From: Hymenobacter sp. APR13
Lineage (GTDB): Bacteria > Bacteroidota > Bacteroidia > Cytophagales > Hymenobacteraceae
Direction of reading: 5' to 3'
Length of the DNA: 64,000 bases
Assembly (NCBI RefSeq): GCF_000737515.1
Contig: NZ_CP006587.1
Span: 2,661,001-2,725,000, forward strand
Shown here: one piece after another, positions 1 through 64,000 of the stretch
Numbering within the stretch: the stretch's first letter is position 1
Layout: every line of letters begins with the position of its first letter
Translations under genes and position numbers: made by a program
The notes under the pieces: model-generated
Seen by the model: only the letters and a program-made list of their open reading frames with translations
The model's database searches: none
What the model was told of the DNA's origin: nothing

Positions 1-1
1 A

Positions 2-349
<348 letters not shown>

Positions 350-372
350 GTTCGTAGTTGCTTAAGTAAGAG

Positions 373-409
373 AAGCCGGCCGGAGAAATCCGGCCGGCTT
401 TTTCTTTTT
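373..409 (+). terminator. Rho-independent terminator of rpoC
   Basis: Perfect 12-bp GC-rich stem (373-384 with 389-400) closed by a GAAA tetraloop and followed by a T-rich run to 409. It starts 24 bases after the rpoC stop codon. Confidence 0.95.
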
Positions 410-466
410 CGGTAGTTTTAACCATTCGGCCCACTAACACGGCAGCCGTTCCCGTAAACTCTTCCA

Positions 467-811
467 ATGAACCAACCCAACCACCCCGACGCCGACGCGG
501 CCCAGCCGCAAGACCCCAACGCCATCAACATCGAGCTGTCGGAAGACATTGCCGAGGGCGAGTACGCCAACCTGGCCATGATTGCGCACAGCAGCAGCGA
601 ATTCGTCATCGACTTCATCCGGCTGATGCCGGGCGTGCCGAAGGCCAGAGTGAAGGCGCGCATCATCCTCACGCCCGAGCACGCCAAGCGCCTGCAGGCC
701 GCTTTGGCCGAAAACCTGGAGCGCTACGAGCAGGCCAACGGCCCCATCAAGCAGCAAAACGACTCGCCGATGTACCCGATGGGCTTCGGTGGGAAGATAG
801 GGGAGGCGTAA
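467..811 (+). CDS. DUF3467 family protein
   Basis: A 114-residue acidic protein. Residues 18-95 match the DUF3467 pattern as I know it: IELSEDIAEGEYANLAMIAH, then an SSSEFVIDFIRLMPG block and the KARVKARIILTPEHAKRL block. No signal peptide or membrane segment is visible, so it should be cytoplasmic. The function of DUF3467 is unknown. In Bacteroidota it often sits next to rpoC, as here, but it is separated from rpoC by a strong terminator and followed by its own terminator, so it is probably transcribed alone. I see no clear promoter in the 57 bases upstream. Confidence 0.9.
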   Translation: MNQPNHPDADAAQPQDPNAINIELSEDIAEGEYANLAMIAHSSSEFVIDFIRLMPGVPKARVKARIILTPEHAKRLQAALAENLERYEQANGPIKQQNDSPMYPMGFGGKIGEA

Positions 812-835
812 TAATTCGAATAGTACCACGTAGGT

Positions 836-874
836 CAGGGCTTTTATCGGGAAGATAGAAGCCCTGGCTTTTTT
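836..874 (+). terminator. Rho-independent terminator of the DUF3467 gene
   Basis: Stem formed by CAGGGCTT (836-843) and AAGCCCTG (859-866), extended inward by TATC (845-848) with GATA (854-857), followed by a run of Ts to 874. Confidence 0.85.
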
Positions 875-1019
875 AGGTGCAATTGGTACGCCGTGGAATC
901 CGACGGACAACGGGAATCCACGACTGGCAGCGGCTGTTGGCGTAGGAAGGTGAATTTTGGGCTTGCAGGGCGCTTAAAACCGCACCGGACGATTACCTAA
1001 AACAAACTATTCCAACTCG

Positions 1020-1051
1020 TTTGCTATTTCACCCTGACTTTTCTACCTTTG
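1020..1051 (+). promoter_or_regulatory. Bacteroidota-type promoter of the str operon
   Basis: A -33 element TTTG (1020-1023) and a -7 element TACCTTTG (1044-1051) are separated by 20 bp, close to the known consensus for the primary sigma factor of this phylum. The start codon of rpsL lies about 48 bases downstream, leaving a leader of roughly 40 nt. Confidence 0.85.
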
Positions 1052-1099
1052 CAAGCCTAATTTTTGGGAGAGAACCCTCCTTGACAAAACATTCCGTAG

Positions 1100-1522
1100 A
1101 TGCCTACCATCAACCAGTTAGTACGAAAAGGCCGCGAGAAGCTGACGACGAAGTCGAAGTCGCCGGCTCTTGACTCGTGCCCGCAGCGCCGTGGCGTTTG
1201 CACCCGTGTGTACACCACCACGCCTAAGAAGCCGAACTCGGCTATGCGTAAAGTGGCCCGTGTGCGCCTCACCAACGGCAAAGAAGTTAACGCCTACATT
1301 CCCGGTGAAGGCCACAACCTGCAGGAGCACAGCATCGTGCTGATTCGTGGTGGTCGTGTGAAAGACCTTCCCGGTGTGCGTTACCACATCATCCGTGGTG
1401 CTCTTGACACCGCTGGTGTTAACGGCCGTACGCAGCGCCGCTCGAAGTACGGTGCCAAGCGTCCGAAGCCAGGCCAGGCTGCTCCAGCCGGCAAAGGCGC
1501 TCCTGCTAAGAAGAAAAAGTAA
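1100..1522 (+). CDS. rpsL: 30S ribosomal protein S12
   Basis: S12 (140 residues) shapes the decoding centre of the small subunit. The family blocks are intact: [11 protein letters not shown] at the N-terminus, [22 protein letters not shown], and [17 protein letters not shown]. Both lysines whose substitution gives streptomycin resistance in other bacteria (in PKKPNSA and GRVKDLPG) are wild type, so no rpsL-based resistance is expected. A Lys/Ala/Pro tail of about 15 residues extends the C-terminus. It is the first gene of the str group and has a consensus promoter upstream. Confidence 0.98.
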
Positions 1523-1608
1523 TTGAAACCGAGTGAGGTAGCGCGCAGTGCTGGATAGCACATGGTTCTTATCCCACTTGCCCGCTGCCTCAGCTCATTT
1601 CTACACCC

Positions 1609-2076
1609 ATGAGAAAGTCAAAACCAAAGAAGCGCATCCTCCTGCCCGACCCCAAGTTCAAGGAGACGCTGGTTACCCGTTTCGTCAACTACATGATGTA
1701 CGACGGGAAGAAAAACCTTGCCTACACCATTTTCTACGATGCCTGCGAGCTTGTTGAGCAGCGCACCAAGGAAAGCGGCGTGGAGATGTGGCGCAAAGCC
1801 CTCAACAACGTAATGCCGACCGTAGAAGTGAAGAGCCGCCGCGTAGGTGGTGCTACCTTCCAGGTTCCGATCGAAGTACGTCCTGACCGTCGTATTGCTG
1901 TTGGCTCGAAGTGGCTGATTCAGTACGCTCGTCGTCGTGGCGAAAAGACCATGAAGGACAAGCTGGCTGGCGAAATCATCGCCGCTGCGAAAGGTGAAGG
2001 TGCTGCCGTGAAGAAAAAAGACGACACGCACCGGATGGCTGAAGCCAACAAGGCCTTCTCGCACTTCCGCTTCTAA
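1609..2076 (+). CDS. rpsG: 30S ribosomal protein S7
   Basis: S7 (155 residues, normal for the family) nucleates assembly of the 3' domain of 16S rRNA and lines the E site. The N-terminal MRKSKPKKR, the [12 protein letters not shown] helix region, the [16 protein letters not shown] block and the C-terminal [20 protein letters not shown] are characteristic. It lies 86 bases after rpsL in the same direction, with no terminator between them, so co-transcription is expected. Confidence 0.98.
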
Positions 2077-2178
2077 ATAAATGAGTGCCTAAGTGAATGG
2101 GCCGCCCCTTGATTTGGTTAACTCCACACCTCGGTAGCTGCCTGTTCACCAAACACACATTCACTCATTCAACTAGAC

Positions 2179-4323
2179 ATGGCTGTTAATAAAGATCTGC
2201 AATACCTCCGGAACATCGGGATTATGGCGCACATCGATGCTGGTAAAACCACCACGTCGGAGCGCATTCTCTACTATACCGGTAAGACCCATAAAATCGG
2301 GGAAGTGCACGAAGGTGCCGCCACGATGGACTGGATGGAGCAGGAGCAGGAGCGTGGTATCACCATCACGTCGGCTGCTACTACCACCTTCTGGAACTAC
2401 CCCACCGATGCCCAGGGTGATCCGACTGCTGACACCAAGCAGTACAAGATCAACCTCATCGACACCCCCGGCCACGTTGACTTCACGGTAGAAGTAGAAC
2501 GTTCGCTGCGTGTGCTCGACGGCGCTGTGGCCCTGTTCTGCGCCGTATCCGGCGTAGAGCCCCAGTCGGAAACCGTATGGCGTCAGGCTGACAAGTACAA
2601 GGTGCCCCGCATCTGCTTCGTCAACAAGATGGACCGTGCCGGTGCTGACTTCTTCAAAGCTGTAAACGAAATCAAAGAGAAGCTGGGCGCTAACCCCGTT
2701 CCTCTGCAGATTCCAATCGGCGCTGAAGACACGTTCAAAGGCGTAGTTGACCTGCTCACTGGCAAAGCCATTGTGTGGGACGACGCTACCCAGGGCAAAT
2801 CGTACCACGAAATCCCGGTTCCCGAGGATCTGGTGGATACCGTAGCCGAGTGGCGCGAGAAGCTGGTTGAAAGCGTAGCTGAGTACGACGATACGTTGAT
2901 GGAGAAATTCTTCGACGATCCGGACTCCATCACCCGCGAAGAAATGATGGTCGTAATCCGCAAAGCGGTTATCGACATGAAGTTCTCGCCCGTAATGTGC
3001 GGCTCGGCCTTCAAAAACAAAGGTGTACAGTCGATGCTGGACGGCGTAATGGCCTACCTGCCGTCGCCGCTGGACATGCCCCCCATCATCGGTACCGACC
3101 CCGACACGGGCGCAGAAATCGAGCGTCACCCCGACAACTCGGAGCCTTTCACGGCCCTGGCGTTCAAAATTGCTACCGACCCCTTCGTGGGCCGTCTGTG
3201 CTTCTTCCGCTGCTACAGCGGCGTGCTGGACGCTGGCTCGTACGTGCACAACAACCGCACGAACAAGAAAGAGCGTATCTCGCGTCTCATGCAGATGCAC
3301 TCCAACAAGCAGAACCCGATTGACAAAATCCAGGCGGGTGACATTGCTGCGGGTGTAGGCTTCAAAGACATCAAAACCGGTGACACGCTGACCGACGAGA
3401 AGTCGCGCGTAGTACTGGAATCGATGAGCTTCCCTGAGCCGGTAATCGGTTACGCCATCGAGCCTAAGACCCAGGCCGACATGGACAAGATGGGTATGGC
3501 TATTGCCAAACTCGTTGAGGAAGACCCAACGCTGGTAGTACAGACCGACCCCGAGACGGGCCAGACCGTACTGAAAGGCATGGGCGAGCTTCACCTCGAA
3601 ATCATCATCGACCGGATGCGTCGGGAGTTCAAGGTGGAAATCAACCAGGGTGCTCCTCAGGTAGCCTACAAAGAGATTCTGACCAAGTCGGTAGAGCACC
3701 GCGAAACCTACAAGAAGCAGACCGGTGGTCGCGGTAAGTTTGGCGACATCGTGTTCGAACTCGGTCCGAAACTGACCGACCCAGAGAAACCAGGTCTGGA
3801 GTTCGTAAACGATATCACCGGTGGTGTTATCCCACGCGAATTCATCGCACCAGTTCAGAAAGGCTTCGAAGAAGCTATGAAGAACGGTCCGTTGGCTGGC
3901 TTCCCCATCGAAGGCATGCGTGTGCGTCTGTTCTACGGTTCTTACCACGATGTTGACTCGGACGCCCTGTCGTTCGAACTCGCTGCCCGTGGTGGTTTCC
4001 GTGAGGCTGGCAAGCAAGCTGGTCCGAAACTGCTCGAGCCAATTATGGCAGTAGAAGTAGTTTCGCCCGACGAGTACACGGGTTCGGTAACCGGTGACCT
4101 GAACCGTCGCCGCGGCATCATGAAAGGCATGGACACCAAAGGTGGCGCCAACGTAATCAAGGCTGACGTTCCGCTGTCGGAGCTGTTCGGCTACGTAACT
4201 ACGCTGCGTACCATCTCGTCGGGTCGGGCTTCGGCTTCGCTGACCTTCTCGCACTACGACCAGGTACCAACCAACCTTGCTGAAGGCATCATTGCCAAGC
4301 AGAAGGGCAACGCCATTCGCTAA
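2179..4323 (+). CDS. fusA: Translation elongation factor G
   Basis: EF-G (714 residues) is the GTPase that drives ribosomal translocation. The GTP-binding motifs are clear: G1 AHIDAGKTT near residue 17, the G2 region RGITITSA, G3 DTPGHVDF near residue 95, and G4 NKMD near residue 150. Domains II to V follow in normal order and the GGRGKFGD stretch of domain IV is present. A short insertion ([15 protein letters not shown]) sits between G2 and G3, as is common in this phylum. tuf, which follows fusA in E. coli, is absent here; rpsJ follows instead, the usual Bacteroidota order. Confidence 0.98.
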
Positions 4324-4344
4324 CACCGCTTTCATTCAATAGAC

Positions 4345-4650
4345 ATGAACCAGAAGATTCGCATCAAACTCAAATCCTACGACCACAATCTGGTGGACAA
4401 ATCGTCGGAGAAGATTGTGAAGGCGGTGAAGGCTACGGGCGCTATCGTAAGCGGTCCGATTCCCTTGCCGACCATCAAGGAAAAATTCACCGTGCTCCGT
4501 TCGCCCCACGTGAACAAGAAGAGCCGGGAGCAATTCCAGCTCTGCACCTACAAGCGTCTCGTTGACATCTACTCGACTTCGTCGAAAACCGTAGATGCAC
4601 TAATGAAGCTGGAGCTGCCAAGCGGCGTTGACGTTGAAATCAAAGTCTGA
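4345..4650 (+). CDS. rpsJ: 30S ribosomal protein S10
   Basis: S10 (101 residues) belongs to the 30S head and doubles as NusE in transcription antitermination. [14 protein letters not shown] at the N-terminus, [28 protein letters not shown] in pieces through the middle, and the C-terminal [11 protein letters not shown] are diagnostic. It is only 21 bases after fusA, so it belongs to the str unit. A terminator and then a new promoter separate it from rplC, so here S10 is not the first gene of the rplC operon. Confidence 0.97.
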
Positions 4651-4675
4651 GGACTGATTTAGTCAGCTCATTACC

Positions 4676-4715
4676 GAAACACCCCACTGGTTCTGCGCAG
4701 CCGGTGGGGTGTTTC
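4676..4715 (+). terminator. Terminator after rpsJ
   Basis: Perfect 12-bp stem (4676-4687 with 4704-4715) extended by three further pairs, one of them G-U, around a 10-base loop (4691-4700). The 3' arm ends in a T-rich stretch. It closes the str unit before the rplC promoter. Confidence 0.85.
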
Positions 4716-4853
4716 ACTTTATGGCGGATGCCGGAAATGGTAAAAGCCAATTTCTGCCGCGCGGGTATCGGGTAGGAGAGGGGGTAACAAGGGCTAAAGC
4801 GGTGACACTGAAAATATTTCAGAAGGTAGCTATTATATAACATAACAATTTCC

Positions 4854-4897
4854 TAGCTTTGCACTCCCATTCCGAAAACGCCACTCGGGCGTTTTCG
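4854..4897 (+). promoter_or_regulatory. Promoter -7 element and 5' leader hairpin of the rplC operon
   Basis: A -7 element TAGCTTTG (4854-4861) is present; no TTTG is seen at the -33 spacing. Transcription would start near 4866-4869. Immediately after that a perfect 10-bp hairpin (4873-4882 with 4888-4897, loop ACTCG) would form at the extreme 5' end of the message, 28 bases before the rplC start codon. It may stabilise the mRNA or serve as an autoregulatory leader; the sequence does not tell which. Confidence 0.7.
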
Positions 4898-4925
4898 TGT
4901 GCGTCTTTTACTAAACCCAAACAGA

Positions 4926-5546
4926 ATGCCTGGCATCATCGGTAAAAAAATCGGTATGACAAGCCTCTTCACTCCGGACGGGAAGAACATTCCCTGCACG
5001 CTCATCGAAGCAGGTCCGTGTGTGGTGACGCAGGTTAAGACCATCGAAACGGACGGCTACACGGCCATCCAGCTCGGTTACGGCGAGAAAAAAGCAAAGA
5101 ACACCACCAAAGCACTGGCGGGTCATTTTGCCAAAGCCGGAACTACTCCCAAACGCAAACTCGTTGAGTTCCGCACGGATGAAGTAGCCAACTTCGCTGC
5201 TGGCAGCGAAGTAAACACTTCCCTCTTCGAGGAAGGTGAATTTGTTGACGTAGTTGGTACGTCGAAAGGCAAAGGTTTCCAGGGCGTTGTGAAGCGTTAC
5301 AACTTCGCCGGTGTTGGTGGCCAGACTCACGGTCAGCACAACCGCGGCCGTCACCCCGGTTCTATCGGTGCCTGCTCGTGGCCTTCGCGCGTATTCAAAG
5401 GAATGCGCATGGGTGGCCGCATGGGCAACGACCGGGTGAAAGTGCAGAACCTGAAGGTGATGCGCATTGTAGCCGACAAAAACCTCATCGTGGTGAGCGG
5501 CTCGATTCCCGGTGCCAAGAACTCTTTCGTGGTCCTGGAAAAATAA
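4926..5546 (+). CDS. rplC: 50S ribosomal protein L3
   Basis: L3 (206 residues) nucleates large-subunit assembly and reaches toward the peptidyl transferase centre. The start at 4926 gives [12 protein letters not shown], the usual N-terminus; an upstream in-frame GTG at 4899 would fall in the leader hairpin and add nine unrelated residues. The [13 protein letters not shown] block, the [16 protein letters not shown] loop and [15 protein letters not shown] are intact. It is the first gene of a tight run ending at rpsN. Confidence 0.97.
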
Positions 5547-5554
5547 CCTTGAAG

Positions 5555-6193
5555 ATGGAACTGTCAGTATATAACATCAAAGGCGAAGACACCGGCCGCA
5601 AGGTTACGCTGTCTGACGCCATCTTCGGTCTGGAGCCGAACGAGCACGTGATGTACCTCGACGTGAAGCAGTACCTGGCCAACCAGCGCCAGGGTACGCA
5701 CAAGTCGAAGCAGCGCAACGAAGTGCACGGCACCACCAAGAAACTGAAGAAGCAGAAAGGCACGGGCGGCGCCCGCGCTGGCTCGATGAAATCGGGTGTG
5801 TTCGTAGGTGGTGGCCGGATTTTCGGTCCTGAGCCCCGCGACTACGGCTTCAAGCTCAACAAAAAGACCAAGCGTCTCGCTCGTCTGTCGGCTCTCTCGA
5901 CGCTGGCGAAAGACGGCAAAGTAGCCCTGGTGGAGAATATCTCCCTGTCGGCTCCTAAGACCAAAGACTTCCTCTCCATCCTCGCAGGTCTGAAGCTGAA
6001 CAACGGCAAGAAGACTCTGCTGGTGACCGGCGAAGTAGACAAGAACGTGGTTCTGTCGGCCCGCAACATCCAGAAGGTAAAAGTGTCGACGCCCGTAGCG
6101 CTCAACACCCACGACCTGCTGAACACCGACACGCTGCTGCTGTCGGAAGCTGGCCTGACGGCATTGGAACAACTCTATACCACTGCTGAATAA
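5555..6193 (+). CDS. rplD: 50S ribosomal protein L4
   Basis: L4 (212 residues) lines the peptide exit tunnel. The ATG at 5555, eight bases after rplC, gives MELSVYNIKGEDTGRKVTLS, a typical N-terminus. The tunnel-loop region with KQRNEVHGTTKKLKKQKGTG and the GARAGSMKSGVFVGGGRIFG stretch is conserved, as is PRDYGFKLNKKTKR. The stop codon overlaps the rplW start codon (TAATG), which suggests translational coupling. Confidence 0.97.
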   Translation: MELSVYNIKGEDTGRKVTLSDAIFGLEPNEHVMYLDVKQYLANQRQGTHKSKQRNEVHGTTKKLKKQKGTGGARAGSMKSGVFVGGGRIFGPEPRDYGFKLNKKTKRLARLSALSTLAKDGKVALVENISLSAPKTKDFLSILAGLKLNNGKKTLLVTGEVDKNVVLSARNIQKVKVSTPVALNTHDLLNTDTLLLSEAGLTALEQLYTTAE

Positions 6194-6480
6194 TGAGCAC
6201 GCTGAAAAAACCCATCGTGACCGAGAAGGCCACGGGCCTGAACGAGCAAGGCAAATACGTTTTCGAAGTAGAGCGTAGCGCCAACAAAGTTCAGATCAAA
6301 AAGGACATCGAGCAGTTCTATGGCGTGACGGTAACGGGCATCAGCACGATCCGCACCAATGGAAAAGTGAAGTCCAAGTTCACCAAAGGTGGTTCGGTAT
6401 CGGGCCGCCGCGCACATGGCAAGAAAGCCATCGTGACGGTGAAGGAAGGCGAGGTTATCGACTTTTACAGCGGCATCTAA
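6193..6480 (+). CDS. rplW: 50S ribosomal protein L23
   Basis: L23 (95 residues) sits at the exit-tunnel mouth, where trigger factor and the signal recognition particle dock. LKKPIVTEKATGLNEQGKYVFEV in pieces and the YGVTVTGISTIRTNGK block identify the family. The start codon shares one base with the rplD stop. Length is normal. Confidence 0.96.
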   Translation: MSTLKKPIVTEKATGLNEQGKYVFEVERSANKVQIKKDIEQFYGVTVTGISTIRTNGKVKSKFTKGGSVSGRRAHGKKAIVTVKEGEVIDFYSGI

Positions 6481-6523
6481 GCTGCGCCCTTTTCTGCATA
6501 AGAGCATTTCCTAAGCAAGAGTA

Positions 6524-7351
6524 ATGGCACTCAAAAAACTAAGACCAACATCACCGGGTCAGCGCTTCCGCATTGCACCGGCCTTCGACGAGATTACGAC
6601 GTCGACGCCGGAGAAGTCGCTGTTGGCACCCATGAAAAACTCCGGTGGCCGCAACAACTCGGGCAAAATGTCCAACCGCTACATCGGCGGTGGGCACAAA
6701 GCCAAGTATCGTATCATCGACTTCAAGCGTGACAAGGCCTCGGTGCCAGCCACGGTGAAGACGATTGAGTACGATCCGAACCGTACGGCCCGTATCGCCC
6801 TGCTTCAGTACGCCGATGGCGAGAAGCGTTACATCATCGCCCCAGCCGGCGTTGAGGTAGGTGCTACGGTCGTGTCGGGTTCGGGTGTAGCCCCCGAAGT
6901 AGGCAACGCCCTGCCGCTGCGCGAAATCCCGCTCGGTACCATCGTCCACAACATCGAGCTGATGCCCGGTAACGGTGCCGCTATGGCTCGTTCGGCTGGC
7001 ACCTACGCTCAGCTGGTGGCCCGCGAAGACAAGTACGCCACGCTGAAATTGCCTTCCGGCGAGATGCGCATGGTGCTTGTTACGTGCATGGCCACGGTAG
7101 GCACGGTATCCAACGGCGACCACATGAACGTTCGTCTGGGTAAAGCCGGCCGCAACCGCTGGTTGGGTCGTCGCCCACGTGTTCGTGGTGTAGCCATGAA
7201 CCCTGTCGATCACCCAATGGGTGGTGGCGAAGGCAAATCGTCGGGTGGTCACCCACGTAGCCGTAACGGTATCTTCGCGAAAGGTCAGAAGACCCGTAAC
7301 AAGAACAAGTACTCCGAGCAGCTCATCGTTAACCGCAAAGGCAAGAAGTAA
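6524..7351 (+). CDS. rplB: 50S ribosomal protein L2
   Basis: L2 (275 residues) is essential for subunit joining and peptidyl transfer. The basic N-terminus ([14 protein letters not shown]), [19 protein letters not shown], and the C-terminal [20 protein letters not shown] loop with its conserved histidine are all present. It lies in the S10 run, 43 bases after rplW and three bases before rpsS. Confidence 0.98.
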
Positions 7352-7354
7352 GCA

Positions 7355-7633
7355 ATGGCACGTTCACTAAAAAAAGGGCCGTACATTGACTTCCGGCTCG
7401 AGAAGAAAGTAACGGCAATGGATGAGTCCGGCAAAAAGTCGGTGGTGAAGACCTGGTCGCGCCGCTCGATGATTTCGCCTGATTTCGTTGGCCACACCTT
7501 CGCCGTTCACAACGGCAATAAGTTCATCCCGGTATATGTTACGGAGAACATGGTAGGACACAAGCTCGGTGAGTTTGCTCCAACCCGCAACTTCCGTGGA
7601 CACATTGCCAAGAAAGATAAAGGCAAGCGCTAA
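7355..7633 (+). CDS. rpsS: 30S ribosomal protein S19
   Basis: S19 (92 residues) is a head protein that pairs with S13 near the A-site finger. [29 protein letters not shown] and [15 protein letters not shown] are diagnostic. It is packed between rplB and rplV with gaps of two or three bases. Confidence 0.97.
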
Positions 7634-7635
7634 TC

Positions 7636-8118
7636 ATGGAAGCAACCGCTAAACTCCGCAACGTTCCCACCTCGCCGCGCAAGATGCGCCTGGTGGCCGA
7701 CATGGTTCGTGGTCAGAAAGTGACCCGTGCGCTGGGCCTGCTGAAATTCGAAGCCAACTCGGGCGCTGCCCGTGTTGAAAAGCTCCTCCTCTCGGCTCTT
7801 GCCAACTGGCAGCAGCACAACGAGGATGAGCGCATCGAAGACGCTAACCTCTACATCAAAGAGATTTTCGTGGATGAAGGCCGTCAGCTGAAGCGTCTGC
7901 GCCCCGCCCCTCAGGGCCGTGGCCACCGCATCCGCAAGCGCAGCAACCACGTGACGCTGGTGATTGACACGAAAGTAGAGCGTCTGGGCAGCAAAGCTGC
8001 TACCCAGAAAGCTGCTGAAACGAAGACCACCGAAGCCAACGCTGAAGCCAAGCCAAAGACCACGCGTCGTAGCTCGGCTAAGAAATCCACTGAAACCAAG
8101 GCAGAAGCCACCGCATAA
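7636..8118 (+). CDS. rplV: 50S ribosomal protein L22 with C-terminal extension
   Basis: L22 forms part of the exit-tunnel constriction. The core (residues 1-115) is standard: [30 protein letters not shown] and the tunnel hairpin ending [18 protein letters not shown] (here [20 protein letters not shown] in pieces). At 160 residues it is longer than the usual 110-120; the extra 40 or so residues are a disordered Lys/Thr/Ala/Glu-rich tail. Similar tails occur on S3 and L17 in this window. Confidence 0.96.
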
Positions 8119-8123
8119 GCACT

Positions 8124-8993
8124 ATGGGACAGAAAGTAAATCCGGTTGGCTTCCGTCTGGGCGTCATTAAAGGATGGGACTCGAACTGGTACGGCGGCAA
8201 GGACTTTGCCGACAAACTGGTGGAGGACGAAAAAATCCGCAAATACATCATGGCTCGTATCCCGAAAGGTGGCATTAGCCGCATCGTGATTGAGCGTACG
8301 CTGAAGCGCATCACCATTACCATCAACACGGCTCGTCCGGGTGTGGTAATCGGTAAGGGTGGCGCTGAAGTGGATAAGATCAAAGACGAACTGAAGCAGA
8401 TCACCAGCAAGGACGTTCAGATCAACATCTTCGAAATTAAGCGTCCGGAACTCGACGCCAAGCTGGTAGGTGAGAGCATTGCTCAGCAGCTGCAGGCTCG
8501 TATCTCGTTCCGCCGTGCCATGAAGATGAGCATTCAGGCTGCTATCCGTGTTGGTGCCGAAGGCATCAAGATCCAGTGCGGTGGCCGTCTGGGCGGTGCT
8601 GAAATTGCCCGTTCCGAGCAGTACAAAGAGGGCCGTACGCCGCTGCACACGCTGCGCGCCGATATCGACTACGCTTTGTCGGAAGCTCAGACCGTGTATG
8701 GCAAAATCGGTATCAAGGTATGGATCATGCGTGGTGAAGTGTTCGGCAAGCCCGACCTGTCGCCTAACCAGGTTCCTGCCAACCAAGGCAACGACACCCG
8801 TGGTGGCGACCGTGGCCCACGCGGCGAGCGTGGCGACCGTGGTGGTGACCGTGGCCCGCGCCGCGACCGTAACGACCGTGGTGGTGACAACCGTGGCGGT
8901 GCAGGTGCCGCCGGTGGTGGCCAGCGCCGTGGCGGTGGTGCCCCAGGTGGTGCCAACCGTGGTGGTCAGGGCAGTGGCGCTCCGCGTCGCTAG
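8124..8993 (+). CDS. rpsC: 30S ribosomal protein S3 with Gly/Arg/Asp-rich C-terminal tail
   Basis: S3 lies at the mRNA entry channel and, with S4 and S5, takes part in mRNA unwinding. The KH-domain signature ([18 protein letters not shown], near residue 73) and the C-terminal block [18 protein letters not shown] with [13 protein letters not shown] are intact. From about residue 215 to 289 the protein carries an extra low-complexity tail of RGG- and RGD-like repeats rich in Gly, Arg, Asp and Asn, so it is far longer than E. coli S3 (233 residues). The tail is encoded by highly repetitive GGTGGC/CGTGGT-type codons. Confidence 0.97.
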
Positions 8994-9030
8994 TCGTTTC
9001 TTTTCTTCAGAAATTCAATTTCAATAAATC

Positions 9031-9456
9031 ATGTTACAACCGAAAAGGACCAAGTATCGCAAGATGCAAAAGGGTCGCGTATCAGGCCTCGCCTACCGCG
9101 GCAGCTCCATTGACTTCGGTTCTTTCGCTATTAAGTCGTTGGAAGTGGCTTGGATTACGGCTCGCCAGATTGAGGCAGCCCGTATCGCCATGACCCGCGC
9201 CATGAAACGCGAAGGGCAAGTTTGGATCCGCATTTTCCCTGACAAGCCGATCACCAAGAAGCCGGCTGAAGTGCGGATGGGTAAAGGCAAAGGCTCGCCC
9301 GAGTATTGGGTAGCCTGCGTGAAGCCCGGCACTATCATGTTCGAGTCAGACGGCGTTTCGCTGGAAGTGGCGCAGGAGTCGCTGCGCCTGGCAGCCCAGA
9401 AGCTGCCGGTTCGGACTCAGTTTGTTGTTCGTCGCGACTACGTAGAAAGCAAGTAA
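9031..9456 (+). CDS. rplP: 50S ribosomal protein L16
   Basis: L16 (141 residues) helps position A-site t[33 protein letters not shown], and [22 protein letters not shown] with [16 protein letters not shown] are characteristic. It ends two bases before rpmC. Confidence 0.97.
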
Positions 9457-9457
9457 G

Positions 9458-9670
9458 ATGAAGAACGCCGATATCCGCGCCCTTTCGCTGGAAGAACTGA
9501 ACCAGCAAGTAAAGACCGAAAAAGCCAATGGCCAGACGCTGCGCTTCGCGCACGCCATCTCGCCCCTGGAAAACCCGATTCGCCTGAAGCAAAGCCGCAA
9601 GAACGTCGCCCGTCTGTTGACCGAGCTGACCCGTCGCGAGAACGAGCAGGCTAATAACACTGCTAACTAA
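9458..9670 (+). CDS. rpmC: 50S ribosomal protein L29
   Basis: L29 (70 residues) neighbours L23 at the tunnel exit. The [19 protein letters not shown] start and the [29 protein letters not shown] region, seen in pieces, fit the two-helix family. It lies tightly between rplP and rpsQ. Confidence 0.95.
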
Positions 9671-9672
9671 CG

Positions 9673-9966
9673 ATGGCAAGCAACGAAGAACAGCAGGCTA
9701 CCTCCGCTACGGAAGAGCGGAACCTGCGGAAAGAAATCATCGGGCGCGTTTCCTCCTCCAAAATGGACAAGTCCATCACGGTGATTGTGGAAAGCAAAAT
9801 GAAGCACCCGATCTACGGCAAGTTCGTTACCAAGTCGACCAAATTCATGGCCCACGACGAGAACAACGAATGCGGCGAAGGCGACACGGTACGCATCATG
9901 AGCACGCGTCCGCTGAGCAAGAACAAACGCTGGAGACTGGTAGAAATCGTAGAACGCGCCAAGTAA
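9673..9966 (+). CDS. rpsQ: 30S ribosomal protein S17
   Basis: S17 (97 residues) binds the 5' domain of 16S rRNA. An acidic Ser/Glu/Thr-rich leader of about 15 residues precedes the normal core [39 protein letters not shown] and [19 protein letters not shown] follow. It lies two bases after rpmC and one base before rplN. Confidence 0.96.
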
Positions 9967-9967
9967 G

Positions 9968-10336
9968 ATGATACAGCAAGAATCCCGTCTGACCGTCGCT
10001 GATAACAGCGGCGCCAAAGAAGTTCTTTGCATTCGTGTCCTCGGTGGCACGGGCAAGAAATACGCCAGCGTAGGCGACAAGATTGTAGTAGCCATCAAAT
10101 CGGCTATTCCTTCCGGCAACGCTAAAAAAGGCACTGTATCGAAAGCAGTGGTTGTTCGCACGAAGAAAGAAGTACGTCGCAAGGACGGTTCTTACATTCG
10201 TTTCGACGACAATGCTGCCGTACTGCTCAACAATAACGACGAGCCCCGCGGTACCCGCATCTTCGGCCCCGTGGCCCGTGAACTGCGCGAGAAGCAGTTC
10301 ATGAAGATCGTTTCGCTGGCTCCTGAAGTTCTCTAA
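9968..10336 (+). CDS. rplN: 50S ribosomal protein L14
   Basis: L14 (122 residues, the standard length) forms an intersubunit bridge. [27 protein letters not shown], and the C-terminal [20 protein letters not shown] with [11 protein letters not shown] are highly conserved. It opens the spc-type block. Confidence 0.98.
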
Positions 10337-10339
10337 GCA

Positions 10340-10603
10340 ATGGCAACGAAAACGAAAGCAGCACCCGCGAAACTGCATGTGAAAACCGGCGACACCGTAC
10401 AGGTGATTGCTGGCGACGAAAAAGGCAAAACCGGCGTTATCAAGTCGGTGAACCGCTCGACGCAGCGTGTTATCGTGGAAGGCCTGAACCTGGTGACCAA
10501 GCACAACAAACCCAGTGCGAAGAACCCCCAGGGCGGCATTACCAAAATCGAAGCGGGTATTCACGTGAGCAACGTGAAAGCTATTGCCTCGACAAACGCC
10601 TAA
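10340..10603 (+). CDS. rplX: 50S ribosomal protein L24
   Basis: L24 (87 residues) is an early assembly protein. The KOW motif is visible as [20 protein letters not shown] (residues 16-35), followed by [20 protein letters not shown]. It is short for the family, which is usually 100-110 residues, but is complete for the Bacteroidota form. Confidence 0.95.
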
Positions 10604-10618
10604 CCCGGTACGACGACA

Positions 10619-11176
10619 ATGGCTCGATTCAAAGAGAAATATCAGAAAGAAGTGGTGCCGCTGCTCCAGGAGAAATTCCAGTTCAAGAGCATCATGCAGG
10701 TTCCACGCATCACCAAGATCTGCATCAACCGCGGTATTGGTGCGGCTGTAGCCGACAAGAAGCTGGTGGATAACGGCGTAGACGAGCTGACGACCATCGC
10801 TGGTCAGAAAGCTGTGGCTACCATCGCCAAGCGTTCGGTTTCGAACTTCAAGCTGCGCGAGGGCATGCCAATCGGCGCCCGCGTAACGCTGCGTGGCGAG
10901 CGGATGTACGAGTTTATGGACCGTCTGCTGTCCATCGCTCTGCCCCGCGTTCGTGACTTCAAAGGCATCAACGACAAAGGCTTTGACGGCCGCGGTAACT
11001 ATACCCTGGGCGTTAAGGAGCAAATCATCTTCCCCGAAATTTCGATCGACAAGATCAAGTCGATTTCGGGCATGGATATTACCTTCGTAACGACGGCCGA
11101 AAACGACGAGCAGAGCTATGAGCTTCTCAAGGCTTTCGGTATGCCGTTCGCTAACGCCAAGAAACAAAACGACTAA
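10619..11176 (+). CDS. rplE: 50S ribosomal protein L5
   Basis: L5 (185 residues) anchors 5S rRNA and contacts P-site tRNA. The blocks [47 protein letters not shown] and [20 protein letters not shown] are diagnostic. Its stop codon overlaps the rpsN start (TAATG). Confidence 0.97.
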
Positions 11177-11445
11177 TGGCTAAGGAATCCGCGAAAGCAA
11201 GAGCGCGCAAGCGCATCGCTACGGTTGCCCGCTATGCTGAGAAGCGCAAAGCGCTGAAAGCCGCCGGTGACTACGAAGGTCTGGACAAGCTGCCGAAAGA
11301 TGCTTCGCCCGTGCGCCTGCACAACCGGGACATGATTGACGGCCGCCCCCGTGGTTACATGCGTAAGTTCGGCATCAGCCGGGTACGTTTCCGCGAAATG
11401 GCGCTGGCTGGCAAAATCCCCGGCGTAACCAAGTCGAGCTGGTAG
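11176..11445 (+). CDS. rpsN: 30S ribosomal protein S14 (zinc-free form)
   Basis: S14 (89 residues) is of the long, cysteine-free class: there is no CxxC pair, so it does not bind zinc. The C-terminal [20 protein letters not shown] and [23 protein letters not shown], seen in pieces, are conserved. It starts on the last base of the rplE stop codon and is followed by a hairpin and promoter, so it appears to end a transcription unit. Confidence 0.96.
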
Positions 11446-11544
11446 TTCGACCCGTTGCCAGATAGCCTCGGCTGTTGACGCAACATTACTTGGCAGGTTG
11501 CCGAGAGAAACCATTGGCCGAATTCGAGTCAAGAAGTCTTAACC

Positions 11545-11593
11545 GAAAATTTCGCTGCCGCATTTCTGCGGCGGCGAAATTTTCATATCTTTG
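11545..11593 (+). promoter_or_regulatory. Long hairpin overlapping the promoter of the rpsH unit
   Basis: An 18-bp inverted repeat (11545-11562 with 11567-11584, one G-U pair) encloses only the four loop bases TTTC. One base after the 3' arm comes a consensus -7 element TATCTTTG (11586-11593). The loop TTTC (11563-11566) lies 19 bp upstream of the -7 element, exactly where the -33 TTTG would be. The same DNA can therefore end transcription from rpsN and start it for rpsH, whose start codon is 38 bases downstream. The T-tract after the stem is weak. Confidence 0.75.
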
Positions 11594-11631
11594 CGGCTCC
11601 CTAAAAAAGGGTGGCGCTTTTACTAAGTCAC

Positions 11632-12030
11632 ATGAACACAGATCCAATTGCTGACTACCTGACCCGGGTACGCAATGCCATCAAGGCAAATCACCGGGTA
11701 GTGGAAATCCCGGCCAGCAACATCAAAAAGGAAATCACGAAGGTGCTCTACAAAAAGGGCTACATTCAGAGCTACCGTTTTGATGATGCCGCAGTACAAG
11801 GCACGATTAAAATCGCGCTCAAGTACAACCCGGTAACCAAACAACCCGCCATCACCAAGCTGCAGCGTGTAAGCACGCCCGGTTTGCGTCAGTACGCCCA
11901 CGTGGAGAACCTGCCGCGTGTACTGAGTGGTCTGGGTGTCGCCATCCTGTCGACTTCGAAAGGGGTGATGACGGAGAAAGAGGCGAAAGCTGAAAACGTG
12001 GGCGGCGAAGTGCTGTGCTACGTCTACTAA
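11632..12030 (+). CDS. rpsH: 30S ribosomal protein S8
   Basis: S8 (132 residues) binds the central domain of 16S rRNA. The ATG at 11632 gives MNTDPIADYLTRVRNAIKAN, the family N-terminus; an upstream GTG at 11611 would add seven unrelated residues inside the leader. The C-terminal blocks RVSTPGLRQYAHVENLPRV, GLGVAILSTSKGVMT and GGEVLCYVY are conserved. It is the first gene after a new promoter. Confidence 0.97.
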   Translation: MNTDPIADYLTRVRNAIKANHRVVEIPASNIKKEITKVLYKKGYIQSYRFDDAAVQGTIKIALKYNPVTKQPAITKLQRVSTPGLRQYAHVENLPRVLSGLGVAILSTSKGVMTEKEAKAENVGGEVLCYVY

Positions 12031-12050
12031 TCTGAAAGGAAAACGAGACT

Positions 12051-12605
12051 ATGTCACGCATTGGTAAACTGCCCATCAGCCTGCCCGCCAACGTGCAGAT
12101 TGAAGTGAGCAACGAAAACACGGTAACCGTGAAGGGCCCAAAAGGCACTTTGGTGGTTCCGGTTGACCGCGACATTACCGTAGCGACCGAAGACGGCCAG
12201 CTGGTAGTGACCCGCCCAACCGAACAGAAGCGTCATAAAGCCATGCACGGCCTCTACCGCTCCCTGCTCAACAACGCTGTAAGCGGCGTGAGCAACGGTC
12301 TGGAAGAGAAGCTGGAGTTGGTAGGTGTAGGTTACAAAGCCGCTATGGCTGGTACCACGCTGGAACTGTCGCTGGGCTACTCGCACAACATCTTCCTGGC
12401 GCTGCCGAAGGAAGTAACTGCTACGGCTGTAACCGAGAAAGGTAAAAACCCTATCGTTACGCTGACCAGCATTGACAAGCAACTGCTGGGCCAGGTGGCC
12501 GCTAAAATTCGCTCGTTGCGCAAAGTTGAGCCATACAAAGGCAAAGGCGTGCGCTTCGTGGGTGAGCAGATTCGTCGTAAGGCTGGTAAAACAGCTTCGA
12601 AATAA
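12051..12605 (+). CDS. rplF: 50S ribosomal protein L6
   Basis: L6 (184 residues) sits near the factor-binding centre. MSRIGKLPISLPANVQIEV, VKGPKGTL, LELVGVGYKAAMAG and the C-terminal RKVEPYKGKGVRFVGEQIRRKAGK, in pieces, identify it. It lies 20 bases after rpsH. Confidence 0.97.
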   Translation: MSRIGKLPISLPANVQIEVSNENTVTVKGPKGTLVVPVDRDITVATEDGQLVVTRPTEQKRHKAMHGLYRSLLNNAVSGVSNGLEEKLELVGVGYKAAMAGTTLELSLGYSHNIFLALPKEVTATAVTEKGKNPIVTLTSIDKQLLGQVAAKIRSLRKVEPYKGKGVRFVGEQIRRKAGKTASK

Positions 12606-12614
12606 CATCACACC

Positions 12615-12965
12615 ATGGCTTTCGATAAAGCAACTAGAAGAAAACGGATCCAGCGCATCATCCGCACTAAGGTGGCTGGCACGTCCGAGCGTCCACGTTT
12701 GTCGGTGTTCCGCAGCAATACGGGCATTTATGCTCAGATTATTGACGACACGACCGGTCACACGCTGGCGTCTGCTTCCTCGAAGCACGTATCGGTGGAA
12801 GGGGGCAACGGAGTCGCCCTCGCTGCCGCAGTCGGCAAAGAACTTGCTGCCCGTGCTACAGGAAAAGGAATTTCGAAAGTGGTATTTGACCGTTCCGGTT
12901 ACCTCTACCACGGCCGCGTAAAATCATTGGCAGAAGGAGCCCGCGAAGGCGGCCTCAATTTCTAA
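12615..12965 (+). CDS. rplR: 50S ribosomal protein L18
   Basis: L18 (116 residues) binds 5S rRNA with L5. The start [20 protein letters not shown], the [20 protein letters not shown] stretch and the C-terminal [19 protein letters not shown] are characteristic. It ends six bases before rpsE. Confidence 0.96.
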
Positions 12966-12971
12966 ATCATC

Positions 12972-13577
12972 ATGGCAGAATTTAACAACGGCCCTCGTGG
13001 TGGTAGCGGCGATAACCGCGGCGGTGGCAATGACCGTCGTGGTGGTGGCAATGACCGTCGCGGCAATGACCGGAAAGAAGAGTCTCGCACCGGCGATTCC
13101 GATCTGAAAGAAAAAGTGGTTGCTATCAACCGCGTAGCCAAAGTAGTGAAAGGCGGTCGTCGCTTCAGCTTCTCGGCCATCGTGGTAGTAGGTGACGGCA
13201 ACGGCACCGTAGGCTACGGCCTCGGCAAAGCCAACGAAGTAACCGACGCCATTGCCAAAGGCATTGACGACGCGAAGAAAAACCTGGTAAAGGTGCCGCT
13301 GTACAAGCACACCGTTCCCCACATCATGGAAGGCAAATACTCGGGCGGCTTCGTGCTGGTTCAGCCAGCTGCCGCTGGTACGGGTGTAATTGCTGGTGGT
13401 GCTATGCGTGCCGTGTTCGAAAGCGCCGGCATCAAAGACGTACTCGCCAAGTCGAAAGGTTCGTCGAACCCCCACAACGTGGTTAAGGCTACCTTCGACG
13501 CCCTGCTGAAAATGCGCGACCCTATGCAGATTGCACAGGCTCGTGGCATCACCCTCGCTCAAGTTTTTAACGGTTAA
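12972..13577 (+). CDS. rpsE: 30S ribosomal protein S5 with Gly/Arg/Asn-rich N-terminal extension
   Basis: S5 lies at the mRNA entry channel beside S3 and S4. The dsRNA-binding-like core starts near residue 44 ([20 protein letters not shown]) and continues with [18 protein letters not shown] and [20 protein letters not shown]; the C-terminal [13 protein letters not shown] is normal. Residues 1-42 are an additional low-complexity segment of RGG-, NDRR- and GGGN-type repeats, the same composition as the tail of S3. Total length is 201 residues against about 166 in E. coli. Confidence 0.97.
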
Positions 13578-13583
13578 GAGACG

Positions 13584-13763
13584 ATGGCGCAGATCCAAAT
13601 CAAACTCGTAAAAAGCGTTATTGACCGCCCCGAGCGTCAGAAGCGTACCGTGCAGGCCCTGGGCCTCGGCAAAATGGGTAGCACCAAGAGCGTGGAAAAC
13701 ACGCCCCAGGTTGCTGGCATGATCAAAGCCGTTCAGCACCTGTTGGAAGTAACCGAACTCTAG
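13584..13763 (+). CDS. rpmD: 50S ribosomal protein L30
   Basis: A small gene of 59 residues starting at the ATG six bases after rpsE and ending at a TAG at 13761. The protein begins [20 protein letters not shown] and contains [20 protein letters not shown], the classic L30 pattern, with a C-terminal helix ending HLLEVTEL. The position between rpsE and rplO is the universal one. Confidence 0.95.
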
Positions 13764-13776
13764 GAATCTCCCGAAA

Positions 13777-14220
13777 ATGAATCTCAGCAATCTCAAACCT
13801 GCCGTAGGCTCTACCCGCAATGTCAAGCGCATTGGTCGTGGTACGGGTTCCGGCCGTGGCGGCACCTCGACGCGTGGCCACAAAGGTGCCAAGTCCCGTT
13901 CGGGTTACTCCAAGAAGTCGGGCTTTGAAGGTGGCCAAATGCCCCTGCAGCGCCGCGTACCAAAGTTCGGTTTCAAGAACATCAACCGTGTAGAGTACAA
14001 AGCCATTAACCTGGACGTACTTGCCGGCTTGACCGAAGGTGGTGCTACGACGTTCGACAATGCCTTCTTCGTGCAGGCTGGTCTGGCTTCGAAAAACGCC
14101 AAAATCAAAGTTCTGGGCCGTGGTGAACTCACCACTGCTGTAGAAGTTCATGCTCATGCATTCTCCAAGTCGGCTGTTGAAGCCATTGAGAAAGCAGGTG
14201 GCAAAGCCGTGACGCTGTAA
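13777..14220 (+). CDS. rplO: 50S ribosomal protein L15
   Basis: L15 (147 residues) is a late assembly protein. [20 protein letters not shown], the Gly-rich [20 protein letters not shown] region, and [18 protein letters not shown] are conserved. The C-terminal [18 protein letters not shown] is normal. It lies directly upstream of secY. Confidence 0.97.
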
Positions 14221-14232
14221 GTTCTTGTGGCG

Positions 14233-15552
14233 ATGAAAAAGTTTATCGAAACGATAAAGAACATTTTTGCGATTGAAGATCTGCGTATGCGGATCTTCAA
14301 TACGCTGTTTTTCATTGCCATCTACCGGTTAGGCTCTTTCGTGGTGCTGCCGGGCGTCGACGCTACTCGTCTGAAAAGTGGTGGAGCTTCGGGGGTGTTT
14401 GGTATTCTGGATACGCTGCTTGGCGGCGCGTTCAGCAATGCTTCCATCTTCGCACTCGGTATCATGCCGTACATCTCGGCTTCTATCGTGTTGCAGCTAC
14501 TTACCATTGCAGTTCCTTATTTCCAGAAGCTGCAGAAAGAAGGAGAGTCGGGCCGCAAGAAAATCAACCAGTACACGCGTATCCTTACAATTCCGATTGT
14601 AATGGCGCAGTCGGTCGGTTTCATTGCCACCATCAGCGCTGACGCAATCCTGGAGCCTGGTACGTTCTTTACCATCTCCACCATGCTCATCATCACGGCC
14701 GGAACGCTGTTTTGCATGTGGCTGGGAGAGAAAATTACGGATAAGGGTATCGGCAACGGTATTTCCATGATCATCATGATCGGGATTGTGTCGCGCCTGC
14801 CCGGTGCCATTATCGGTGAGGCTGCTGCCAAAGGCATGCGTGGCTCGCTGATCTTCCTGATTGAGCTGGTAGTGCTGTTCCTCGTGGTAATGGCAGTTAT
14901 CGTGCTGACGCAGGCTGTTCGCCGGATTCCGGTGCAGTATGCCAAGCAGGTAGGCAGCACCGCCCAGCTGAATGCCCAACGGCAGTTCATCCCGATGAAA
15001 GTGAATGCGGCCGGCGTAATGCCGATCATCTTCGCTCAGTCGCTGATGTTCGTGCCCGCTATCGTGGCTTCGGTTTGGCAGAATGACAGCGACCTGGCCA
15101 GCTACATTGGCGTGAAGTTCTCGGACTACACGTCGTGGCAGTACAACGTGGTGTTCGCAACGCTCATCATTGTCTTCACCTACTTCTACACAGCCATCAG
15201 TGTCAACCCCAACCAGATTGCGGATGACCTGAAGCGTAGCGGTGGTTTCGTACCCGGGGTGAAGCCTGGCCGCGATACGTCGGAGCACATTGACGAGATT
15301 CTGACCCGCATTACCTTGCCCGGTGCCGTGGCACTGGCGCTGATTGCCATCTTCCCGGCGCTTGCGCTGCTAGGTGGTGTTACGCGGCCTTTCTCGGCCT
15401 TCTATGGCGGTACTTCCCTCATCATTATGGTAGGGGTAGTACTGGATACGCTGAATCAGGTGGAAAGCTACCTGCTGATGCGCCACTACGATGGCATGAT
15501 GAAAACTGGTAAAGTGCGTGGCCGTTCGCAGAACATTGCTCTGGCTTCGTAA
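14233..15552 (+). CDS. secY: Preprotein translocase subunit SecY
   Basis: SecY (439 residues from the ATG at 14233) is the channel of the Sec translocon in the inner membrane. Ten hydrophobic segments are visible, starting near residue 19 (FNTLFFIAIYRLGSFVVLPG). The plug-side FSNASIFALGIMPYISASIV stretch and the cytoplasmic loop EGESGRKKINQYTRILTI are conserved, as is PGRDTSEHIDEILTRITLPG ahead of the last helices. A GTG two codons upstream is possible, but the ATG gives the usual MKKFIETIKNIF start. adk, which often follows secY in other phyla, is absent; map follows at once. Confidence 0.97.
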   Translation: MKKFIETIKNIFAIEDLRMRIFNTLFFIAIYRLGSFVVLPGVDATRLKSGGASGVFGILDTLLGGAFSNASIFALGIMPYISASIVLQLLTIAVPYFQKLQKEGESGRKKINQYTRILTIPIVMAQSVGFIATISADAILEPGTFFTISTMLIITAGTLFCMWLGEKITDKGIGNGISMIIMIGIVSRLPGAIIGEAAAKGMRGSLIFLIELVVLFLVVMAVIVLTQAVRRIPVQYAKQVGSTAQLNAQRQFIPMKVNAAGVMPIIFAQSLMFVPAIVASVWQNDSDLASYIGVKFSDYTSWQYNVVFATLIIVFTYFYTAISVNPNQIADDLKRSGGFVPGVKPGRDTSEHIDEILTRITLPGAVALALIAIFPALALLGGVTRPFSAFYGGTSLIIMVGVVLDTLNQVESYLLMRHYDGMMKTGKVRGRSQNIALAS

Positions 15553-15558
15553 GCACTC

Positions 15559-16329
15559 ATGATTGTTTACAAGACCGAAGAAGAAATAGAGTTCATGCGG
15601 GCCAGCGCGAAGGTGCTGGCTCAGGCCCACGGAGAAGTGGCCGGCATGATCCGGGAAGGAATTACAACGCGAGAGCTGGATCAGCGCGCTGAGGAGTTCA
15701 TCCGGGACCATGGCGGAAGCCCTTCCTTCAAGGGGTACAATGGATTCGAATACAGCCTCTGCATCTCGCCCAACTCGGTAGTGGTGCACGGTTTTCCGGG
15801 CGACTACACGCTGAAAAGCGGCGACATCGTTTCGGTGGACTGCGGAGTGCTACTCAACGGCTACCACGCCGACAGTGCCTACACCTACCCGATTGGGGAA
15901 GTGGCACCCGAGGTGTTGCAGCTGCTGGAAGAAACCAAGAAGTCGCTGTATCTCGGTATCGAGCAGGCAGTGGCGGGCAATCGGATGGGCGACGTCAGCT
16001 TTGCCATTCAGAACCATGTTGAGAAGCAGGGTTACGGAGTGGTTCGGGAATTGGTCGGCCACGGGATTGGAAAGAAGCTGCACGAGCGGCCGGAAGTACC
16101 GAACTACGGTAAGCGTGGCTCGGGACTGAAGCTGCAGACCGGCCTCACACTGGCTATCGAGCCGATGGTGAATCTGGGTACGAAGAGCGTGATACAGGAG
16201 AAGGACGGCTGGACCATCCGGACCAAAGACTTCAAGCCTTCCGCGCACTTCGAGCATACGGTAGTAGTACGAAAAGACAAGGCGGAAATACTCACCTCCT
16301 TCGAATACATAGAAAAAGCCTTACAGTAG
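15559..16329 (+). CDS. map: Type I methionine aminopeptidase
   Basis: Map (256 residues) removes the initiator methionine from new proteins. The metal ligands sit in the expected motifs: two aspartates in [17 protein letters not shown] (residues 94-110), a histidine in [18 protein letters not shown], a glutamate in LAIEPMV and a glutamate in HFEHTVVV. It has no N-terminal zinc-finger extension, so it is the short bacterial type. It lies six bases after secY and four before infA. Confidence 0.97.
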
Positions 16330-16333
16330 CCTT

Positions 16334-16552
16334 ATGGCCAAACAAACTTCCATTGAGCAGGACGGAGTCATTCTGGAAGCCCTTTCCAACGCCATGTTCC
16401 GCGTGGAGCTGGAGAACGGTCACCAGCTGATTGCCCACATCTCGGGCAAGATGCGGATGCACTACATCAAGATTCTGCCGGGAGATAAGGTAAAGTTGGA
16501 AATGTCGCCCTACGATTTGTCGAAGGGCCGAATTGTGTACCGTTACAAATAA
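16334..16552 (+). CDS. infA: Translation initiation factor IF-1
   Basis: IF-1 (72 residues, the standard length) is a single OB fold that blocks the A site during initiation. [40 protein letters not shown] and the C-terminal [13 protein letters not shown] are conserved. It is packed between map and rpmJ. Confidence 0.97.
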
Positions 16553-16561
16553 CCCGACGAC

Positions 16562-16678
16562 ATGAAAGTCAAAACCTCGGTTAAGAAGCGTAGTGTTGAC
16601 TGCAAGCTGGTCCGCCGCAACGGCAAGCTCTACGTTATCAACAAAAAGAACCCCCGCTACAAACAGCGTCAGGGCTAG
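16562..16678 (+). CDS. rpmJ: 50S ribosomal protein L36 (zinc-free form)
   Basis: A 38-residue gene starting nine bases after infA. The protein begins [20 protein letters not shown] and ends NPRYKQRQG, the L36 signature. Of the four zinc ligands of the classical form only one cysteine remains (residue 14); the others are replaced by Ser, Asn and Tyr, so it is a C-minus L36 that should not bind zinc. This is the usual state in Bacteroidota, to my knowledge. Confidence 0.94.
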
Positions 16679-16689
16679 ACAACTGGAAG

Positions 16690-16757
16690 TTGGGGACTCG
16701 GGTCCTGAGGACTTGGTTTTTGAAGGAAAACTGTCCTAACCGAAACCAGGTCCCCAA
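16690..16757 (+). promoter_or_regulatory. Structured leader upstream of rpsM with two exclusive hairpins
   Basis: Two stems compete for the same 3' strand: 16690-16697 with 16750-16757 (8 bp, TTGGGGAC/GTCCCCAA), and 16709-16719 with 16743-16753 (11 bp with one G-U). Because 16750-16753 is shared, they cannot both form. No T-tract follows. The element lies in the 112-base gap between rpmJ and rpsM, where alpha-operon regulation would be expected. No TAnnTTTG promoter is seen here. Confidence 0.45.
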
Positions 16758-16790
16758 GACCCTAACTCGCCAAAAACCCAAACTCAACAC

Positions 16791-17168
16791 ATGGCTCGTA
16801 TTGCAGGGGTAGACATCCCAGACAACAAGCGCGGTGAAATCGCGCTGACCTACATTTTCGGCATTGGCCGTCCATCTGCACAGCAGATCCTTACCAAAGC
16901 AGGTGTAGACCTGAACAAGAAGGTGAAAGACTGGACGGAAGCGGAAGCCGGTGAAATCCGTAGCGTAATTGCTGCCGAATTCAAAACCGAAGGTGTGCTG
17001 CGCTCCGAAGTGCAGCTCAACATCAAGCGCCTCATGGACATCGGTTGCTACCGGGGTCTGCGTCACCGCAAAGGTCTGCCAGTTCGTGGTCAGCGTACCA
17101 AGAACAACTCGCGTACCCGCAAGGGCAAGCGTAAGACCGTTGCCGGTAAGAAAAAGGCTACTAAATAA
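16791..17168 (+). CDS. rpsM: 30S ribosomal protein S13
   Basis: S13 (125 residues) is a head protein contacting P-site tRNA and the 50S subunit. [34 protein letters not shown], and the C-terminal [20 protein letters not shown] with RKGKRKTV are diagnostic. It opens the alpha-type block (S13, S11, S4, RpoA, L17). Confidence 0.97.
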
Positions 17169-17174
17169 CCCGTA

Positions 17175-17237
17175 GCGGGAATCGTTGCCTGCTCTGATAC
17201 GTTCGGGGCAGGCAACAACACCTCCCGCGTATTTTTG
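17175..17237 (+). promoter_or_regulatory. Hairpin and -7 promoter element upstream of rpsK
   Basis: A 9-bp stem GTTGCCTGC/GCAGGCAAC (17184-17192 with 17208-17216) is nested within an outer 6-bp stem (17175-17180 with 17223-17228). Directly after it comes TATTTTTG (17230-17237), a match to TAnnTTTG, 10 bases before the rpsK start codon. No -33 TTTG is visible at the right spacing. The message would have an almost absent leader. Confidence 0.55.
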
Positions 17238-17247
17238 CGATAACCAA

Positions 17248-17640
17248 ATGGCACAAAAGAGAAAAGACAAAGCCAAGAAGCGCGTTGTCGTTGTAGAACC
17301 AGTAGGCCAGGTACACATCAAGGCTTCGTTCAACAACATCATCATCTCCATCACCAACAACAACGGTCAGGTTATCTCCTGGGCTTCAGCTGGTAAGATG
17401 GGTTTCCGCGGTTCCAAGAAGAACACGCCTTACGCCGCTCAGATGGCTGCTACCGACTGCGGTAAAGTAGCTCATGACTTGGGTATGCGCAAAGCTGAGG
17501 TGTTCGTGAAGGGCCCGGGCGCTGGCCGCGAGTCGGCTATTCGTACGCTGGGTAACGTGGGTATTGAGGTAACGACCATCAAGGACGTGACGCCGCTGCC
17601 CCATAACGGCTGCCGTCCTCCCAAACGTCGTCGCGTTTAG
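17248..17640 (+). CDS. rpsK: 30S ribosomal protein S11
   Basis: S11 (130 residues) lines the mRNA exit of the platform. The ATG at 17248 is chosen because it gives the basic N-terminus [12 protein letters not shown]; an in-frame extension upstream would cover the promoter hairpin. [37 protein letters not shown] and the C-terminal [16 protein letters not shown] are conserved. Confidence 0.96.
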
Positions 17641-17651
17641 TTTATTGAACA

Positions 17652-17729
17652 GGCTGGCGCTGCCAGCCACCGGTGTCGGGTTTCTGATGCGCCTTTTCAC
17701 CTCTGCAAGGTGCGCCTCCGAGGCCCGAC
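17652..17729 (+). promoter_or_regulatory. Structured leader upstream of rpsD
   Basis: A short perfect hairpin (17652-17658 with 17662-17668) is followed by a long imperfect stem: 17675-17687 with 17717-17729 (12 pairs out of 13, two G-U) continuing into 17689-17695 with 17707-17713. No T-tract follows either structure, which argues against a simple terminator. In several bacterial groups S4 represses its own operon by binding a leader; this position fits such a role, but that is inference. Confidence 0.45.
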
Positions 17730-17768
17730 ACGCGCGGTTCAACCCCCTCAACACTCAACAACCCCGAA

Positions 17769-18373
17769 ATGGCACGTTATACTGGTCCTAAAACCAAGAT
17801 TGCCCGTCGCTTTAATGAGCCGATCTTCGGCCCAAGCAAGGCACTCACCAAGAAAGCATACCCTCCCGGCCAGCATGGTCGTGGCCGTCGTAAGAAGCAG
17901 AGCGAGTACGCTGTCCAGCTGATGGAGAAGCAGAAAGTGAAGTACATGTACGGCGTACTGGAAAAGCAGTTCGAGAACCTGTTCCACAAAGCGGCTACGC
18001 TGCCCGGCATCACCGGTGACAACCTGCTGGCTCTGCTGGAATCGCGCCTCGACAACACGGTTTACCGTCTGGGCATTGCTCCTACGCGCCGTGCTGCTCG
18101 TCAGCTCGTTCTGCACAAGCACATCACCGTTAACGGTGACGTAGTAAACATTGCTTCGTACAAACTCCGCGCTGGTGACGTTGTTGCCGTACGTGAGAAG
18201 TCGAAGTCGCTGGAAGCTATTACCACGAGCCTGAGCGCCCGCAACGCGCGTGCTTTCTCGTGGCTGGAGTGGGACGGCAAAGACATGGTGGGCAAGTTCC
18301 TCAACGCCCCGCCCGTGAGCTGATACCGGAGAAGATCACCGAGCAGCTCATCGTCGAACTGTACTCGAAGTAA
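17769..18373 (+). CDS. rpsD: 30S ribosomal protein S4, frameshifted near the 3' end
   Basis: S4 nucleates 30S assembly and lines the mRNA entry channel. Residues 1-182 are normal ([20 protein letters not shown], the S4 RNA-binding domain with [20 protein letters not shown] and [17 protein letters not shown]). The reading frame then runs into TGA at 18321 after only 184 residues. The missing conserved end ([18 protein letters not shown]) is encoded intact in another frame at 18317-18370 with TAA at 18371. Restoring one base in the C-run at 18312-18314 gives a 201-residue protein, the normal Bacteroidota length. The lesion is either a sequencing error in a homopolymer, a real truncation, or, less likely, recoding. 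Confidence 0.93.
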
Positions 18374-18378
18374 TTCTT

Positions 18379-18406
18379 GGAACGGCCCGGACGCCCGGGC
18401 CGTTTC
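18379..18406 (+). terminator. Terminator after rpsD
   Basis: A 12-bp GC-rich stem (18379-18390 with 18395-18406, one G-U) with a 4-base loop, ending in a T-rich 3' arm. It begins five bases after the full-length rpsD stop. Confidence 0.75.
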
Positions 18407-18435
18407 CTTGCTTCGACCTTTTTAATTGGATTCAG

Positions 18436-18500
18436 GTATTGGGTAATGGGTATCAAGACGCTCTGAGAGGTCTTTTTACTCACTACCCATTACTCAATAC
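18436..18500 (+). promoter_or_regulatory. Large leader hairpin upstream of rpoA
   Basis: A 17-bp inverted repeat (18436-18452 with 18484-18500, one G-U pair) encloses a 31-base loop that contains a second small stem (AGAC-CTC with GAG-GTCT around 18456-18473). It ends 17 bases before the rpoA start codon. There is no T-tract after the outer stem, but a run of five Ts lies inside the loop after the inner stem, so the inner stem alone could act as a terminator and the outer as an antiterminator. Confidence 0.5.
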
Positions 18501-18517
18501 TAAAAACCGCCCCACTT

Positions 18518-19507
18518 ATGTCAATCTTAGCTTTTCAAATGCCGGAGAAGGTGGTGATGGAGAAATCCGACGACTTCTACGGAACGTTTGAATTCAAACC
18601 GCTGGAGAAAGGCTACGGCGTCACGATCGGCAACGCTCTGCGCCGCATCCTGCTGTCGTCGCTGGAGGGCTATGCCATCACGTCGGTTCGCACCAGCAGC
18701 GTACTGCACGAGTTCATGACCATCGAAGGCGTGATTGAGGATATGTCCGAAATCATCCTCAACCTGAAGCAGGTTCGCTTCAAGAAGGTGAGCGACGCCA
18801 TCGAGGACAAGATAACGGTGCGCATCAAAGGCCAGGAAACCTTCACGGCCGGCGACATCAGCAAGTTCACCAACGGCTTCCAGGTGCTGAACCCGGATCT
18901 GGTGATCTGCCACGTGGACGCCAGCACCGAGCTGGAATTTGAATTCACGATCCAGAAAGGCCGCGGCTACGTTCCTGCAGAGGAAAACAAGCCGGCCGAT
19001 CAGGTTTTCGGTCAGATTGCCATTGATGCCATCTTCACGCCCATCAAAAACGTGAAGTACAGCATCGAAAACACCCGCGTTGAGCAGAAGACCGACTATG
19101 AGAAGCTCCTCATCGAGATTCACACGGACGGCTCTATCCACCCGGAGGATGCGCTGAAAGGCGCCGCCAACATCCTGATTCAACACTTCATGCTGTTCTC
19201 CGACAGCACCATGACCTTCGAAACTGCTAAAGCCGAAGAGGAGGAGACGGTAGACGAGGAGACGCTGCACATGCGCAAAGTTCTGAAGACGCCGCTGGCG
19301 GATATGGACCTGAGCGTACGTGCTTACAACTGCCTGAAAGCCGCCGACATCAAAACCCTCGGCGACCTGGTGCAGCTGGACATGGCCGACATGATGAAGT
19401 TCCGCAACTTCGGTAAGAAGTCGCTGACCGAGCTGGAAAACCTTGTAGAAGAGAAAGGCCTGAACTTCGGCATGGATCTGAGCAAGTACAAGCTCGACGA
19501 AGAATAG
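18518..19507 (+). CDS. rpoA: RNA polymerase alpha subunit
   Basis: Alpha (329 residues) dimerises to start core polymerase assembly and contacts activators and UP elements. The N-terminal domain shows [20 protein letters not shown] (residues 34-53) and the insert domain; the C-terminal domain from about residue 250 has [20 protein letters not shown] and [20 protein letters not shown], with the helix-hairpin-helix DNA-binding fold. A Glu-rich linker ([11 protein letters not shown]) joins the two. Confidence 0.98.
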
Positions 19508-19519
19508 ACAGCAAACAGG

Positions 19520-19576
19520 AAATGTGCTGAATGTGGTTGATGTGCTGGTCACATATTCCACTTCAGCACATTTTTT
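19520..19576 (+). terminator. Branched terminator-like structure between rpoA and rplQ
   Basis: A 12-bp stem (19520-19531 with 19562-19573), extended by four more pairs past a one-base bulge, is followed by a run of Ts to 19576. The loop holds a second hairpin ATGTG/CACAT (19540-19544 with 19550-19554); the sequence ATGTGCTG occurs twice. It closes the rpoA unit just before the rplQ promoter. Confidence 0.75.
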
Positions 19577-19592
19577 ATGCCTGTACATTCCG

Positions 19593-19723
19593 TACCTTTG
19601 CACTCCATTTTCACACTTTCATAACCAGTGAGCCCGAAGGGGCGACGGTTCTAATGAGAAAGGTGCCTCACAGCAGCTTTTCCGCCGTGGTCGTCGTCCG
19701 CAAGCTTACACATCTCTTTTTTT
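19593..19723 (+). promoter_or_regulatory. Promoter -7 element and long leader of rplQ
   Basis: TACCTTTG (19593-19600) matches the -7 consensus; the T-tract of the upstream terminator (19571-19576) lies near the -33 position. The start codon is at 19724, so the leader is about 115 nt. The leader contains no other gene. Confidence 0.7.
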
Positions 19724-20314
19724 ATGCGTCACGGTAAAACCATCAACCACCTCGGCCGCACGGCCTCGCACCGCAACGCCATGCTTTCGAACATGGCCTC
19801 GTCGCTGATCCTGCACAAGCGCATCACCACGACCGTTGCCAAAGCCAAAGCCCTGCGCAAGTTTGTAGAGCCCCTGCTGACCAAAGCCAAGAACGACACG
19901 ACGCACTCGCGCCGCCTCGTATTTGCTGTTCTGGAGCAGAAGGACGTGCTGAAAGAGCTGTTCGGCGACGTAGCAGCTAAAATTGCTACCCGTCCCGGCG
20001 GCTACACCCGCATCATCAAGCTGAGCGAAACCCGTCTGGGTGACAACTCGCAGATGTGCATCATCGAGCTGGTTGACTACAACGAAACCCTGCTGGAAGC
20101 CAAAACCGCTGGTGAGGCTAAAACCACTACCCGTCGTTCACGCGGCAAGAAAAAGGCTACCACGGCTGGCGAAGGCGAGTCTTCGGCTGAAGTAGTAGCT
20201 GAGAAGCCCGCCAAGAAGGCCAAGGCTGCCACCACGGAGGTTTCGGCCCCCGAGGATACGGCTACCGAAACCCTGAAAGACGGCGAAACCCGCGAGGAGA
20301 AAGCCGCCGAGTAG
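19724..20314 (+). CDS. rplQ: 50S ribosomal protein L17 with long C-terminal tail
   Basis: L17 (196 residues) has the normal core in residues 1-120: [51 protein letters not shown] and [20 protein letters not shown]. The remaining 75 or so residues are a disordered tail rich in Lys, Ala, Thr and Glu; E. coli L17 ends at 127. It has its own promoter and terminator, so it is probably transcribed separately from rpoA. Confidence 0.97.
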
Positions 20315-20335
20315 TCGGACCGGAAGTATAATAGT

Positions 20336-20369
20336 GAAAAGGGACGCTCCAGCCGGGGCGTCCCTTTTC
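20336..20369 (+). terminator. Rho-independent terminator of rplQ
   Basis: A 15-bp stem (20336-20350 with 20355-20369, one G-U pair) with a 4-base loop and a T-rich 3' arm. It ends the ribosomal gene block. Confidence 0.93.
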
Positions 20370-20521
20370 TTTTGGGAACAGGGTAGTAGGCCGCCGATTT
20401 AGTTCGCGGGCGGTTTTGTGGGCTTCATCGGAATTTTGCCGGGCTTCGGGAAATAGGGCCTGCGTTGGCGGCTTTGTTGGGCGTGTTTTGGGTGTTCGTT
20501 TCACTTCAGCACTCTGATACC

Positions 20522-22873
20522 ATGAAAGCTTTTTTCTCCTGCCTGTTGCTACTACTCGCGCTGACAGCCGCCAGCCAACAACCAACGGCCACCGTGAGCG
20601 GACGGGTGGTAGACGCCAAGGGGCAGGCAGTGCCCTTCGCGTCGGTGCTGCTGCGGCAGCTGGCCGATTCGGTGGTGGTACAGGCCACGCAGGCTTCAGA
20701 AGCAGGGCGCTACCAACTGGCGGGCGTGCCGGTGGGGCGGTACCGGGTGGTGGTATCGGCGGTGGGATACGGCAGTGGGCGGAGCGCGGTGGTAGAAGTG
20801 GCAGGCCGGGCCGTGGCGGTGCCGGATGTGCGGCTGGCAGCGGCGGCGCTGGCGCTGAAGGAAGTGCAGGTGGTGGGGCAGAAGCCGCTGCTGGAAATGA
20901 CGGCTGGCAAGCTGGTGGTGAATGTGGCGGGCAGCCTCACGGCCGGCACTACGGCGCTGGAGGTGCTGGAAAAGGTGCCGGGCCTGATGGTACTCAACAA
21001 CCGCCTGAGTCTGGCCGGGCAGGAGGGCGTGCTGATTGAGATTGACGGCCGCACCACGCAATACATGGATGTGGTGAGCGTGCTGAAGGACTTTCCAAGC
21101 AGCACCATTGAGCGGATTGAGGTGCTGACGCAGCCCGGCGCCACGCACGATGCCGCCGGTACGGCGGGCATCATCAACATCATCCTGAAGAAAAATACCA
21201 CCCTGGGCACCAACGGCACGCTGACGACCAACGCGGCGTATGGGCGCTTTGCCAAAACCGGTGTCCTGCTCGACCTCAACCACCGGGCCGGGGCCCTGAA
21301 CGTGTTCGGCACTACCAGCTACAACTACCGCCACACCTACGAGCAGCTCAATACCGGCCGCCTGGACACCAGAACCGGCATCCGGTACGCGCAGCAGAGC
21401 TACCAGCCGCGGATGGCGCACGTGCCCACGTTTCGCGGCGGGGCCGACTACAGCCTGCCGCACCGCCAGACGCTGGGTGTGCTGGTGAACGGGTACCTCA
21501 ACCGGACGCAGCTCAACGCGCAAAGCAGCACCGAAGCCAGTAACGGCGTGAACGTCCTGACGGCAAACGATACGCGCCGCCGCACCAAGTCGTACGCCGC
21601 TAACCTTAACTACAAAGTGCTGCTCGACACGCTGGGCCGCGAGCTGACCGCCGACGTGGACTACTCGCGCTATGCGGCCGGCAGCTTGGGGCTGCTGACC
21701 AACCTAGTGCGGATTGGCGACACCGAGCAGCCACAAATCCTGCGCAACGACCAGCAGACGCGCATCGGGCTGACTTCGGCCAAAGTGGATTACCGGCAGC
21801 CGCTCACGGTTACCACTACGCTGCTGCTGGGCGCCAAGCTCAGCCGGGCCGATATCGAGAGCCAGCTGGACCTGACGGGCGGGGCCGCCGACCGGGCCGA
21901 CCGGTTCGGCTACACGGAAAGCATCCGGGCCGGCTATGTGCAGGCTGAGGGCACCCAGTTGGGCGTGACGTGGCAGGCCGGCCTGCGCGGCGAATACACG
22001 GTGGCCGAAGGCCGGGCCGCTGCTAGCATCCGCCGGCGGTATGGGCAGCTGTTTCCGAGCGTGAGCCTGGACAAGCCCCTGACCAAAGTGCTGGGCGCGA
22101 ATTTGGCCTACAGCCGCCGCATTGGCCGGCCCAGCTACCAGGACCTCAACCCCAATCTGGTGTACCTCGACCCGTACACGTCGCAGCGCGGCAATCCGCT
22201 GCTGACGCCGCAGTTCACCGGCACCTACAAGCTGGCGTTGACTTACCAGAAGCAGCCGTTTTTTGTGCTGGGCTACAGCCGCACCCGCGACGCCATCAGC
22301 CTTGTAACGGCCACCGAGGACAGCGCCATCTACTCCACATCGGCCAACCTCGACAACCTGCGTAGCTACAACGCCACCCTGAACCTGCCGCTCACCTACC
22401 GCAAGCTGCTGACCGGCTACGCCGGCGTGACGGTGTTCTACAACGAGTACCTGAGCAGCTACCTGGGCAGCACCTATCGGGCGGGCCGCACGGCGGCCAC
22501 TTTCTACGGCCAGGCCAACGTGCAGCTGCCGCAGAATGTCAAGCTGGAGGCCTCGGGCTTCTACCAGACCGCGGGTATCAATGGCCTGATTAACTTCCGG
22601 GGCTTTGGCGCGCTGAACCTGGGGCTGCAGAAAACGATGTGGCAGGACCGGGCCACCCTGCGGCTGGGCCTGAACGACGTGCTGTTTTCGAACCGGCAGC
22701 GGGGCACCGTGCGCTACCAGGATCTGGACGTGCAGTTCCGCAGCTACGGCGAGAGCCGGCAGGCGCGGCTGAGCCTGAGCTGGAAGCTGGGCAACCAACA
22801 ACTGCAGGCGGCCCGCAAGCGCAGCACGGGGTTGGAAGAGGAGCGCGGCCGCGTGAAAACCGACAAAGAATAG
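20522..22873 (+). CDS. TonB-receptor-like outer membrane beta-barrel protein
   Basis: A 783-residue outer-membrane protein. The ATG at 20522 gives a clear signal peptide (MKAFFSCLLLLLALTAAS, cleavage near residue 19). Residues 24-95 form a carboxypeptidase-regulatory-like domain (VSGRVVDAKGQAVPFASVLL), a plug-like region follows (LEVLEKVPGLMV to IERIEVLTQPGATHDAAGTA, about residues 140-215), then a beta-barrel of the OMP_b-brl_3 type with alternating aromatic strands. No SusD partner lies nearby, so it is not a SusC/D locus. Substrate is unknown. It precedes a LytS/LytTR pair, which may regulate it. Confidence 0.88.
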   Translation: MKAFFSCLLLLLALTAASQQPTATVSGRVVDAKGQAVPFASVLLRQLADSVVVQATQASEAGRYQLAGVPVGRYRVVVSAVGYGSGRSAVVEVAGRAVAVPDVRLAAAALALKEVQVVGQKPLLEMTAGKLVVNVAGSLTAGTTALEVLEKVPGLMVLNNRLSLAGQEGVLIEIDGRTTQYMDVVSVLKDFPSSTIERIEVLTQPGATHDAAGTAGIINIILKKNTTLGTNGTLTTNAAYGRFAKTGVLLDLNHRAGALNVFGTTSYNYRHTYEQLNTGRLDTRTGIRYAQQSYQPRMAHVPTFRGGADYSLPHRQTLGVLVNGYLNRTQLNAQSSTEASNGVNVLTANDTRRRTKSYAANLNYKVLLDTLGRELTADVDYSRYAAGSLGLLTNLVRIGDTEQPQILRNDQQTRIGLTSAKVDYRQPLTVTTTLLLGAKLSRADIESQLDLTGGAADRADRFGYTESIRAGYVQAEGTQLGVTWQAGLRGEYTVAEGRAAASIRRRYGQLFPSVSLDKPLTKVLGANLAYSRRIGRPSYQDLNPNLVYLDPYTSQRGNPLLTPQFTGTYKLALTYQKQPFFVLGYSRTRDAISLVTATEDSAIYSTSANLDNLRSYNATLNLPLTYRKLLTGYAGVTVFYNEYLSSYLGSTYRAGRTAATFYGQANVQLPQNVKLEASGFYQTAGINGLINFRGFGALNLGLQKTMWQDRATLRLGLNDVLFSNRQRGTVRYQDLDVQFRSYGESRQARLSLSWKLGNQQLQAARKRSTGLEEERGRVKTDKE

Positions 22874-22886
22874 CATCTTTCCATCC

Positions 22887-22967
22887 TGTCATACCGAGCG
22901 GAGCAAGGAATCTGGGATGCATCGTCGAATGCCTTCACTCAGATTCCTCGCTCTGCTCGGAATGACA
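22887..22967 (+). repeat. Family 1 palindromic repeat
   Basis: Imperfect inverted repeat whose outer arms read TGTCATACCGAGCGGAGCAA and TGCTCGGAATGACA-type sequence, with GGAATCT/AGATTCC inside. It occupies the gap between the barrel gene and the LytS gene, and related copies occur at 24032, 28678, 36941, 47243, 48311, 52670 and 62680. Confidence 0.85.
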
Positions 22968-22985
22968 CTCCCTACGCCACTCGCC

Positions 22986-24011
22986 ATGCCGTTCACCTTC
23001 CAACGCCCCAGCCGTTCCGACCTGCTTCTGGTACTGGTGTACTGGCTGCTGGCCGCGCCCATCATTTTCTTTAGCTACCTGCAACAGTTCGGGCTGGGGC
23101 GCGCGGCGCCTACTATTCTCTACACCATCGGACTCGATACGCTGGCCGTGTACCTGCTTGTGTTTGGGCTGCTGCCGCTTGCGCTGGCCCGCCGCAGTGC
23201 CTGGGTGGTACTGGCGGCGCTGGTGGTGTTTGTGGTGCTCGATGCTCACCTGTACTGGCTGGGTTATGGGTTGCTGCTCGATGAGAAACCCCTGCACTGG
23301 AACGCCGGCAGTATCCTTTCCACCATCATGCGGCATACCCAGAGCTACGGCATGCTGGGCATTCTGATGGCGGGCAAGCGCTATTTCGATGTGCAGAAGC
23401 GCCTGCTGCAAACCCAGCAGGCCCAGACCGAAAGCGAGCTACGCAACCTCAAGGCCCAACTCGACCCGCACTTCCTGTTCAACAACCTCAACGTGCTGCG
23501 CGGCCTCATCCAACACGACCCCACCGAGGCCAACGAGTACCTGAGCCGCTTCGCCAACCTCTACCGCTTCCTGATCCGGCACAAAGACGACGACTTCGTG
23601 ACCCTGGCGGAAGAGCTGCAGTTTGTGGATGAGTATGTGTATTTGCTGCGCCACCGCTTCGGGGCGGCCTATGCGTTCCGGCAGACGCTGCCTGAGGCCG
23701 CCGCATTGCACCAGCTGCTGGTGGTGCCCGGCACGCTGCAGCTGCTGGTCGAAAACGCCATCAAGCACAACGCCGGCGACGAGGATGCTCCGCTGCTGAT
23801 TGAGATTCAGGCGTCCGACACCGAGCTGAGCGTGCAGCACCTGCGCCGGCCCAAGCTCACGCCCGTCGATTCTACCGGCCTGGGACTGGCCAACCTGCGC
23901 GAGCGGTACCGGCTGTTGTTTGGCCGGGAAATCAAAGTGGAAGCTACAGCGGCGCAGTTTCGGGTGGTGGTGCCGGTGCTGCGGCAGGCGCGGGCATGGT
24001 CGGCGGCGTAG
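22986..24011 (+). CDS. LytS/YehU-type sensor histidine kinase
   Basis: A 341-residue membrane kinase that should phosphorylate the LytTR regulator encoded downstream. Four hydrophobic segments fill residues 12-125. The His_kinase domain has the phosphoacceptor motif LKAQLDPHFLFNNLN (about residue 155), a degenerate DEYVYLLRHRF stretch, the N-box LVENAIKHN and the GLGLANLRERY G-box. The ATG at 22986 is preferred because all upstream in-frame starts lie inside the family 1 repeat. No periplasmic sensor domain is seen. Confidence 0.92.
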   Translation: MPFTFQRPSRSDLLLVLVYWLLAAPIIFFSYLQQFGLGRAAPTILYTIGLDTLAVYLLVFGLLPLALARRSAWVVLAALVVFVVLDAHLYWLGYGLLLDEKPLHWNAGSILSTIMRHTQSYGMLGILMAGKRYFDVQKRLLQTQQAQTESELRNLKAQLDPHFLFNNLNVLRGLIQHDPTEANEYLSRFANLYRFLIRHKDDDFVTLAEELQFVDEYVYLLRHRFGAAYAFRQTLPEAAALHQLLVVPGTLQLLVENAIKHNAGDEDAPLLIEIQASDTELSVQHLRRPKLTPVDSTGLGLANLRERYRLLFGREIKVEATAAQFRVVVPVLRQARAWSAA

Positions 24012-24031
24012 CGCGTCATGCTGAGCGAGGC

Positions 24032-24153
24032 CGAAGCCCAAAGAACGTCATGCAGAGCGGAGCGAAGCATCTCGCGTGCTGACGTTGCTATAGCAAGTAC
24101 CACACTGGCGAGATGCTTCGCTCCGCTCTGCATGACGTTCTTTGGGCTTCGGA
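24032..24153 (+). repeat. Perfect 45-bp inverted repeat (family 1 variant)
   Basis: Bases 24032-24076 are the exact reverse complement of 24109-24153, with a 32-base loop. The arms contain the GAGCGGAGCGAAGCATCTCGC core, a variant of the family 1 repeat. It lies between the kinase and response-regulator genes and ends 34 bases before the regulator start. Confidence 0.95.
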
Positions 24154-24187
24154 CTGTCCGACTTTCTTTATCCGTGAAATCCCCGCT

Positions 24188-24979
24188 ATGAACATTCTGA
24201 TTCTGGAAGACGAAGAGTTGGCGGCGCGTCAGACGGTGCAGTTTCTGCAGCAGGCTGGACTGGCCGCCGAGGCCCCGCCCGTGCTGCGCAGCGTGGAGAA
24301 GGCCCTGGCCTGGCTCCAGACTCACCCCATGCCCGACCTGCTGTTCTCCGACATTGAGCTGCTCGACGGCAACGTGTTCAGCCTCTACGAGCGGTTTCAG
24401 GTGAATTGCCCCATCATCTTCACCACCGCCTACGACCAGTACCTGCTGCCGGCGTTTCGGGGCAACGGCATTGCCTACCTGCTTAAGCCCTTCAGCTACG
24501 AGCAGTTTCGGGAGGCGCTGGATAAGTACCAGTTTTTGCGCGGCAGCTTTGCCGGCGCGGCGGCCGCTCCGGCGCCTGGTCTGAGCGCCGAAGTGCTGCA
24601 TGAGCTGCACCAGGCGCTGCGCCAGAACAGTCAGCCGCAGTATAAGCAGCGCTTTTCGGTGCGGATGCGCAACGGCCTCTACGTGCTGCAGGTGGATGAT
24701 GTGGCCTACATGCAGGCCGATGAAGGCGTGACCTTTGCCGTCGACGCGGCCGGCACGCGCTACCCGCTCAGCGGCACGCTCACGGAGCTGGAGCGCCAGC
24801 TCGACCCCGCCCGCTTCGGCCGCCTGAACCGTTCGGAGCTGGTGAACATTGCGTTTGTGGAGCGCGTGGAGCCGTACTTCAACAACCGGCTGGCCGTGCG
24901 GCTGCGCGGCAAGCCCGACCTCACCCTGACCACCAGCGCCGCCCAGACGCCGGAGTTCCGCCGGTGGCTGGAAGGGTAG
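24188..24979 (+). CDS. LytTR-family response regulator
   Basis: A 263-residue DNA-binding regulator. The receiver domain (1-120) has the acidic pocket ILEDEE at residues 5-10, the phosphoacceptor Asp55 in FSDIEL, Thr80 and Lys100 in YLLKPF. A linker of about 40 residues leads to a LytTR domain (about 160-263) with RFSVRMRNGLYVLQVDDVAYM and FGRLNRSELVNIAFVERVEP. It pairs with the kinase upstream. The ATG at 24188 is used because earlier in-frame codons belong to the palindromic repeat. Confidence 0.93.
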   Translation: MNILILEDEELAARQTVQFLQQAGLAAEAPPVLRSVEKALAWLQTHPMPDLLFSDIELLDGNVFSLYERFQVNCPIIFTTAYDQYLLPAFRGNGIAYLLKPFSYEQFREALDKYQFLRGSFAGAAAAPAPGLSAEVLHELHQALRQNSQPQYKQRFSVRMRNGLYVLQVDDVAYMQADEGVTFAVDAAGTRYPLSGTLTELERQLDPARFGRLNRSELVNIAFVERVEPYFNNRLAVRLRGKPDLTLTTSAAQTPEFRRWLEG

Positions 24980-25062
24980 GGGCCAGACTGTTGCGGCATG
25001 TGCTTTTTCCGGTGCTGCCTTTGCATCTGTGGGGCGGGAGCTGGCCTAAAAGTACCGATTGA

Positions 25063-26424
<1,362 letters not shown>

Positions 26425-26453
26425 GCTGACTTCTGGTTAAAACGATTGCAAAG

Positions 26454-26485
26454 GCCCGTCTGAGATTTCTTAGGCGGGCTTTTTG
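26454..26485 (+). terminator. Rho-independent terminator of eno
   Basis: An 11-bp stem (26454-26464 with 26469-26479, two G-U pairs) with a 4-base loop and a T-tract. Confidence 0.88.
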
Positions 26486-26617
26486 TGGTCTAAGGCCCAG
26501 CAACTAAGGCAGCGGTGCTCGGCCCGGCTTCCGGAAAAAGAGGCGTGGGGCTGGTTTTCACCGCAGAATTTTGTCGGATATTTACCCTGACAGTTAGCCT
26601 GCTTATCCCAGTTACCC

Positions 26618-27712
26618 ATGCAAAAACTTCTACTATTCCTGTGCCTGCTGCTGAGCGGACTGTATGCACCACTGCACGCCCAGAACCGGCCCGATTTGGT
26701 GGTGGTGGCGCCCTTTTCGCTGCCGAATGCGGTGCAGGCCGGCGGCCTTTATCCGATGTCGGCCAATATTCGGGTCAATGGCAATCCGGGCGCGGGCGCG
26801 CAGTTCAACTGCGTGGGATACTACCTGTCGGCCAATAGTACCTGGGATGCCACCGATGCCTACCTGGGCGCCAGCTGCCAGGGCCTGCTAATGGCTGGGC
26901 AGTCGGGCCCGACGTCCATTACGGCCACCATTCCACCTCTTACTACGCCGGGCAGCTACTACCTCGTGCTGGTGGCCGATCCGCTGAATGCCGAGCAGGA
27001 GTCTGATGAAACCAACAACGTACTAACGTTTCCGGTACGAGTAGAGCCGGGCACGCCACCCCTACCCGATATGGAGCTGTGGCGGCCGTCGATTTCCTTT
27101 AGTGTGGTGCCTGCTGGGGGGAATACGGGAGCATTTTCGTTTGTCTTCAACCGGGGAGCCGGCGCTGTTGGGGCCTGTGAAGTGGGATTTTACCTGTCTG
27201 CGGATACCGTGTTTTCGGCCAGTACGGACGTGTTTATGGGGCAGATTACGAGCGGTAATCTAGCTGGGGCCGGCAATGGTTCCCCGGGTACCATCTTCTC
27301 AGCACCTTTGCTGCCGGTTCCTGCCTCTACAACTCCCGGCTCCTACTACCTGCTGCTGGTCATAGACCCACGCAATCTGGTGGCCGAATCCAACGAAAGC
27401 AACAACTCCCGGGCGCTGCGGCTGGTAGTGTCCGGTCCGTTGGCCACTGCCGCTGCTACGGCATCCGAGACCTTGCAGGCATACCCCAACCCCGTGGCCA
27501 GCGGCAACAACCTAGCCGTGCACATCAGCGCGACCGGCAAGCCGGGCCGGCTGACGCTGGTAGACCATACGGGCCGGCTGGTGGCGCAGCAGCAGTTGCG
27601 CCCGGCGCAGACAGAAGCCAGTTTCACTACCGATGCCCTGCCGGCCGGCATCTATCTGCTGCGGCTGGCGCTGCCGGGGAAGGAGGCGATACGCCGCGTG
27701 GTTTTGCACTAG
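26618..27712 (+). CDS. Secreted CARDB-domain protein with type IX sorting domain
   Basis: A 364-residue exported protein. The signal peptide (MQKLLLFLCLLLSGLYAPLHA) is cleaved before QNRPDL. Two CARDB-like adhesion domains follow (about 24-145 and 150-275), each with the cell-adhesion pattern PGSYYLVLVADPLNAEQESD and ETNN, or PGSYYLLLVIDPRNLVAES and NESNN. Residues 290-364 are a type A type IX secretion sorting domain (YPNPVASGNNLAVHIS, LPAGIYLLRL, RRVVLH). It should be exported by the T9SS and attached to the surface. Function beyond adhesion or ligand binding cannot be read from the sequence. Confidence 0.9.
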   Translation: MQKLLLFLCLLLSGLYAPLHAQNRPDLVVVAPFSLPNAVQAGGLYPMSANIRVNGNPGAGAQFNCVGYYLSANSTWDATDAYLGASCQGLLMAGQSGPTSITATIPPLTTPGSYYLVLVADPLNAEQESDETNNVLTFPVRVEPGTPPLPDMELWRPSISFSVVPAGGNTGAFSFVFNRGAGAVGACEVGFYLSADTVFSASTDVFMGQITSGNLAGAGNGSPGTIFSAPLLPVPASTTPGSYYLLLVIDPRNLVAESNESNNSRALRLVVSGPLATAAATASETLQAYPNPVASGNNLAVHISATGKPGRLTLVDHTGRLVAQQQLRPAQTEASFTTDALPAGIYLLRLALPGKEAIRRVVLH

Positions 27713-27738
27713 AGCTCAAGGCTTCAGCCATGCAATAC

Positions 27739-27776
27739 AAGCCCGCCCGATGCTGCATCGGGCGGGCTTTGTTTTT
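27739..27776 (+). terminator. Rho-independent terminator of the CARDB gene
   Basis: A perfect 14-bp GC-rich stem (27739-27752 with 27756-27769) with a 3-base loop, followed by TGTTTTT. Confidence 0.93.
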
Positions 27777-27818
27777 GCCGCCGCGCCCGGCCCGCACGAA
27801 AGCCTGCGCTACGTTTTC

Positions 27819-27826
27819 TATCTTTG
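27819..27826 (+). promoter_or_regulatory. -7 promoter element directly at the divIC-like start
   Basis: TATCTTTG matches TAnnTTTG; its last base is only three bases before the ATG at 27830, so the message would have no leader or almost none. Confidence 0.6.
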
Positions 27827-27829
27827 GCT

Positions 27830-28144
27830 ATGCAATTCTCGGATCTGACGGCGCGCGTGCCGCGCTTTCTGCGCAGCTTCTACTTCTACACCGGGCTGGG
27901 ATTTCTGGTCTGGATGTTCGTGTTTGATGCCAACGACCTGCTGAAGCAGTACGACATGTACGCCAAGCTGCAGGAGCTCCAGACCGAGAAGCAGTACTAC
28001 CTCGACAATATTGAGGTAGTGAAGCGCGAGCGGGCCGAGCTGCTGAGCAGCCCCGAGCTGCTGGAGAAATTTGCGCGCGAGAAATACATCATGAAGCGTC
28101 CCGGCGAAGACGTGTTCGTGCTCGTGCCGCAGGAAGAAGAATAG
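27830..28144 (+). CDS. FtsB/DivIC-family septum formation initiator
   Basis: A 104-residue bitopic membrane protein of the divisome. A cytoplasmic stretch of about 16 residues precedes one membrane segment (FYFYTGLGFLVWMFVFDA), then a coiled coil (LLKQYDMYAKLQELQTEKQY through VKRERAELL) and the family's C-terminal block LLEKFAREKYIMKRPGEDVF. It is expected to work with FtsL/FtsQ in septal wall synthesis. An in-frame TTG two codons upstream is possible, but it lies inside the promoter element. eno followed by this gene is a usual order in Bacteroidota as I recall it; here a secreted protein gene separates them. Confidence 0.9.
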   Translation: MQFSDLTARVPRFLRSFYFYTGLGFLVWMFVFDANDLLKQYDMYAKLQELQTEKQYYLDNIEVVKRERAELLSSPELLEKFAREKYIMKRPGEDVFVLVPQEEE

Positions 28145-28175
28145 CCCACGGCCGCTACGGCACAGCCTTTGCCGT

Positions 28176-28658
28176 ATGCGGGGTATGAAGAATCGTCGGT
28201 TTCGTTGGTTTTGCTGCGTTTTGAGTGCCCTGATGGCAGCCGCTGGCCCGCTGGCGGCGCAGCAGCCAGTGCCGGCCGTGGCCGCGGAGCCCGTGGCCGT
28301 ATCGTCGCAGATTCAGGTGGCGCGGCAGTTTCTGCTGGCCGTGCTGGCCGGCAACTACCCGGCCGCCTACGCCCTGCTCGCGCCCGAAGTCAGCCGCAAT
28401 GTGCCGCTGGCGCGCTTTCAGGCCACCGCCGAGCCGCTCTACCAACAAGGGCAGCGCTACCAGCCCACCATCGACCTCTACAAGCTGGGCTTCCGCATCA
28501 GCGCCGATAACAGCACCCGCGCCTTCGTGGCCTTCATGTTCCGCAGCGATACGCTGGCCCCGCGCCCCCACCTGCAGCTCGACGTCACGTTCCGCGACAC
28601 CACCGCCCGGCAGGTTCTCAGCTTCGGCCTCGTGCCGTTGGGAGAGATGAACAGGTGA
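28176..28658 (+). CDS. Exported hypothetical protein, possibly DUF4019/DUF3887-like
   Basis: A 160-residue protein with a signal peptide (RRFRWFCCVLSALMAAAGPLAAQ, cleaved near residue 30). The mature part resembles small NTF2-like periplasmic domains: an initial helix (QVARQFLLAVLAGNYPAAYA), then LLAPEVSRNVPLARFQATAE and an alternating beta region to the end. The family match is from memory and uncertain. A second ATG at 28185 is an equally good start. It lies 31 bases after the divIC-like gene and could share its transcript. Confidence 0.7.
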   Translation: MRGMKNRRFRWFCCVLSALMAAAGPLAAQQPVPAVAAEPVAVSSQIQVARQFLLAVLAGNYPAAYALLAPEVSRNVPLARFQATAEPLYQQGQRYQPTIDLYKLGFRISADNSTRAFVAFMFRSDTLAPRPHLQLDVTFRDTTARQVLSFGLVPLGEMNR

Positions 28659-28677
28659 TGGGGTTAATCTGGATTGG

Positions 28678-28780
28678 AAAAGAACGTCATTCCGAGCGGA
28701 GCGAGGAATCTCGCTAGTGTGGTAGAATCATTTACCACACTGGCGAGATTCCTCGCAAGCTCGGAATGACGTTCTTTTTG
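28678..28780 (+). repeat. Family 1 palindromic repeat
   Basis: Long inverted repeat with outer arms AAAAGAACGTCATTCCGAG and CTCGGAATGACGTTCTTTT and an inner stem TAGTGTGGTA/TACCACACT-like around 28715-28741. It lies between convergent genes and may double as a bidirectional terminator because the 3' arm ends in Ts. Confidence 0.9.
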
Positions 28781-28796
28781 TTTCTTCCTTATCCCT

Positions 28797-28858
28797 TCAC
28801 CCCATCACCCCATCACCCCATCACCCCATCACTCCATCACCTCATCACCTCATCACCA
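28797..28858 (+). repeat. 9-bp tandem repeat array
   Basis: About seven copies of a 9-bp unit CATCACCCC that drifts to CATCACCTC at its right end. It abuts the anmK stop codon. Read on the other strand the unit is GAGGTGATG, the same core as the array at 48212-48297. Confidence 0.9.
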
Positions 28859-28862
28859 AAAA

Positions 28863-30080
28863 TCACCCCGGCAGCGAAATCTTGCCCATGCTGACGGCGG
28901 GCACGCGCTGGCGGCCGGCGCCGATTGACACGGGCTGGCCGGCTACGGCCTCGTTGGCCAGCACGGCAAACAGAATGGCTTCCTTGGCATCGGGCAGCAC
29001 GCCCAGCTCCTCGGTGGTGGCGAAGCGGCAGGAGGGGAGGTAGCGCTGCAGAGCGGCCTGCAGTGCCGGATTGTGGGCGCCGCCGCCGCTGCAGTACACA
29101 GCCAGTGCCGGCTGCTCGCCAAACACCTGCTGCGCGGCGCGGGCCACACCGGCCGCACTCAGCTCCACCAGCGTGGCCAGCAGGTCTTCGGTGCCTAGCT
29201 GCTCAGTGCCGGTGCGCTGCTGGGCCTGTTGCAGATATTCGGGGCCGAACAGCTCCGGGCCGGTGGTTTTGGGTAGCGACGCCCCAAAAAACGGATGCTC
29301 CAATAGGGCCTGCAGCAGCGGCGCGTGGATGCGGCCGGCCAGCGCTAGGCGCCCATCCTCATCGTAGGGCAGTCCACAGCGGGCCCGCACGGTGGCGTCG
29401 AGCAGGGTGTTGCCGGGGCCGGTGTCGGTGCTGAAGGCGGCGCTGGCATCGTGGCCGGTGCGGGGCAGGTAGGTGAAGTTGGCAATGCCGCCCAGGTTGA
29501 GCAGCAGCCGCTCCTCGGTGGGGCTGCTGAGCAGCAGATAATCGCCGTAGGCCGCCAGGGGGGCACCTTCGCCGCCGGCCGCAATGTGCTTCTGCCGGAA
29601 GTCGCTGAGCGTGATGATGCCGGTGCGCACCGCTACCTGGTCGCCGTCGCCGAGCTGTAGGGTGGCGTTGAGGCCCGTGAAATCGGGGTGGTGGTGCTGG
29701 TGGGCTGGGACGTGGTAGACGGTCTGGCCGTGGCTGGCTATCAGGTCCACTTCCGTGGGGGCCAGCTGCCACTCGCGCAGGCAGGCCAGCACCATATCGG
29801 CGTGCAGGGCGCCCAGCCAGGGGTTGAGCAGCGTCAGGTGTTCCAGGCTGATCTGGCCGGTGGGGCCGCCCGCAAACACCGCTCGGATGCGGCGGCGCAC
29901 GTCGTCGGAGTAGGGCACGGTGCTGAACTGCTCCAGCTCCAGGCGGGTGGCCGGGCCGTGGCCGTGCAGCCGGCACAGCGCCACATCCAGCCCATCCAGC
30001 GAAGTGCCCGACATCAGGCCGATGATGCGCCGGCTGGGCTGCTGCGCCAGTTGGCACAGGCGATGGAGGTGTACGTTCAT
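28863..30080 (-). CDS. anmK: Anhydro-N-acetylmuramic acid kinase
   Basis: AnmK (405 residues) phosphorylates and opens 1,6-anhydro-MurNAc released by lytic transglycosylases during cell-wall recycling, giving MurNAc-6-phosphate. The nucleotide-binding GLMSGTSLDGLDVAL is at residues 21-35, LIASHGQTVYHVP and LNLGGIANFTYLP are typical, as are FSTDTGPGN and CSGGGAHNP near the C-terminus. The family is of the sugar kinase/actin-like fold. No murQ is visible next to it in this window. Confidence 0.96.
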   Translation of the reverse strand: MNVHLHRLCQLAQQPSRRIIGLMSGTSLDGLDVALCRLHGHGPATRLELEQFSTVPYSDDVRRRIRAVFAGGPTGQISLEHLTLLNPWLGALHADMVLACLREWQLAPTEVDLIASHGQTVYHVPAHQHHHPDFTGLNATLQLGDGDQVAVRTGIITLSDFRQKHIAAGGEGAPLAAYGDYLLLSSPTEERLLLNLGGIANFTYLPRTGHDASAAFSTDTGPGNTLLDATVRARCGLPYDEDGRLALAGRIHAPLLQALLEHPFFGASLPKTTGPELFGPEYLQQAQQRTGTEQLGTEDLLATLVELSAAGVARAAQQVFGEQPALAVYCSGGGAHNPALQAALQRYLPSCRFATTEELGVLPDAKEAILFAVLANEAVAGQPVSIGAGRQRVPAVSMGKISLPG

Positions 30081-30201
30081 AAGAGTTTTGTGCCGTTTAC
30101 TACCGCCGAGAAGACGCGCGGAGATGCTGAAACATTTTTTGTACCGTTTAGTACCAATGGGGCATTTAAGGCCAGTCAGATCATCGAATGCAAAGAAAGC
30201 A

Positions 30202-30236
30202 GAAATGCCCTTGCTGTAATCAACAAGGGCATTTTC
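30202..30236 (-). terminator. Terminator downstream of hscA
   Basis: An 11-12 bp stem (30202-30213 with 30224-30235) that, read on the minus strand, is followed by a T-rich stretch. A second, weaker hairpin (30284-30292 with 30299-30307) lies closer to the hscA stop codon. Both lie in the 245-base gap before anmK, in which I see no other gene. Confidence 0.65.
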
Positions 30237-30325
30237 AAGAGATTATCTATTTGAGCAAACAACATCAGCATGCGGCGACCGGCCCGACGGCTGGAAAAAG
30301 CCGCCGGACCGGGGCGTGCTTACTT

Positions 30326-32188
30326 CTACTCGATTTTTTTGCCGGTCATGGCCTGCTTGATGGAGATGTTCATCACCCGCTCGGCGTAGGGGCTGGTGAG
30401 GGCTTCGAGCTCGTCCACCGCTTTTAGAATGGTGTCTTTGTCGCGGGTGTCCAGTGACTCGCGCAGGCGCTGGGTGGCGGCGGCCGTCTGCGTGATTTCG
30501 TCTTCGGAGAGGTGCAGCTGGTTTTTCTCCACGAACCGCTCGACCTGGTACAGCATCTGCTCGGCTACGGTGCGGGCCTCAATCATCATGCGGGCGGCCA
30601 CGTCTTCGCGGGCGTGGGTCAGCGAGTCCATCAGCATCTGCTCCACCTGCTCGTCGGTGAGGCCGTACTGGGGCTTGATTTCTACGGCCTGGCGCGTGTT
30701 GGAGCGCAGCTCGATGGCCTCCACCTTCAGAATGCCGTCGGCGTTCAGGATGAAGTTCACATCCACCTTAGGCAGGCCGGCAGGCATGGCCGGGATGCCG
30801 CGCAAATCGAACTCAGCCAGCTTGCGGTTTTCCTGCACCAGATCCCGCTCGCCCTGGTACACTGAAATTTTCAGGTTTACCTGCCCATCCACGCTGGTGG
30901 TGTACTGGCGGCCGGCCTTGGTCGGGATTTTGGAGTTGCGCGGGATGATGGGGTCCATCAGGCCACCCAGGGTTTCAATGCCGAGGGTGAGCGGCGTCAC
31001 GTCGAGCAGCAGCACGTCGCGGCGGTTGCCGGCCAGGATGTCGGCCTGGATGGCTGCGCCCAGCGCTACCACCTCGTCGGGGTTGAGCGAGTTGTTGGCG
31101 GGCTGCTGGAAAAACTCGGAAACCGAATCGTAGACCAGCGGCACCCGCGTGGAGCCGCCTACCAGCAGCACCGCGTCGAGGTCCGGGGGCGTGAGGCTGG
31201 CATCGGTGAGGGCCTGCCGGCAGGAGGTGATGGTACGGTCCACGAGGGGCTGCACCAGCTGGTTGAACTCAGATTTGCTGAGTCGTACCACCACGTCGTC
31301 GCCGAGGTTACCGGCGAAGTCGTCGTGCTGGCTCAGGTACCGCTTGGCCGATTCAGCCAGCAGCCGCAACTCCTGCTGCAGCGAGCCATTATTATGCAGT
31401 TGGTCGGCGAGGCTGTAGGTGGCGGTCCAGTGGTCGGAAATGGCGCGGTCCAGGTCGTCGCCGCCCAGATAGGTGTCGCCGTTGGTGCTCAGCACCTCGA
31501 AAATGCCCTGCTGAATGCGCAGGATGCTAACGTCGAAGGTGCCGCCGCCGAGGTCGTACACGGCCACGGTCTTTTCGTCGTCGGGGCTCAGGCCGATGCC
31601 GTAGGCCAGCGCGGCCGCCGTGGGCTCATTCACGATGCGCAGCACCTCAAGGCCTGCCAGGCGGCCGGCGTCGCGGGTGGCCTGGCGCTGCGAGTCGTTG
31701 AAGTAGGCAGGCACCGTAATCACGGCCTTGTTGACGGGCGTTTTGAGGGCGTGTTCGGCGCGGGCGCGCAGTTCGCGCAGAATCTCGGCCGACAGCTCGA
31801 TGGGAGAGTAGAACTTGTCGCCGACCCGGATTTTCACTAGGCCTTCCGAGTTGTCGTCGATGACCTTGTAGCCTAGCTCGCGGGCGTGCTCGCCAAGGTC
31901 TTTGTAGCTTTTGCCCAGCAGGCGCTTCACCGAATAAATCGTGTTTTCAGAGTCGGTGAGCAGGTATTGCTTGGCGTCGGTGCCCACGATGGGCGTTTCG
32001 CCGCCCTGTGGGAAGTGCACCACCGACGGCACGATGGTGCCGCGGCCCTGGTCGTTGATGGCGCGGGGCTGGCGGGTGTCGGGCTGGATGTAAGCCACCA
32101 GCGAGTTGGTGGTGCCCAGGTCGATGCCGACGATGATTTCTTCCTGCTGTATGCTCCCGGTGGAGAGGTTGATTGCGACTTTGGCCAT
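30326..32188 (-). CDS. hscA: Hsp70-family Fe-S assembly chaperone HscA
   Basis: A 620-residue Hsp70 protein. The ATPase domain shows [14 protein letters not shown] near residue 20, [58 protein letters not shown] and LVGGSTRVP; the substrate domain has the [14 protein letters not shown] linker. It resembles HscA more than DnaK: the leader before the ATPase motif is [17 protein letters not shown], and [13 protein letters not shown] matches the HscA pattern. It should act with HscB and IscU in iron-sulfur cluster transfer, but neither is in the window. The ATG at 32188 is used; an 11-residue upstream extension is possible but less likely. Confidence 0.88.
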
Positions 32189-32612
32189 GCGGATAAAGAC
32201 AGCGCGCCCGGGGGCGCGCACGGTGAGGCAAAACGGGCGTGAGCGAGAACAACCGGCCCGGCGCGTAAAGGGCCCAAAAGTACGGAAGAAAACCCGCCCA
32301 CGCCGTGTTGCACCCCGGCCGCCCAGGTGGGGCCGCGAAGGGTTTCATAAAAGATGTACATAATTGCCGCCTTTGCCAAACCGCTTATATAGCTACTCAC
32401 GTAGGGCTCTATATAATTAGAAGTCAATACTGTCGGACCTTATCCTTCCCGGCAGAATTACCACAGTCCCGCCGGCTTCCGGCCTGCCTGTTCTCGCTCT
32501 ATATCCCGCTCCGCACACCGCGCGTTTGGCTTTGCTTTTTGCCACCATCGGCTTGTTGCCGCTGGTGTGTTGCGTTTCCTCATCCTTACCCTTTCCAACC
32601 CCCTTATCCATC
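32189..32612. other. Divergent intergenic region between hscA and the DUF4331 gene
   Basis: About 424 bases with no convincing gene. It holds a GC-rich palindrome (GCGCGCCC/GGGCGCGC type, about 32202-32219) just upstream of hscA and a nested palindrome at 32385-32416. I find no clear TAnnTTTG promoter in either direction. Confidence 0.6.
32385..32416. promoter_or_regulatory. Nested AT-rich palindrome, possible operator
   Basis: TTATATAG (32385-32392) pairs with CTATATAA (32409-32416), and inside it CTAC (32393-32396) pairs with GTAG (32401-32404). It is AT-rich in a GC-rich genome and lies in the divergent intergenic region, so it could be an operator. It is also compatible with a leader hairpin. 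Confidence 0.4.
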
Positions 32613-34682
32613 ATGGCAAAAAACATTACGCGTCCCATTCTGCTGCTGGCCGCCGCTACCACCGCTGTAGTAGGTGCCGTCGCCTGGAGTGGCCAGGGCA
32701 CCCGCCTGGAAGCTTCCAGCCACCGCGAAGCCCCGCTTATTGCCGACGACCCGTTGGCCGATAACACCGACCTGTATGCCTTCCGGAGCCCCGACGCTGC
32801 GGAAACCGTGACCATCATCGCCAACTACATTCCGCTGGAACTGCCCCAGGGCGGCCCCAACTACAACACGTTCGGCGAAAACGTGCGCTACGAGATTCAC
32901 GTGAAGAACAGCGCCACCACCACCGGCGACGACATCACCTACCGTTTCACGTTCTCGCGCACCAACCAGGACCCCACCACGTTCTTCAACATCCGGCTGG
33001 GGCAGCAGAACCTGAAAACCACCTATACCCTCGAAGCCATCCGGGGCGGGGCCACCACCACGCTGGTCACCAACGGCATCGTGCCGCCTACCAACGTAGG
33101 TCCGCGCTCCATCACCAGCGCCGCCGGCCTCAACACCACGTATGAGGCTCTGATGACCGGCGCCATCCAGACGGCGGCCAACGGCGTGAAAGTGTTCTGC
33201 GGCCCGACCGACGACCCATTCTTCGCGGATTTGGGCGGTATTTTTGATTTGGGCGGTATCCGCACGGCCAGCGCCCGCGACGGCCTGGCCCGCAAGAACA
33301 CCCACGCCATTGCTTTGCAGATTCCGATTTCGCTGCTGCAGAAAGACGGCAAAACGGCTGCCCAGGCCGCCAACATCCTGGACCCTGACTTCGTGATTGG
33401 CGTGTGGGCTTCGGCCAGCCGCCCGGCCCTGCGCACGCTCAACGCCGACGGCACGCAGGCGCACTCCGGCAACTGGATTCAGGTGTCGCGCATTGGCATG
33501 CCGCTCACCAACGAAGTAATCGTGCCCATCGGCGGCAAAGACCGCTGGAACTCGCGCACGCCTTACACCGAGGACGCCACCACCGACGACTACCTCTCCA
33601 ACCCCGAGCTCGGCCTGTACATGGCCGAAGGCACAGCCAACGGCACCACCTACTACGGCACAGCCGTACCCGGTCTGGCCCCGTTGCGCATCCAGAGCAA
33701 CTCGCTGCAGGCATTCGACTTCCGCAACGGCGCCAATGGCGTATCGGGCCTGACGGCCACCCAGCGCGCCGGTACCGTATTTGCTGATGCCACGTTTGGC
33801 CCCTATCTGCTGCGCGCCGGCAAACCGCGTTCCGTGGATATCCTACCGATCTTCCACACGGGCGTGCCCAACCTGCCGCCCTACCAGCTGGCCACGGGCA
33901 AGCCAGCCCGCAACCCGCTGGCGGCCGGCAAGCCGTTCATCAACAACTTCCTGCCCGTACTTGGCGACATGCTGCGCCTGAACATGGCCGTGCCTGCTAC
34001 GCCGCGCAACTCGGCTGATTTCAGCTCCGAAGGCTTGCTGCAGGCTGCCGTGCTGGGCCTCACCGACCCGCGCTACAACGCCAATGCCACGCTGCAGAAC
34101 ATTCCGAACATGGACGGCTTCCCGAACGGCCGCCGTCTGGAGGATGACGTGACGCGTATCGAACTGCAAGCCGTAGGTGGTGCCGTACTGGCCGCCATTG
34201 GCCTGTTTTATGATGATTACACGGCTACCACGGCCAGCCCGGTTACGCCGCAGCTGCTGAGCGTAGTAGGGTTCCGCACCGGCATTGAAGCCAACGACAC
34301 CACGTTCAAAGCCGGCTTCCCGTACGCCCAGACGCCCTGGAGCGGCACCAAAGCCCAGCGCGTAGCCCTGTCGCAGCGCAATGCCACTGGCGGCCTCGGC
34401 CTGCAGCCCAACACCGTGGATAACTTCGTGGCCTACCCGAATCCTGTAGTCGACCAGACCACGTTCCGCTACGAAGTAGGCGTGAAGTCGGACCTGACGC
34501 TGCGCATCACCGACCTGAACGGTCGCGTAATTGCCACGCCGATGAAAGGCAAAGCCCACAAGCCCGGCGCGTTTGAGTACGCGTGGCGCATGCCGTCCGG
34601 CACGGCCGCCGGCATCTATGTAGCCACCCTCTCGAACGGCTCGACGGTGCTGCAAACCATCCGGATTGCGCACCAGCGCTAG
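32613..34682 (+). CDS. DUF4331 family secreted protein with type IX sorting domain
   Basis: A 689-residue exported protein. The ATG at 32613 gives MAKNITRPILLLAAATTAVV as signal peptide or anchor. The DUF4331 pattern begins at once: LEASSHREAPLIADDPLADN, TDLYAFRSPDAAETVTIIAN, with later FADLGGIFDLGG and SRIGMPLTNEVIVPIG. The last 75 residues are a T9SS type A sorting domain (YPNPVVDQTTFRYEVG, GTAAGIYVATL, LQTIRIAHQR). The molecular function of DUF4331 is unknown. It begins a co-directional cluster with TPR, HupE/UreJ-like, Cys/His-rich and TonB-receptor genes. Confidence 0.9.
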   Translation: MAKNITRPILLLAAATTAVVGAVAWSGQGTRLEASSHREAPLIADDPLADNTDLYAFRSPDAAETVTIIANYIPLELPQGGPNYNTFGENVRYEIHVKNSATTTGDDITYRFTFSRTNQDPTTFFNIRLGQQNLKTTYTLEAIRGGATTTLVTNGIVPPTNVGPRSITSAAGLNTTYEALMTGAIQTAANGVKVFCGPTDDPFFADLGGIFDLGGIRTASARDGLARKNTHAIALQIPISLLQKDGKTAAQAANILDPDFVIGVWASASRPALRTLNADGTQAHSGNWIQVSRIGMPLTNEVIVPIGGKDRWNSRTPYTEDATTDDYLSNPELGLYMAEGTANGTTYYGTAVPGLAPLRIQSNSLQAFDFRNGANGVSGLTATQRAGTVFADATFGPYLLRAGKPRSVDILPIFHTGVPNLPPYQLATGKPARNPLAAGKPFINNFLPVLGDMLRLNMAVPATPRNSADFSSEGLLQAAVLGLTDPRYNANATLQNIPNMDGFPNGRRLEDDVTRIELQAVGGAVLAAIGLFYDDYTATTASPVTPQLLSVVGFRTGIEANDTTFKAGFPYAQTPWSGTKAQRVALSQRNATGGLGLQPNTVDNFVAYPNPVVDQTTFRYEVGVKSDLTLRITDLNGRVIATPMKGKAHKPGAFEYAWRMPSGTAAGIYVATLSNGSTVLQTIRIAHQR

Positions 34683-34699
34683 TCTGCTCTGTTCTGGCG

Positions 34700-34780
34700 C
34701 AGCATCCGGCCTTGGCCGGGTGCTCTGCCTGCCAGCCGAATGAAAAGTTAGCCGGGCCCGGATGAGCCCGGCTAACTTTT
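34700..34780 (+). terminator. Tandem hairpins ending the DUF4331 transcript
   Basis: A first hairpin of about 10 bp (GCATCCGGCC with GGCCGGGTGC, about 34702-34723) is followed by a perfect 15-bp stem (34743-34757 with 34766-34780) whose 3' arm ends in CTTTT. The second alone is a good intrinsic terminator, so the TPR gene downstream may need its own promoter. Confidence 0.85.
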
Positions 34781-34850
34781 GGGCGGTAGCCAACGCAACC
34801 AGCGGCCCTATCGCCCTATCTTTCCTCCCGAACTCTCAACTCCCGTTTCT

Positions 34851-36176
34851 GTGCGAAAATATCTTTACCCGATCTTACTGCTGAGCTTTATGGCGGCGGT
34901 GGCGGCGCTGGTTTTCTTCCGGAAGCCCGAGCCCGTTCCCGCCCTCAAGCCCCGGCACGGCGACCTGGCCCTGGGCGGCGAGTGGGTGAACACCCAGCAA
35001 GCCGTGGGCGGCCTGCTGGCCCGCCTGCGCTCAACGCCCGACGACACCAAGGCCCAGCTGCTGCTGGCCCAGGCCTACATGCAGGAAGGCCGCGTAACGG
35101 GCGACCATCCGTATTACGACATGGCCGCCGTGAAGCTGCTCGACGAGATTCTGCGCCGGGAGCCCGAAAACTTTGAGGCGCTGTGCTGCAAAGCCTCGCT
35201 CAGCCTCACCCAGCACCACTTCACCGAAGGGCTGGCCCTGGCCGAGCAAGCCGTGCAGCTCAACCCCAACAACGCCTTCGTGTACGGGCTGCTCTGCGAC
35301 GCCAACGTAGAGCTGGGCCGCTACCCCGAAGCCGTGCGCATGGCCGACAAGATGAACACCGTGCGCCCCGACTTGCGGGCCTACGCCCGGGTATCATACC
35401 TGCGCGAAATCCACGGCGACGTGCCCGGCGCCATCGAGGCCATGGACATGGCCACCAAGGCGGGCGTGGGTGGCCTGGAGCAAACCGAATGGTCGCGCAT
35501 CACGCTGGGCCACCTCTACGAAACCACCGGCGACCTGACCCGCGCCGAGCAGCAGTACCAGACGGCGCTGGCGGCTCGCCCCGGCTACGCCTACGCCCTG
35601 GCCGGCCTCGGCCGCGTGGCCAAAGCCCGCCACGACTATCCGGCGGCCATTGCGCACTTCCTGAAAGCCCGCGCCACGGTAAAGGACTATGCCTTTGCCG
35701 ACGAGCTGACCGACCTCTACCGCCTCAACCACGAGCCGGCCAAAGCCAACGCCATGGCCCGCGAGGCCATCAAAATGCTGGCTACCGATGCCAAGGAGGC
35801 CGACGACAACGAGCAGATGGGCCACTACGCCGACCGGGAGCTGGCCTACGCCTACCTCAAAACCAACGAGCCCGACAAAGCCCTGGAGCACGCCAAAGCC
35901 GAGTATGAGCGCCGCCCCGACAACATCGACGTGCAGGAAACGCTGGCCTGGGTGCACTACAAGCGCGGCGAATACGCAGCGGCCCGCAAGCTCATAACGC
36001 AGGCCCGCCGCACCAACTCCCAAAACCCCACGCTGCTGTGCCGCGCCGGCCTGATTGCCACTAAATCCGGCCACGCCGCCGAGGGCCAGGCCCTGATTCG
36101 GCAGGCCTTGGCCATCAACCCCTACCTGAGCATGGAGCTGGCCGAGGAAGGCAAACAGCTGCTGGCTGGTCTGTAG
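34851..36176 (+). CDS. Membrane-anchored TPR protein
   Basis: A 441-residue protein that I start at the GTG at 34851, because it directly precedes a hydrophobic N-terminal segment (KYLYPILLLSFMAAVAALVFF). The rest is a series of tetratricopeptide repeats: clear units at AQLLLAQAYMQEGR, VKLLDEILRREPENFEALCC, LALAEQAVQLNPNNAFVYGL, TLGHLYETTGDLTRAEQQY, ALAGLGRVAKARHDYPAAI and ETLAWVHYKRGEYAAARKLI. It is likely exposed to the periplasm and used as a protein-binding scaffold. TATCTTTC at 34817-34824 resembles a -7 element. Its stop codon lies in a palindromic repeat that runs into the next gene. Confidence 0.88.
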   Translation: MRKYLYPILLLSFMAAVAALVFFRKPEPVPALKPRHGDLALGGEWVNTQQAVGGLLARLRSTPDDTKAQLLLAQAYMQEGRVTGDHPYYDMAAVKLLDEILRREPENFEALCCKASLSLTQHHFTEGLALAEQAVQLNPNNAFVYGLLCDANVELGRYPEAVRMADKMNTVRPDLRAYARVSYLREIHGDVPGAIEAMDMATKAGVGGLEQTEWSRITLGHLYETTGDLTRAEQQYQTALAARPGYAYALAGLGRVAKARHDYPAAIAHFLKARATVKDYAFADELTDLYRLNHEPAKANAMAREAIKMLATDAKEADDNEQMGHYADRELAYAYLKTNEPDKALEHAKAEYERRPDNIDVQETLAWVHYKRGEYAAARKLITQARRTNSQNPTLLCRAGLIATKSGHAAEGQALIRQALAINPYLSMELAEEGKQLLAGL

Positions 36177-36282
36177 CATAGGCTTTAGCCTGTGCCGTCC
36201 TGGCAGCTTCAAGCAACATTGTATATGAGTATAGAGAAAAGCTTGCAGCTTCTGGTCCGGCACAGGCTGAAGCCTGTGCTAC
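36173..36282 (+). repeat. Family 2 palindromic repeat joining two genes
   Basis: Outer arms GTAGCATAGGCTTTAGCCTG (36173 on) and CAGGCTGAAGCCTGTGCTAC (ending 36282) are inverted copies, with GGCAGCTTCAAGC/GCTTGCAGCTTC inside. The left arm contains the TAG stop of the TPR gene and the right arm contains a GTG that is the probable start of the HupE-like gene. Confidence 0.92.
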
Positions 36283-36935
36283 ATTTTCGGTTGCTGCTGC
36301 CATTGCTGCTGCTGGCTCCGGCCGCCGCCCGCGCCCACGCCCTGGACGGCGTAGACGTCAGCAAACTTTCCCAGGCCGATGCCATCTGGATTTATCTGAA
36401 GCTGGGCTTCGAGCACATCCTGCCGCTGGGCCTCGACCATATTCTGTTCGTGCTGAGCATTGCGCTGCTGGAGCCGCGCCTGAAGTCGGTGCTGGTGCAG
36501 GCCACGGCCTTTACGGTGGCGCATTCCATCACGCTGGGGCTGGCCATGTACGGGCTGATTTCGCCGCCGCCGGGCATCATTGAGCCCATTATTGCGCTGT
36601 CGATTCTGTTTGTGGCGCTGGAAAACATCCTCGTCAGCAAGCTGAATCCGTGGCGGGTGGTGGTGGTGTTCGGCTTTGGGCTGGTGCACGGCATGGGCTT
36701 CGCCAGCGTCCTGACCGGGCTGGGGCTGCCGCGGCGGCTGTTTCTGGAGTCGTTGCTGGCGTTTAATGTGGGCGTGGAGCTGGGCCAGGTGGCCGTGATT
36801 CTGCTGGCCTGGGGGCTGGTAGGCTACTGGTTCAGTGGCAAGCCCTGGTACAAGCAGCGCGTGGTGGTGCCGGCGTCCATCGTCATCGGCCTCATTGCCG
36901 CTTATTGGACGGTGGAGCGGGTGTTTTTCGCCTGA
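36276..36935 (+). CDS. HupE/UreJ-like membrane protein
   Basis: An integral membrane protein of about 219 residues. From the GTG at 36276 the protein has a clean signal-like start (LHFRLLLPLLLLAPAAARAHA); ATG starts at 36225 or 36192 would add residues encoded by the repeat. The core FEHILPLGLDHILFVLSIAL, AFTVAHSITLGLAMYG and VVFGFGLVHGMGFASVL match HupE/UreJ type 2 proteins, with six or so membrane spans and histidines in the DHILF and HGMGFA motifs. Relatives HupE and UreJ are nickel permeases or accessory proteins of hydrogenase and urease; no such enzyme is encoded here, so the substrate is open. Confidence 0.85.
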   Translation: MLHFRLLLPLLLLAPAAARAHALDGVDVSKLSQADAIWIYLKLGFEHILPLGLDHILFVLSIALLEPRLKSVLVQATAFTVAHSITLGLAMYGLISPPPGIIEPIIALSILFVALENILVSKLNPWRVVVVFGFGLVHGMGFASVLTGLGLPRRLFLESLLAFNVGVELGQVAVILLAWGLVGYWFSGKPWYKQRVVVPASIVIGLIAAYWTVERVFFA

Positions 36936-36940
36936 TAATA

Positions 36941-37021
36941 GCTGTCATTCCGACCGCAGGGAGGAATCCGAGGAAACACACCAAGCAAACTCAGATTCCT
37001 CGCGCTGCTCGGAATGACAGC
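36941..37021 (+). repeat. Family 1 palindromic repeat
   Basis: Arms GCTGTCATTCCGA (36941-36953) and TCGGAATGACAGC (37009-37021) are exact inverted copies, with GAGGAATCCGAG/CAGATTCCTC inside. It separates the HupE-like gene from the Cys/His-rich gene. Confidence 0.9.
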
Positions 37022-37047
37022 CAAACAACAAACCCCAAACAACGAAT

Positions 37048-37434
37048 ATGCTCCGTTCCGTCCTCATCTGGCTGCTGCTGCTCAACTACCTGCTGGTAGT
37101 TGGCGCGGGCCTTGTGGGGCGGCCGGAACCCGTGCCGCAGCGCGCCACCGCCTACGTGCACAGCGCCGACTGCCAGCAAAAGCACTACCTGCAAATCGAC
37201 TGCTTCGACCACTGCAACGGCGAGCAGTACGCCACCCGCAAACCCGGCGCCTCCGAAACGCCGCTGCACTTCCTGCGCACCCTCAAAGGTCTGGACGTGC
37301 ATTGCCTCACTGCCACTGAACCAGTTCTGGTCGTGGTTTCAATCTACGCCCCGAAACCGCAGGCGCCGCGCCTGCGTCCGGCCGAACCGGCTGGTTTCGG
37401 GCAGACGCTCTACGCGCCGCCGCGCCACGGATAA
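37048..37434 (+). CDS. Small Cys/His-rich exported hypothetical protein
   Basis: A 128-residue protein I cannot assign to a family. It starts with a hydrophobic segment (VLIWLLLLNYLLVVGAGLVG) that is either a signal peptide or an N-terminal anchor. The next part is rich in potential metal ligands: one Cys and His in SADCQQKHYL, then C, H and C in DCFDHCNGEQYA, and H and C in LDVHCLTAT. The C-terminal 30 residues are Pro-rich. It lies between a HupE/UreJ-like gene and a TonB receptor, so a role in metal handling is plausible but is inference. Confidence 0.7.
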   Translation: MLRSVLIWLLLLNYLLVVGAGLVGRPEPVPQRATAYVHSADCQQKHYLQIDCFDHCNGEQYATRKPGASETPLHFLRTLKGLDVHCLTATEPVLVVVSIYAPKPQAPRLRPAEPAGFGQTLYAPPRHG

Positions 37435-37566
37435 GAAGTGCTGCGGGCCTCCCTATGCCCGCTTTTTCGGTTTGCCAGGCAAGCCGGATTCTGTCAACTT
37501 CTTATCACCCGACGCGCCTTCTGCCCGCCTCCCGTGCGGCATAAGGCTTGTCATGGCTGTGGCACT

Positions 37567-39873
37567 ATGCACCTCTACTTTTTACGACTTTACCTGCTTG
37601 GGCTGGCGCTGCTGGCCCTGAGCAGCCGTCCGGCGTACGCGCAATCCAGCGCCCTGGCCACGTTGCGCGGCACCATCACCGATTCTCTTTCCGGACAGCC
37701 GCTACCGGGCACTGGCCTGCAGCTAACGGGCCCAGCCGGCACCACCGGCACAGCTACCGATGCTTTAGGCCATTTCCGGCTCGGCGGCCTGGCCGCCGGC
37801 ACCTACACGCTGCAAGCCACCGGCCTTGGCTACGGCACCCGCCGCCAGACGCTCACGCTGGCCGCCGGCGAAACCCAGACCCTCACGCTGGCCCTGCCTG
37901 CCGTGGCCCTCAATCTGCGCGAAGTAACCGTGGCTCAGCCCCGCGACCCCAACCAAAGCCTAGCCGCCATCACTCGCATCGACCAGGTGCTGCGGCCCGT
38001 GAATTCGGCGCAGGACCTGCTGCCGCTGGTGCCGGGCCTGGTGATTGCCCAGCACGCTGGCGGCGGCAAGGCCGAGCAGATCTTCATCCGCGGCTTCGAT
38101 GTTGACCACGGCACCGATTTCAACGTGAGCATCGATGGGTTGCCGGTGAACATGGTCAGCCACGCCCACGGCCAGGGCTACGCCGACATGCACTTTGTGA
38201 TACCCGAAACCGTAGACGCGCTGCGCGTGTACAAAGGGCCCTACACGGCCCGTTTCGGCGATTTTGCCACGGCCGGCTCCGGCGAGTTCAGCACCAAAAC
38301 CAGCCTGGAAAGCAGCCTGGCCAAAGTGGAAATCGGGCGGTTTGATACGCGCCGGGCGGTGGCTTTGCTGGATGTGCTGCCCGCCGGCAAGCACCTGCTC
38401 TCCAACCAGACCGAAAGCGCCTACCTGGCCTCCGAATACACCTTTACCAACGCCTATTTCGACAGCCCGCAGCACTTCCGGCGCTTCAACGGCCTGGGCA
38501 AATACACCGGCATTCTCTCCGACCGCACCTCGTTGATGCTGCTGGGCTCGCACTTCACCTCGCGCTGGGATGCCTCGGGGCAGGTGCCGGAGCGGGCCGT
38601 GCGCGACAGCCGGATTTCGCGCTTCGGCTCCATCGACGACACCGAGGGCGGCAGCACCAGCCGCACCAACGCCACGGCCGTGCTCACCACCGCCCTGCCC
38701 CACGACGCCGTGCTGCGCCAGCAGGCGTACTACTCGCGCTACGATTTCAACCTTTACTCAAACTTCACCTTCTTCCTCGAAAACCCCGACCAGGGCGACC
38801 AGATCCGGCAAACCGACGGCCGCAACATCTACGGCTACACCGGCACCTATGAGCACGCCGGCCAGCTGGGCCGCCGGGCCCTGCGCTCCACCTTCGGCCT
38901 CGGCACCCGCATCGACGACGTGGACGTGGCCCTGCGCAACTCCGTGAAGCGGCAGGTGACCGGGACCATCGTGGCCGGCCGGGTGTTCGAGCAGAACCTG
39001 AACGCCTACCTCGACGAGACGCTCACGCTCACCGAGCAGCTCACGCTCAACGCCGCGCTACGGGCCGACTACTTCGTATTTCGCTACCGCGATGCGCAGG
39101 ATACCGAAACCTCGGGCCGGGCCACCAAGGCGCGCATCAGCCCCAAGCTGAACATCTATTACGACCTCACGCCGAACACCCAGCTGTTTGTGCGCTCGGG
39201 CGTGGGCTTTCATTCCAACGATGCCCGCGCCGTAGTCGTGAACCGCAACGACTCGTTGCCAGCGCTGCCCCGCGCCATCGGCTACGAGGTGGGCAGCACC
39301 TTCAAGCCACTGCCGGCGCTGGTGGTGAATGCCGCCTTCTGGGTCCTGCACCTGCAGGACGAGTTGGTGTACGTCGGCGACGGCGGCTTCACGGAAAGCG
39401 CCGGCCGCACCCGCCGCTTCGGCGCCGATGTGGCGCTGCGCTACCAACTCAGCCGTGTGCTCTTTGCTGATGTAGACCTGAACTATGCCCACGGCCGGCT
39501 GGTAGGCGTGCCGAAAGGGGAGAATTACATTCCGCTGGCGCCCAGCTTCACCACCGTAGGCGGGCTCACGCTCAAGCAGCCGCGCGGTCTGAGCGCCAGC
39601 CTGCGCTACCGTCACCTCAACACCCGTCCGGCCAACGAAGCCAACACGGTGCAGGCGCAAGGCTACTTTCTGCTCGACGCCGTGGCCAGCTACGCCGTGG
39701 GCCGCTTCGTGCTCGGAGCTACCGCCGAAAACCTGCTGAACGTGGAGTGGAACCAGGCCCAGTTCGACACGCTGAGCCGCCTGCCCGGCGAGCCCGTCGA
39801 GGGCGTTTCGGAGCTACACTACACGCCCGGCACGCCGTTTTTCGTGAAAGGCAGCGTGAGCGTGCTGTTTTAG
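37567..39873 (+). CDS. TonB-dependent receptor
   Basis: A 768-residue outer-membrane receptor for energy-dependent uptake. The ATG at 37567 gives the signal peptide MHLYFLRLYLLGLALLALSS, cleaved after AYA. A carboxypeptidase-regulatory-like domain (LRGTITDSLSGQPLPGTGLQ, residues about 32-115) precedes a complete plug domain (QDLLPLVPGLVIAQHAGGGK, IFIRGFDVDHGTDFNVSIDG, LPVNMVSHAHGQGYADMHF) and a 22-strand-type barrel ending in an aromatic residue (SVSVLF). The histidines in MVSHAHGQGYADMHF are unusual and could coordinate a metal. It closes the DUF4331-TPR-HupE cluster. Confidence 0.92.
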   Translation: MHLYFLRLYLLGLALLALSSRPAYAQSSALATLRGTITDSLSGQPLPGTGLQLTGPAGTTGTATDALGHFRLGGLAAGTYTLQATGLGYGTRRQTLTLAAGETQTLTLALPAVALNLREVTVAQPRDPNQSLAAITRIDQVLRPVNSAQDLLPLVPGLVIAQHAGGGKAEQIFIRGFDVDHGTDFNVSIDGLPVNMVSHAHGQGYADMHFVIPETVDALRVYKGPYTARFGDFATAGSGEFSTKTSLESSLAKVEIGRFDTRRAVALLDVLPAGKHLLSNQTESAYLASEYTFTNAYFDSPQHFRRFNGLGKYTGILSDRTSLMLLGSHFTSRWDASGQVPERAVRDSRISRFGSIDDTEGGSTSRTNATAVLTTALPHDAVLRQQAYYSRYDFNLYSNFTFFLENPDQGDQIRQTDGRNIYGYTGTYEHAGQLGRRALRSTFGLGTRIDDVDVALRNSVKRQVTGTIVAGRVFEQNLNAYLDETLTLTEQLTLNAALRADYFVFRYRDAQDTETSGRATKARISPKLNIYYDLTPNTQLFVRSGVGFHSNDARAVVVNRNDSLPALPRAIGYEVGSTFKPLPALVVNAAFWVLHLQDELVYVGDGGFTESAGRTRRFGADVALRYQLSRVLFADVDLNYAHGRLVGVPKGENYIPLAPSFTTVGGLTLKQPRGLSASLRYRHLNTRPANEANTVQAQGYFLLDAVASYAVGRFVLGATAENLLNVEWNQAQFDTLSRLPGEPVEGVSELHYTPGTPFFVKGSVSVLF

Positions 39874-39957
39874 GGCCGCCTTAAGCAGCCCGTTCCGATG
39901 CCGCGGGTGCTAGAGCAGAAAGGCTGCTATTCTTTCCCAACCGTCAATGTTTTCGCT

Positions 39958-40170
39958 ATGTATTCTTTCAGTAAAGCTGTGGCTTCTGCCGACGCTGTTT
40001 CGGCTGTTTTTTCTTCGCATTCTTCTTCCCCTTTGGTGGCGGTTGCCGCGCCCAAAGTTCCGCCCTTGCCTGGCTGGCCGCCTCAGCGGATGGTCCCGGA
40101 AATGGCGAGCCATACCCAGGGCCGCCTTCGGGCGCGCTCAGTGCCCTACCGGTCGGGTAAGCGCTGGTAG
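39958..40170 (+). CDS. Possible small hypothetical protein
   Basis: A 70-residue reading frame (MYSFSKAVASADAVSAVFSS at the start, ending PYRSGKRW) in an otherwise empty gap of 417 bases. It resembles nothing I know. Its only support is position: it ends 13 bases before a very strong terminator hairpin. It may be chance, or the remnant of a larger gene. Confidence 0.3.
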   Translation: MYSFSKAVASADAVSAVFSSHSSSPLVAVAAPKVPPLPGWPPQRMVPEMASHTQGRLRARSVPYRSGKRW

Positions 40171-40183
40171 GTCTGTGCTGATA

Positions 40184-40222
40184 GCAAAAAGCCTCTTCTG
40201 GATTCCAGAAGAGGCTTTTTGC
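40184..40222 (+). terminator. Strong bidirectional terminator
   Basis: An 18-bp perfect stem (40184-40201 with 40205-40222) with a 3-base loop and A- and T-runs on the two sides. It separates the TonB receptor region from the L,D-transpeptidase gene. Confidence 0.92.
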
Positions 40223-40290
40223 TGCTTTAAAGACGGTTTATTTTTCTTCAGGCCTTTCCTCAGCTGCTGTAGTGTGCCTACCTTGCCGAC

Positions 40291-41151
40291 ATGCGTACGG
40301 AGCCTGGATTTTGGGGGAAGAAGTGGCGGCAGCTAGCCGTAGCAGCAGTGGGGTTGGGGCTGGCCGGCTGCAACGTGTCGGCCTCCGAAAACAACGCTGC
40401 CGCGCCGAATGCCAGCCAGTTGGGGCCAGCTCCCACCGATACGGCTGCCCCCACAGCTACCCCGCTGCCCGATTCGCTGGCCCTCACGCCCGTGGCGCCG
40501 CTGCCCGCCCTGCCCGATTCGGTGCGCCAGGCGGTGCGGCTGCTGCACAAGCAGCTAGGCCCCGAGGCCGCCGCGCTGCGGCCCGAAGTGATGGAACGCG
40601 CCTGCGTCGGCTACCTCGCGCTGCGCCACGAGGGCCGCATCCAGCAGGGCGGCGTGCTGGCCGTGGCCGACATGGATTTGCCTTCTTCGGAAAAGCGCCT
40701 GTGGGTGCTGGATCTGCGCCGCGGGCAGGTGCTGCACCACAGCCACGTCGCGCACGGCCGGGGCTCGGGCAAGCTGCGGGCCCGGCGTTTCTCCAACACC
40801 ATCAAGTCGGCGTGCACGGCGCTGGGCTTCTACCGCACCCAGGATACCTACGGCGGCAAGCACGGCCTCTCGCGCCGCCTGCGCGGCCTCGACGCGCGCC
40901 AGAACGACAACGCCTTGCGCCGCTACGTCGTCCTCCACGCCGCCGACTACGTCAGCCGCCAGCATCTGCAGCGCCACGGCCAGGCCGGCTACAGCCGCGG
41001 CTGCCCCGCTCTGCCTCCGGATCAGTACCGCGCCATCATCAACAGCATGCCGGAAGGCGCCTGCCTGCTGCTGGCCGGCCCCGGCCTGGAATCGAAGTGG
41101 CTGGACGGTGCCGCTGCCGCCCGGCAGCTGGCGACGCGGGGCTGGCGGTAG
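40291..41151 (+). CDS. YkuD_2-type L,D-transpeptidase-like lipoprotein
   Basis: A 286-residue lipoprotein: the lipobox LAGC places the lipidated Cys at residue 27. A Pro/Thr-rich linker (about 30-70) leads to the murein L,D-transpeptidase catalytic domain of the YkuD_2 type. The conserved blocks are SSEKRLWVLDLRRGQVLHHS, VAHGRGSG, FSNTIKSACTALGFYRTQDT, GGKHGLSRRLRGL, the His in YVVLHAADYVS and the catalytic Cys in YSRGCPALP. It should modify or cross-link peptidoglycan in the periplasm. A paralogue lies at 44059-44892. Confidence 0.9.
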   Translation: MRTEPGFWGKKWRQLAVAAVGLGLAGCNVSASENNAAAPNASQLGPAPTDTAAPTATPLPDSLALTPVAPLPALPDSVRQAVRLLHKQLGPEAAALRPEVMERACVGYLALRHEGRIQQGGVLAVADMDLPSSEKRLWVLDLRRGQVLHHSHVAHGRGSGKLRARRFSNTIKSACTALGFYRTQDTYGGKHGLSRRLRGLDARQNDNALRRYVVLHAADYVSRQHLQRHGQAGYSRGCPALPPDQYRAIINSMPEGACLLLAGPGLESKWLDGAAAARQLATRGWR

Positions 41152-41172
41152 GGCATGCCCTGTGCTGGGGCC

Positions 41173-41270
41173 AGAAGATGTAACGCGAAGTTCCACTTCG
41201 CGACACCTGGCGAAACCAAGTGCTACTTGTTCTGGCGCTCCGCGAAGTACAACTTCGCGTTACATCTTCT
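41173..41270 (+). repeat. Family 3 palindromic repeat
   Basis: 30-base arms (41173-41202 and 41241-41270) are inverted copies with two mismatches; each arm is itself a small palindrome around CGCGAAGTTCCACTTCGCG. Smaller relatives occur nested inside the repeat at 59206-59430. Confidence 0.9.
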
Positions 41271-41296
41271 TGCTTCAATGTAAAACCGTACAGCAT

Positions 41297-41333
41297 AAAA
41301 AAGCGCCTCCGAAAATTCCGGAGGCGCTTTTTT
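41297..41333. terminator. Bidirectional terminator between convergent genes
   Basis: A perfect 15-bp stem (41297-41311 with 41319-41333) with A-run and T-run ends. It can serve both the L,D-transpeptidase gene and the minus-strand amylase gene. Confidence 0.93.
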
Positions 41334-41351
41334 AAAACACTAAGCCTGTTT

Positions 41352-43724
41352 TTATTGCACCGCAACTTTGCGGCTCAGGCCCAGTTCCGGCACGTTCAGC
41401 TGGTAGACACCGGCCGGCAATGCTCGCTCGATGCGCAGGCGCTGCTCCGTGGAGCCGGGGTAGAGGCGCACTTTCTGCTCGTGCACGAGGCGGCCCATGA
41501 GGTCGGTCAGGCGCAGCGTAGCCGTCACGTCCGTCGGCGACTGCAGCACCACGTCGATGCGGTTGGCGGCGGTGGGGTTGGGGTACACCGTCAGGTCGGC
41601 GCCGGCCAGCGGCGTGCGGGCGTTGGCCGTGGCCAGTACGCCGGTTTCGCGCAGAGCCGTGGTGCTCAGCACGGCCGGGGCGGTGTAGGTGGCCTTGATG
41701 AAGGCGCGCTGGGCCGGGTTGGCCGTAGAGGCGTTTTTGGCGCGCAGCGTCAGCCAGCCGGTGGCCGTGGGCGTGTAGGTGCCCGTGAGGGTGCCGGTGC
41801 CGGTTTTGCTGCTCACGATGGTGCTCGTGCCGCTCACTAGCTCCACTGCCAGGCTACGCGTAGCATCCGTGGGGAACAGCGTGTAGGTGACGGTTTTGCC
41901 TGATTGCACGTAAATGCGGCCCGCCGTGCGGTACGCCGTGGACGAAGCCGGCAGCTGTCCGCCCTGCCGCAGGGAGCGGCTGTCACTGTCGCCCAGGTCG
42001 TCGGCCAGCTCCCATTCCTGGGTGGTAGCCATGGCGGCGCGCACGTAGTTGGTGTTGATGCCCACGGGCGCCCACACCGAGTAGCCGCGGCGGCCGCCAG
42101 TGGCTGTGCCGTTGCAAGGCGGCGTGTTGATGCTCACCGTCTGCGAGCCGCTTACCGTGACGGTAGCCGTGCCGTTGGCGCCGGAGTAGTCCTTGAGCAC
42201 GGTACCGGGCGCGAAATCACACGAAACCGTGCTGTTCTGCCAGGTCGAGAAGTTGTCGTTGATGCCGATGATGGCCTTGGTGCTCCGCTCGATGACGAGG
42301 TGGTCCTGGGCCTGCCAGCGCACTTTGTAAGCGCCGTCCTTAAAGCGCAGGTTCTGGTGGCACCAGATTAAGTTTTCGATGTCGGAGCGCTGGGGCAGGT
42401 CCACGGTGCTGGTGGGCTGGTGCGAGTAGCGCTTACCAGTACTGCCGATGTTGAACAGGTCCTCGAAGAAGATCTGCGGCGAGCCATCCACGGCCAGCGC
42501 GGCGGCGTAGGCGGCCGACAGGCGCGGGTCGAACGGGTCGATGTGCGGGGCCAGCTCCGAGCCGGTGTTCCAGCCGGTATAGTTGCCGGTGGCACTCACC
42601 TGGGGCCGGAACGTGTCGTGGTTGTTCACAAACGGTACTGTGCGGTGCACATACTGCCCGTTGATCTGCACCACCCGCGTGCCCTGCTGGTAATTCGGCA
42701 ACGAGCCGATGTCGAAGTTGCCGCCCCCGCTCACAATGCTGTACAGCGCGTTGCGCAGCGAGAAATCGAAGGTGCCGGCGCGGTTCTGCACGCCCGCCAC
42801 CCAGCTGTCCATCTGGCCGCTGCCGCCCACCCATTCGCCCACGGCGTACATGGTTGCGCCGCCGTTGGCCCAGCCGGCGTTGCTTTGCATGTTGTAGAGG
42901 AAATCCTCCATGGCAAACTCCGGGAAGTGCTTCACGGCATCCAGGCGCACACCATCAAAGCCTTCCTGCTTTTTGTACCACACCAGCCAGTTGCGCTGGT
43001 TGGTGCGCATGTAGTCGGCACCTTGGGCCGGGTTGAAGGTGGCGTTGGAGCTCTGACCGTAGGAGCCGCTGTAGTAGCTGATATCGGGCCCGAACAGAAT
43101 CTGGTTCTGGTCGCCGGAGGTGGAGTTGTTGCCGGGGTTGGGGTTGAAGTTCTGCCAGTTTTTGGGGAAGCGGCCGTTGCGGGCCAAGTAGTTGGCAGCC
43201 GTTTCGTCGGTGGCGGGCTTGCTGTAGCTCACGTACCGGAAGTTCTTGTACTTGCTGGTCGAGCCGTCTTCCCAGGCGGCCGGGTCCTGGCCACCGCCGC
43301 CGGTCTGGGAGCCGGCGCCGTCGTTGTGGTTGAGCACGATGTCCTGCACCACCTCGATGCCGTTGGCGTGCAGCACGGCCACGGCGCGCAGCAGCTCATC
43401 CTTGTTGCCCATGCGGGTGGCCGTGAAGCCTTTCTGGTACTTGTCGCCCAGGTCGTAGTTGTCGAAGGGCGAGTAGCCGTTGCCCTGGTTGCCGTTTTTG
43501 ATGGTGGGCGGGAGCCACACGGCATCAATGCCCATGGCTTTCAGGCGCGGGGCCAGCAGGGCAATGTAGTTGGCCCAGCCGTTGGGGTAGTTGGTGTTCC
43601 AGTAGTCCCACCAGTAGCCCTGCAGGACCACTTTCTGGGCTTTAGCGGGTTGGCCACTCAGCACTAATAAGGCAGCGGCGGCCAGGGTGAGCTTGCGCCA
43701 CCAGGCATTTGTACAATTGAGCAT
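41352..43724 (-). CDS. Secreted GH13 alpha-amylase with type IX sorting domain
   Basis: A 790-residue starch-degrading enzyme. The signal peptide ends at AKA (residue 29). The GH13 barrel has QGYWWDYW, the calcium-region DIVLNHNDG, nucleophile Asp262 in GVRLDAVKHF, acid/base Glu297 in YAVGEWVG and Asp370 in FVNNHDTF, the pattern of liquefying-type alpha-amylases. Domain C ends near residue 540 (VSGSQTVSI). A beta-rich domain of about 120 residues follows (VQSGKTVTYTLFP to GWLTLRAKN), then a T9SS sorting domain (VYPNPTAANRIDVVLQ, LPAGVYQLNV). It should act outside the cell or on the surface. Confidence 0.95.
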   Translation of the reverse strand: MLNCTNAWWRKLTLAAAALLVLSGQPAKAQKVVLQGYWWDYWNTNYPNGWANYIALLAPRLKAMGIDAVWLPPTIKNGNQGNGYSPFDNYDLGDKYQKGFTATRMGNKDELLRAVAVLHANGIEVVQDIVLNHNDGAGSQTGGGGQDPAAWEDGSTSKYKNFRYVSYSKPATDETAANYLARNGRFPKNWQNFNPNPGNNSTSGDQNQILFGPDISYYSGSYGQSSNATFNPAQGADYMRTNQRNWLVWYKKQEGFDGVRLDAVKHFPEFAMEDFLYNMQSNAGWANGGATMYAVGEWVGGSGQMDSWVAGVQNRAGTFDFSLRNALYSIVSGGGNFDIGSLPNYQQGTRVVQINGQYVHRTVPFVNNHDTFRPQVSATGNYTGWNTGSELAPHIDPFDPRLSAAYAAALAVDGSPQIFFEDLFNIGSTGKRYSHQPTSTVDLPQRSDIENLIWCHQNLRFKDGAYKVRWQAQDHLVIERSTKAIIGINDNFSTWQNSTVSCDFAPGTVLKDYSGANGTATVTVSGSQTVSINTPPCNGTATGGRRGYSVWAPVGINTNYVRAAMATTQEWELADDLGDSDSRSLRQGGQLPASSTAYRTAGRIYVQSGKTVTYTLFPTDATRSLAVELVSGTSTIVSSKTGTGTLTGTYTPTATGWLTLRAKNASTANPAQRAFIKATYTAPAVLSTTALRETGVLATANARTPLAGADLTVYPNPTAANRIDVVLQSPTDVTATLRLTDLMGRLVHEQKVRLYPGSTEQRLRIERALPAGVYQLNVPELGLSRKVAVQ

Positions 43725-44058
43725 ATGGGTTTGGGGAATTGGTTGGTGATGCGGGTCGGAAGCGGCGAAAATTCGCCCATGTCGGCGTTATTTGAAAAAG
43801 CCGGGCTTTAAAATAAATGATAAAATTCCGTTGTTAGGTCGTTAGCCAAAATATTGATAGCGCCGCTGTTGTCACGTTGCTCCACCACCCTGCTGGCGGC
43901 CATCGGGAATTAATCGTACTAGCGCTATGTTGTGTCTATTCCGGTGTCAATGGCGGCAGTGCAGTCATCCGGCGCCGGGCTATTTGCGTATAGCCCTAAC
44001 AGGATGTCTTTCTGAGCACGAAGGGCATCTTTTCTACAACCGAAACCGAAGTGTGTCG
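43725..44058. other. Divergent intergenic region
   Basis: About 334 bases between the amylase gene and the second transpeptidase gene. It is less GC-rich than its surroundings. A reading frame continues upstream of the transpeptidase start at 44059 to 43927 but does not look like coding sequence. I see no convincing TAnnTTTG element or operator. Confidence 0.5.
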
Positions 44059-44892
44059 ATGGAAAATCAGAGTGTAGTTCGTCGTCAGCGGCTGAAGCGC
44101 CGGGCCCGCCGGGTGGCGCGCCGGGTACTACCGTTCGTGGCTGCCCTGTTCATGGCTACTCCACTGGCTGGCCCGGTAATGGGCAGCGCCAACAAGGTAA
44201 AAGCCCAGGGGATGGAAGCGAAGCTGCCATCAGCCAAAAGCCTGCAGACCGCTTTCTTCAACCAGCGCCTGCACGACCTGTACCGCGACCTGAATGTGGA
44301 AAGCCAGGGTCTGCGCTACAACGTGTTCGAGAAAGCCATGACCGGCTACCTCAACCTGCAGCACAACGGCCAACTCTCCGACGACAAGCAGTTGCTGACG
44401 GTAGTGGACTTCGAGCTGCCCAGCACCGAAAAGCGCCTTTGGGTGCTCGATCTGGAAGCCAAGCAGGTGAAATTCCACACGCTGGTAGCGCACGGCCACA
44501 ACTCCGGCGAGAACATGGCGACCAACTTCTCCAACGAGAATGAGTCAAACATGAGCAGCCTGGGCTTCTATGTGACTGAAGGCGAGTACATCGGCAAGCA
44601 CGGCCGCAGCCTCAAGCTGCAGGGCCTCGATGAAGGCTACAACACCAACGCCCTGGCCCGCTCCGTGGTGATGCACGGCGCCGACTACGTGAGCGAGGAC
44701 TTCATCCGGCAATATGGCCGCCTGGGCCGCAGCCTCGGCTGCCCCGCCCTGCCGATGGACCAGAAAGACGAAATTATTGAAGCCGTTAATGGCCGGACTT
44801 GCCTGTTTCTCAACGGCCCCGACCAGTCGTACTCCTCGAAATACCTGAACGAGGATGTGGCGATGAACGCCTTGTTGTCGGCCAATAGCTAA
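44059..44892 (+). CDS. YkuD_2-type L,D-transpeptidase-like protein
   Basis: A 277-residue paralogue of the protein at 40291. The ATG at 44059 gives a very basic N-terminus (RRQRLKRRARRVARR) followed by a hydrophobic stretch (VLPFVAALFMATPLAGPVMG), so a signal peptide or anchor; the RRxRLK sequence only partly resembles a twin-arginine signal and there is no lipobox. The catalytic domain matches its paralogue block by block: STEKRLWVLDLEAKQVKFHT, VAHGHNSGENMATNFSNEN, YIGKHGRSLKLQGLDEG, the His in SVVMHGADYVS and Cys in RSLGCPALP. A strong terminator follows. Confidence 0.9.
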   Translation: MENQSVVRRQRLKRRARRVARRVLPFVAALFMATPLAGPVMGSANKVKAQGMEAKLPSAKSLQTAFFNQRLHDLYRDLNVESQGLRYNVFEKAMTGYLNLQHNGQLSDDKQLLTVVDFELPSTEKRLWVLDLEAKQVKFHTLVAHGHNSGENMATNFSNENESNMSSLGFYVTEGEYIGKHGRSLKLQGLDEGYNTNALARSVVMHGADYVSEDFIRQYGRLGRSLGCPALPMDQKDEIIEAVNGRTCLFLNGPDQSYSSKYLNEDVAMNALLSANS

Positions 44893-44907
44893 GCCATAAC
44901 GATGCTC

Positions 44908-44950
44908 AACAAAAAGCCCCGCTGACATTGCGTCAGCGGGGCTTTTTGTT
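44908..44950. terminator. Bidirectional terminator between convergent genes
   Basis: A perfect 19-bp stem (44908-44926 with 44932-44950) with a 5-base loop and terminal A- and T-runs. It serves the transpeptidase gene and the minus-strand Ldh-family gene. Confidence 0.95.
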
Positions 44951-44974
44951 GTATGAGCAACGCCAAAACGGCGT

Positions 44975-46042
44975 TTATAGCTTCACGCCGAACTTGCTAC
45001 CCACCGTTTCCAAGTCCCGGATAACGGGCTCCAGCAGCGGAATGCCTTCCAGCAGCCGTACAGCCGACGTTTCACGTTCCGGGTCGCCGGGGATGAGCAC
45101 GTGCCGGCTTTCCACGGCCTGCGCCTGGCGGAAGGTGGTAATCCAGTTGTCCATGTGGGTCTTGAACTCGTCGGCGGGGCGGAAGGCATCCACGCGCATT
45201 GCCCCGAAGAAGTGGCCCAGGCCCTGGCCCACGGGGTTGGCTGAGGGCTGCAGAAACGCCACGAACGGCGGCACCCAGGGCCCGTAGTTAGCCCCGCTCA
45301 GTACGGCCGAGAAAATATCGACCACCGCGCCCAGGCCGTAGCCTTTGTGCGAGCCGGTCGTGCCACCCAGCGGCAGCAAGGCCCCGCCGTTCTTCACGGC
45401 GTTGGCATCGGTGGAACCCACGCCGGCCGCATCCTGGGCCCAGCCATCCGGAATGGGCAGGTTTTTGCGCTGCGCGATTTCCAGCTTGCCGTTGGCGGCC
45501 GTGGTGGTGGCCATGTCCAGCACGAAATCGGGCTGCTCGCCGGCGGGCACGGCTACGGCAATGGGGTTGGTGCCTAGCAGCCGCTCCAGCGAGTAGGTGG
45601 GCGCCACCAGCGGCGAGGCGTTGGTCATAGCCACCCCAATCATGTCGTGGGCCAGCGCCAGCATGGCGTGGTAGCCGGCAATGCCGAAGTGGTTGGAGTT
45701 CTTCACCGACACCCAGCCGGTGCCCACCTGCCGGGCCTTGTCCATGGCTACCTGCATGGCGCGCGGCCCCACTACCAAGCCCAGGCCTCCGTCGCCGTCC
45801 ACCACGGCCGTGCTGGGCGTTTCGTAGGTGACGCCCACGCGGGGCGTGGCGTTGATGCGGCCGGCTTCCCAGAGGCGCACGTAGCCGATGAGCCGGGCCA
45901 CCCCGTGCGAGTCTACGCCGCGCAGATCAGCGGAGAGCAGGGTTTCGGTGGCCAGGGTGGCGTCGGCGTCGGGGCAGCCCATACCGCTGAAAACGGCCTC
46001 GGCAAACGTGAAGAGCTGGTTGTAGGAGAGGGTAGTAGTCAT
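44975..46042 (-). CDS. Ldh-family (malate/L-lactate type) oxidoreductase
   Basis: A 355-residue NAD(P)-dependent 2-hydroxyacid dehydrogenase of the Ldh/MDH type II family, which is unrelated to Rossmann-fold lactate dehydrogenases. ADLRGVDSHGVARLIGYVRL (about residues 38-57) carries the catalytic His, VSVKNSNHFGIAGYHAMLAL and GTNPIAVAVPAG are typical, as is GSHKGYGLGAVVDIFSAVLS. Family members reduce pyruvate, oxaloacetate, ureidoglycolate or imines; the exact substrate cannot be read here. It is a single gene; the next one on the same strand lies 139 bases upstream. Confidence 0.9.
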   Translation of the reverse strand: MTTTLSYNQLFTFAEAVFSGMGCPDADATLATETLLSADLRGVDSHGVARLIGYVRLWEAGRINATPRVGVTYETPSTAVVDGDGGLGLVVGPRAMQVAMDKARQVGTGWVSVKNSNHFGIAGYHAMLALAHDMIGVAMTNASPLVAPTYSLERLLGTNPIAVAVPAGEQPDFVLDMATTTAANGKLEIAQRKNLPIPDGWAQDAAGVGSTDANAVKNGGALLPLGGTTGSHKGYGLGAVVDIFSAVLSGANYGPWVPPFVAFLQPSANPVGQGLGHFFGAMRVDAFRPADEFKTHMDNWITTFRQAQAVESRHVLIPGDPERETSAVRLLEGIPLLEPVIRDLETVGSKFGVKL

Positions 46043-46181
46043 TAGCAGAAGGGCGGCCCGTATGGCCCAGGGCGGAAGCCATGGGCTACGGAGTGGGGCA
46101 GATAAGCGTAGTTGGGGAAGAGAACCTCACTAGCCCAGGGCTTCAGCCCTGGGGCACGGCGCGCGGCTGGAACGGCCCGCG

Positions 46182-47138
46182 CTACAATGCCAGCATTTCG
46201 GCCAGCAGGCCTTCCTTGAGGGCATAGGCCGAGGTGCGCAGGTGCGTGATGCCGGTCAGCTCCAGCACGTAGTCGATCAGCACCACGGCCACCACCAGCA
46301 TATCGGCGCGCATGGGCAGAATGCCGGGCAGGGCCTTGCGCTGCTCGTGCGGGAGGCTTAGCAGCTGCTGCTGGCTGCGGTGTAAGCTCTCCAGCGGCAG
46401 GTCCGTGGACGGCGGCAGGTCGGCCTCGGCGCGCAGACGGCCCAGGTGCATGTCGGCCAGGCTGTCGAACGAGCCGGACGCGCCCACCAGGCCCACCGGC
46501 CGGAACTCGGCCACGGCAGCCGCCAGCGGCGCCAGTACCTGCTGGAAATAGGCTTTTTCGGCCGCCACGGCTTCGGGGGGGAATACGCCGCTGGGGTCCG
46601 GGAAAAACTTGTCGAGCAGGCGCTGGGCCCCGATTTCAAAGCTTTGCTTCCAGAAGATCCGGCTTTCATCAGCAATGATAAACTCCACCGAGCCGCCGCC
46701 GATATCCATAAGCAGGTGCTTTTCCGGGCCGAGCGGCACGGCACGGCGCACGCCGGCGCAGATCAGCTCGGCCTCCCGGTCGCCGGCAATGACTTCCACC
46801 TGAATGCCGGTCTGCTCGAAGATGTCCTTCACCAGCTCGGGGCCGTTGCTGGTCACGCGCATGGCGCTGGTGGCCGTGGCGCGCACGTCCGTTACCTGGT
46901 GCAGCTCCATTTCCTCCTTGAAGCCGGCCAGCGTGTGCAAAGCCCGCGCATAGGGCTCGGGCGCAATCTGGCCCTTGCTGATGCCGCCTTCGCCCAGCCG
47001 CACGCCCACCTTGGTGCGCAGCAGCGTAACGGGCTGCGCGTGGCGCGCCTCGGGCAGCTCCACAATCAGCAGGTGGAAGGTGTTGGTGCCCATGTCTATG
47101 AGGGCCAGCCGGCGGTGCAGAGAAGGAGGATGTGACAC
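46182..47138 (-). CDS. Ppx/GppA family phosphatase
   Basis: A 318-residue member of the exopolyphosphatase/guanosine pentaphosphatase family with the actin-like fold. RLALIDMGTNTFHLLIVEL (residues 10-28) is the first phosphate loop, followed by KVGVRLGEGG, ATSAMRVTSNG, VIAGDREAELICAGVRRAV and the second loop LMDIGGGSVEFIIAD. It is the short form, without the C-terminal HD-type domain of E. coli Ppx. It probably hydrolyses polyphosphate or pppGpp and so links to phosphate storage or the stringent response. Confidence 0.92.
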   Translation of the reverse strand: MSHPPSLHRRLALIDMGTNTFHLLIVELPEARHAQPVTLLRTKVGVRLGEGGISKGQIAPEPYARALHTLAGFKEEMELHQVTDVRATATSAMRVTSNGPELVKDIFEQTGIQVEVIAGDREAELICAGVRRAVPLGPEKHLLMDIGGGSVEFIIADESRIFWKQSFEIGAQRLLDKFFPDPSGVFPPEAVAAEKAYFQQVLAPLAAAVAEFRPVGLVGASGSFDSLADMHLGRLRAEADLPPSTDLPLESLHRSQQQLLSLPHEQRKALPGILPMRADMLVVAVVLIDYVLELTGITHLRTSAYALKEGLLAEMLAL

Positions 47139-47242
47139 TGACTAGGAGGATGAGGTCATGAAGGAATAGAAGGGTAGGGGCGGGCTGTCTTTCCAAGCTG
47201 GCTTAGACGCGGGCGTGCTGACACTGGAGCCCCTTGGTTTCC

Positions 47243-47281
47243 ACACGAGCGAGATTCCTCGCAAGCTCGGAATGACGTTCT
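47243..47281 (+). repeat. Half copy of the family 1 repeat
   Basis: Contains the right-arm core GCGAGATTCCTCGCAAGC followed by TCGGAATGACGTTCT. The matching left arm is degraded, so it is a partial or decayed copy in the gap between the phosphatase and methyltransferase genes. Confidence 0.8.
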
Positions 47282-47307
47282 GGCTCGCGGCCCCAATCCC
47301 GGCTAAC

Positions 47308-48192
47308 TTACGTCGCGAACCGGCAGAACGTGCCCAGCGGCAGCTTGCGGGCGGCGGCATCGTGCAGGTAGATTTCCCCGATTTCGCGCTTGTCGCGCAT
47401 ATCCGGGAAGATTTCGCCCACCAGATTGTCGAGAATCAAAGCCGAGAAGCCCAGCGAGTACAGGTTCACGAGGAAGAAGTGGTCCTGCGGATCGAGCAGC
47501 TCTTTGCAGAGCTTGAGCATCTCGTTGAGCTCGTCTTCCAGCTGCCATTTCTCGCCGTTGGGGCCACGGCCGTAGGCAGGTGGGTCGAGGATGAGGCCCT
47601 GGTACTTGCTGCCGCGCTTCACCTCGCGCCGCACGTATTTCATGGCGTCTTCCACCAGCCAGCGCACGCCGTCGAGGTTGGAGGCTTCCATGTTGTCGCG
47701 GGCCCAGAAGTTCACCTGCTTCACCGAGTCGAGGTGCGTGACGTCGGCGCCGGCGGCGCGGGCAGCCAGGGTGGCAGCCCCGGTGTAGGCAAACAGGTTG
47801 AGCACGCGCGGTACGGCGGCCTTGCGCTTGCGGGTCTGCTGGTAGATGAACTGCCAGTTGGGGTCCTGCTCCGGAAACAGCCCCACGTGCTTAAACGACG
47901 ACATGCCCAGCCGAAACCGCAGCTTCAGGCCGTCGGGTCGCTCGTAGCCGATCAGCCACTGCTCGGGCGTACCGGGCTTGATTTTCCACTGTCCGCGCTC
48001 CTGGCTGCCTTTTTCGCGGGTGAAGGTGGCGCTGGCGCGCTGCCACTCCGAAGCGGGCAGGTGTGGGTCCCAGATGGCCTGGGGCTCGGGCCGGGCCAGA
48101 ATGTGCTGGCCAAAACGCTCCAGTTTCTCGAAGTTGCCGGCGTCAATCAGCTCGTAGTCGGCCCAGGGGCTCGTGGTCAGGAAGGTGTACAT
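47308..48192 (-). CDS. Class I SAM-dependent methyltransferase, RlmI-like
   Basis: A 294-residue methyltransferase. The SAM motif VLNLFAYTGAATLAARAAGA (about residues 130-149) is followed by the acidic THLDSVKQVNFWARDN and the motif IV LILDPPAYGRG. It resembles the catalytic part of 23S rRNA cytosine-C5 methyltransferases of the RlmI type but lacks the N-terminal PUA domain. The ATG at 48192 gives MYTFLTTSPWADYELIDAGN; longer upstream frames run into a tandem repeat and are rejected. A TACCTTTG promoter element lies five bases before this ATG. Confidence 0.9.
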   Translation of the reverse strand: MYTFLTTSPWADYELIDAGNFEKLERFGQHILARPEPQAIWDPHLPASEWQRASATFTREKGSQERGQWKIKPGTPEQWLIGYERPDGLKLRFRLGMSSFKHVGLFPEQDPNWQFIYQQTRKRKAAVPRVLNLFAYTGAATLAARAAGADVTHLDSVKQVNFWARDNMEASNLDGVRWLVEDAMKYVRREVKRGSKYQGLILDPPAYGRGPNGEKWQLEDELNEMLKLCKELLDPQDHFFLVNLYSLGFSALILDNLVGEIFPDMRDKREIGEIYLHDAAARKLPLGTFCRFAT

Positions 48193-48197
48193 GCCCG

Positions 48198-48205
48198 CAA
48201 AGGTA
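48198..48205 (-). promoter_or_regulatory. -7 promoter element of the methyltransferase gene
   Basis: On the minus strand TACCTTTG ends five bases before the ATG. The mRNA would have essentially no 5' leader. Confidence 0.65.
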
Positions 48206-48211
48206 CGAAGG

Positions 48212-48297
48212 GGGTAATGAGGTGATGAAGTGAATCGTGATGAGGTGATAGGGTGAATCGTGATGAGGTGATGGAGTGAATCGTGATGAGGTGATGA
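48212..48297 (+). repeat. 23-bp tandem repeat array
   Basis: Three units with period 23 (GAATCG at 48232, 48255 and 48278), each containing GTGATGAGGTGAT, plus a partial unit at each end. It lies just upstream of the methyltransferase promoter. Confidence 0.9.
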
Positions 48298-48310
48298 GAC
48301 GAAAAGTAAA

Positions 48311-48477
48311 AGGTCGTCATTCCGAGTGGAGCGAGGAATCTCGCCAGTATGGAAATCACCAGAAAGCAGGCTCACCGAAAAAGCTCGTCAGGCTCCCCCT
48401 CTCCACCGGAGAGGGGGTCGGGGGTGAGGCCAACGTCAGCACGCGAGATTCCTCGCAAGCCCGGAATGACGTTCTTC
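48311..48477 (+). repeat. Family 1 repeat containing a family 4 element
   Basis: Arms with GTCATTCCGAGTGGAGCGAG (from about 48315) and CTCGCAAGCCCGGAATGACG (to about 48471) are inverted copies. The long loop holds a second palindrome at about 48391-48431 (CCCCCTCTCC with GGAGAGGGGG), which resembles the element at 49348-49385 in opposite orientation. Confidence 0.88.
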
Positions 48478-48512
48478 CTTTACCTGTCACCTGTCACCTG
48501 TCACCCCCTTCG

Positions 48513-48520
48513 TACCTTTG
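48513..48520 (+). promoter_or_regulatory. -7 promoter element at the dapF start
   Basis: TACCTTTG ends four bases before the ATG at 48525. The preceding 30 bases are a short 9-bp tandem repeat (CACCTGT type, about 48482-48508), and no TTTG is present at -33. Confidence 0.65.
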
Positions 48521-48524
48521 CCCC

Positions 48525-49328
48525 ATGAGCACCACGCTGCACTTCCACAAATACCAGGGCACCGGCAACGACTTCGTGATGCTGGACGACCGCGCCGAAA
48601 CCTTTAATGCCGCCGACCACGCGCTGGTGCGCAACCTCTGCGACCGGCGCCGCGGCATCGGCGCCGACGGCCTGATTCTGCTGCGCAACCACCCGGAGTA
48701 CGATTTCGAGATGGTGTATTTCAACGCCGATGGCCACCTGGGCTCGATGTGCGGCAACGGCGGGCGCTGCACCGTGGCCTTTGCCCGGCAGCTGGGCGTC
48801 ATCGAAACCGAAACCCGTTTCCTGGCCGCCGACGGCCCCCACGAGGCCCGCATCGACGCCGACGGCACCGTGCATCTGCGCATGCAGGACGTGGCCGGGC
48901 AGCAGCCGCTGGAAGGGCTGGGCGTGTTCCTCGATACCGGCTCGCCGCACGTGGTGCGCCTGCAGGCGGCCGGTACGCTGGCCGAGCTGAACGTGTTTGC
49001 CGAAGGCCGCGCCATCCGCTACGGCGAGCTGTTCCGCGAAAAAGGCACCAACATCAACTTCGTGGAGGCGCCCGCCACGCCCGAACAGCCCTGGCAGGTG
49101 CGCACCTACGAGCGGGGCGTGGAAGACGAAACCCTGAGCTGCGGCACCGGCGTCACGGCCGTGGCGCTGGCCGCCTCGCAGCACGGCGCCACCAGCCCCG
49201 TGCACCTGCGCACCCCCGGCGGCGACCTGCGCGTAACCTTCCAGACCCAGCCCGACGGCTCGTTCCAGCACGTCTACCTCATTGGCCCCGCCACGCGGGT
49301 GTTTGAGGGGAAAATAGAGGTAGCATAG
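48525..49328 (+). CDS. dapF: Diaminopimelate epimerase
   Basis: DapF (267 residues) converts LL- to meso-diaminopimelate for lysine and peptidoglycan synthesis. The N-terminal FHKYQGTGNDFVMLDDR, the first catalytic cysteine Cys76 in MCGNGGRC and the second, Cys206, in LSCGTGVTAVALAA are in place. The ATG at 48525 is chosen because it sits right after the promoter element; the longer open frame upstream covers repeats. The TAG stop lies within a family 2 repeat. Confidence 0.97.
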   Translation: MSTTLHFHKYQGTGNDFVMLDDRAETFNAADHALVRNLCDRRRGIGADGLILLRNHPEYDFEMVYFNADGHLGSMCGNGGRCTVAFARQLGVIETETRFLAADGPHEARIDADGTVHLRMQDVAGQQPLEGLGVFLDTGSPHVVRLQAAGTLAELNVFAEGRAIRYGELFREKGTNINFVEAPATPEQPWQVRTYERGVEDETLSCGTGVTAVALAASQHGATSPVHLRTPGGDLRVTFQTQPDGSFQHVYLIGPATRVFEGKIEVA

Positions 49329-49345
49329 GCTTCAGCCTGTGCCGG
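49320..49345 (+). repeat. Half copy of the family 2 repeat
   Basis: Contains GTAGCATAGGCTTCAGCCTG followed by TGCCGG, the left arm of the repeats at 36173 and 59206. It supplies the last codons and the stop of dapF (GTA GCA TAG). No right arm is seen. Confidence 0.85.
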
Positions 49346-49347
49346 AC

Positions 49348-49385
49348 CTCACCCTCTAGCCCCCTCTCCAAAAGAGAAGGGGAAA
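49348..49385 (+). repeat. Family 4 element
   Basis: CCTCACCCTCTAGCCCCCTC followed by a short CTCC/GGAG-type hairpin (TCTCCAAAAGAGAAGGGG in part). It resembles, in opposite orientation, the element nested in the repeat at 48311-48477. Confidence 0.75.
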
Positions 49386-49493
49386 TAGCTTTAATATTCT
49401 TTCTTTTACCAACATCCGTTGCCCGGCCTTGCAGAGGGAGAGAAGCTAATTCTCTCTGTCTTATAGAAATGGGCTAGAGATGAACCATTCGTT

Positions 49494-50009
49494 ATGCTCC
49501 GTTCCGACCTCGTATTTCTGCGCCCCCTTGAAGCCGACGACCTCGACTTCCTGTACGCGCTGGAAAACGACCCCGCGGTCTGGAGCGTGTCCGACACGCT
49601 GGCGCCCGTGTCGCGCTACACCCTGCGCCAGTACCTCGACAGCGCCGCCGCCGACTTCCACGAGGTGCGGCAACTGCGGCTGGTGCTATGCGGCACCGCC
49701 ACCGGCGCGGCTGTGGGCACCGTGGATATTTTCGGGTTTGAGCCCCTGCACCAGCGGGCGGGGGTAGGCATAGTGGTGCTGCCCGAGCACCGTCGCCACG
49801 GCTACGCGCAGGCCGCGCTGGCCCTGTTGCTGCCCTATGCCCGGCAGGTGCTACAGCTGCACCAACTGCACTGCACCATCGCCGCCGACAATGCGGCCAG
49901 CCTGGAGCTGTTTGCGGCGGCTGGTTTCCGCACGGTAGGCACCCGGCAGCAGTGGCTGCGACGGCCTGGCGGTTGGCAGGATGCTGTAGAAATGCAGCAA
50001 TTGCTCTGA
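49494..50009 (+). CDS. GNAT family N-acetyltransferase
   Basis: A 171-residue acetyltransferase of the RimJ/RimL-like subgroup. SDLVFLRPLEADDLDFLYAL is the N-terminal strand-helix, GTVDIFGFEPLHQRAGVGIV the central strand, and VLPEHRRHGYAQAALALLLP the acetyl-CoA loop (residues about 99-118). The NAASLELFAAAGFRTVGTRQ segment is the classic C-terminal motif B. The substrate (protein N-terminus, amino sugar, amino acid or polyamine) cannot be inferred. About 110 bases upstream hold no clear promoter. Confidence 0.9.
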   Translation: MLRSDLVFLRPLEADDLDFLYALENDPAVWSVSDTLAPVSRYTLRQYLDSAAADFHEVRQLRLVLCGTATGAAVGTVDIFGFEPLHQRAGVGIVVLPEHRRHGYAQAALALLLPYARQVLQLHQLHCTIAADNAASLELFAAAGFRTVGTRQQWLRRPGGWQDAVEMQQLL

Positions 50010-50183
50010 TGCTATTGTTGAGCTACTGGCTTTAGTTGAACTATGCCAAATAATTTAGCGTTAGCTCAACGATATCCTTTTAAATAATCGGGCGTATAGT
50101 CGATAGGGGCCGGCAGGCCGTTGAGGCGGAATCTTCCAGTAAGAGGCCTGTGCCCCCGATTACTCATTCTCGTTTTCTCGCTT

Positions 50184-51422
50184 ATGCCGCTGACCACACC
50201 AGCGGAGTTGGACGCCCATGCTTCCGCCTCTGCCGCTGCTACCGCCACTACGTCTACTATTGCCCCGGTTTCCTATTTTCTGCCCGATTTAGTTTGCTTT
50301 GCACACCTGCATTGGGATTTCGTGTGGCAGCGCCCGCAGCACCTGCTCTCACGCTTTGCCCAGCACGGCCGCGTTTTCTACGTGGAAGAAGCCTTCTATC
50401 ACGCCGACGACCTCATTGAGCCGCACCTGGAAGTGAAGGAGCGCCAGCAGGGCCTCAAGGTGCTGGTGGTGCATCTGCCGCACAAGCTGCGCGCCGACGA
50501 AGCCGTGGCCGACCAAACCCAGTTTGAGGTGCTGAGCCGCTACTTCGACGAGCAGGGCGTGGACAAGTACGTGTTCTGGTACTACACGCCGATGGCCCTG
50601 GGCAAGTCGCGCTTCTTCAAGCCGCTACTGACCGTCTATGACTGCATGGACGAACTGGCCGCCTTCAAGTTTGCGCCGCCGGAGCTGCGCGAGCGGGAGC
50701 GGGAGCTGTTCGAGAAGGCCGATCTGGTGTTCACGGGCGGCCACACGCTCTACGAAGCCAAGCGCCAGCAGCACCGCGACGCGCATCCCTTCCCCAGCAG
50801 CATCGACAAAGCCCACTTCGGCCAGGCCCGCCAGCCCATGCCTGAGCCCGCCGACCAGGCCGGCATTGCGCATCCGCGCGTCGGGTTCTTCGGCGTGGTG
50901 GATGAGCGGCTGGATATTGAACTGTTGGGCCAGTTGGCCGACGCGCACCCCGAGTGGCAGTTTGTCATCATCGGGCCTGTGGTGAAGATTGACCCGGCCA
51001 CCCTGCCGCGGCAGGCCAATGTGCACTACCTCGGCGGCAAAGACTACCAGGAGTTGCCCGCCTACCTGCAGGGCTGGGACGTGGCCACGCTGCTCTTCGC
51101 CGACAACGAAAGCACCAAGTTCATTTCGCCTACCAAAACCCCCGAGTACCTGGCTGCCGGCCGCCCCGTGGTCAGCACGCCCATCCGCGACGTGGTGCGC
51201 CCCTACGGCGAGCTGAACCTCGTGCAGATTGCCGATAACGCCGCTGATTTCGGCCAGGCCATCGAAAAGGCTCTGACGCAAACCCAGGATGCCGACTGGC
51301 GCCAGCGCACCGACGACTACCTCGCCACCATTTCCTGGGACCAGACCTGGCAGCAGATGCTGGACCTGATGCAGGACCGCCTGCACGCCAAAGTACCCGT
51401 TGCCCCGCTCGCTACTACCTGA
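50184..51422 (+). CDS. Family 1/4-type glycosyltransferase
   Basis: A 412-residue enzyme with the GT-B layout. An N-terminal part begins DLVCFAHLHWDFVWQRPQHL, a motif found in many polysaccharide glycosyltransferases. The C-terminal domain has RVGFFGVVDERLDIELLGQL and FADNESTKFISPTKTPEYLA with AAGRPVVSTPIRDVV, the nucleotide-sugar site. The ATG at 50184 is used; a 21-residue upstream extension is less likely. It lies 47 bases before glf, so it may use UDP-galactofuranose or work in the same surface polysaccharide pathway; that is inference. Confidence 0.88.
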   Translation: MPLTTPAELDAHASASAAATATTSTIAPVSYFLPDLVCFAHLHWDFVWQRPQHLLSRFAQHGRVFYVEEAFYHADDLIEPHLEVKERQQGLKVLVVHLPHKLRADEAVADQTQFEVLSRYFDEQGVDKYVFWYYTPMALGKSRFFKPLLTVYDCMDELAAFKFAPPELRERERELFEKADLVFTGGHTLYEAKRQQHRDAHPFPSSIDKAHFGQARQPMPEPADQAGIAHPRVGFFGVVDERLDIELLGQLADAHPEWQFVIIGPVVKIDPATLPRQANVHYLGGKDYQELPAYLQGWDVATLLFADNESTKFISPTKTPEYLAAGRPVVSTPIRDVVRPYGELNLVQIADNAADFGQAIEKALTQTQDADWRQRTDDYLATISWDQTWQQMLDLMQDRLHAKVPVAPLATT

Positions 51423-51469
51423 AAATTCCCTTTCCGAATCCCCCTACCAACCACATCACCCCGTACGCT

Positions 51470-52651
51470 ATGTTCGATTACCTCATTGTTGGGGCCGGTT
51501 TTGCCGGCAGCGTGCTGGCCGAGCGGCTGGCCACCCGCTCAAATAAAAAAGTGCTGATTGTAGACAAACGCAGCCACATTGCCGGCAATGCCTACGACCA
51601 TTACAACGAAGACGGTATCCTGGTCCACAAATACGGCCCGCATATCTTCCACACCAATTCCAAGGACGTTTTCGAGTACCTGTCGAACTTCACCGACTGG
51701 CGCCCCTACGAGCACCGCGTGCTGGCTTCCGTGGATGGCCAGATGGTGCCCATGCCCATCAACCTCGATACCATCAACAAGCTCTACGGCCTGTCGCTGA
51801 ACAGCTTTGAGGTAGAGCAGTTCTTCGAGTCGGTAGCCGAGGACGTGCCCGTTATCCGGACTTCCGAGGACGTGGTGGTCAGCAAAGTGGGCCGCGAGCT
51901 GTACGAGAAGTTCTTCAAGAACTACACCCGCAAGCAGTGGGGCATGGACCCCTCGGAGCTGGACAAGTCCGTGACGAGCCGGGTGCCTACCCGCACCAAC
52001 CGCGACGACCGGTACTTCACCGATACCTACCAGGCCATGCCGCTGCACGGCTACACCCGCATGTTCGAGCGGATGCTAGACCACCCCAACATCAAGGTGA
52101 TGCTCAACACCGACTACCACGACATCATCGACTTCATTCCTTTCAAGGAAATGATTTTTACGGGGCCGGTAGATGAGTATTTCGACTTCAAATACGGCAA
52201 GCTGCCCTACCGCTCGCTGGAGTTTAAGCACGAAACCCTGAACGTGGAGCAGCACTTGGCCGCGCCGGTGGTGAACTACCCCAACGACAACCTGTACACG
52301 CGCATTACGGAGTTTAAGGCTCTCACTGGCCAGAAACACCCCAAAACCGCGCTGGTCTACGAGTATCCCAAAGCCGAGGGCGACCCATACTACCCCGTGC
52401 CGCGCCTCGAAAACGCCGACCTGTACAACCAGTACAAGAAGCTGGCCGACCAGACCCCGAACGTACACTTTGTGGGCCGCCTCGCTACCTACAAGTACTA
52501 CAACATGGACCAGGTAGTGGCCCAGGCTCTCACGCTCTACAAGCGCCTCACGGAGAAGAGCGAAGAAGCCCAGAAGGCCCAGAAACCGGCCATTCTCGGC
52601 TCCACGTCCATCATGGAGAAGCTGGTGCCCCGCGACCCGGCCAAGCAGTAA
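51470..52651 (+). CDS. glf: UDP-galactopyranose mutase
   Basis: Glf (393 residues) is a flavoenzyme that interconverts UDP-galactopyranose and UDP-galactofuranose. The FAD-binding DYLIVGAGFAGSVLAERLAT (residues 3-22), HKYGPHIFHTNSKDVFEYLS, YTRKQWGMDPSELD, RYFTDTYQAMPLHGYTRMFE, and the C-terminal NVHFVGRLATYKYYNMDQVV are all present, including the conserved arginines. It implies that the cell makes a galactofuranose-containing glycan. Confidence 0.97.
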   Translation: MFDYLIVGAGFAGSVLAERLATRSNKKVLIVDKRSHIAGNAYDHYNEDGILVHKYGPHIFHTNSKDVFEYLSNFTDWRPYEHRVLASVDGQMVPMPINLDTINKLYGLSLNSFEVEQFFESVAEDVPVIRTSEDVVVSKVGRELYEKFFKNYTRKQWGMDPSELDKSVTSRVPTRTNRDDRYFTDTYQAMPLHGYTRMFERMLDHPNIKVMLNTDYHDIIDFIPFKEMIFTGPVDEYFDFKYGKLPYRSLEFKHETLNVEQHLAAPVVNYPNDNLYTRITEFKALTGQKHPKTALVYEYPKAEGDPYYPVPRLENADLYNQYKKLADQTPNVHFVGRLATYKYYNMDQVVAQALTLYKRLTEKSEEAQKAQKPAILGSTSIMEKLVPRDPAKQ

Positions 52652-52669
52652 AGTGCCGCTTAAACGTCA

Positions 52670-52698
52670 GGCATAGCGTAGCGAAGCATGACGTTCTA
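52670..52698 (+). repeat. Degenerate family 1 repeat
   Basis: Short imperfect palindrome around ACGTCAGGCATAGCG and GCGAAGCATGACGTTCT, related to the variant at 24032-24153. Confidence 0.6.
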
Positions 52699-52733
52699 AT
52701 CCGGCTGACGGACCTGACAAGTTCGCCGATCAA

Positions 52734-52776
52734 ACAAACCCCGCACACTCTTTGAGGATGCGGGGTTTGTCGTTTT
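52734..52776 (+). terminator. Rho-independent terminator of glf
   Basis: A perfect 12-bp stem (52734-52745 with 52759-52770) with a 13-base loop that holds CTC/GAG, followed by CGTTTT. Confidence 0.9.
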
Positions 52777-52803
52777 GGGGTCCGGGGCGGCGCGTTTACG
52801 GTA

Positions 52804-52840
52804 TTTGACCGGGAGAATCCCGGAAAACACTGTAAATTTG
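52804..52840 (+). promoter_or_regulatory. Possible secA promoter with internal palindrome
   Basis: TTTG (52804-52807) and TAAATTTG (52833-52840) match the -33 and -7 elements, but the 25-bp spacing is longer than usual. Between them lies the palindrome CCGGGA-GAA-TCCCGG (about 52809-52823). The start codon is 36 bases downstream. Confidence 0.5.
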
Positions 52841-52876
52841 AGGTACGCCCCGGCGTTTCAGTTTAAAAATAACAGC

Positions 52877-55800
52877 ATGTTTGACTTTCTAGGGAAAACC
52901 GTCGCCAAGATTTTCGGAACGAAATCGGACCGGGACTTGAAGGAGATTATCCCCTATGTGGCGCTCGTAAACGCCGAATATGCCAAACTGGCACAACTCT
53001 CCGACGACCAGCTGCGCGAGCACACCAACGAGGTGCGCGCCCGCATCGACGCCCATCTGAAGCCGCTCGACGACCAGCTGGCCGCGTTGCACGCCCGCGT
53101 CAACGACGACGCCAGCCTCGACATCATGGCCAAGGAGAAGCTCTTCGACCAGATTGACGAGCTGGAAAAACAGCGCAATAAAGACCTGGAAGTGGTGCTG
53201 ATGCAGGTGCTGCCCGCCGCCTTTGCCACGGTGAAGGAAACGGCCCGCCGCTACACCGAAAACGGCCAGCTGGTGGTAACCGCCACCGACTACGACCGCC
53301 AGTACGCGCAGCGCAAAAAGAACGTCACGATTCAGGGCGACAAAGCCATCTGGAGCAACAAGTGGCTGGCGGCCGGCGCCGAAATCACCTGGGACATGAT
53401 TCACTACGACGTCCAGATCATCGGGGGCGTGGTGCTGCACCAGGGCAAGATTTCGGAAATGGCGACCGGCGAGGGCAAAACCCTCGTGTCGACGCTGCCG
53501 GCGTTCCTGAACGCGCTCAGCAAGCGCGGCGTGCATCTGGTAACCGTCAACGACTACCTGGCCAAGCGTGACTCGGAGTGGAATGCGCCGCTGTTCGAGT
53601 TCCACGGCATCACCGTGGACTGCATCGATAAGCACCAGCCCAACACCGATGCCCGCCGCGCCGCCTACGCCGCCGACATCACCTACGGCACCAACAACGA
53701 ATTCGGCTTCGACTACCTGCGCGACAACATGGCGCGCGAAACCGGCGAGCTGGTGCAGCGCAAGCACCACTACGCCATGGTCGACGAAGTGGACTCCGTG
53801 CTGATTGACGATGCCCGGACGCCGCTCATCATCTCGGGCCCCGTGCCCCGCGGCGACGTGCACGAGTTCTACCAGCTCAAGCCCCGCATCCAGCGCCTCG
53901 TAGACGAGCAGAAAAAGCTCGTGCAGCAGTACCTAGTGGAAGCTCGCAAAGGCATCAAAGAAGGCAAAGACGGCTACAAGGAAGGCGAAGCCGGCCTGGC
54001 TTTGTTTCGCGCCTACCGTGGCCTGCCCAAGAGCAAGCCGCTGATCAAGTTCCTGAGCGAAACCGGCATGCGCGCCGTGCTGCAGAAAGTGGAAAACCAC
54101 TACCTGCAGGACAACGCCCGCCAGATGCCGCAGGCCGATATGCCGCTGTTCTTTACGATTGACGAAAAGAACAACCAGATCGAGCTGACCGAAAAAGGCA
54201 TCGACCTGATTACAGCCCAGGGTGAAGATCCGCACCTGTTCATCATGCCCGACATTGGGTCGGAAATCGCCAACCTCGAGAAAAACAACAGCCTCAAGGA
54301 CGACGAAAAGCTGCACCAGAAGGAACGGCTGATGCAGGACTACCAGGAGAAGAGCGAGCGGGTTCACACCGTAAACCAGCTCCTGAAGGCCTACACGCTG
54401 TTCGAGAAAGACGACCAGTACATCCTGACCGACGACGGCAAGGTGAAGATCGTGGACGAGCAGACCGGCCGCGTAATGGAAGGCCGCCGCTACTCCGACG
54501 GCCTGCACCAGGCCATTGAGGCCAAGGAAAACGTGCGCGTGGAAGACGCCACCCAGACCTACGCTACGGTTACGCTGCAGAACTACTTCCGCATGTACCA
54601 CAAGCTGGGCGGCATGACGGGTACGGCCGAAACCGAAGCCGGCGAGCTGTGGGACATCTATAAGCTCGACGTAGTGGTGATTCCGACCAATCGCGGCATC
54701 CAGCGCAAAGACGAGCACGATAAGGTCTACAAGACCGTTCGTGAGAAGTACAACGCCGTGGCCGAGGAAATCCAAACGCTGGTGCAGGCCGGCCGCCCAG
54801 TGCTGGTAGGTACCACGAGCGTGGAAATCTCGGAGCTGGTGAGCCGCATGCTGAAGCTGCGCGGCATCCAGCACCAGGTGCTCAACGCCAAGCAAAACCA
54901 GCGCGAAGCCGAGATTGTGGCCGCCGCCGGCTACCCCGGCACCGTGACCATTGCCACCAACATGGCCGGCCGCGGTACCGACATCAAGCTCAAGGAAACC
55001 TCCAAAGCTGCGGGTGGCCTGGCCATCATCGGTACGGAGCGCCACGAAAGCCGCCGCGTAGACCGCCAGCTGCGGGGCCGCGCCGGCCGCCAGGGCGACC
55101 CGGGCTCTTCGCAGTTCTTCGTGAGCCTCGAAGACAACCTAATGCGCCTGTTCGGCTCCGACCGAATTGCCAAGCTCATGGACCGTATGGGCCTGGAAGA
55201 AGGCGAGGTAATCCAGCACTCGATGATTACCAGCTCGATTGAGCGCGCCCAGAAGAAGGTTGAAGAAAACAACTTCGGCCAGCGCAAGCGCCTGCTCGAG
55301 TACGACGACGTGATGAACGCCCAGCGCGAAGTGGTGTACAAGCGCCGCCGCAACGCCCTGTTCGGCGAGCGTCTGGAGCTGGACGTGTGGAACATGATCT
55401 ACGACGTGGCTGAGGACATCGTGGCCGCCCACAAAATCTCGGGCGACTACGAGGACTTCAAGCTGGCCATCATCCGCGTGTACGGCTACGATACCTACAT
55501 CACGGAAGCCGAAATGAAGGGCATGGCCGCCGGCACCCTGTCGCAGAAGCTCTACGACGAGGCCTTGGGCTACTACCACAGCAAGAACGACCACATTGCC
55601 GGCAACGCCATGCCGCTCGTGAATAGCCTGCTGGAGCAGAACGCCCCGTTCGAAAACGTGGCAGTGCCCTTCACAGACGGCCGCAAGCAGGTTTCGGCGG
55701 TAGCTAACCTGCGCCGCTCGCAGGCCACGGGCGGCCACGAAATCATTCGGAGCATGGAGAAATCCGTGGTGCTGTCGACCATCGACACTGCCTGGACCCA

Positions 55801-56284
55801 GCACCTGCGCCAGATGGACGACCTGAAGCAGGTGGTGCAGAACGCCGTGTACGAGCAGAAAGACCCGCTGCTGGTGTACAAGTTCGAGAGCTTCGAGCTG
55901 TTCAAAGGCATGATCGGCAAGGTCAACGAAGACACCCTGTCGTTCCTGTTCCGCGCCGATATTCCGGTGCAGGGCGGCGCCCAGGGCACCGACGAGGCCG
56001 AGTTCTACATCGAAGACGAGCTGCCCACGCCCGCCCCGATGCCCAAGCTGACGGCCGAGAAGGAAGTATCGTCGGTTTCGCTGGGTGCCGGCCCCGAGGA
56101 CATGGGCCCCGACGACGCGCAGATTCTGGAAAAGCAGATGCCGGCCCGCTCGCAGAAAGTGGCCAACCGCAACGAGAAAGTGACCGTGCAGTACATGGAC
56201 GGACGCATCGTGAGCGACGTGAAATACAAGACCGTGGAAGACGACCTGCTCAACAACCGCTGCGTGCTGGTTGACGAGGCATAA
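52877..56284 (+). CDS. secA: Preprotein translocase ATPase SecA
   Basis: SecA (1135 residues) pushes preproteins through SecYEG. The ATG at 52877 gives MFDFLGKTVAKIFGTKSDRD. Walker A is in EMATGEGKTLVSTL, the DEAD-like box in MVDEVDSVLIDDART, and the second ATPase domain has TNMAGRGTDIKL and RQLRGRAGRQGDPGSSQFFV. A large insertion between the nucleotide domains, including an extended EEKLVQQYLVEARKGIKEGK-like helical region, explains the length, which exceeds the roughly 900 of E. coli. The C-terminus ends NNRCVLVDEA with no CxC...CH zinc motif, so the SecB/phospholipid-binding tail is absent. Confidence 0.97.
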   Translation: MFDFLGKTVAKIFGTKSDRDLKEIIPYVALVNAEYAKLAQLSDDQLREHTNEVRARIDAHLKPLDDQLAALHARVNDDASLDIMAKEKLFDQIDELEKQRNKDLEVVLMQVLPAAFATVKETARRYTENGQLVVTATDYDRQYAQRKKNVTIQGDKAIWSNKWLAAGAEITWDMIHYDVQIIGGVVLHQGKISEMATGEGKTLVSTLPAFLNALSKRGVHLVTVNDYLAKRDSEWNAPLFEFHGITVDCIDKHQPNTDARRAAYAADITYGTNNEFGFDYLRDNMARETGELVQRKHHYAMVDEVDSVLIDDARTPLIISGPVPRGDVHEFYQLKPRIQRLVDEQKKLVQQYLVEARKGIKEGKDGYKEGEAGLALFRAYRGLPKSKPLIKFLSETGMRAVLQKVENHYLQDNARQMPQADMPLFFTIDEKNNQIELTEKGIDLITAQGEDPHLFIMPDIGSEIANLEKNNSLKDDEKLHQKERLMQDYQEKSERVHTVNQLLKAYTLFEKDDQYILTDDGKVKIVDEQTGRVMEGRRYSDGLHQAIEAKENVRVEDATQTYATVTLQNYFRMYHKLGGMTGTAETEAGELWDIYKLDVVVIPTNRGIQRKDEHDKVYKTVREKYNAVAEEIQTLVQAGRPVLVGTTSVEISELVSRMLKLRGIQHQVLNAKQNQREAEIVAAAGYPGTVTIATNMAGRGTDIKLKETSKAAGGLAIIGTERHESRRVDRQLRGRAGRQGDPGSSQFFVSLEDNLMRLFGSDRIAKLMDRMGLEEGEVIQHSMITSSIERAQKKVEENNFGQRKRLLEYDDVMNAQREVVYKRRRNALFGERLELDVWNMIYDVAEDIVAAHKISGDYEDFKLAIIRVYGYDTYITEAEMKGMAAGTLSQKLYDEALGYYHSKNDHIAGNAMPLVNSLLEQNAPFENVAVPFTDGRKQVSAVANLRRSQATGGHEIIRSMEKSVVLSTIDTAWTQHLRQMDDLKQVVQNAVYEQKDPLLVYKFESFELFKGMIGKVNEDTLSFLFRADIPVQGGAQGTDEAEFYIEDELPTPAPMPKLTAEKEVSSVSLGAGPEDMGPDDAQILEKQMPARSQKVANRNEKVTVQYMDGRIVSDVKYKTVEDDLLNNRCVLVDEA

Positions 56285-56302
56285 GGCCGCCACAAGCCAC
56301 AG

Positions 56303-56342
56303 AACGGGCCGCGTTTCCAGCAGGAAGCGCGGCCCGTTTGTT
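56303..56342 (+). terminator. Rho-independent terminator of secA
   Basis: A 16-bp stem (56303-56318 with 56323-56338, one G-U) with a 4-base loop and a short T-run after it. Confidence 0.92.
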
Positions 56343-56375
56343 GTAAGGTGCCGATCCGTTTCGCGCTATACCTTC

Positions 56376-56383
56376 TACCTTTG
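56376..56383 (+). promoter_or_regulatory. -7 promoter element of deoC
   Basis: TACCTTTG ends eight bases before the ATG at 56392, leaving a leader of at most a few bases. Confidence 0.65.
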
Positions 56384-56391
56384 CCTGCTCT

Positions 56392-57060
56392 ATGAACCTC
56401 GCTCCCTACATCGACCATACGCTGCTGCGGCCCGATGCCACGCCCGCCCAGATCCGGCAGCTGTGCCAGGAGGCCGTCGCGCAGCAGTTTGCCAGCGTGT
56501 GCGTGCCGCCCTGCTACGTGCGCCTGGCCACCGAGGCGCTGCACGGCAGCGGCGTGCCGGTGTGCACCGTTATCGGGTTTCCGCTGGGCTACGCGCTGGC
56601 GAAAGTGAAGTTCTTTGAAGCCCATCTGGCTTTGGCCGACGGAGCGACGGAGCTGGATATGGTCATCAACGTGGGCGCCCTCAAGGCCGGCGAGCTGGCC
56701 GAAGTGGAAGAGGAAATCGGGCAGCTGGTCGAGCTGTGCCACTTCCGCGGTGCCATTCTGAAGGTGATTATCGAAACGGCGCTGCTGACCGAGGAGGAAA
56801 TCGTGACGGCCTGCCGGCTGTGCGCCGAGGCCGGGGCCGACTTCGTGAAGACCTCCACCGGCTTTGCCAGCCGCGGCGCCTCGGTGGCCGATATTGAACT
56901 GATGCGGCAATCGTTGCCGGACACTATCCGTATCAAGGCCTCCGGCGGCATCCGGGCCCGGGCGTTTGCGCTGGCGCTGGTTGCGGCCGGCGCCGACCGG
57001 CTGGGCTCCTCTAACAGCCTGGCTTTGCTTGATGACCATGATGAAACCCCTACTGCGTAA
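56392..57060 (+). CDS. deoC: Deoxyribose-phosphate aldolase
   Basis: DeoC (222 residues) splits 2-deoxyribose-5-phosphate into glyceraldehyde-3-phosphate and acetaldehyde. The TIM barrel has YIDHTLLRPDAT at the N-terminus, VCTVIGFPLG, GATELDMVINVGALKAG with the catalytic Asp, LKVIIETALL with Lys124 and the Schiff-base Lys153 in FVKTSTGF; the phosphate-binding IKASGGIR and GADRLGSSNS follow. It overlaps the next gene by about 20 bases. Confidence 0.96.
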   Translation: MNLAPYIDHTLLRPDATPAQIRQLCQEAVAQQFASVCVPPCYVRLATEALHGSGVPVCTVIGFPLGYALAKVKFFEAHLALADGATELDMVINVGALKAGELAEVEEEIGQLVELCHFRGAILKVIIETALLTEEEIVTACRLCAEAGADFVKTSTGFASRGASVADIELMRQSLPDTIRIKASGGIRARAFALALVAAGADRLGSSNSLALLDDHDETPTA

Positions 57061-57598
57061 CGTGCTGCTGCTTCCCGCATTCTTGGCCCTGGGCGCCTGC
57101 GCCGCCACCGCGCCCGCCACCACCGGCCCCGCCGCCCCCGCCGATACCACCAAAACCCGCGCCGCCCAGGCCGCACCGGCCGTGCCCGCCGAAGACCTGA
57201 GCCGCTACCGGCCCGTGTTCAGCGCACCCAAGGAAATGGCTGTGCCGGCTGCCACGCGCACCCCGGTAACGCCTACCAACCAGGTGAATGCCCAGATTGA
57301 GCAGCGCCTGCGCGACCAGGCCTTCACCAACCAGAACGTGAAGTATGCCCAGGGTTTCCGCATTCTGGCCTACGTGGGGCTGGAGCGCGAGCAGGCCATG
57401 AGCATCCGCCGCGCCGTTATCAGCCGCTACCCCGACGAAACCGACTACCTGACCTTCAAGCAGCCCGTGTTCCGCCTCTATATCGGCGACTACCTCACGC
57501 GCCTCGAAGCCGAGCAGGCCATGCTCCGCATCCGGCCGCTGGCCCCCAAAGCCGAGCTGGAATCGGCGCAGGTGGTGCTCAACAAAGCAGCGTACTAG
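57038..57598 (+). CDS. SPOR-domain lipoprotein
   Basis: A lipoprotein of about 186 residues. The start MMKPLLRNVLLLPAFLALGA gives a lipobox LGAC; the ATG at 57041 is an equally good start. A Pro/Ala/Thr-rich linker (about residues 25-75) leads to a SPOR-like domain (QGFRILAYVGLEREQAMSIR to FRLYIGDYLTRLEAEQAMLR), which in other bacteria binds denuded septal peptidoglycan. It overlaps the deoC 3' end and is followed after two bases by a hypothetical gene. Confidence 0.85.
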   Translation: MMKPLLRNVLLLPAFLALGACAATAPATTGPAAPADTTKTRAAQAAPAVPAEDLSRYRPVFSAPKEMAVPAATRTPVTPTNQVNAQIEQRLRDQAFTNQNVKYAQGFRILAYVGLEREQAMSIRRAVISRYPDETDYLTFKQPVFRLYIGDYLTRLEAEQAMLRIRPLAPKAELESAQVVLNKAAY

Positions 57599-57600
57599 CC

Positions 57601-57996
57601 ATGGCCACCCTCCGCGAGCTGCAATGGGAGGAGCTGGATTTGCTGCAGGGCCTGGAAACCGTGCCCGTAGAAAACGAGCACGGCGGTGTGGAGTGCTGCG
57701 TAGACCAACACGACTTACGGCTGCTGCTTACGCTCTGGCCCCATAGCGGCGTGGTGGACCTGACGCTGGTGGCCCGCCAGAGCCAACATATTCTGCTGGA
57801 TTTCACGGTGGCCGTGCGCGGGCGCATCCGCTTCAACAACGACAAGCGCGGCCAGTACCTGGAGTTTGCCGACTGCGTGCTCGTGGGCCGGGTCACCTCC
57901 TCGGCCGAGCAGTACGAGGCGGCCTTCAGTCCTAACACCTTCGGCCGGCCCATGCTGGTAGCCATTCATCTGTATCTGGGCGTGCTGTTTGAGTAG
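57601..57996 (+). CDS. Hypothetical protein
   Basis: A 131-residue soluble protein that I do not recognise. It begins ATLRELQWEELDLLQGLETV and ends MLVAIHLYLGVLFE; the middle (VDLTLVARQSQHILLDFTVA) has an alternating beta pattern, and FSPNTFGRPMLVAIHLYL looks like a conserved C-terminal block. No signal peptide. It lies two bases after the SPOR lipoprotein gene and 26 bases before the amidohydrolase gene, so it is probably in the deoC transcript. Confidence 0.7.
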   Translation: MATLRELQWEELDLLQGLETVPVENEHGGVECCVDQHDLRLLLTLWPHSGVVDLTLVARQSQHILLDFTVAVRGRIRFNNDKRGQYLEFADCVLVGRVTSSAEQYEAAFSPNTFGRPMLVAIHLYLGVLFE

Positions 57997-58022
57997 CCGC
58001 TTTCCCTGGTTTTATCTGCCTT

Positions 58023-59216
58023 ATGAACCACCTGCTTTCCCGCATCAAAGCGCTGGCCACCGAGCACGCCGCCGATACCATTGCCGTGCGTCACCATTTG
58101 CACGCCCACCCCGAGCTGTCGTTTGAGGAGTACAACACCGTGGCCTTCGTGACCGAGCAACTGCGGCAGCTGGGCTTGCAGCCCCAGCCCATTGCTAAAA
58201 CCGGCGTGGTGGCCCTCATTGAAGGCCGCAACCCAGCCTCCCGCACCGTGGCCCTGCGCGCCGACATGGACGCGCTGCCCATCACGGAGCAGAACGAGGT
58301 GCCCTACAAATCCCAGAACCCCGGCGTGATGCACGCCTGCGGCCACGACGTGCACACGTCGTCGCTGCTGGGCGCGGCCCGCATTCTGGTGGCGCTGAAG
58401 GACGAGTTTGAGGGCACTGTGAAGCTGATGTTTCAGCCCGGTGAAGAACGGCTGCCGGGTGGCGCCAACCTGATGATTCAGGAAGGCGTGCTCGAAAACC
58501 CCAAGCCCGCCAGCGTGCTGGGCCAGCACGTTTTCCCGATGCTGCCCGCCGGCCAGATCGGCATCCGGCCCGGCCGCTACATGGCCAGCACCGACGAGCT
58601 CTACCTGACCGTGCGCGGTAAAGGCGGCCACGGCGCCATGCCCGAAATGAACCTCGACCCCGTGCTGGTGGCCGCCCACATCATCGTGGCGGCACAGCAA
58701 ATTGTGAGCCGCCGCGCCAACCCCAAGCTGCCTTCCGTGCTGTCGTTCGGCAAAGTCATTGCCAACGGCGCCACCAACGTCATTCCCAACGAGGTCTACA
58801 TTGAAGGCACCTTCCGGACGCTGAACGAGGAGTGGCGCGACGAGGCCCACGGCCACCTGCGCCGCCTCTGCGAAGGCCTGGCCGACTCCATGGGTGCCAC
58901 CTGCGAGCTGGAAATCCGGCGCGGCTACCCGTACCTGGAAAACGAGCCCAAGCTCACGGCCCGTGTGCGCGCCGCCGCCGAGCAATATCTGGGGGCGGAA
59001 AACGTGATTGAGCTGGACCAGTGGATGGCCGCTGAGGACTTCGCCTACTTCTCGCAGGCCGCCGATGCCTGTTTCTACCGCCTCGGCACCCGCGCCGAAG
59101 ACGGCCGCTTTGCCTCCAGCGTGCACACGCCCACCTTCGATATCGAGCCCAAAGCCCTGGAAACCGGCCCCGGCCTGATGGCCTGGCTCACGCTCTGCGA
59201 GCTAAATGTAGCATAG
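58023..59216 (+). CDS. M20-family amidohydrolase (N-acyl-amino-acid or peptide)
   Basis: A 397-residue metal-dependent amidohydrolase of the M20D type (hippurate or N-acyl-L-amino acid amidohydrolases). HHLHAHPELSFEEYNTVAFV, ALRADMDALPITEQNEVPYK, the metal ligand segment MHACGHDVHTSSLLGAA, MFQPGEERLPGG with the catalytic Glu, and the lid-domain STDELYLTVRGKGGHGAMPE are conserved. The C-terminal MAAEDFAYFSQ holds the last ligand. It is cytoplasmic, with no signal peptide. Its TAG stop lies inside a family 2 repeat (VA-stop). Confidence 0.93.
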   Translation: MNHLLSRIKALATEHAADTIAVRHHLHAHPELSFEEYNTVAFVTEQLRQLGLQPQPIAKTGVVALIEGRNPASRTVALRADMDALPITEQNEVPYKSQNPGVMHACGHDVHTSSLLGAARILVALKDEFEGTVKLMFQPGEERLPGGANLMIQEGVLENPKPASVLGQHVFPMLPAGQIGIRPGRYMASTDELYLTVRGKGGHGAMPEMNLDPVLVAAHIIVAAQQIVSRRANPKLPSVLSFGKVIANGATNVIPNEVYIEGTFRTLNEEWRDEAHGHLRRLCEGLADSMGATCELEIRRGYPYLENEPKLTARVRAAAEQYLGAENVIELDQWMAAEDFAYFSQAADACFYRLGTRAEDGRFASSVHTPTFDIEPKALETGPGLMAWLTLCELNVA

Positions 59217-59430
59217 GCTTCAGCCTGTGCCCGCTCGTAGAGCTGAGGTGACTACCATAGTGTAGCGCGAGCTGCGTAGTTCGCGCTACACTAGGTTGTA
59301 CTGACTATCGTTTCGTAACACGAACTGCGTTATTCGCGCTACTGGCCTCATCATCACCTGAACGGAGGCACTGCGCAACAGCCGCGCAATAATATTCGCT
59401 AACGGGCACAGGCTGAAGCCTATGCTACAT
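59206..59430 (+). repeat. Family 2 repeat with nested family 3 hairpins
   Basis: Perfect 28-bp arms (59206-59233 with 59403-59430) enclose 169 bases. Inside lie a perfect 13-bp hairpin (59258-59270 with 59281-59293, TAGTGTAGCGCGA type) and a weaker related hairpin at about 59315-59342. The left arm provides the stop codon of the amidohydrolase gene. Confidence 0.95.
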
Positions 59431-59441
59431 CTGCTTTTTCT

Positions 59442-60251
59442 ATGCGTCACCAATTTCTACTGCTTACCGCCTGCCTGCTTGCCACCGCCGCCACGGCCCA
59501 GCGCCGGAGCGTCGGCAGCACGCTGCTGCTGCCCGAGGTACAGACCGAGCTGGCCCTGACCGGCGACGACTATGCGCTGCTAGGCGTGCGCGGGCCCATC
59601 AGCACCGGCACCTTTCAGGGCACTACCCTGGAACAGGTGGGCCTGAACCTGGGCTACGAGCGGTTCTGGAACGAGAAGTGGAGCGGCGGCGCTACGCTGC
59701 GTAGCGATTTTTATAAGGTTGAGCGGGATGGCGGCAGCCGCAACGGGCTCTACACCAACCTGACGCCCGAACTGTTCGTGCGGCACTGGAACACGCTGGG
59801 CGGCTTCAATTTCCGGCAGCGGCTGGGCGTAGAGGTTTTCGTGCCAACCGAGGAGGGAGCCGAAAGCCGCGGCATCACCCGCCTACGCCTCGACCTGGAC
59901 CGGGTGTTTCCGCTGGGCACCAGCCTGGCCCTGCGCCCGCGCATCTCCTACGAAGCTGCCGCCTATCTGCGCCTGCAGCGCGACGAGTTGGAGGAGAAAG
60001 AGCGGGTAATCGACTTCGGCAGCCTGCGCGGCGAAATCGGCGTGCGGGTGTCGCCGCATTTCGATTTCACGCCCTGGGTGGCGTCGCAGACCACCTACAT
60101 CAACGCGTTGGTGCAGACCGATGCCAACGGCAACGTCACCGGTGGCGGCCGCACCAACCTCATCACGCCCGTTGTGGGCCTGGATCTGCGTTTCACCTTC
60201 TTCAAAGGCGGCTCCGTGTTCGAGCGCCGGCAGCTTCCAACGCAGCACTAA
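59442..60251 (+). CDS. Hypothetical outer-membrane beta-barrel protein
   Basis: A 269-residue protein with a signal peptide (MRHQFLLLTACLLATAATAQ). The rest has amphipathic strands and turns typical of a small beta-barrel: GYERFWNEKWSGGATLRSDF, NGLYTNLTPELFVRHW, LRLDLDRVFPLG, LAPRISYEAAAYLRLQ-type strands and a final ITPVVGLDLRFTFFKGGSVF. I cannot assign a specific family. It follows a palindromic repeat by 11 bases, and no partner gene is evident. Confidence 0.75.
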   Translation: MRHQFLLLTACLLATAATAQRRSVGSTLLLPEVQTELALTGDDYALLGVRGPISTGTFQGTTLEQVGLNLGYERFWNEKWSGGATLRSDFYKVERDGGSRNGLYTNLTPELFVRHWNTLGGFNFRQRLGVEVFVPTEEGAESRGITRLRLDLDRVFPLGTSLALRPRISYEAAAYLRLQRDELEEKERVIDFGSLRGEIGVRVSPHFDFTPWVASQTTYINALVQTDANGNVTGGGRTNLITPVVGLDLRFTFFKGGSVFERRQLPTQH

Positions 60252-60361
60252 GTTGATTTGTGACTTTTTGTCGTGAGTTGGATTGGGGTTAAAGGAGGCT
60301 TGATGGATTGTATGGCCGGTATTTTTTGAAATATGAATAGGGCTGAAATTCGCCGAATATG

Positions 60362-60388
60362 CTTTTAATGTCTTTTTGTCATTAAAAG
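60362..60388 (+). promoter_or_regulatory. Inverted repeat ahead of hsp20, possible heat-shock operator
   Basis: CTTTTAATG (60362-60370) and CATTAAAAG (60380-60388) are perfect inverted copies spaced by nine bases. The spacer holds TTTG (60375-60378), a -33-like motif. The 9-N9-9 layout is that of CIRCE elements, although the sequence differs from the CIRCE consensus TTAGCACTC. The hsp20 start is 83 bases downstream. Confidence 0.5.
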
Positions 60389-60470
60389 TCGACTGGTATG
60401 GATTTTATAGAGTAAGGGTGTGCCCGACGGCACAGATTCAACTTCTGACTCAACTACATCATCTCATACC

Positions 60471-60914
60471 ATGGCAACTCTGCTGTATAACAACCGCCCT
60501 GCTCTTCGTCCTTCGCGTGCCTTCAATGCCGTGCTCAGCGACATGCTGCGCGACACGCTGCCGGCCGTGAACCAACCCTCCAAATCCTTCGCGCCGGCCG
60601 CCGACGTGCTGGAAACCGAAGCCGGCTTCGAGCTGCACCTGGCGCTGCCGGGCGTAGCGAAAGACGCCGTCAGCATTGACTTCCAGGAAGGCCAGCTCGT
60701 CATCAGCGGCGAGCGGAAGGCGCTGGAGGCCGCCGAAAACGCCCCGAAGTTCCACCGCACCGAAACCGGCTACGGCAGCTTCACCCGCAGCTTCCGCCTG
60801 CCCGACACCGTCGACGTAACGGCCATCAACGCCGAGCTGACCGATGGCATTCTGCGCGTGCAGCTGCCTTTTGACAGCAAAAAAGTGACGAAACATCACA
60901 TCGAAGTGCGCTAG
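60471..60914 (+). CDS. Small heat-shock protein, Hsp20/alpha-crystallin family
   Basis: A 147-residue ATP-independent holdase. The ATG at 60471 gives MATLLYNNRPALRPSRAFNA; an in-frame GTG at 60420 would add 17 unlikely residues. The alpha-crystallin domain (about 40-140) has APAADVLETEAGFELHLALP, GVAKDAVSIDFQEGQLVISG, YGSFTRSFRLPDTVD, and INAELTDGILRVQLP, with the GILRV signature. There is no IxI/V motif at the very end beyond KHHIEVR, where IEV may serve. It is preceded by a CIRCE-like inverted repeat. Confidence 0.93.
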   Translation: MATLLYNNRPALRPSRAFNAVLSDMLRDTLPAVNQPSKSFAPAADVLETEAGFELHLALPGVAKDAVSIDFQEGQLVISGERKALEAAENAPKFHRTETGYGSFTRSFRLPDTVDVTAINAELTDGILRVQLPFDSKKVTKHHIEVR

Positions 60915-60930
60915 GCACTGCGAGTTCTGC

Positions 60931-60962
60931 AAAAAAGGCATCCAGACGGGTGCCTTTTTTGT
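60931..60962 (+). terminator. Rho-independent terminator of hsp20
   Basis: A 13-bp stem (60931-60943 with 60948-60960, one G-U) with a 4-base loop, A-run before and T-run after. Confidence 0.92.
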
Positions 60963-61169
60963 TGGCCCGCGTGTTGCTAGAGTAGACAGCGGAAAGTGGC
61001 AGACACCGTGGGTAGTTTTGTCGACTAAAAGCCCCGGCTCGGCTGCCAGATGCAACCTCATACTGTCGGGCGCGCATCTTTCGTTGCATAAGCCCGCTTC
61101 GTTGTTGGTTCACGCACACTTTCCTAAATTCGGTTCTCCTCTTTTTCCCTTCTTTCACTGTTCTTACCC

Positions 61170-62675
61170 ATGCAAGCAAAACAAATGATGCTCGGTCTGC
61201 TCGGTTCCGCTGTACTTGGCGGGGGCGTGGCAGTGGGTGGGTACAAGCTGCTGGAGCCAGAGCGCACCAACGCGCCCCAGGCTATTGCGGCTGACCCCAA
61301 TGTTCGGTACACGAGTGAGCTGCGCAGCAGCAACTACGTGGTGCCCGAAGGCCTCAACTTCACGGCGGCCGCGGCGTCCGTGACGCCGGCCGTGGTGCAC
61401 GTAATGACGGAATACGCGCCCAAAGCGGGCCAGGGCGGCGGCAGTGCCCGCATGGACCCCTTCCTGCGCCAGTTCTTCGGCGACGAGTTTGAGCAGTACC
61501 AGCAGCCCCAGCGCGGGCCGCAGCAGGGCTCCGGCTCGGGCGTAATCATCGCCGCCAACGGCTACATCGTCACCAACAACCACGTGATTGATAAGGCCGA
61601 CAAGATTGAGGTGGTGATGGACGACAAGCGCAAGTTCGAGGCCGAGCTGGTGGGCACCGACCCTACCACCGACCTGGCCCTGCTAAAGGTGAAAGCCGAT
61701 AACCTGCCTTTCATCCGCTACGGCAACTCCGACCAGGTGAAGGTAGGGGAGTGGGTACTGGCCGTGGGCAACCCCTTCAACCTGAACTCCACCGTCACGG
61801 CCGGCATCATCTCGGCCAAGGGCCGCAACATCAACATCCTGCGCGACCAGCAGGGCATGGGCATCGAGAGCTTCCTGCAAACCGATGCTGTGGTGAACCC
61901 CGGCAACTCGGGCGGCGCGCTCGTGAACCTCAACGGCGACCTGATCGGCATCAACTCGGCCATTGCCTCGCAGACGGGCTCGTTTGTGGGCTACTCCTTC
62001 GCCGTGCCTAGCTCCATCGTGAGCAAGGTGATTGATGACCTGCTGAAGTATAAAGTGGTGCAGCGCGCCCTGCTGGGCGTGCAGATCCGGGAGGTAGACG
62101 CGCAGCTGGCTTCTGAGAAGAAGCTCAACACGCTGAGCGGCGTGTACGTGATGGGCCTGAGCAAAAACAGCTCAGCCGCTGACGCTGGCCTGAAGGAAGG
62201 TGACATCATCACCGAAATCAACGGTGCCAAGGTGAACACCTCGTCGCAGCTGCAGGAGCAGGTAGCCCGCTTCCGCCCCGGCGACAAAATCAAGGTGACC
62301 TACCTGCGTGGCTCCGACACGCGCACGGCCTCGGCCACGCTGCGCAACTCCACCGGCACCACCGACATCATCCGGGAAGAGCTGGCCAAGGCCATCAAGT
62401 ATGAAGGCGCCACACTGGCTCCGGTAAGCAAGCAGGAAATGAACAAGCTGGGCCTGGAAGGTGGCGCGAAAATCAGCGGCATCCAGGGCTCTAACTTCCG
62501 CGAAACCGGCATTGCCGACGGCTTCATCATCACCCGCATCGACAAGAACAAGGTGAGCAAGCCCCAGGATGTGGCCCAGTACCTGGAAGCCGCCAAGGAA
62601 AGCCAGGGCGCGCTGGTAGAAGGCGTGTACCCCGACGGCCGCAAAGCCTACTACCCCATCGGGCAGGCCGAGTAG
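61170..62675 (+). CDS. DegP/HtrA-type (Do-like) serine endoprotease
   Basis: A 501-residue envelope protease with trypsin-like and two PDZ domains. The N-terminal hydrophobic stretch (MMLGLLGSAVLGGGVAVGG) is a signal peptide or anchor. The catalytic triad is His138 in TNNHVID, Asp168 in TTDLALLKV and Ser247 in NPGNSGGAL. PDZ1 starts near residue 295 (LLGVQIREVDAQ) and PDZ2 near residue 410 (GATLAPVSKQEMNKLGLEGG). It degrades or refolds damaged proteins in the periplasm. It lies downstream of the hsp20 gene, but a terminator separates the two. The 209-base gap upstream shows no clear promoter element. Confidence 0.94.
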   Translation: MQAKQMMLGLLGSAVLGGGVAVGGYKLLEPERTNAPQAIAADPNVRYTSELRSSNYVVPEGLNFTAAAASVTPAVVHVMTEYAPKAGQGGGSARMDPFLRQFFGDEFEQYQQPQRGPQQGSGSGVIIAANGYIVTNNHVIDKADKIEVVMDDKRKFEAELVGTDPTTDLALLKVKADNLPFIRYGNSDQVKVGEWVLAVGNPFNLNSTVTAGIISAKGRNINILRDQQGMGIESFLQTDAVVNPGNSGGALVNLNGDLIGINSAIASQTGSFVGYSFAVPSSIVSKVIDDLLKYKVVQRALLGVQIREVDAQLASEKKLNTLSGVYVMGLSKNSSAADAGLKEGDIITEINGAKVNTSSQLQEQVARFRPGDKIKVTYLRGSDTRTASATLRNSTGTTDIIREELAKAIKYEGATLAPVSKQEMNKLGLEGGAKISGIQGSNFRETGIADGFIITRIDKNKVSKPQDVAQYLEAAKESQGALVEGVYPDGRKAYYPIGQAE

Positions 62676-62679
62676 CCCT

Positions 62680-62702
62680 CATTCCGAGCGACGCGCGGAA
62701 TC
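62680..62702 (+). repeat. Degenerate fragment of the family 1 repeat
   Basis: CATTCCGAGCGACGCGCGGA followed by ATCC, resembling the left arm of the full repeats, just after the protease stop codon. Confidence 0.55.
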
Positions 62703-62731
62703 CAAGGATTCCAGCGGCCGGAAATATCTGC

Positions 62732-62766
62732 AAAGCTCCTGCTACACCCGTAGCAGGAGCTTTTTT
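62732..62766 (+). terminator. Rho-independent terminator of the protease gene
   Basis: A perfect 14-bp stem (62732-62745 with 62750-62763) with a 4-base loop and six Ts. Confidence 0.94.
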
Positions 62767-62822
62767 GCGTTGAAACCTGGCAACGCGGGACACGGTAAAT
62801 AGCAGCCCCCGCGCCAATTCAT

Positions 62823-62830
62823 TAGATTTG
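62823..62830 (+). promoter_or_regulatory. -7 promoter element of the aldehyde dehydrogenase gene
   Basis: TAGATTTG matches TAnnTTTG and lies 37 bases before the ATG at 62868. No TTTG is seen at -33. Confidence 0.55.
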
Positions 62831-62867
62831 CTGAATACCAATCCGCATTTCCCACCCAACCTTTCTC

Positions 62868-64000
62868 ATGAAACAAGCCCTCGAAGAAGCTACCGCCACC
62901 GGCACCGACGTGCAGGACCACGACCACCACGGCATCCGGCAGGTGCTGCGCGAGCTGGGCGTAGAAGCCACCAACGCCGCCTGGAGCACCGGCCTAGTGT
63001 GGGGCGGCCAGGACAATGCCCAGGCCCGCGCCATCCACTCGCCCACCGACGGCAAGCTCATCGGCAGCGTGGCCTTTGCCACTGTAGAAGACTACGAGCA
63101 GGTGGTGCAGAAGGCCCAGGAAGCCTTCCTGACCTGGCGCACCGTGCCGGCGCCCAAGCGCGGCGAAATCGTGCGCCAGATTGGCAACAAACTGCGCGAG
63201 TTCAAGGAGCCGCTGGGCAAGCTGGTGAGCTACGAGATGGGCAAAATCCTGCAGGAAGGCCTCGGCGAAGTGCAGGAGATGATTGACATCTGCGACTTCG
63301 CGGTTGGCCTCTCGCGCCAGTTGCACGGCTTTACGATGCACTCGGAGCGCCCGGCGCACCGCATGTATGAGCAGTACCACCCGCTGGGCGTGGTGGGCAT
63401 CATCTCGGCCTTCAACTTCCCGGTGGCCGTGTGGAGCTGGAACGCCATGCTGGCCGCCGTCTGCGGCGACGTGTGTATCTGGAAGCCCTCGGAGAAGACG
63501 CCGCTGGTAGCCGTGGCCGTGCAGCACATCATCCAGGACGTGCTACGCGAAAACGAGCTGCCCGAAGGCATCTTCAACCTGGTTATCGGCGACGCCGAGA
63601 TTGGGGCGGCCATGGCCGCCGACGGCCGCGTGCCGCTGGTGTCGGCCACGGGCAGCACCCGCATGGGCAAGAAGGTAGGCGAAGTGGTGGGCGCCCGCCT
63701 GGGCCGCGCGCTGCTGGAACTGGGCGGCAACAACGCCATCATCCTCACCCAGCACGCCGACCTGGAAATTGCCATTCGCGCCATCGTGTTCGGGGCTGTG
63801 GGTACGGCCGGGCAGCGCTGCACCACCACCCGCCGCGTCATCATCCACGAATCCATTTTCGAGGATGTGAAGGCCCGCCTGCTGAAAATCTACCCCAACC
63901 TGCCCATCGGCCACCCGCTGCAGGACGGCAAGCTGGTGGGTCCGCTCATCGACACAGACGCCGTGCAGGCCTTCACCAAGGCCCTGGAAGCGGTGCAAAA
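62868..64000 (+). CDS. ALDH7-type aldehyde dehydrogenase (partial at window end)
   Basis: An NAD(P)-dependent aldehyde dehydrogenase, cut by the window end after 377 residues. It begins MKQALEEATATGTDVQDHDH; the Rossmann domain has VVGIISAFNFPVAVWSWNAM (about 175-194) and WKPSEKTPLV, followed by TGSTRMGKKVGEVV, the general base Glu284 in LLELGGNNA and the catalytic Cys318 in GTAGQRCTTTRR. The pattern (YHPLGVVGIISAFNFPVAVW, GQRCTT) is that of ALDH7A1/AmaB, which oxidises alpha-aminoadipate semialdehyde/piperideine-6-carboxylate in lysine breakdown. The symbol is left open because specificity is inferred from resemblance. Confidence 0.92.
   Translation, partial: MKQALEEATATGTDVQDHDHHGIRQVLRELGVEATNAAWSTGLVWGGQDNAQARAIHSPTDGKLIGSVAFATVEDYEQVVQKAQEAFLTWRTVPAPKRGEIVRQIGNKLREFKEPLGKLVSYEMGKILQEGLGEVQEMIDICDFAVGLSRQLHGFTMHSERPAHRMYEQYHPLGVVGIISAFNFPVAVWSWNAMLAAVCGDVCIWKPSEKTPLVAVAVQHIIQDVLRENELPEGIFNLVIGDAEIGAAMAADGRVPLVSATGSTRMGKKVGEVVGARLGRALLELGGNNAIILTQHADLEIAIRAIVFGAVGTAGQRCTTTRRVIIHESIFEDVKARLLKIYPNLPIGHPLQDGKLVGPLIDTDAVQAFTKALEAVQ

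Follow-up and report, generated by a model that had tools for sequence, protein, structure and literature searches.

A one-base frameshift ahead of the last codons of rpsD in Hymenobacter sp. APR13 is very probably a residual assembly error

Introduction

Escherichia coli ram strains with a C-terminal truncation of ribosomal protein S4 are viable, with a doubling time about 30% longer (PMC7987974), and the lesion reported for one such strain is a 5-nt deletion covering nt 528–532 of rpsD (PMC13335486). Small losses of a different origin are known from genome assemblies: in a survey of long-read assemblies, most deletion errors followed homopolymers of four to five bases (PMC12007338).

We analyzed a stretch of 64,000 nucleotides of the Hymenobacter sp. 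APR13 genome (contig NZ_CP006587.1, positions 2,661,001 to 2,725,000), referred to below as the window and numbered from its first letter, in which the rpsD reading frame is broken close to its end. The genome containing the window is labeled G000, and its two nearest relatives are G012 and G084, both with 97% DNA identity to G000 and with identical S4 residues 1–181.

Results

The rpsD gene lies downstream of genes that we take to be rpsM and rpsK and upstream of presumptive rpoA and rplQ, going by the protein sequences. The open reading frame (ORF) list and the sequence agree with the preliminary description that the rpsD frame stops at 18321 after 184 residues, closed by a TGA at 18321–18323. 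The conserved C-terminal end of S4 is absent from this frame and is coded directly behind it in frame −1, up to a TAA at 18371–18373. That the C-terminus is intact there had also been claimed, and it is borne out both by the sequence and by a tblastn search with the intact S4 of G012, which returned two pieces in differing frames, covering residues 1–181 and 175–201. The frameshifted protein has lost the final 20 residues and gained three others (PVS), and it carries the Ribosomal_S4 domain (PF00163, 104.4 bits, cut-off 23) and the S4 domain (PF01479, 67.9 bits, cut-off 22.8). The features at the locus are the following.

17769..18323, + strand: rpsD frame of 184 codons and TGA, ending in PVS unlike its relatives (ORF list; Pfam domains; sole S4 match in the genome)
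18307..18310, + strand: run of four Cs, five in G084 and G012, at the site of the frame change (aligned loci)
18311..18373, + strand: out-of-frame rpsD remainder, coding for the relatives' last 20 S4 residues and TAA (sequence; 0 of 63 bases differ from G012 and 1 of 63 from G084)

A search of the whole genome (5,010,594 bases in four contigs) for the S4 family gave a single match, so nothing else was found as a replacement, and we reject a second S4 gene supplying the function as far as this search goes. Plasmid records held no match at near identity.

The alignment with the nearest relatives places the change precisely. In G012 and G084 the site reads as five Cs, a G, and CCC, translated as NAPARE, while the window has four Cs at 18307–18310, the same G, and then CCC at 18312–18314, the length of this last run being unchanged in all three genomes. 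The preliminary description had proposed that one C was missing from the run at 18312–18314; the loss of one base and the argument from the frame hold, whereas the run was misplaced, the loss falling at 18307–18310. In the 538 bases upstream of the C run, 18 positions differ between the window and G012, 17 of these being third codon positions; the comparison with G084 gives 15 differences, of which 14 are at third positions. For the next three relatives, the tail behind the run shows 8, 8, and 9 differences in 63 bases, against 21, 24, and 32 in the 538 bases upstream. Judged by these counts, the tail appears undecayed in comparison with the two nearest relatives, a weak test, as only about two changes would be expected. 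An undecayed tail would be expected under a sequence error and equally under a very recent mutation.

The break is confined to this genome among the sequences compared. We read 111 rpsD loci in all, of which a blastn script placed 110: 108 had 201 codons and two had 184, both of the latter being the window's own gene, fetched twice. The locus missed by the script (L063) had 201 codons by an earlier script. A comparison with related strains had been suggested as a check, and it found 201 codons in 109 of 109 other loci, a set in which the same species is possibly present twice, once per collection. In a search across the order with a 201-residue S4, 278 of 291 genomes gave matches; among the 150 of these 278 that were listed, 149 covered residues 1–201 by hand count, the exception being G000 itself with residues 1–182. 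A truncated relative was thus found neither in the 109 loci nor, G000 aside, among the 150 order-wide matches listed. No S4 of 184 residues was seen among the 120 proteins listed of 7908 in a clustered database, where a short version may hide within a cluster.

To place the break among others in the same assembly, we set 1.2 Mb of G000 against an equal length of G012. A test of 728 ORFs of G012 (832,737 bases) in G000 flagged 12 whose frame is shifted through to the last codon, of which five were kept; the reverse test of 726 G000 ORFs (823,332 bases) in G012 flagged four and kept none. Each of the five is a single open frame in G012 and G084 and is in two pieces in G000. They are rpsD and the following four genes, all outside the window and all split in G000 by a single base.

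G000:C1:2790286-2792924: HrpB-type helicase
G000:C1:2856667-2857891: GWxTD-domain protein
G000:C1:2776844-2777283 and 2635076-2635599: two ORFs that match no Pfam family

The last two are ORFs of 147 and 175 codons; in the 175-codon ORF, the first piece in G000 also contains a stop. The helicase is broken at a C-rich site resembling that of rpsD. The four breaks besides rpsD may be real pseudogenes. Five against none corresponds to 1 in 32 in a one-sided sign test, a weak result from small numbers, with the rows kept by judgement after inspection. Seven of the 12 G000 rows were dropped: in five, the change lies within the opening 20% of the reading frame; in one (563 codons), it falls at 23%, directly ahead of an ATG that is probably the true start; and in one (753 codons), no single event can be made out at that position. 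The same criteria removed all four rows found in the reverse direction, three for a change within the opening 14% and one for want of a single event. Further disturbed segments, 15 in one direction and 19 in the other, were kept outside the count.

A three-way survey of 400 kb flagged, in its two tests, four and three rows in G000, none in G012, and four and two in G084, those of G084 being mostly variable or doubtful ORFs. A 153-codon ORF of G000 was flagged in one of the two tests and left uncounted, and the HrpB-type helicase went unflagged, as indels close to the break distinguish its relatives.

We found no genome-wide shortening of homopolymers: the run-length spectra of G000 and G012 almost coincide. 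This excludes a systematic error, and errors, if such they are, would be sparse. A C-rich decamer is not depleted in G000 (10 and 5 copies on the two strands, against 7 and 7 in G012), and the octamer CCCCGCCC is not enriched within the window (9 copies, 6.8 expected). A literature search for nanopore-sequenced Hymenobacter genomes yielded nothing relevant.

Other repeats were noticed in passing. The window has short tandem arrays at 28793–28857, with 8.1 copies of the 8-base unit CCCATCAC, and at 48217–48297, with 3.5 copies of a 23-base unit. Outside the window, a gene at G000:C1:2532029-2534916, which looks like uvrA by its sequence, contains short AC/GT-rich units in a repeat-like insert that keeps the frame and is absent from the near relative.

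Within the ribosomal cluster, we looked for changes that might compensate for a shortened S4. The check covered S12 and S5.

1100..1522, + strand: rpsL (S12), no sign of compensation (all 140 residues shared with G012 and G084)
12972..13577, + strand: rpsE (S5), partner of the S4 C-terminus, no compensating change in comparison with G012 (201 of 201 residues identical; one gapped residue in G084)

With S12 the same in all three genomes and S5 unchanged from G012, neither protein looks compensated. EF-G shows 14 and 12 differences from the two relatives. Eleven proteins of the cluster, from S12 to L17, have uninterrupted frames, with identities of 97 to 100% to those of the two relatives. In the same cluster, S3 (window 8124–8993) ends in a long extension rich in glycine and arginine, over tandem-repeat DNA, with gaps of five and three residues in comparison with two near relatives.

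Discussion

We consider it very probable, judging from the sequence comparisons, that a residual homopolymer indel of one base in the assembly accounts for the frameshift in rpsD. The five-C run just ahead of the last 20 codons would have been called as four, and the living strain would most likely make a normal 201-residue S4; we infer that the base was lost in the reads or the assembly and not in the cell. A homopolymer sequencing error was also the first choice of the preliminary description, and it emerges as the best-supported explanation: the one-C difference, the intact frame in all 109 other loci, the undecayed tail, and the slightly higher number of single-base splits than in one relative all appear to point to it. 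The preference for runs of four to five bases seen in the survey would fit the C run of rpsD if G000 was assembled from such reads (PMC12007338).

The alternatives take the DNA as correct. Full-length S4 could come from a −1 ribosomal slip at the C-rich codons, and a slip of CCG (18309–18311) onto CCC (18308–18310) would indeed give the NAPARE of the relatives; a downstream hairpin can also be drawn, with a minimum free energy of −29.1 kcal/mol and a z score of −1.64. This fold is nevertheless ordinary, 15 of 200 shuffled sequences folding at least as well, and the site is without the X XXY YYZ motif, the classical slippery heptamer. The other 109 loci are all read in one frame of 201 codons, none with a frame change that would need recoding. 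On these three grounds we reject recoding, which we regard as very unlikely. The particular slip on CCC put forward in the preliminary description finds no support either, as the tRNA would have to re-pair with GCC.

A real and very recent frameshift in the only rpsD detected in this free-living strain, leaving S4 without its last 20 normal residues and S12 unchanged, would make a natural ram-like ribosome, and it is what the sequence says at face value. We think this unlikely. The truncated S4 would be predicted to loosen the S4–S5 interface and so to give error-prone (ram-like) ribosomes that still support growth, an outcome to which we likewise give little credence. Residue 181 of the window's S4 aligns with residue 186 of a 206-residue uS4 chain that we take to be that of E. 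coli; the lesion would fall near a known ram site and so need not be lethal. The loss would be close to that of the 5-nt deletion and a little shorter (PMC13335486), and the viability of C-terminally truncated ram strains speaks in its favor (PMC7987974). A real truncation is opposed by the lack of any truncated gene among the other 109 loci, by the tail without decay, by S12 and S5, where no compensating change was seen (for S12 in both relatives, for S5 in G012), and by the other single-base breaks in the same assembly, which make an error the cheaper account.

If the truncation were real, a wild bacterium would carry a ram-like decoding lesion and would show life at low decoding accuracy outside the laboratory. 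If it is an artifact, as is probable, the case serves only as a warning that a single-base break in a core gene of one assembly needs confirmation from reads before it is given a biological meaning. With an assembly error as the preferred reading, the finding is an ordinary one unless reads show otherwise.

Loss of the S4 C-terminus, the feature by which the locus can be compared with ram alleles, is present in the assembled sequence. The comparison with ram made in the preliminary description is sound as a what-if: in E. coli, as in the assembly here, a small deletion near the end of rpsD removes the S4 C-terminus (PMC13335486, PMC7987974). The E. coli alleles belong to laboratory strains with measured phenotypes, whereas here a single assembly has a C run that differs by one base, and the loss is somewhat shorter. 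In comparison with the long-read homopolymer errors of the survey, the breaks here are few and are seen at the level of the assembly; the likeness is that a one-base loss in a short run splits a conserved gene (PMC12007338).
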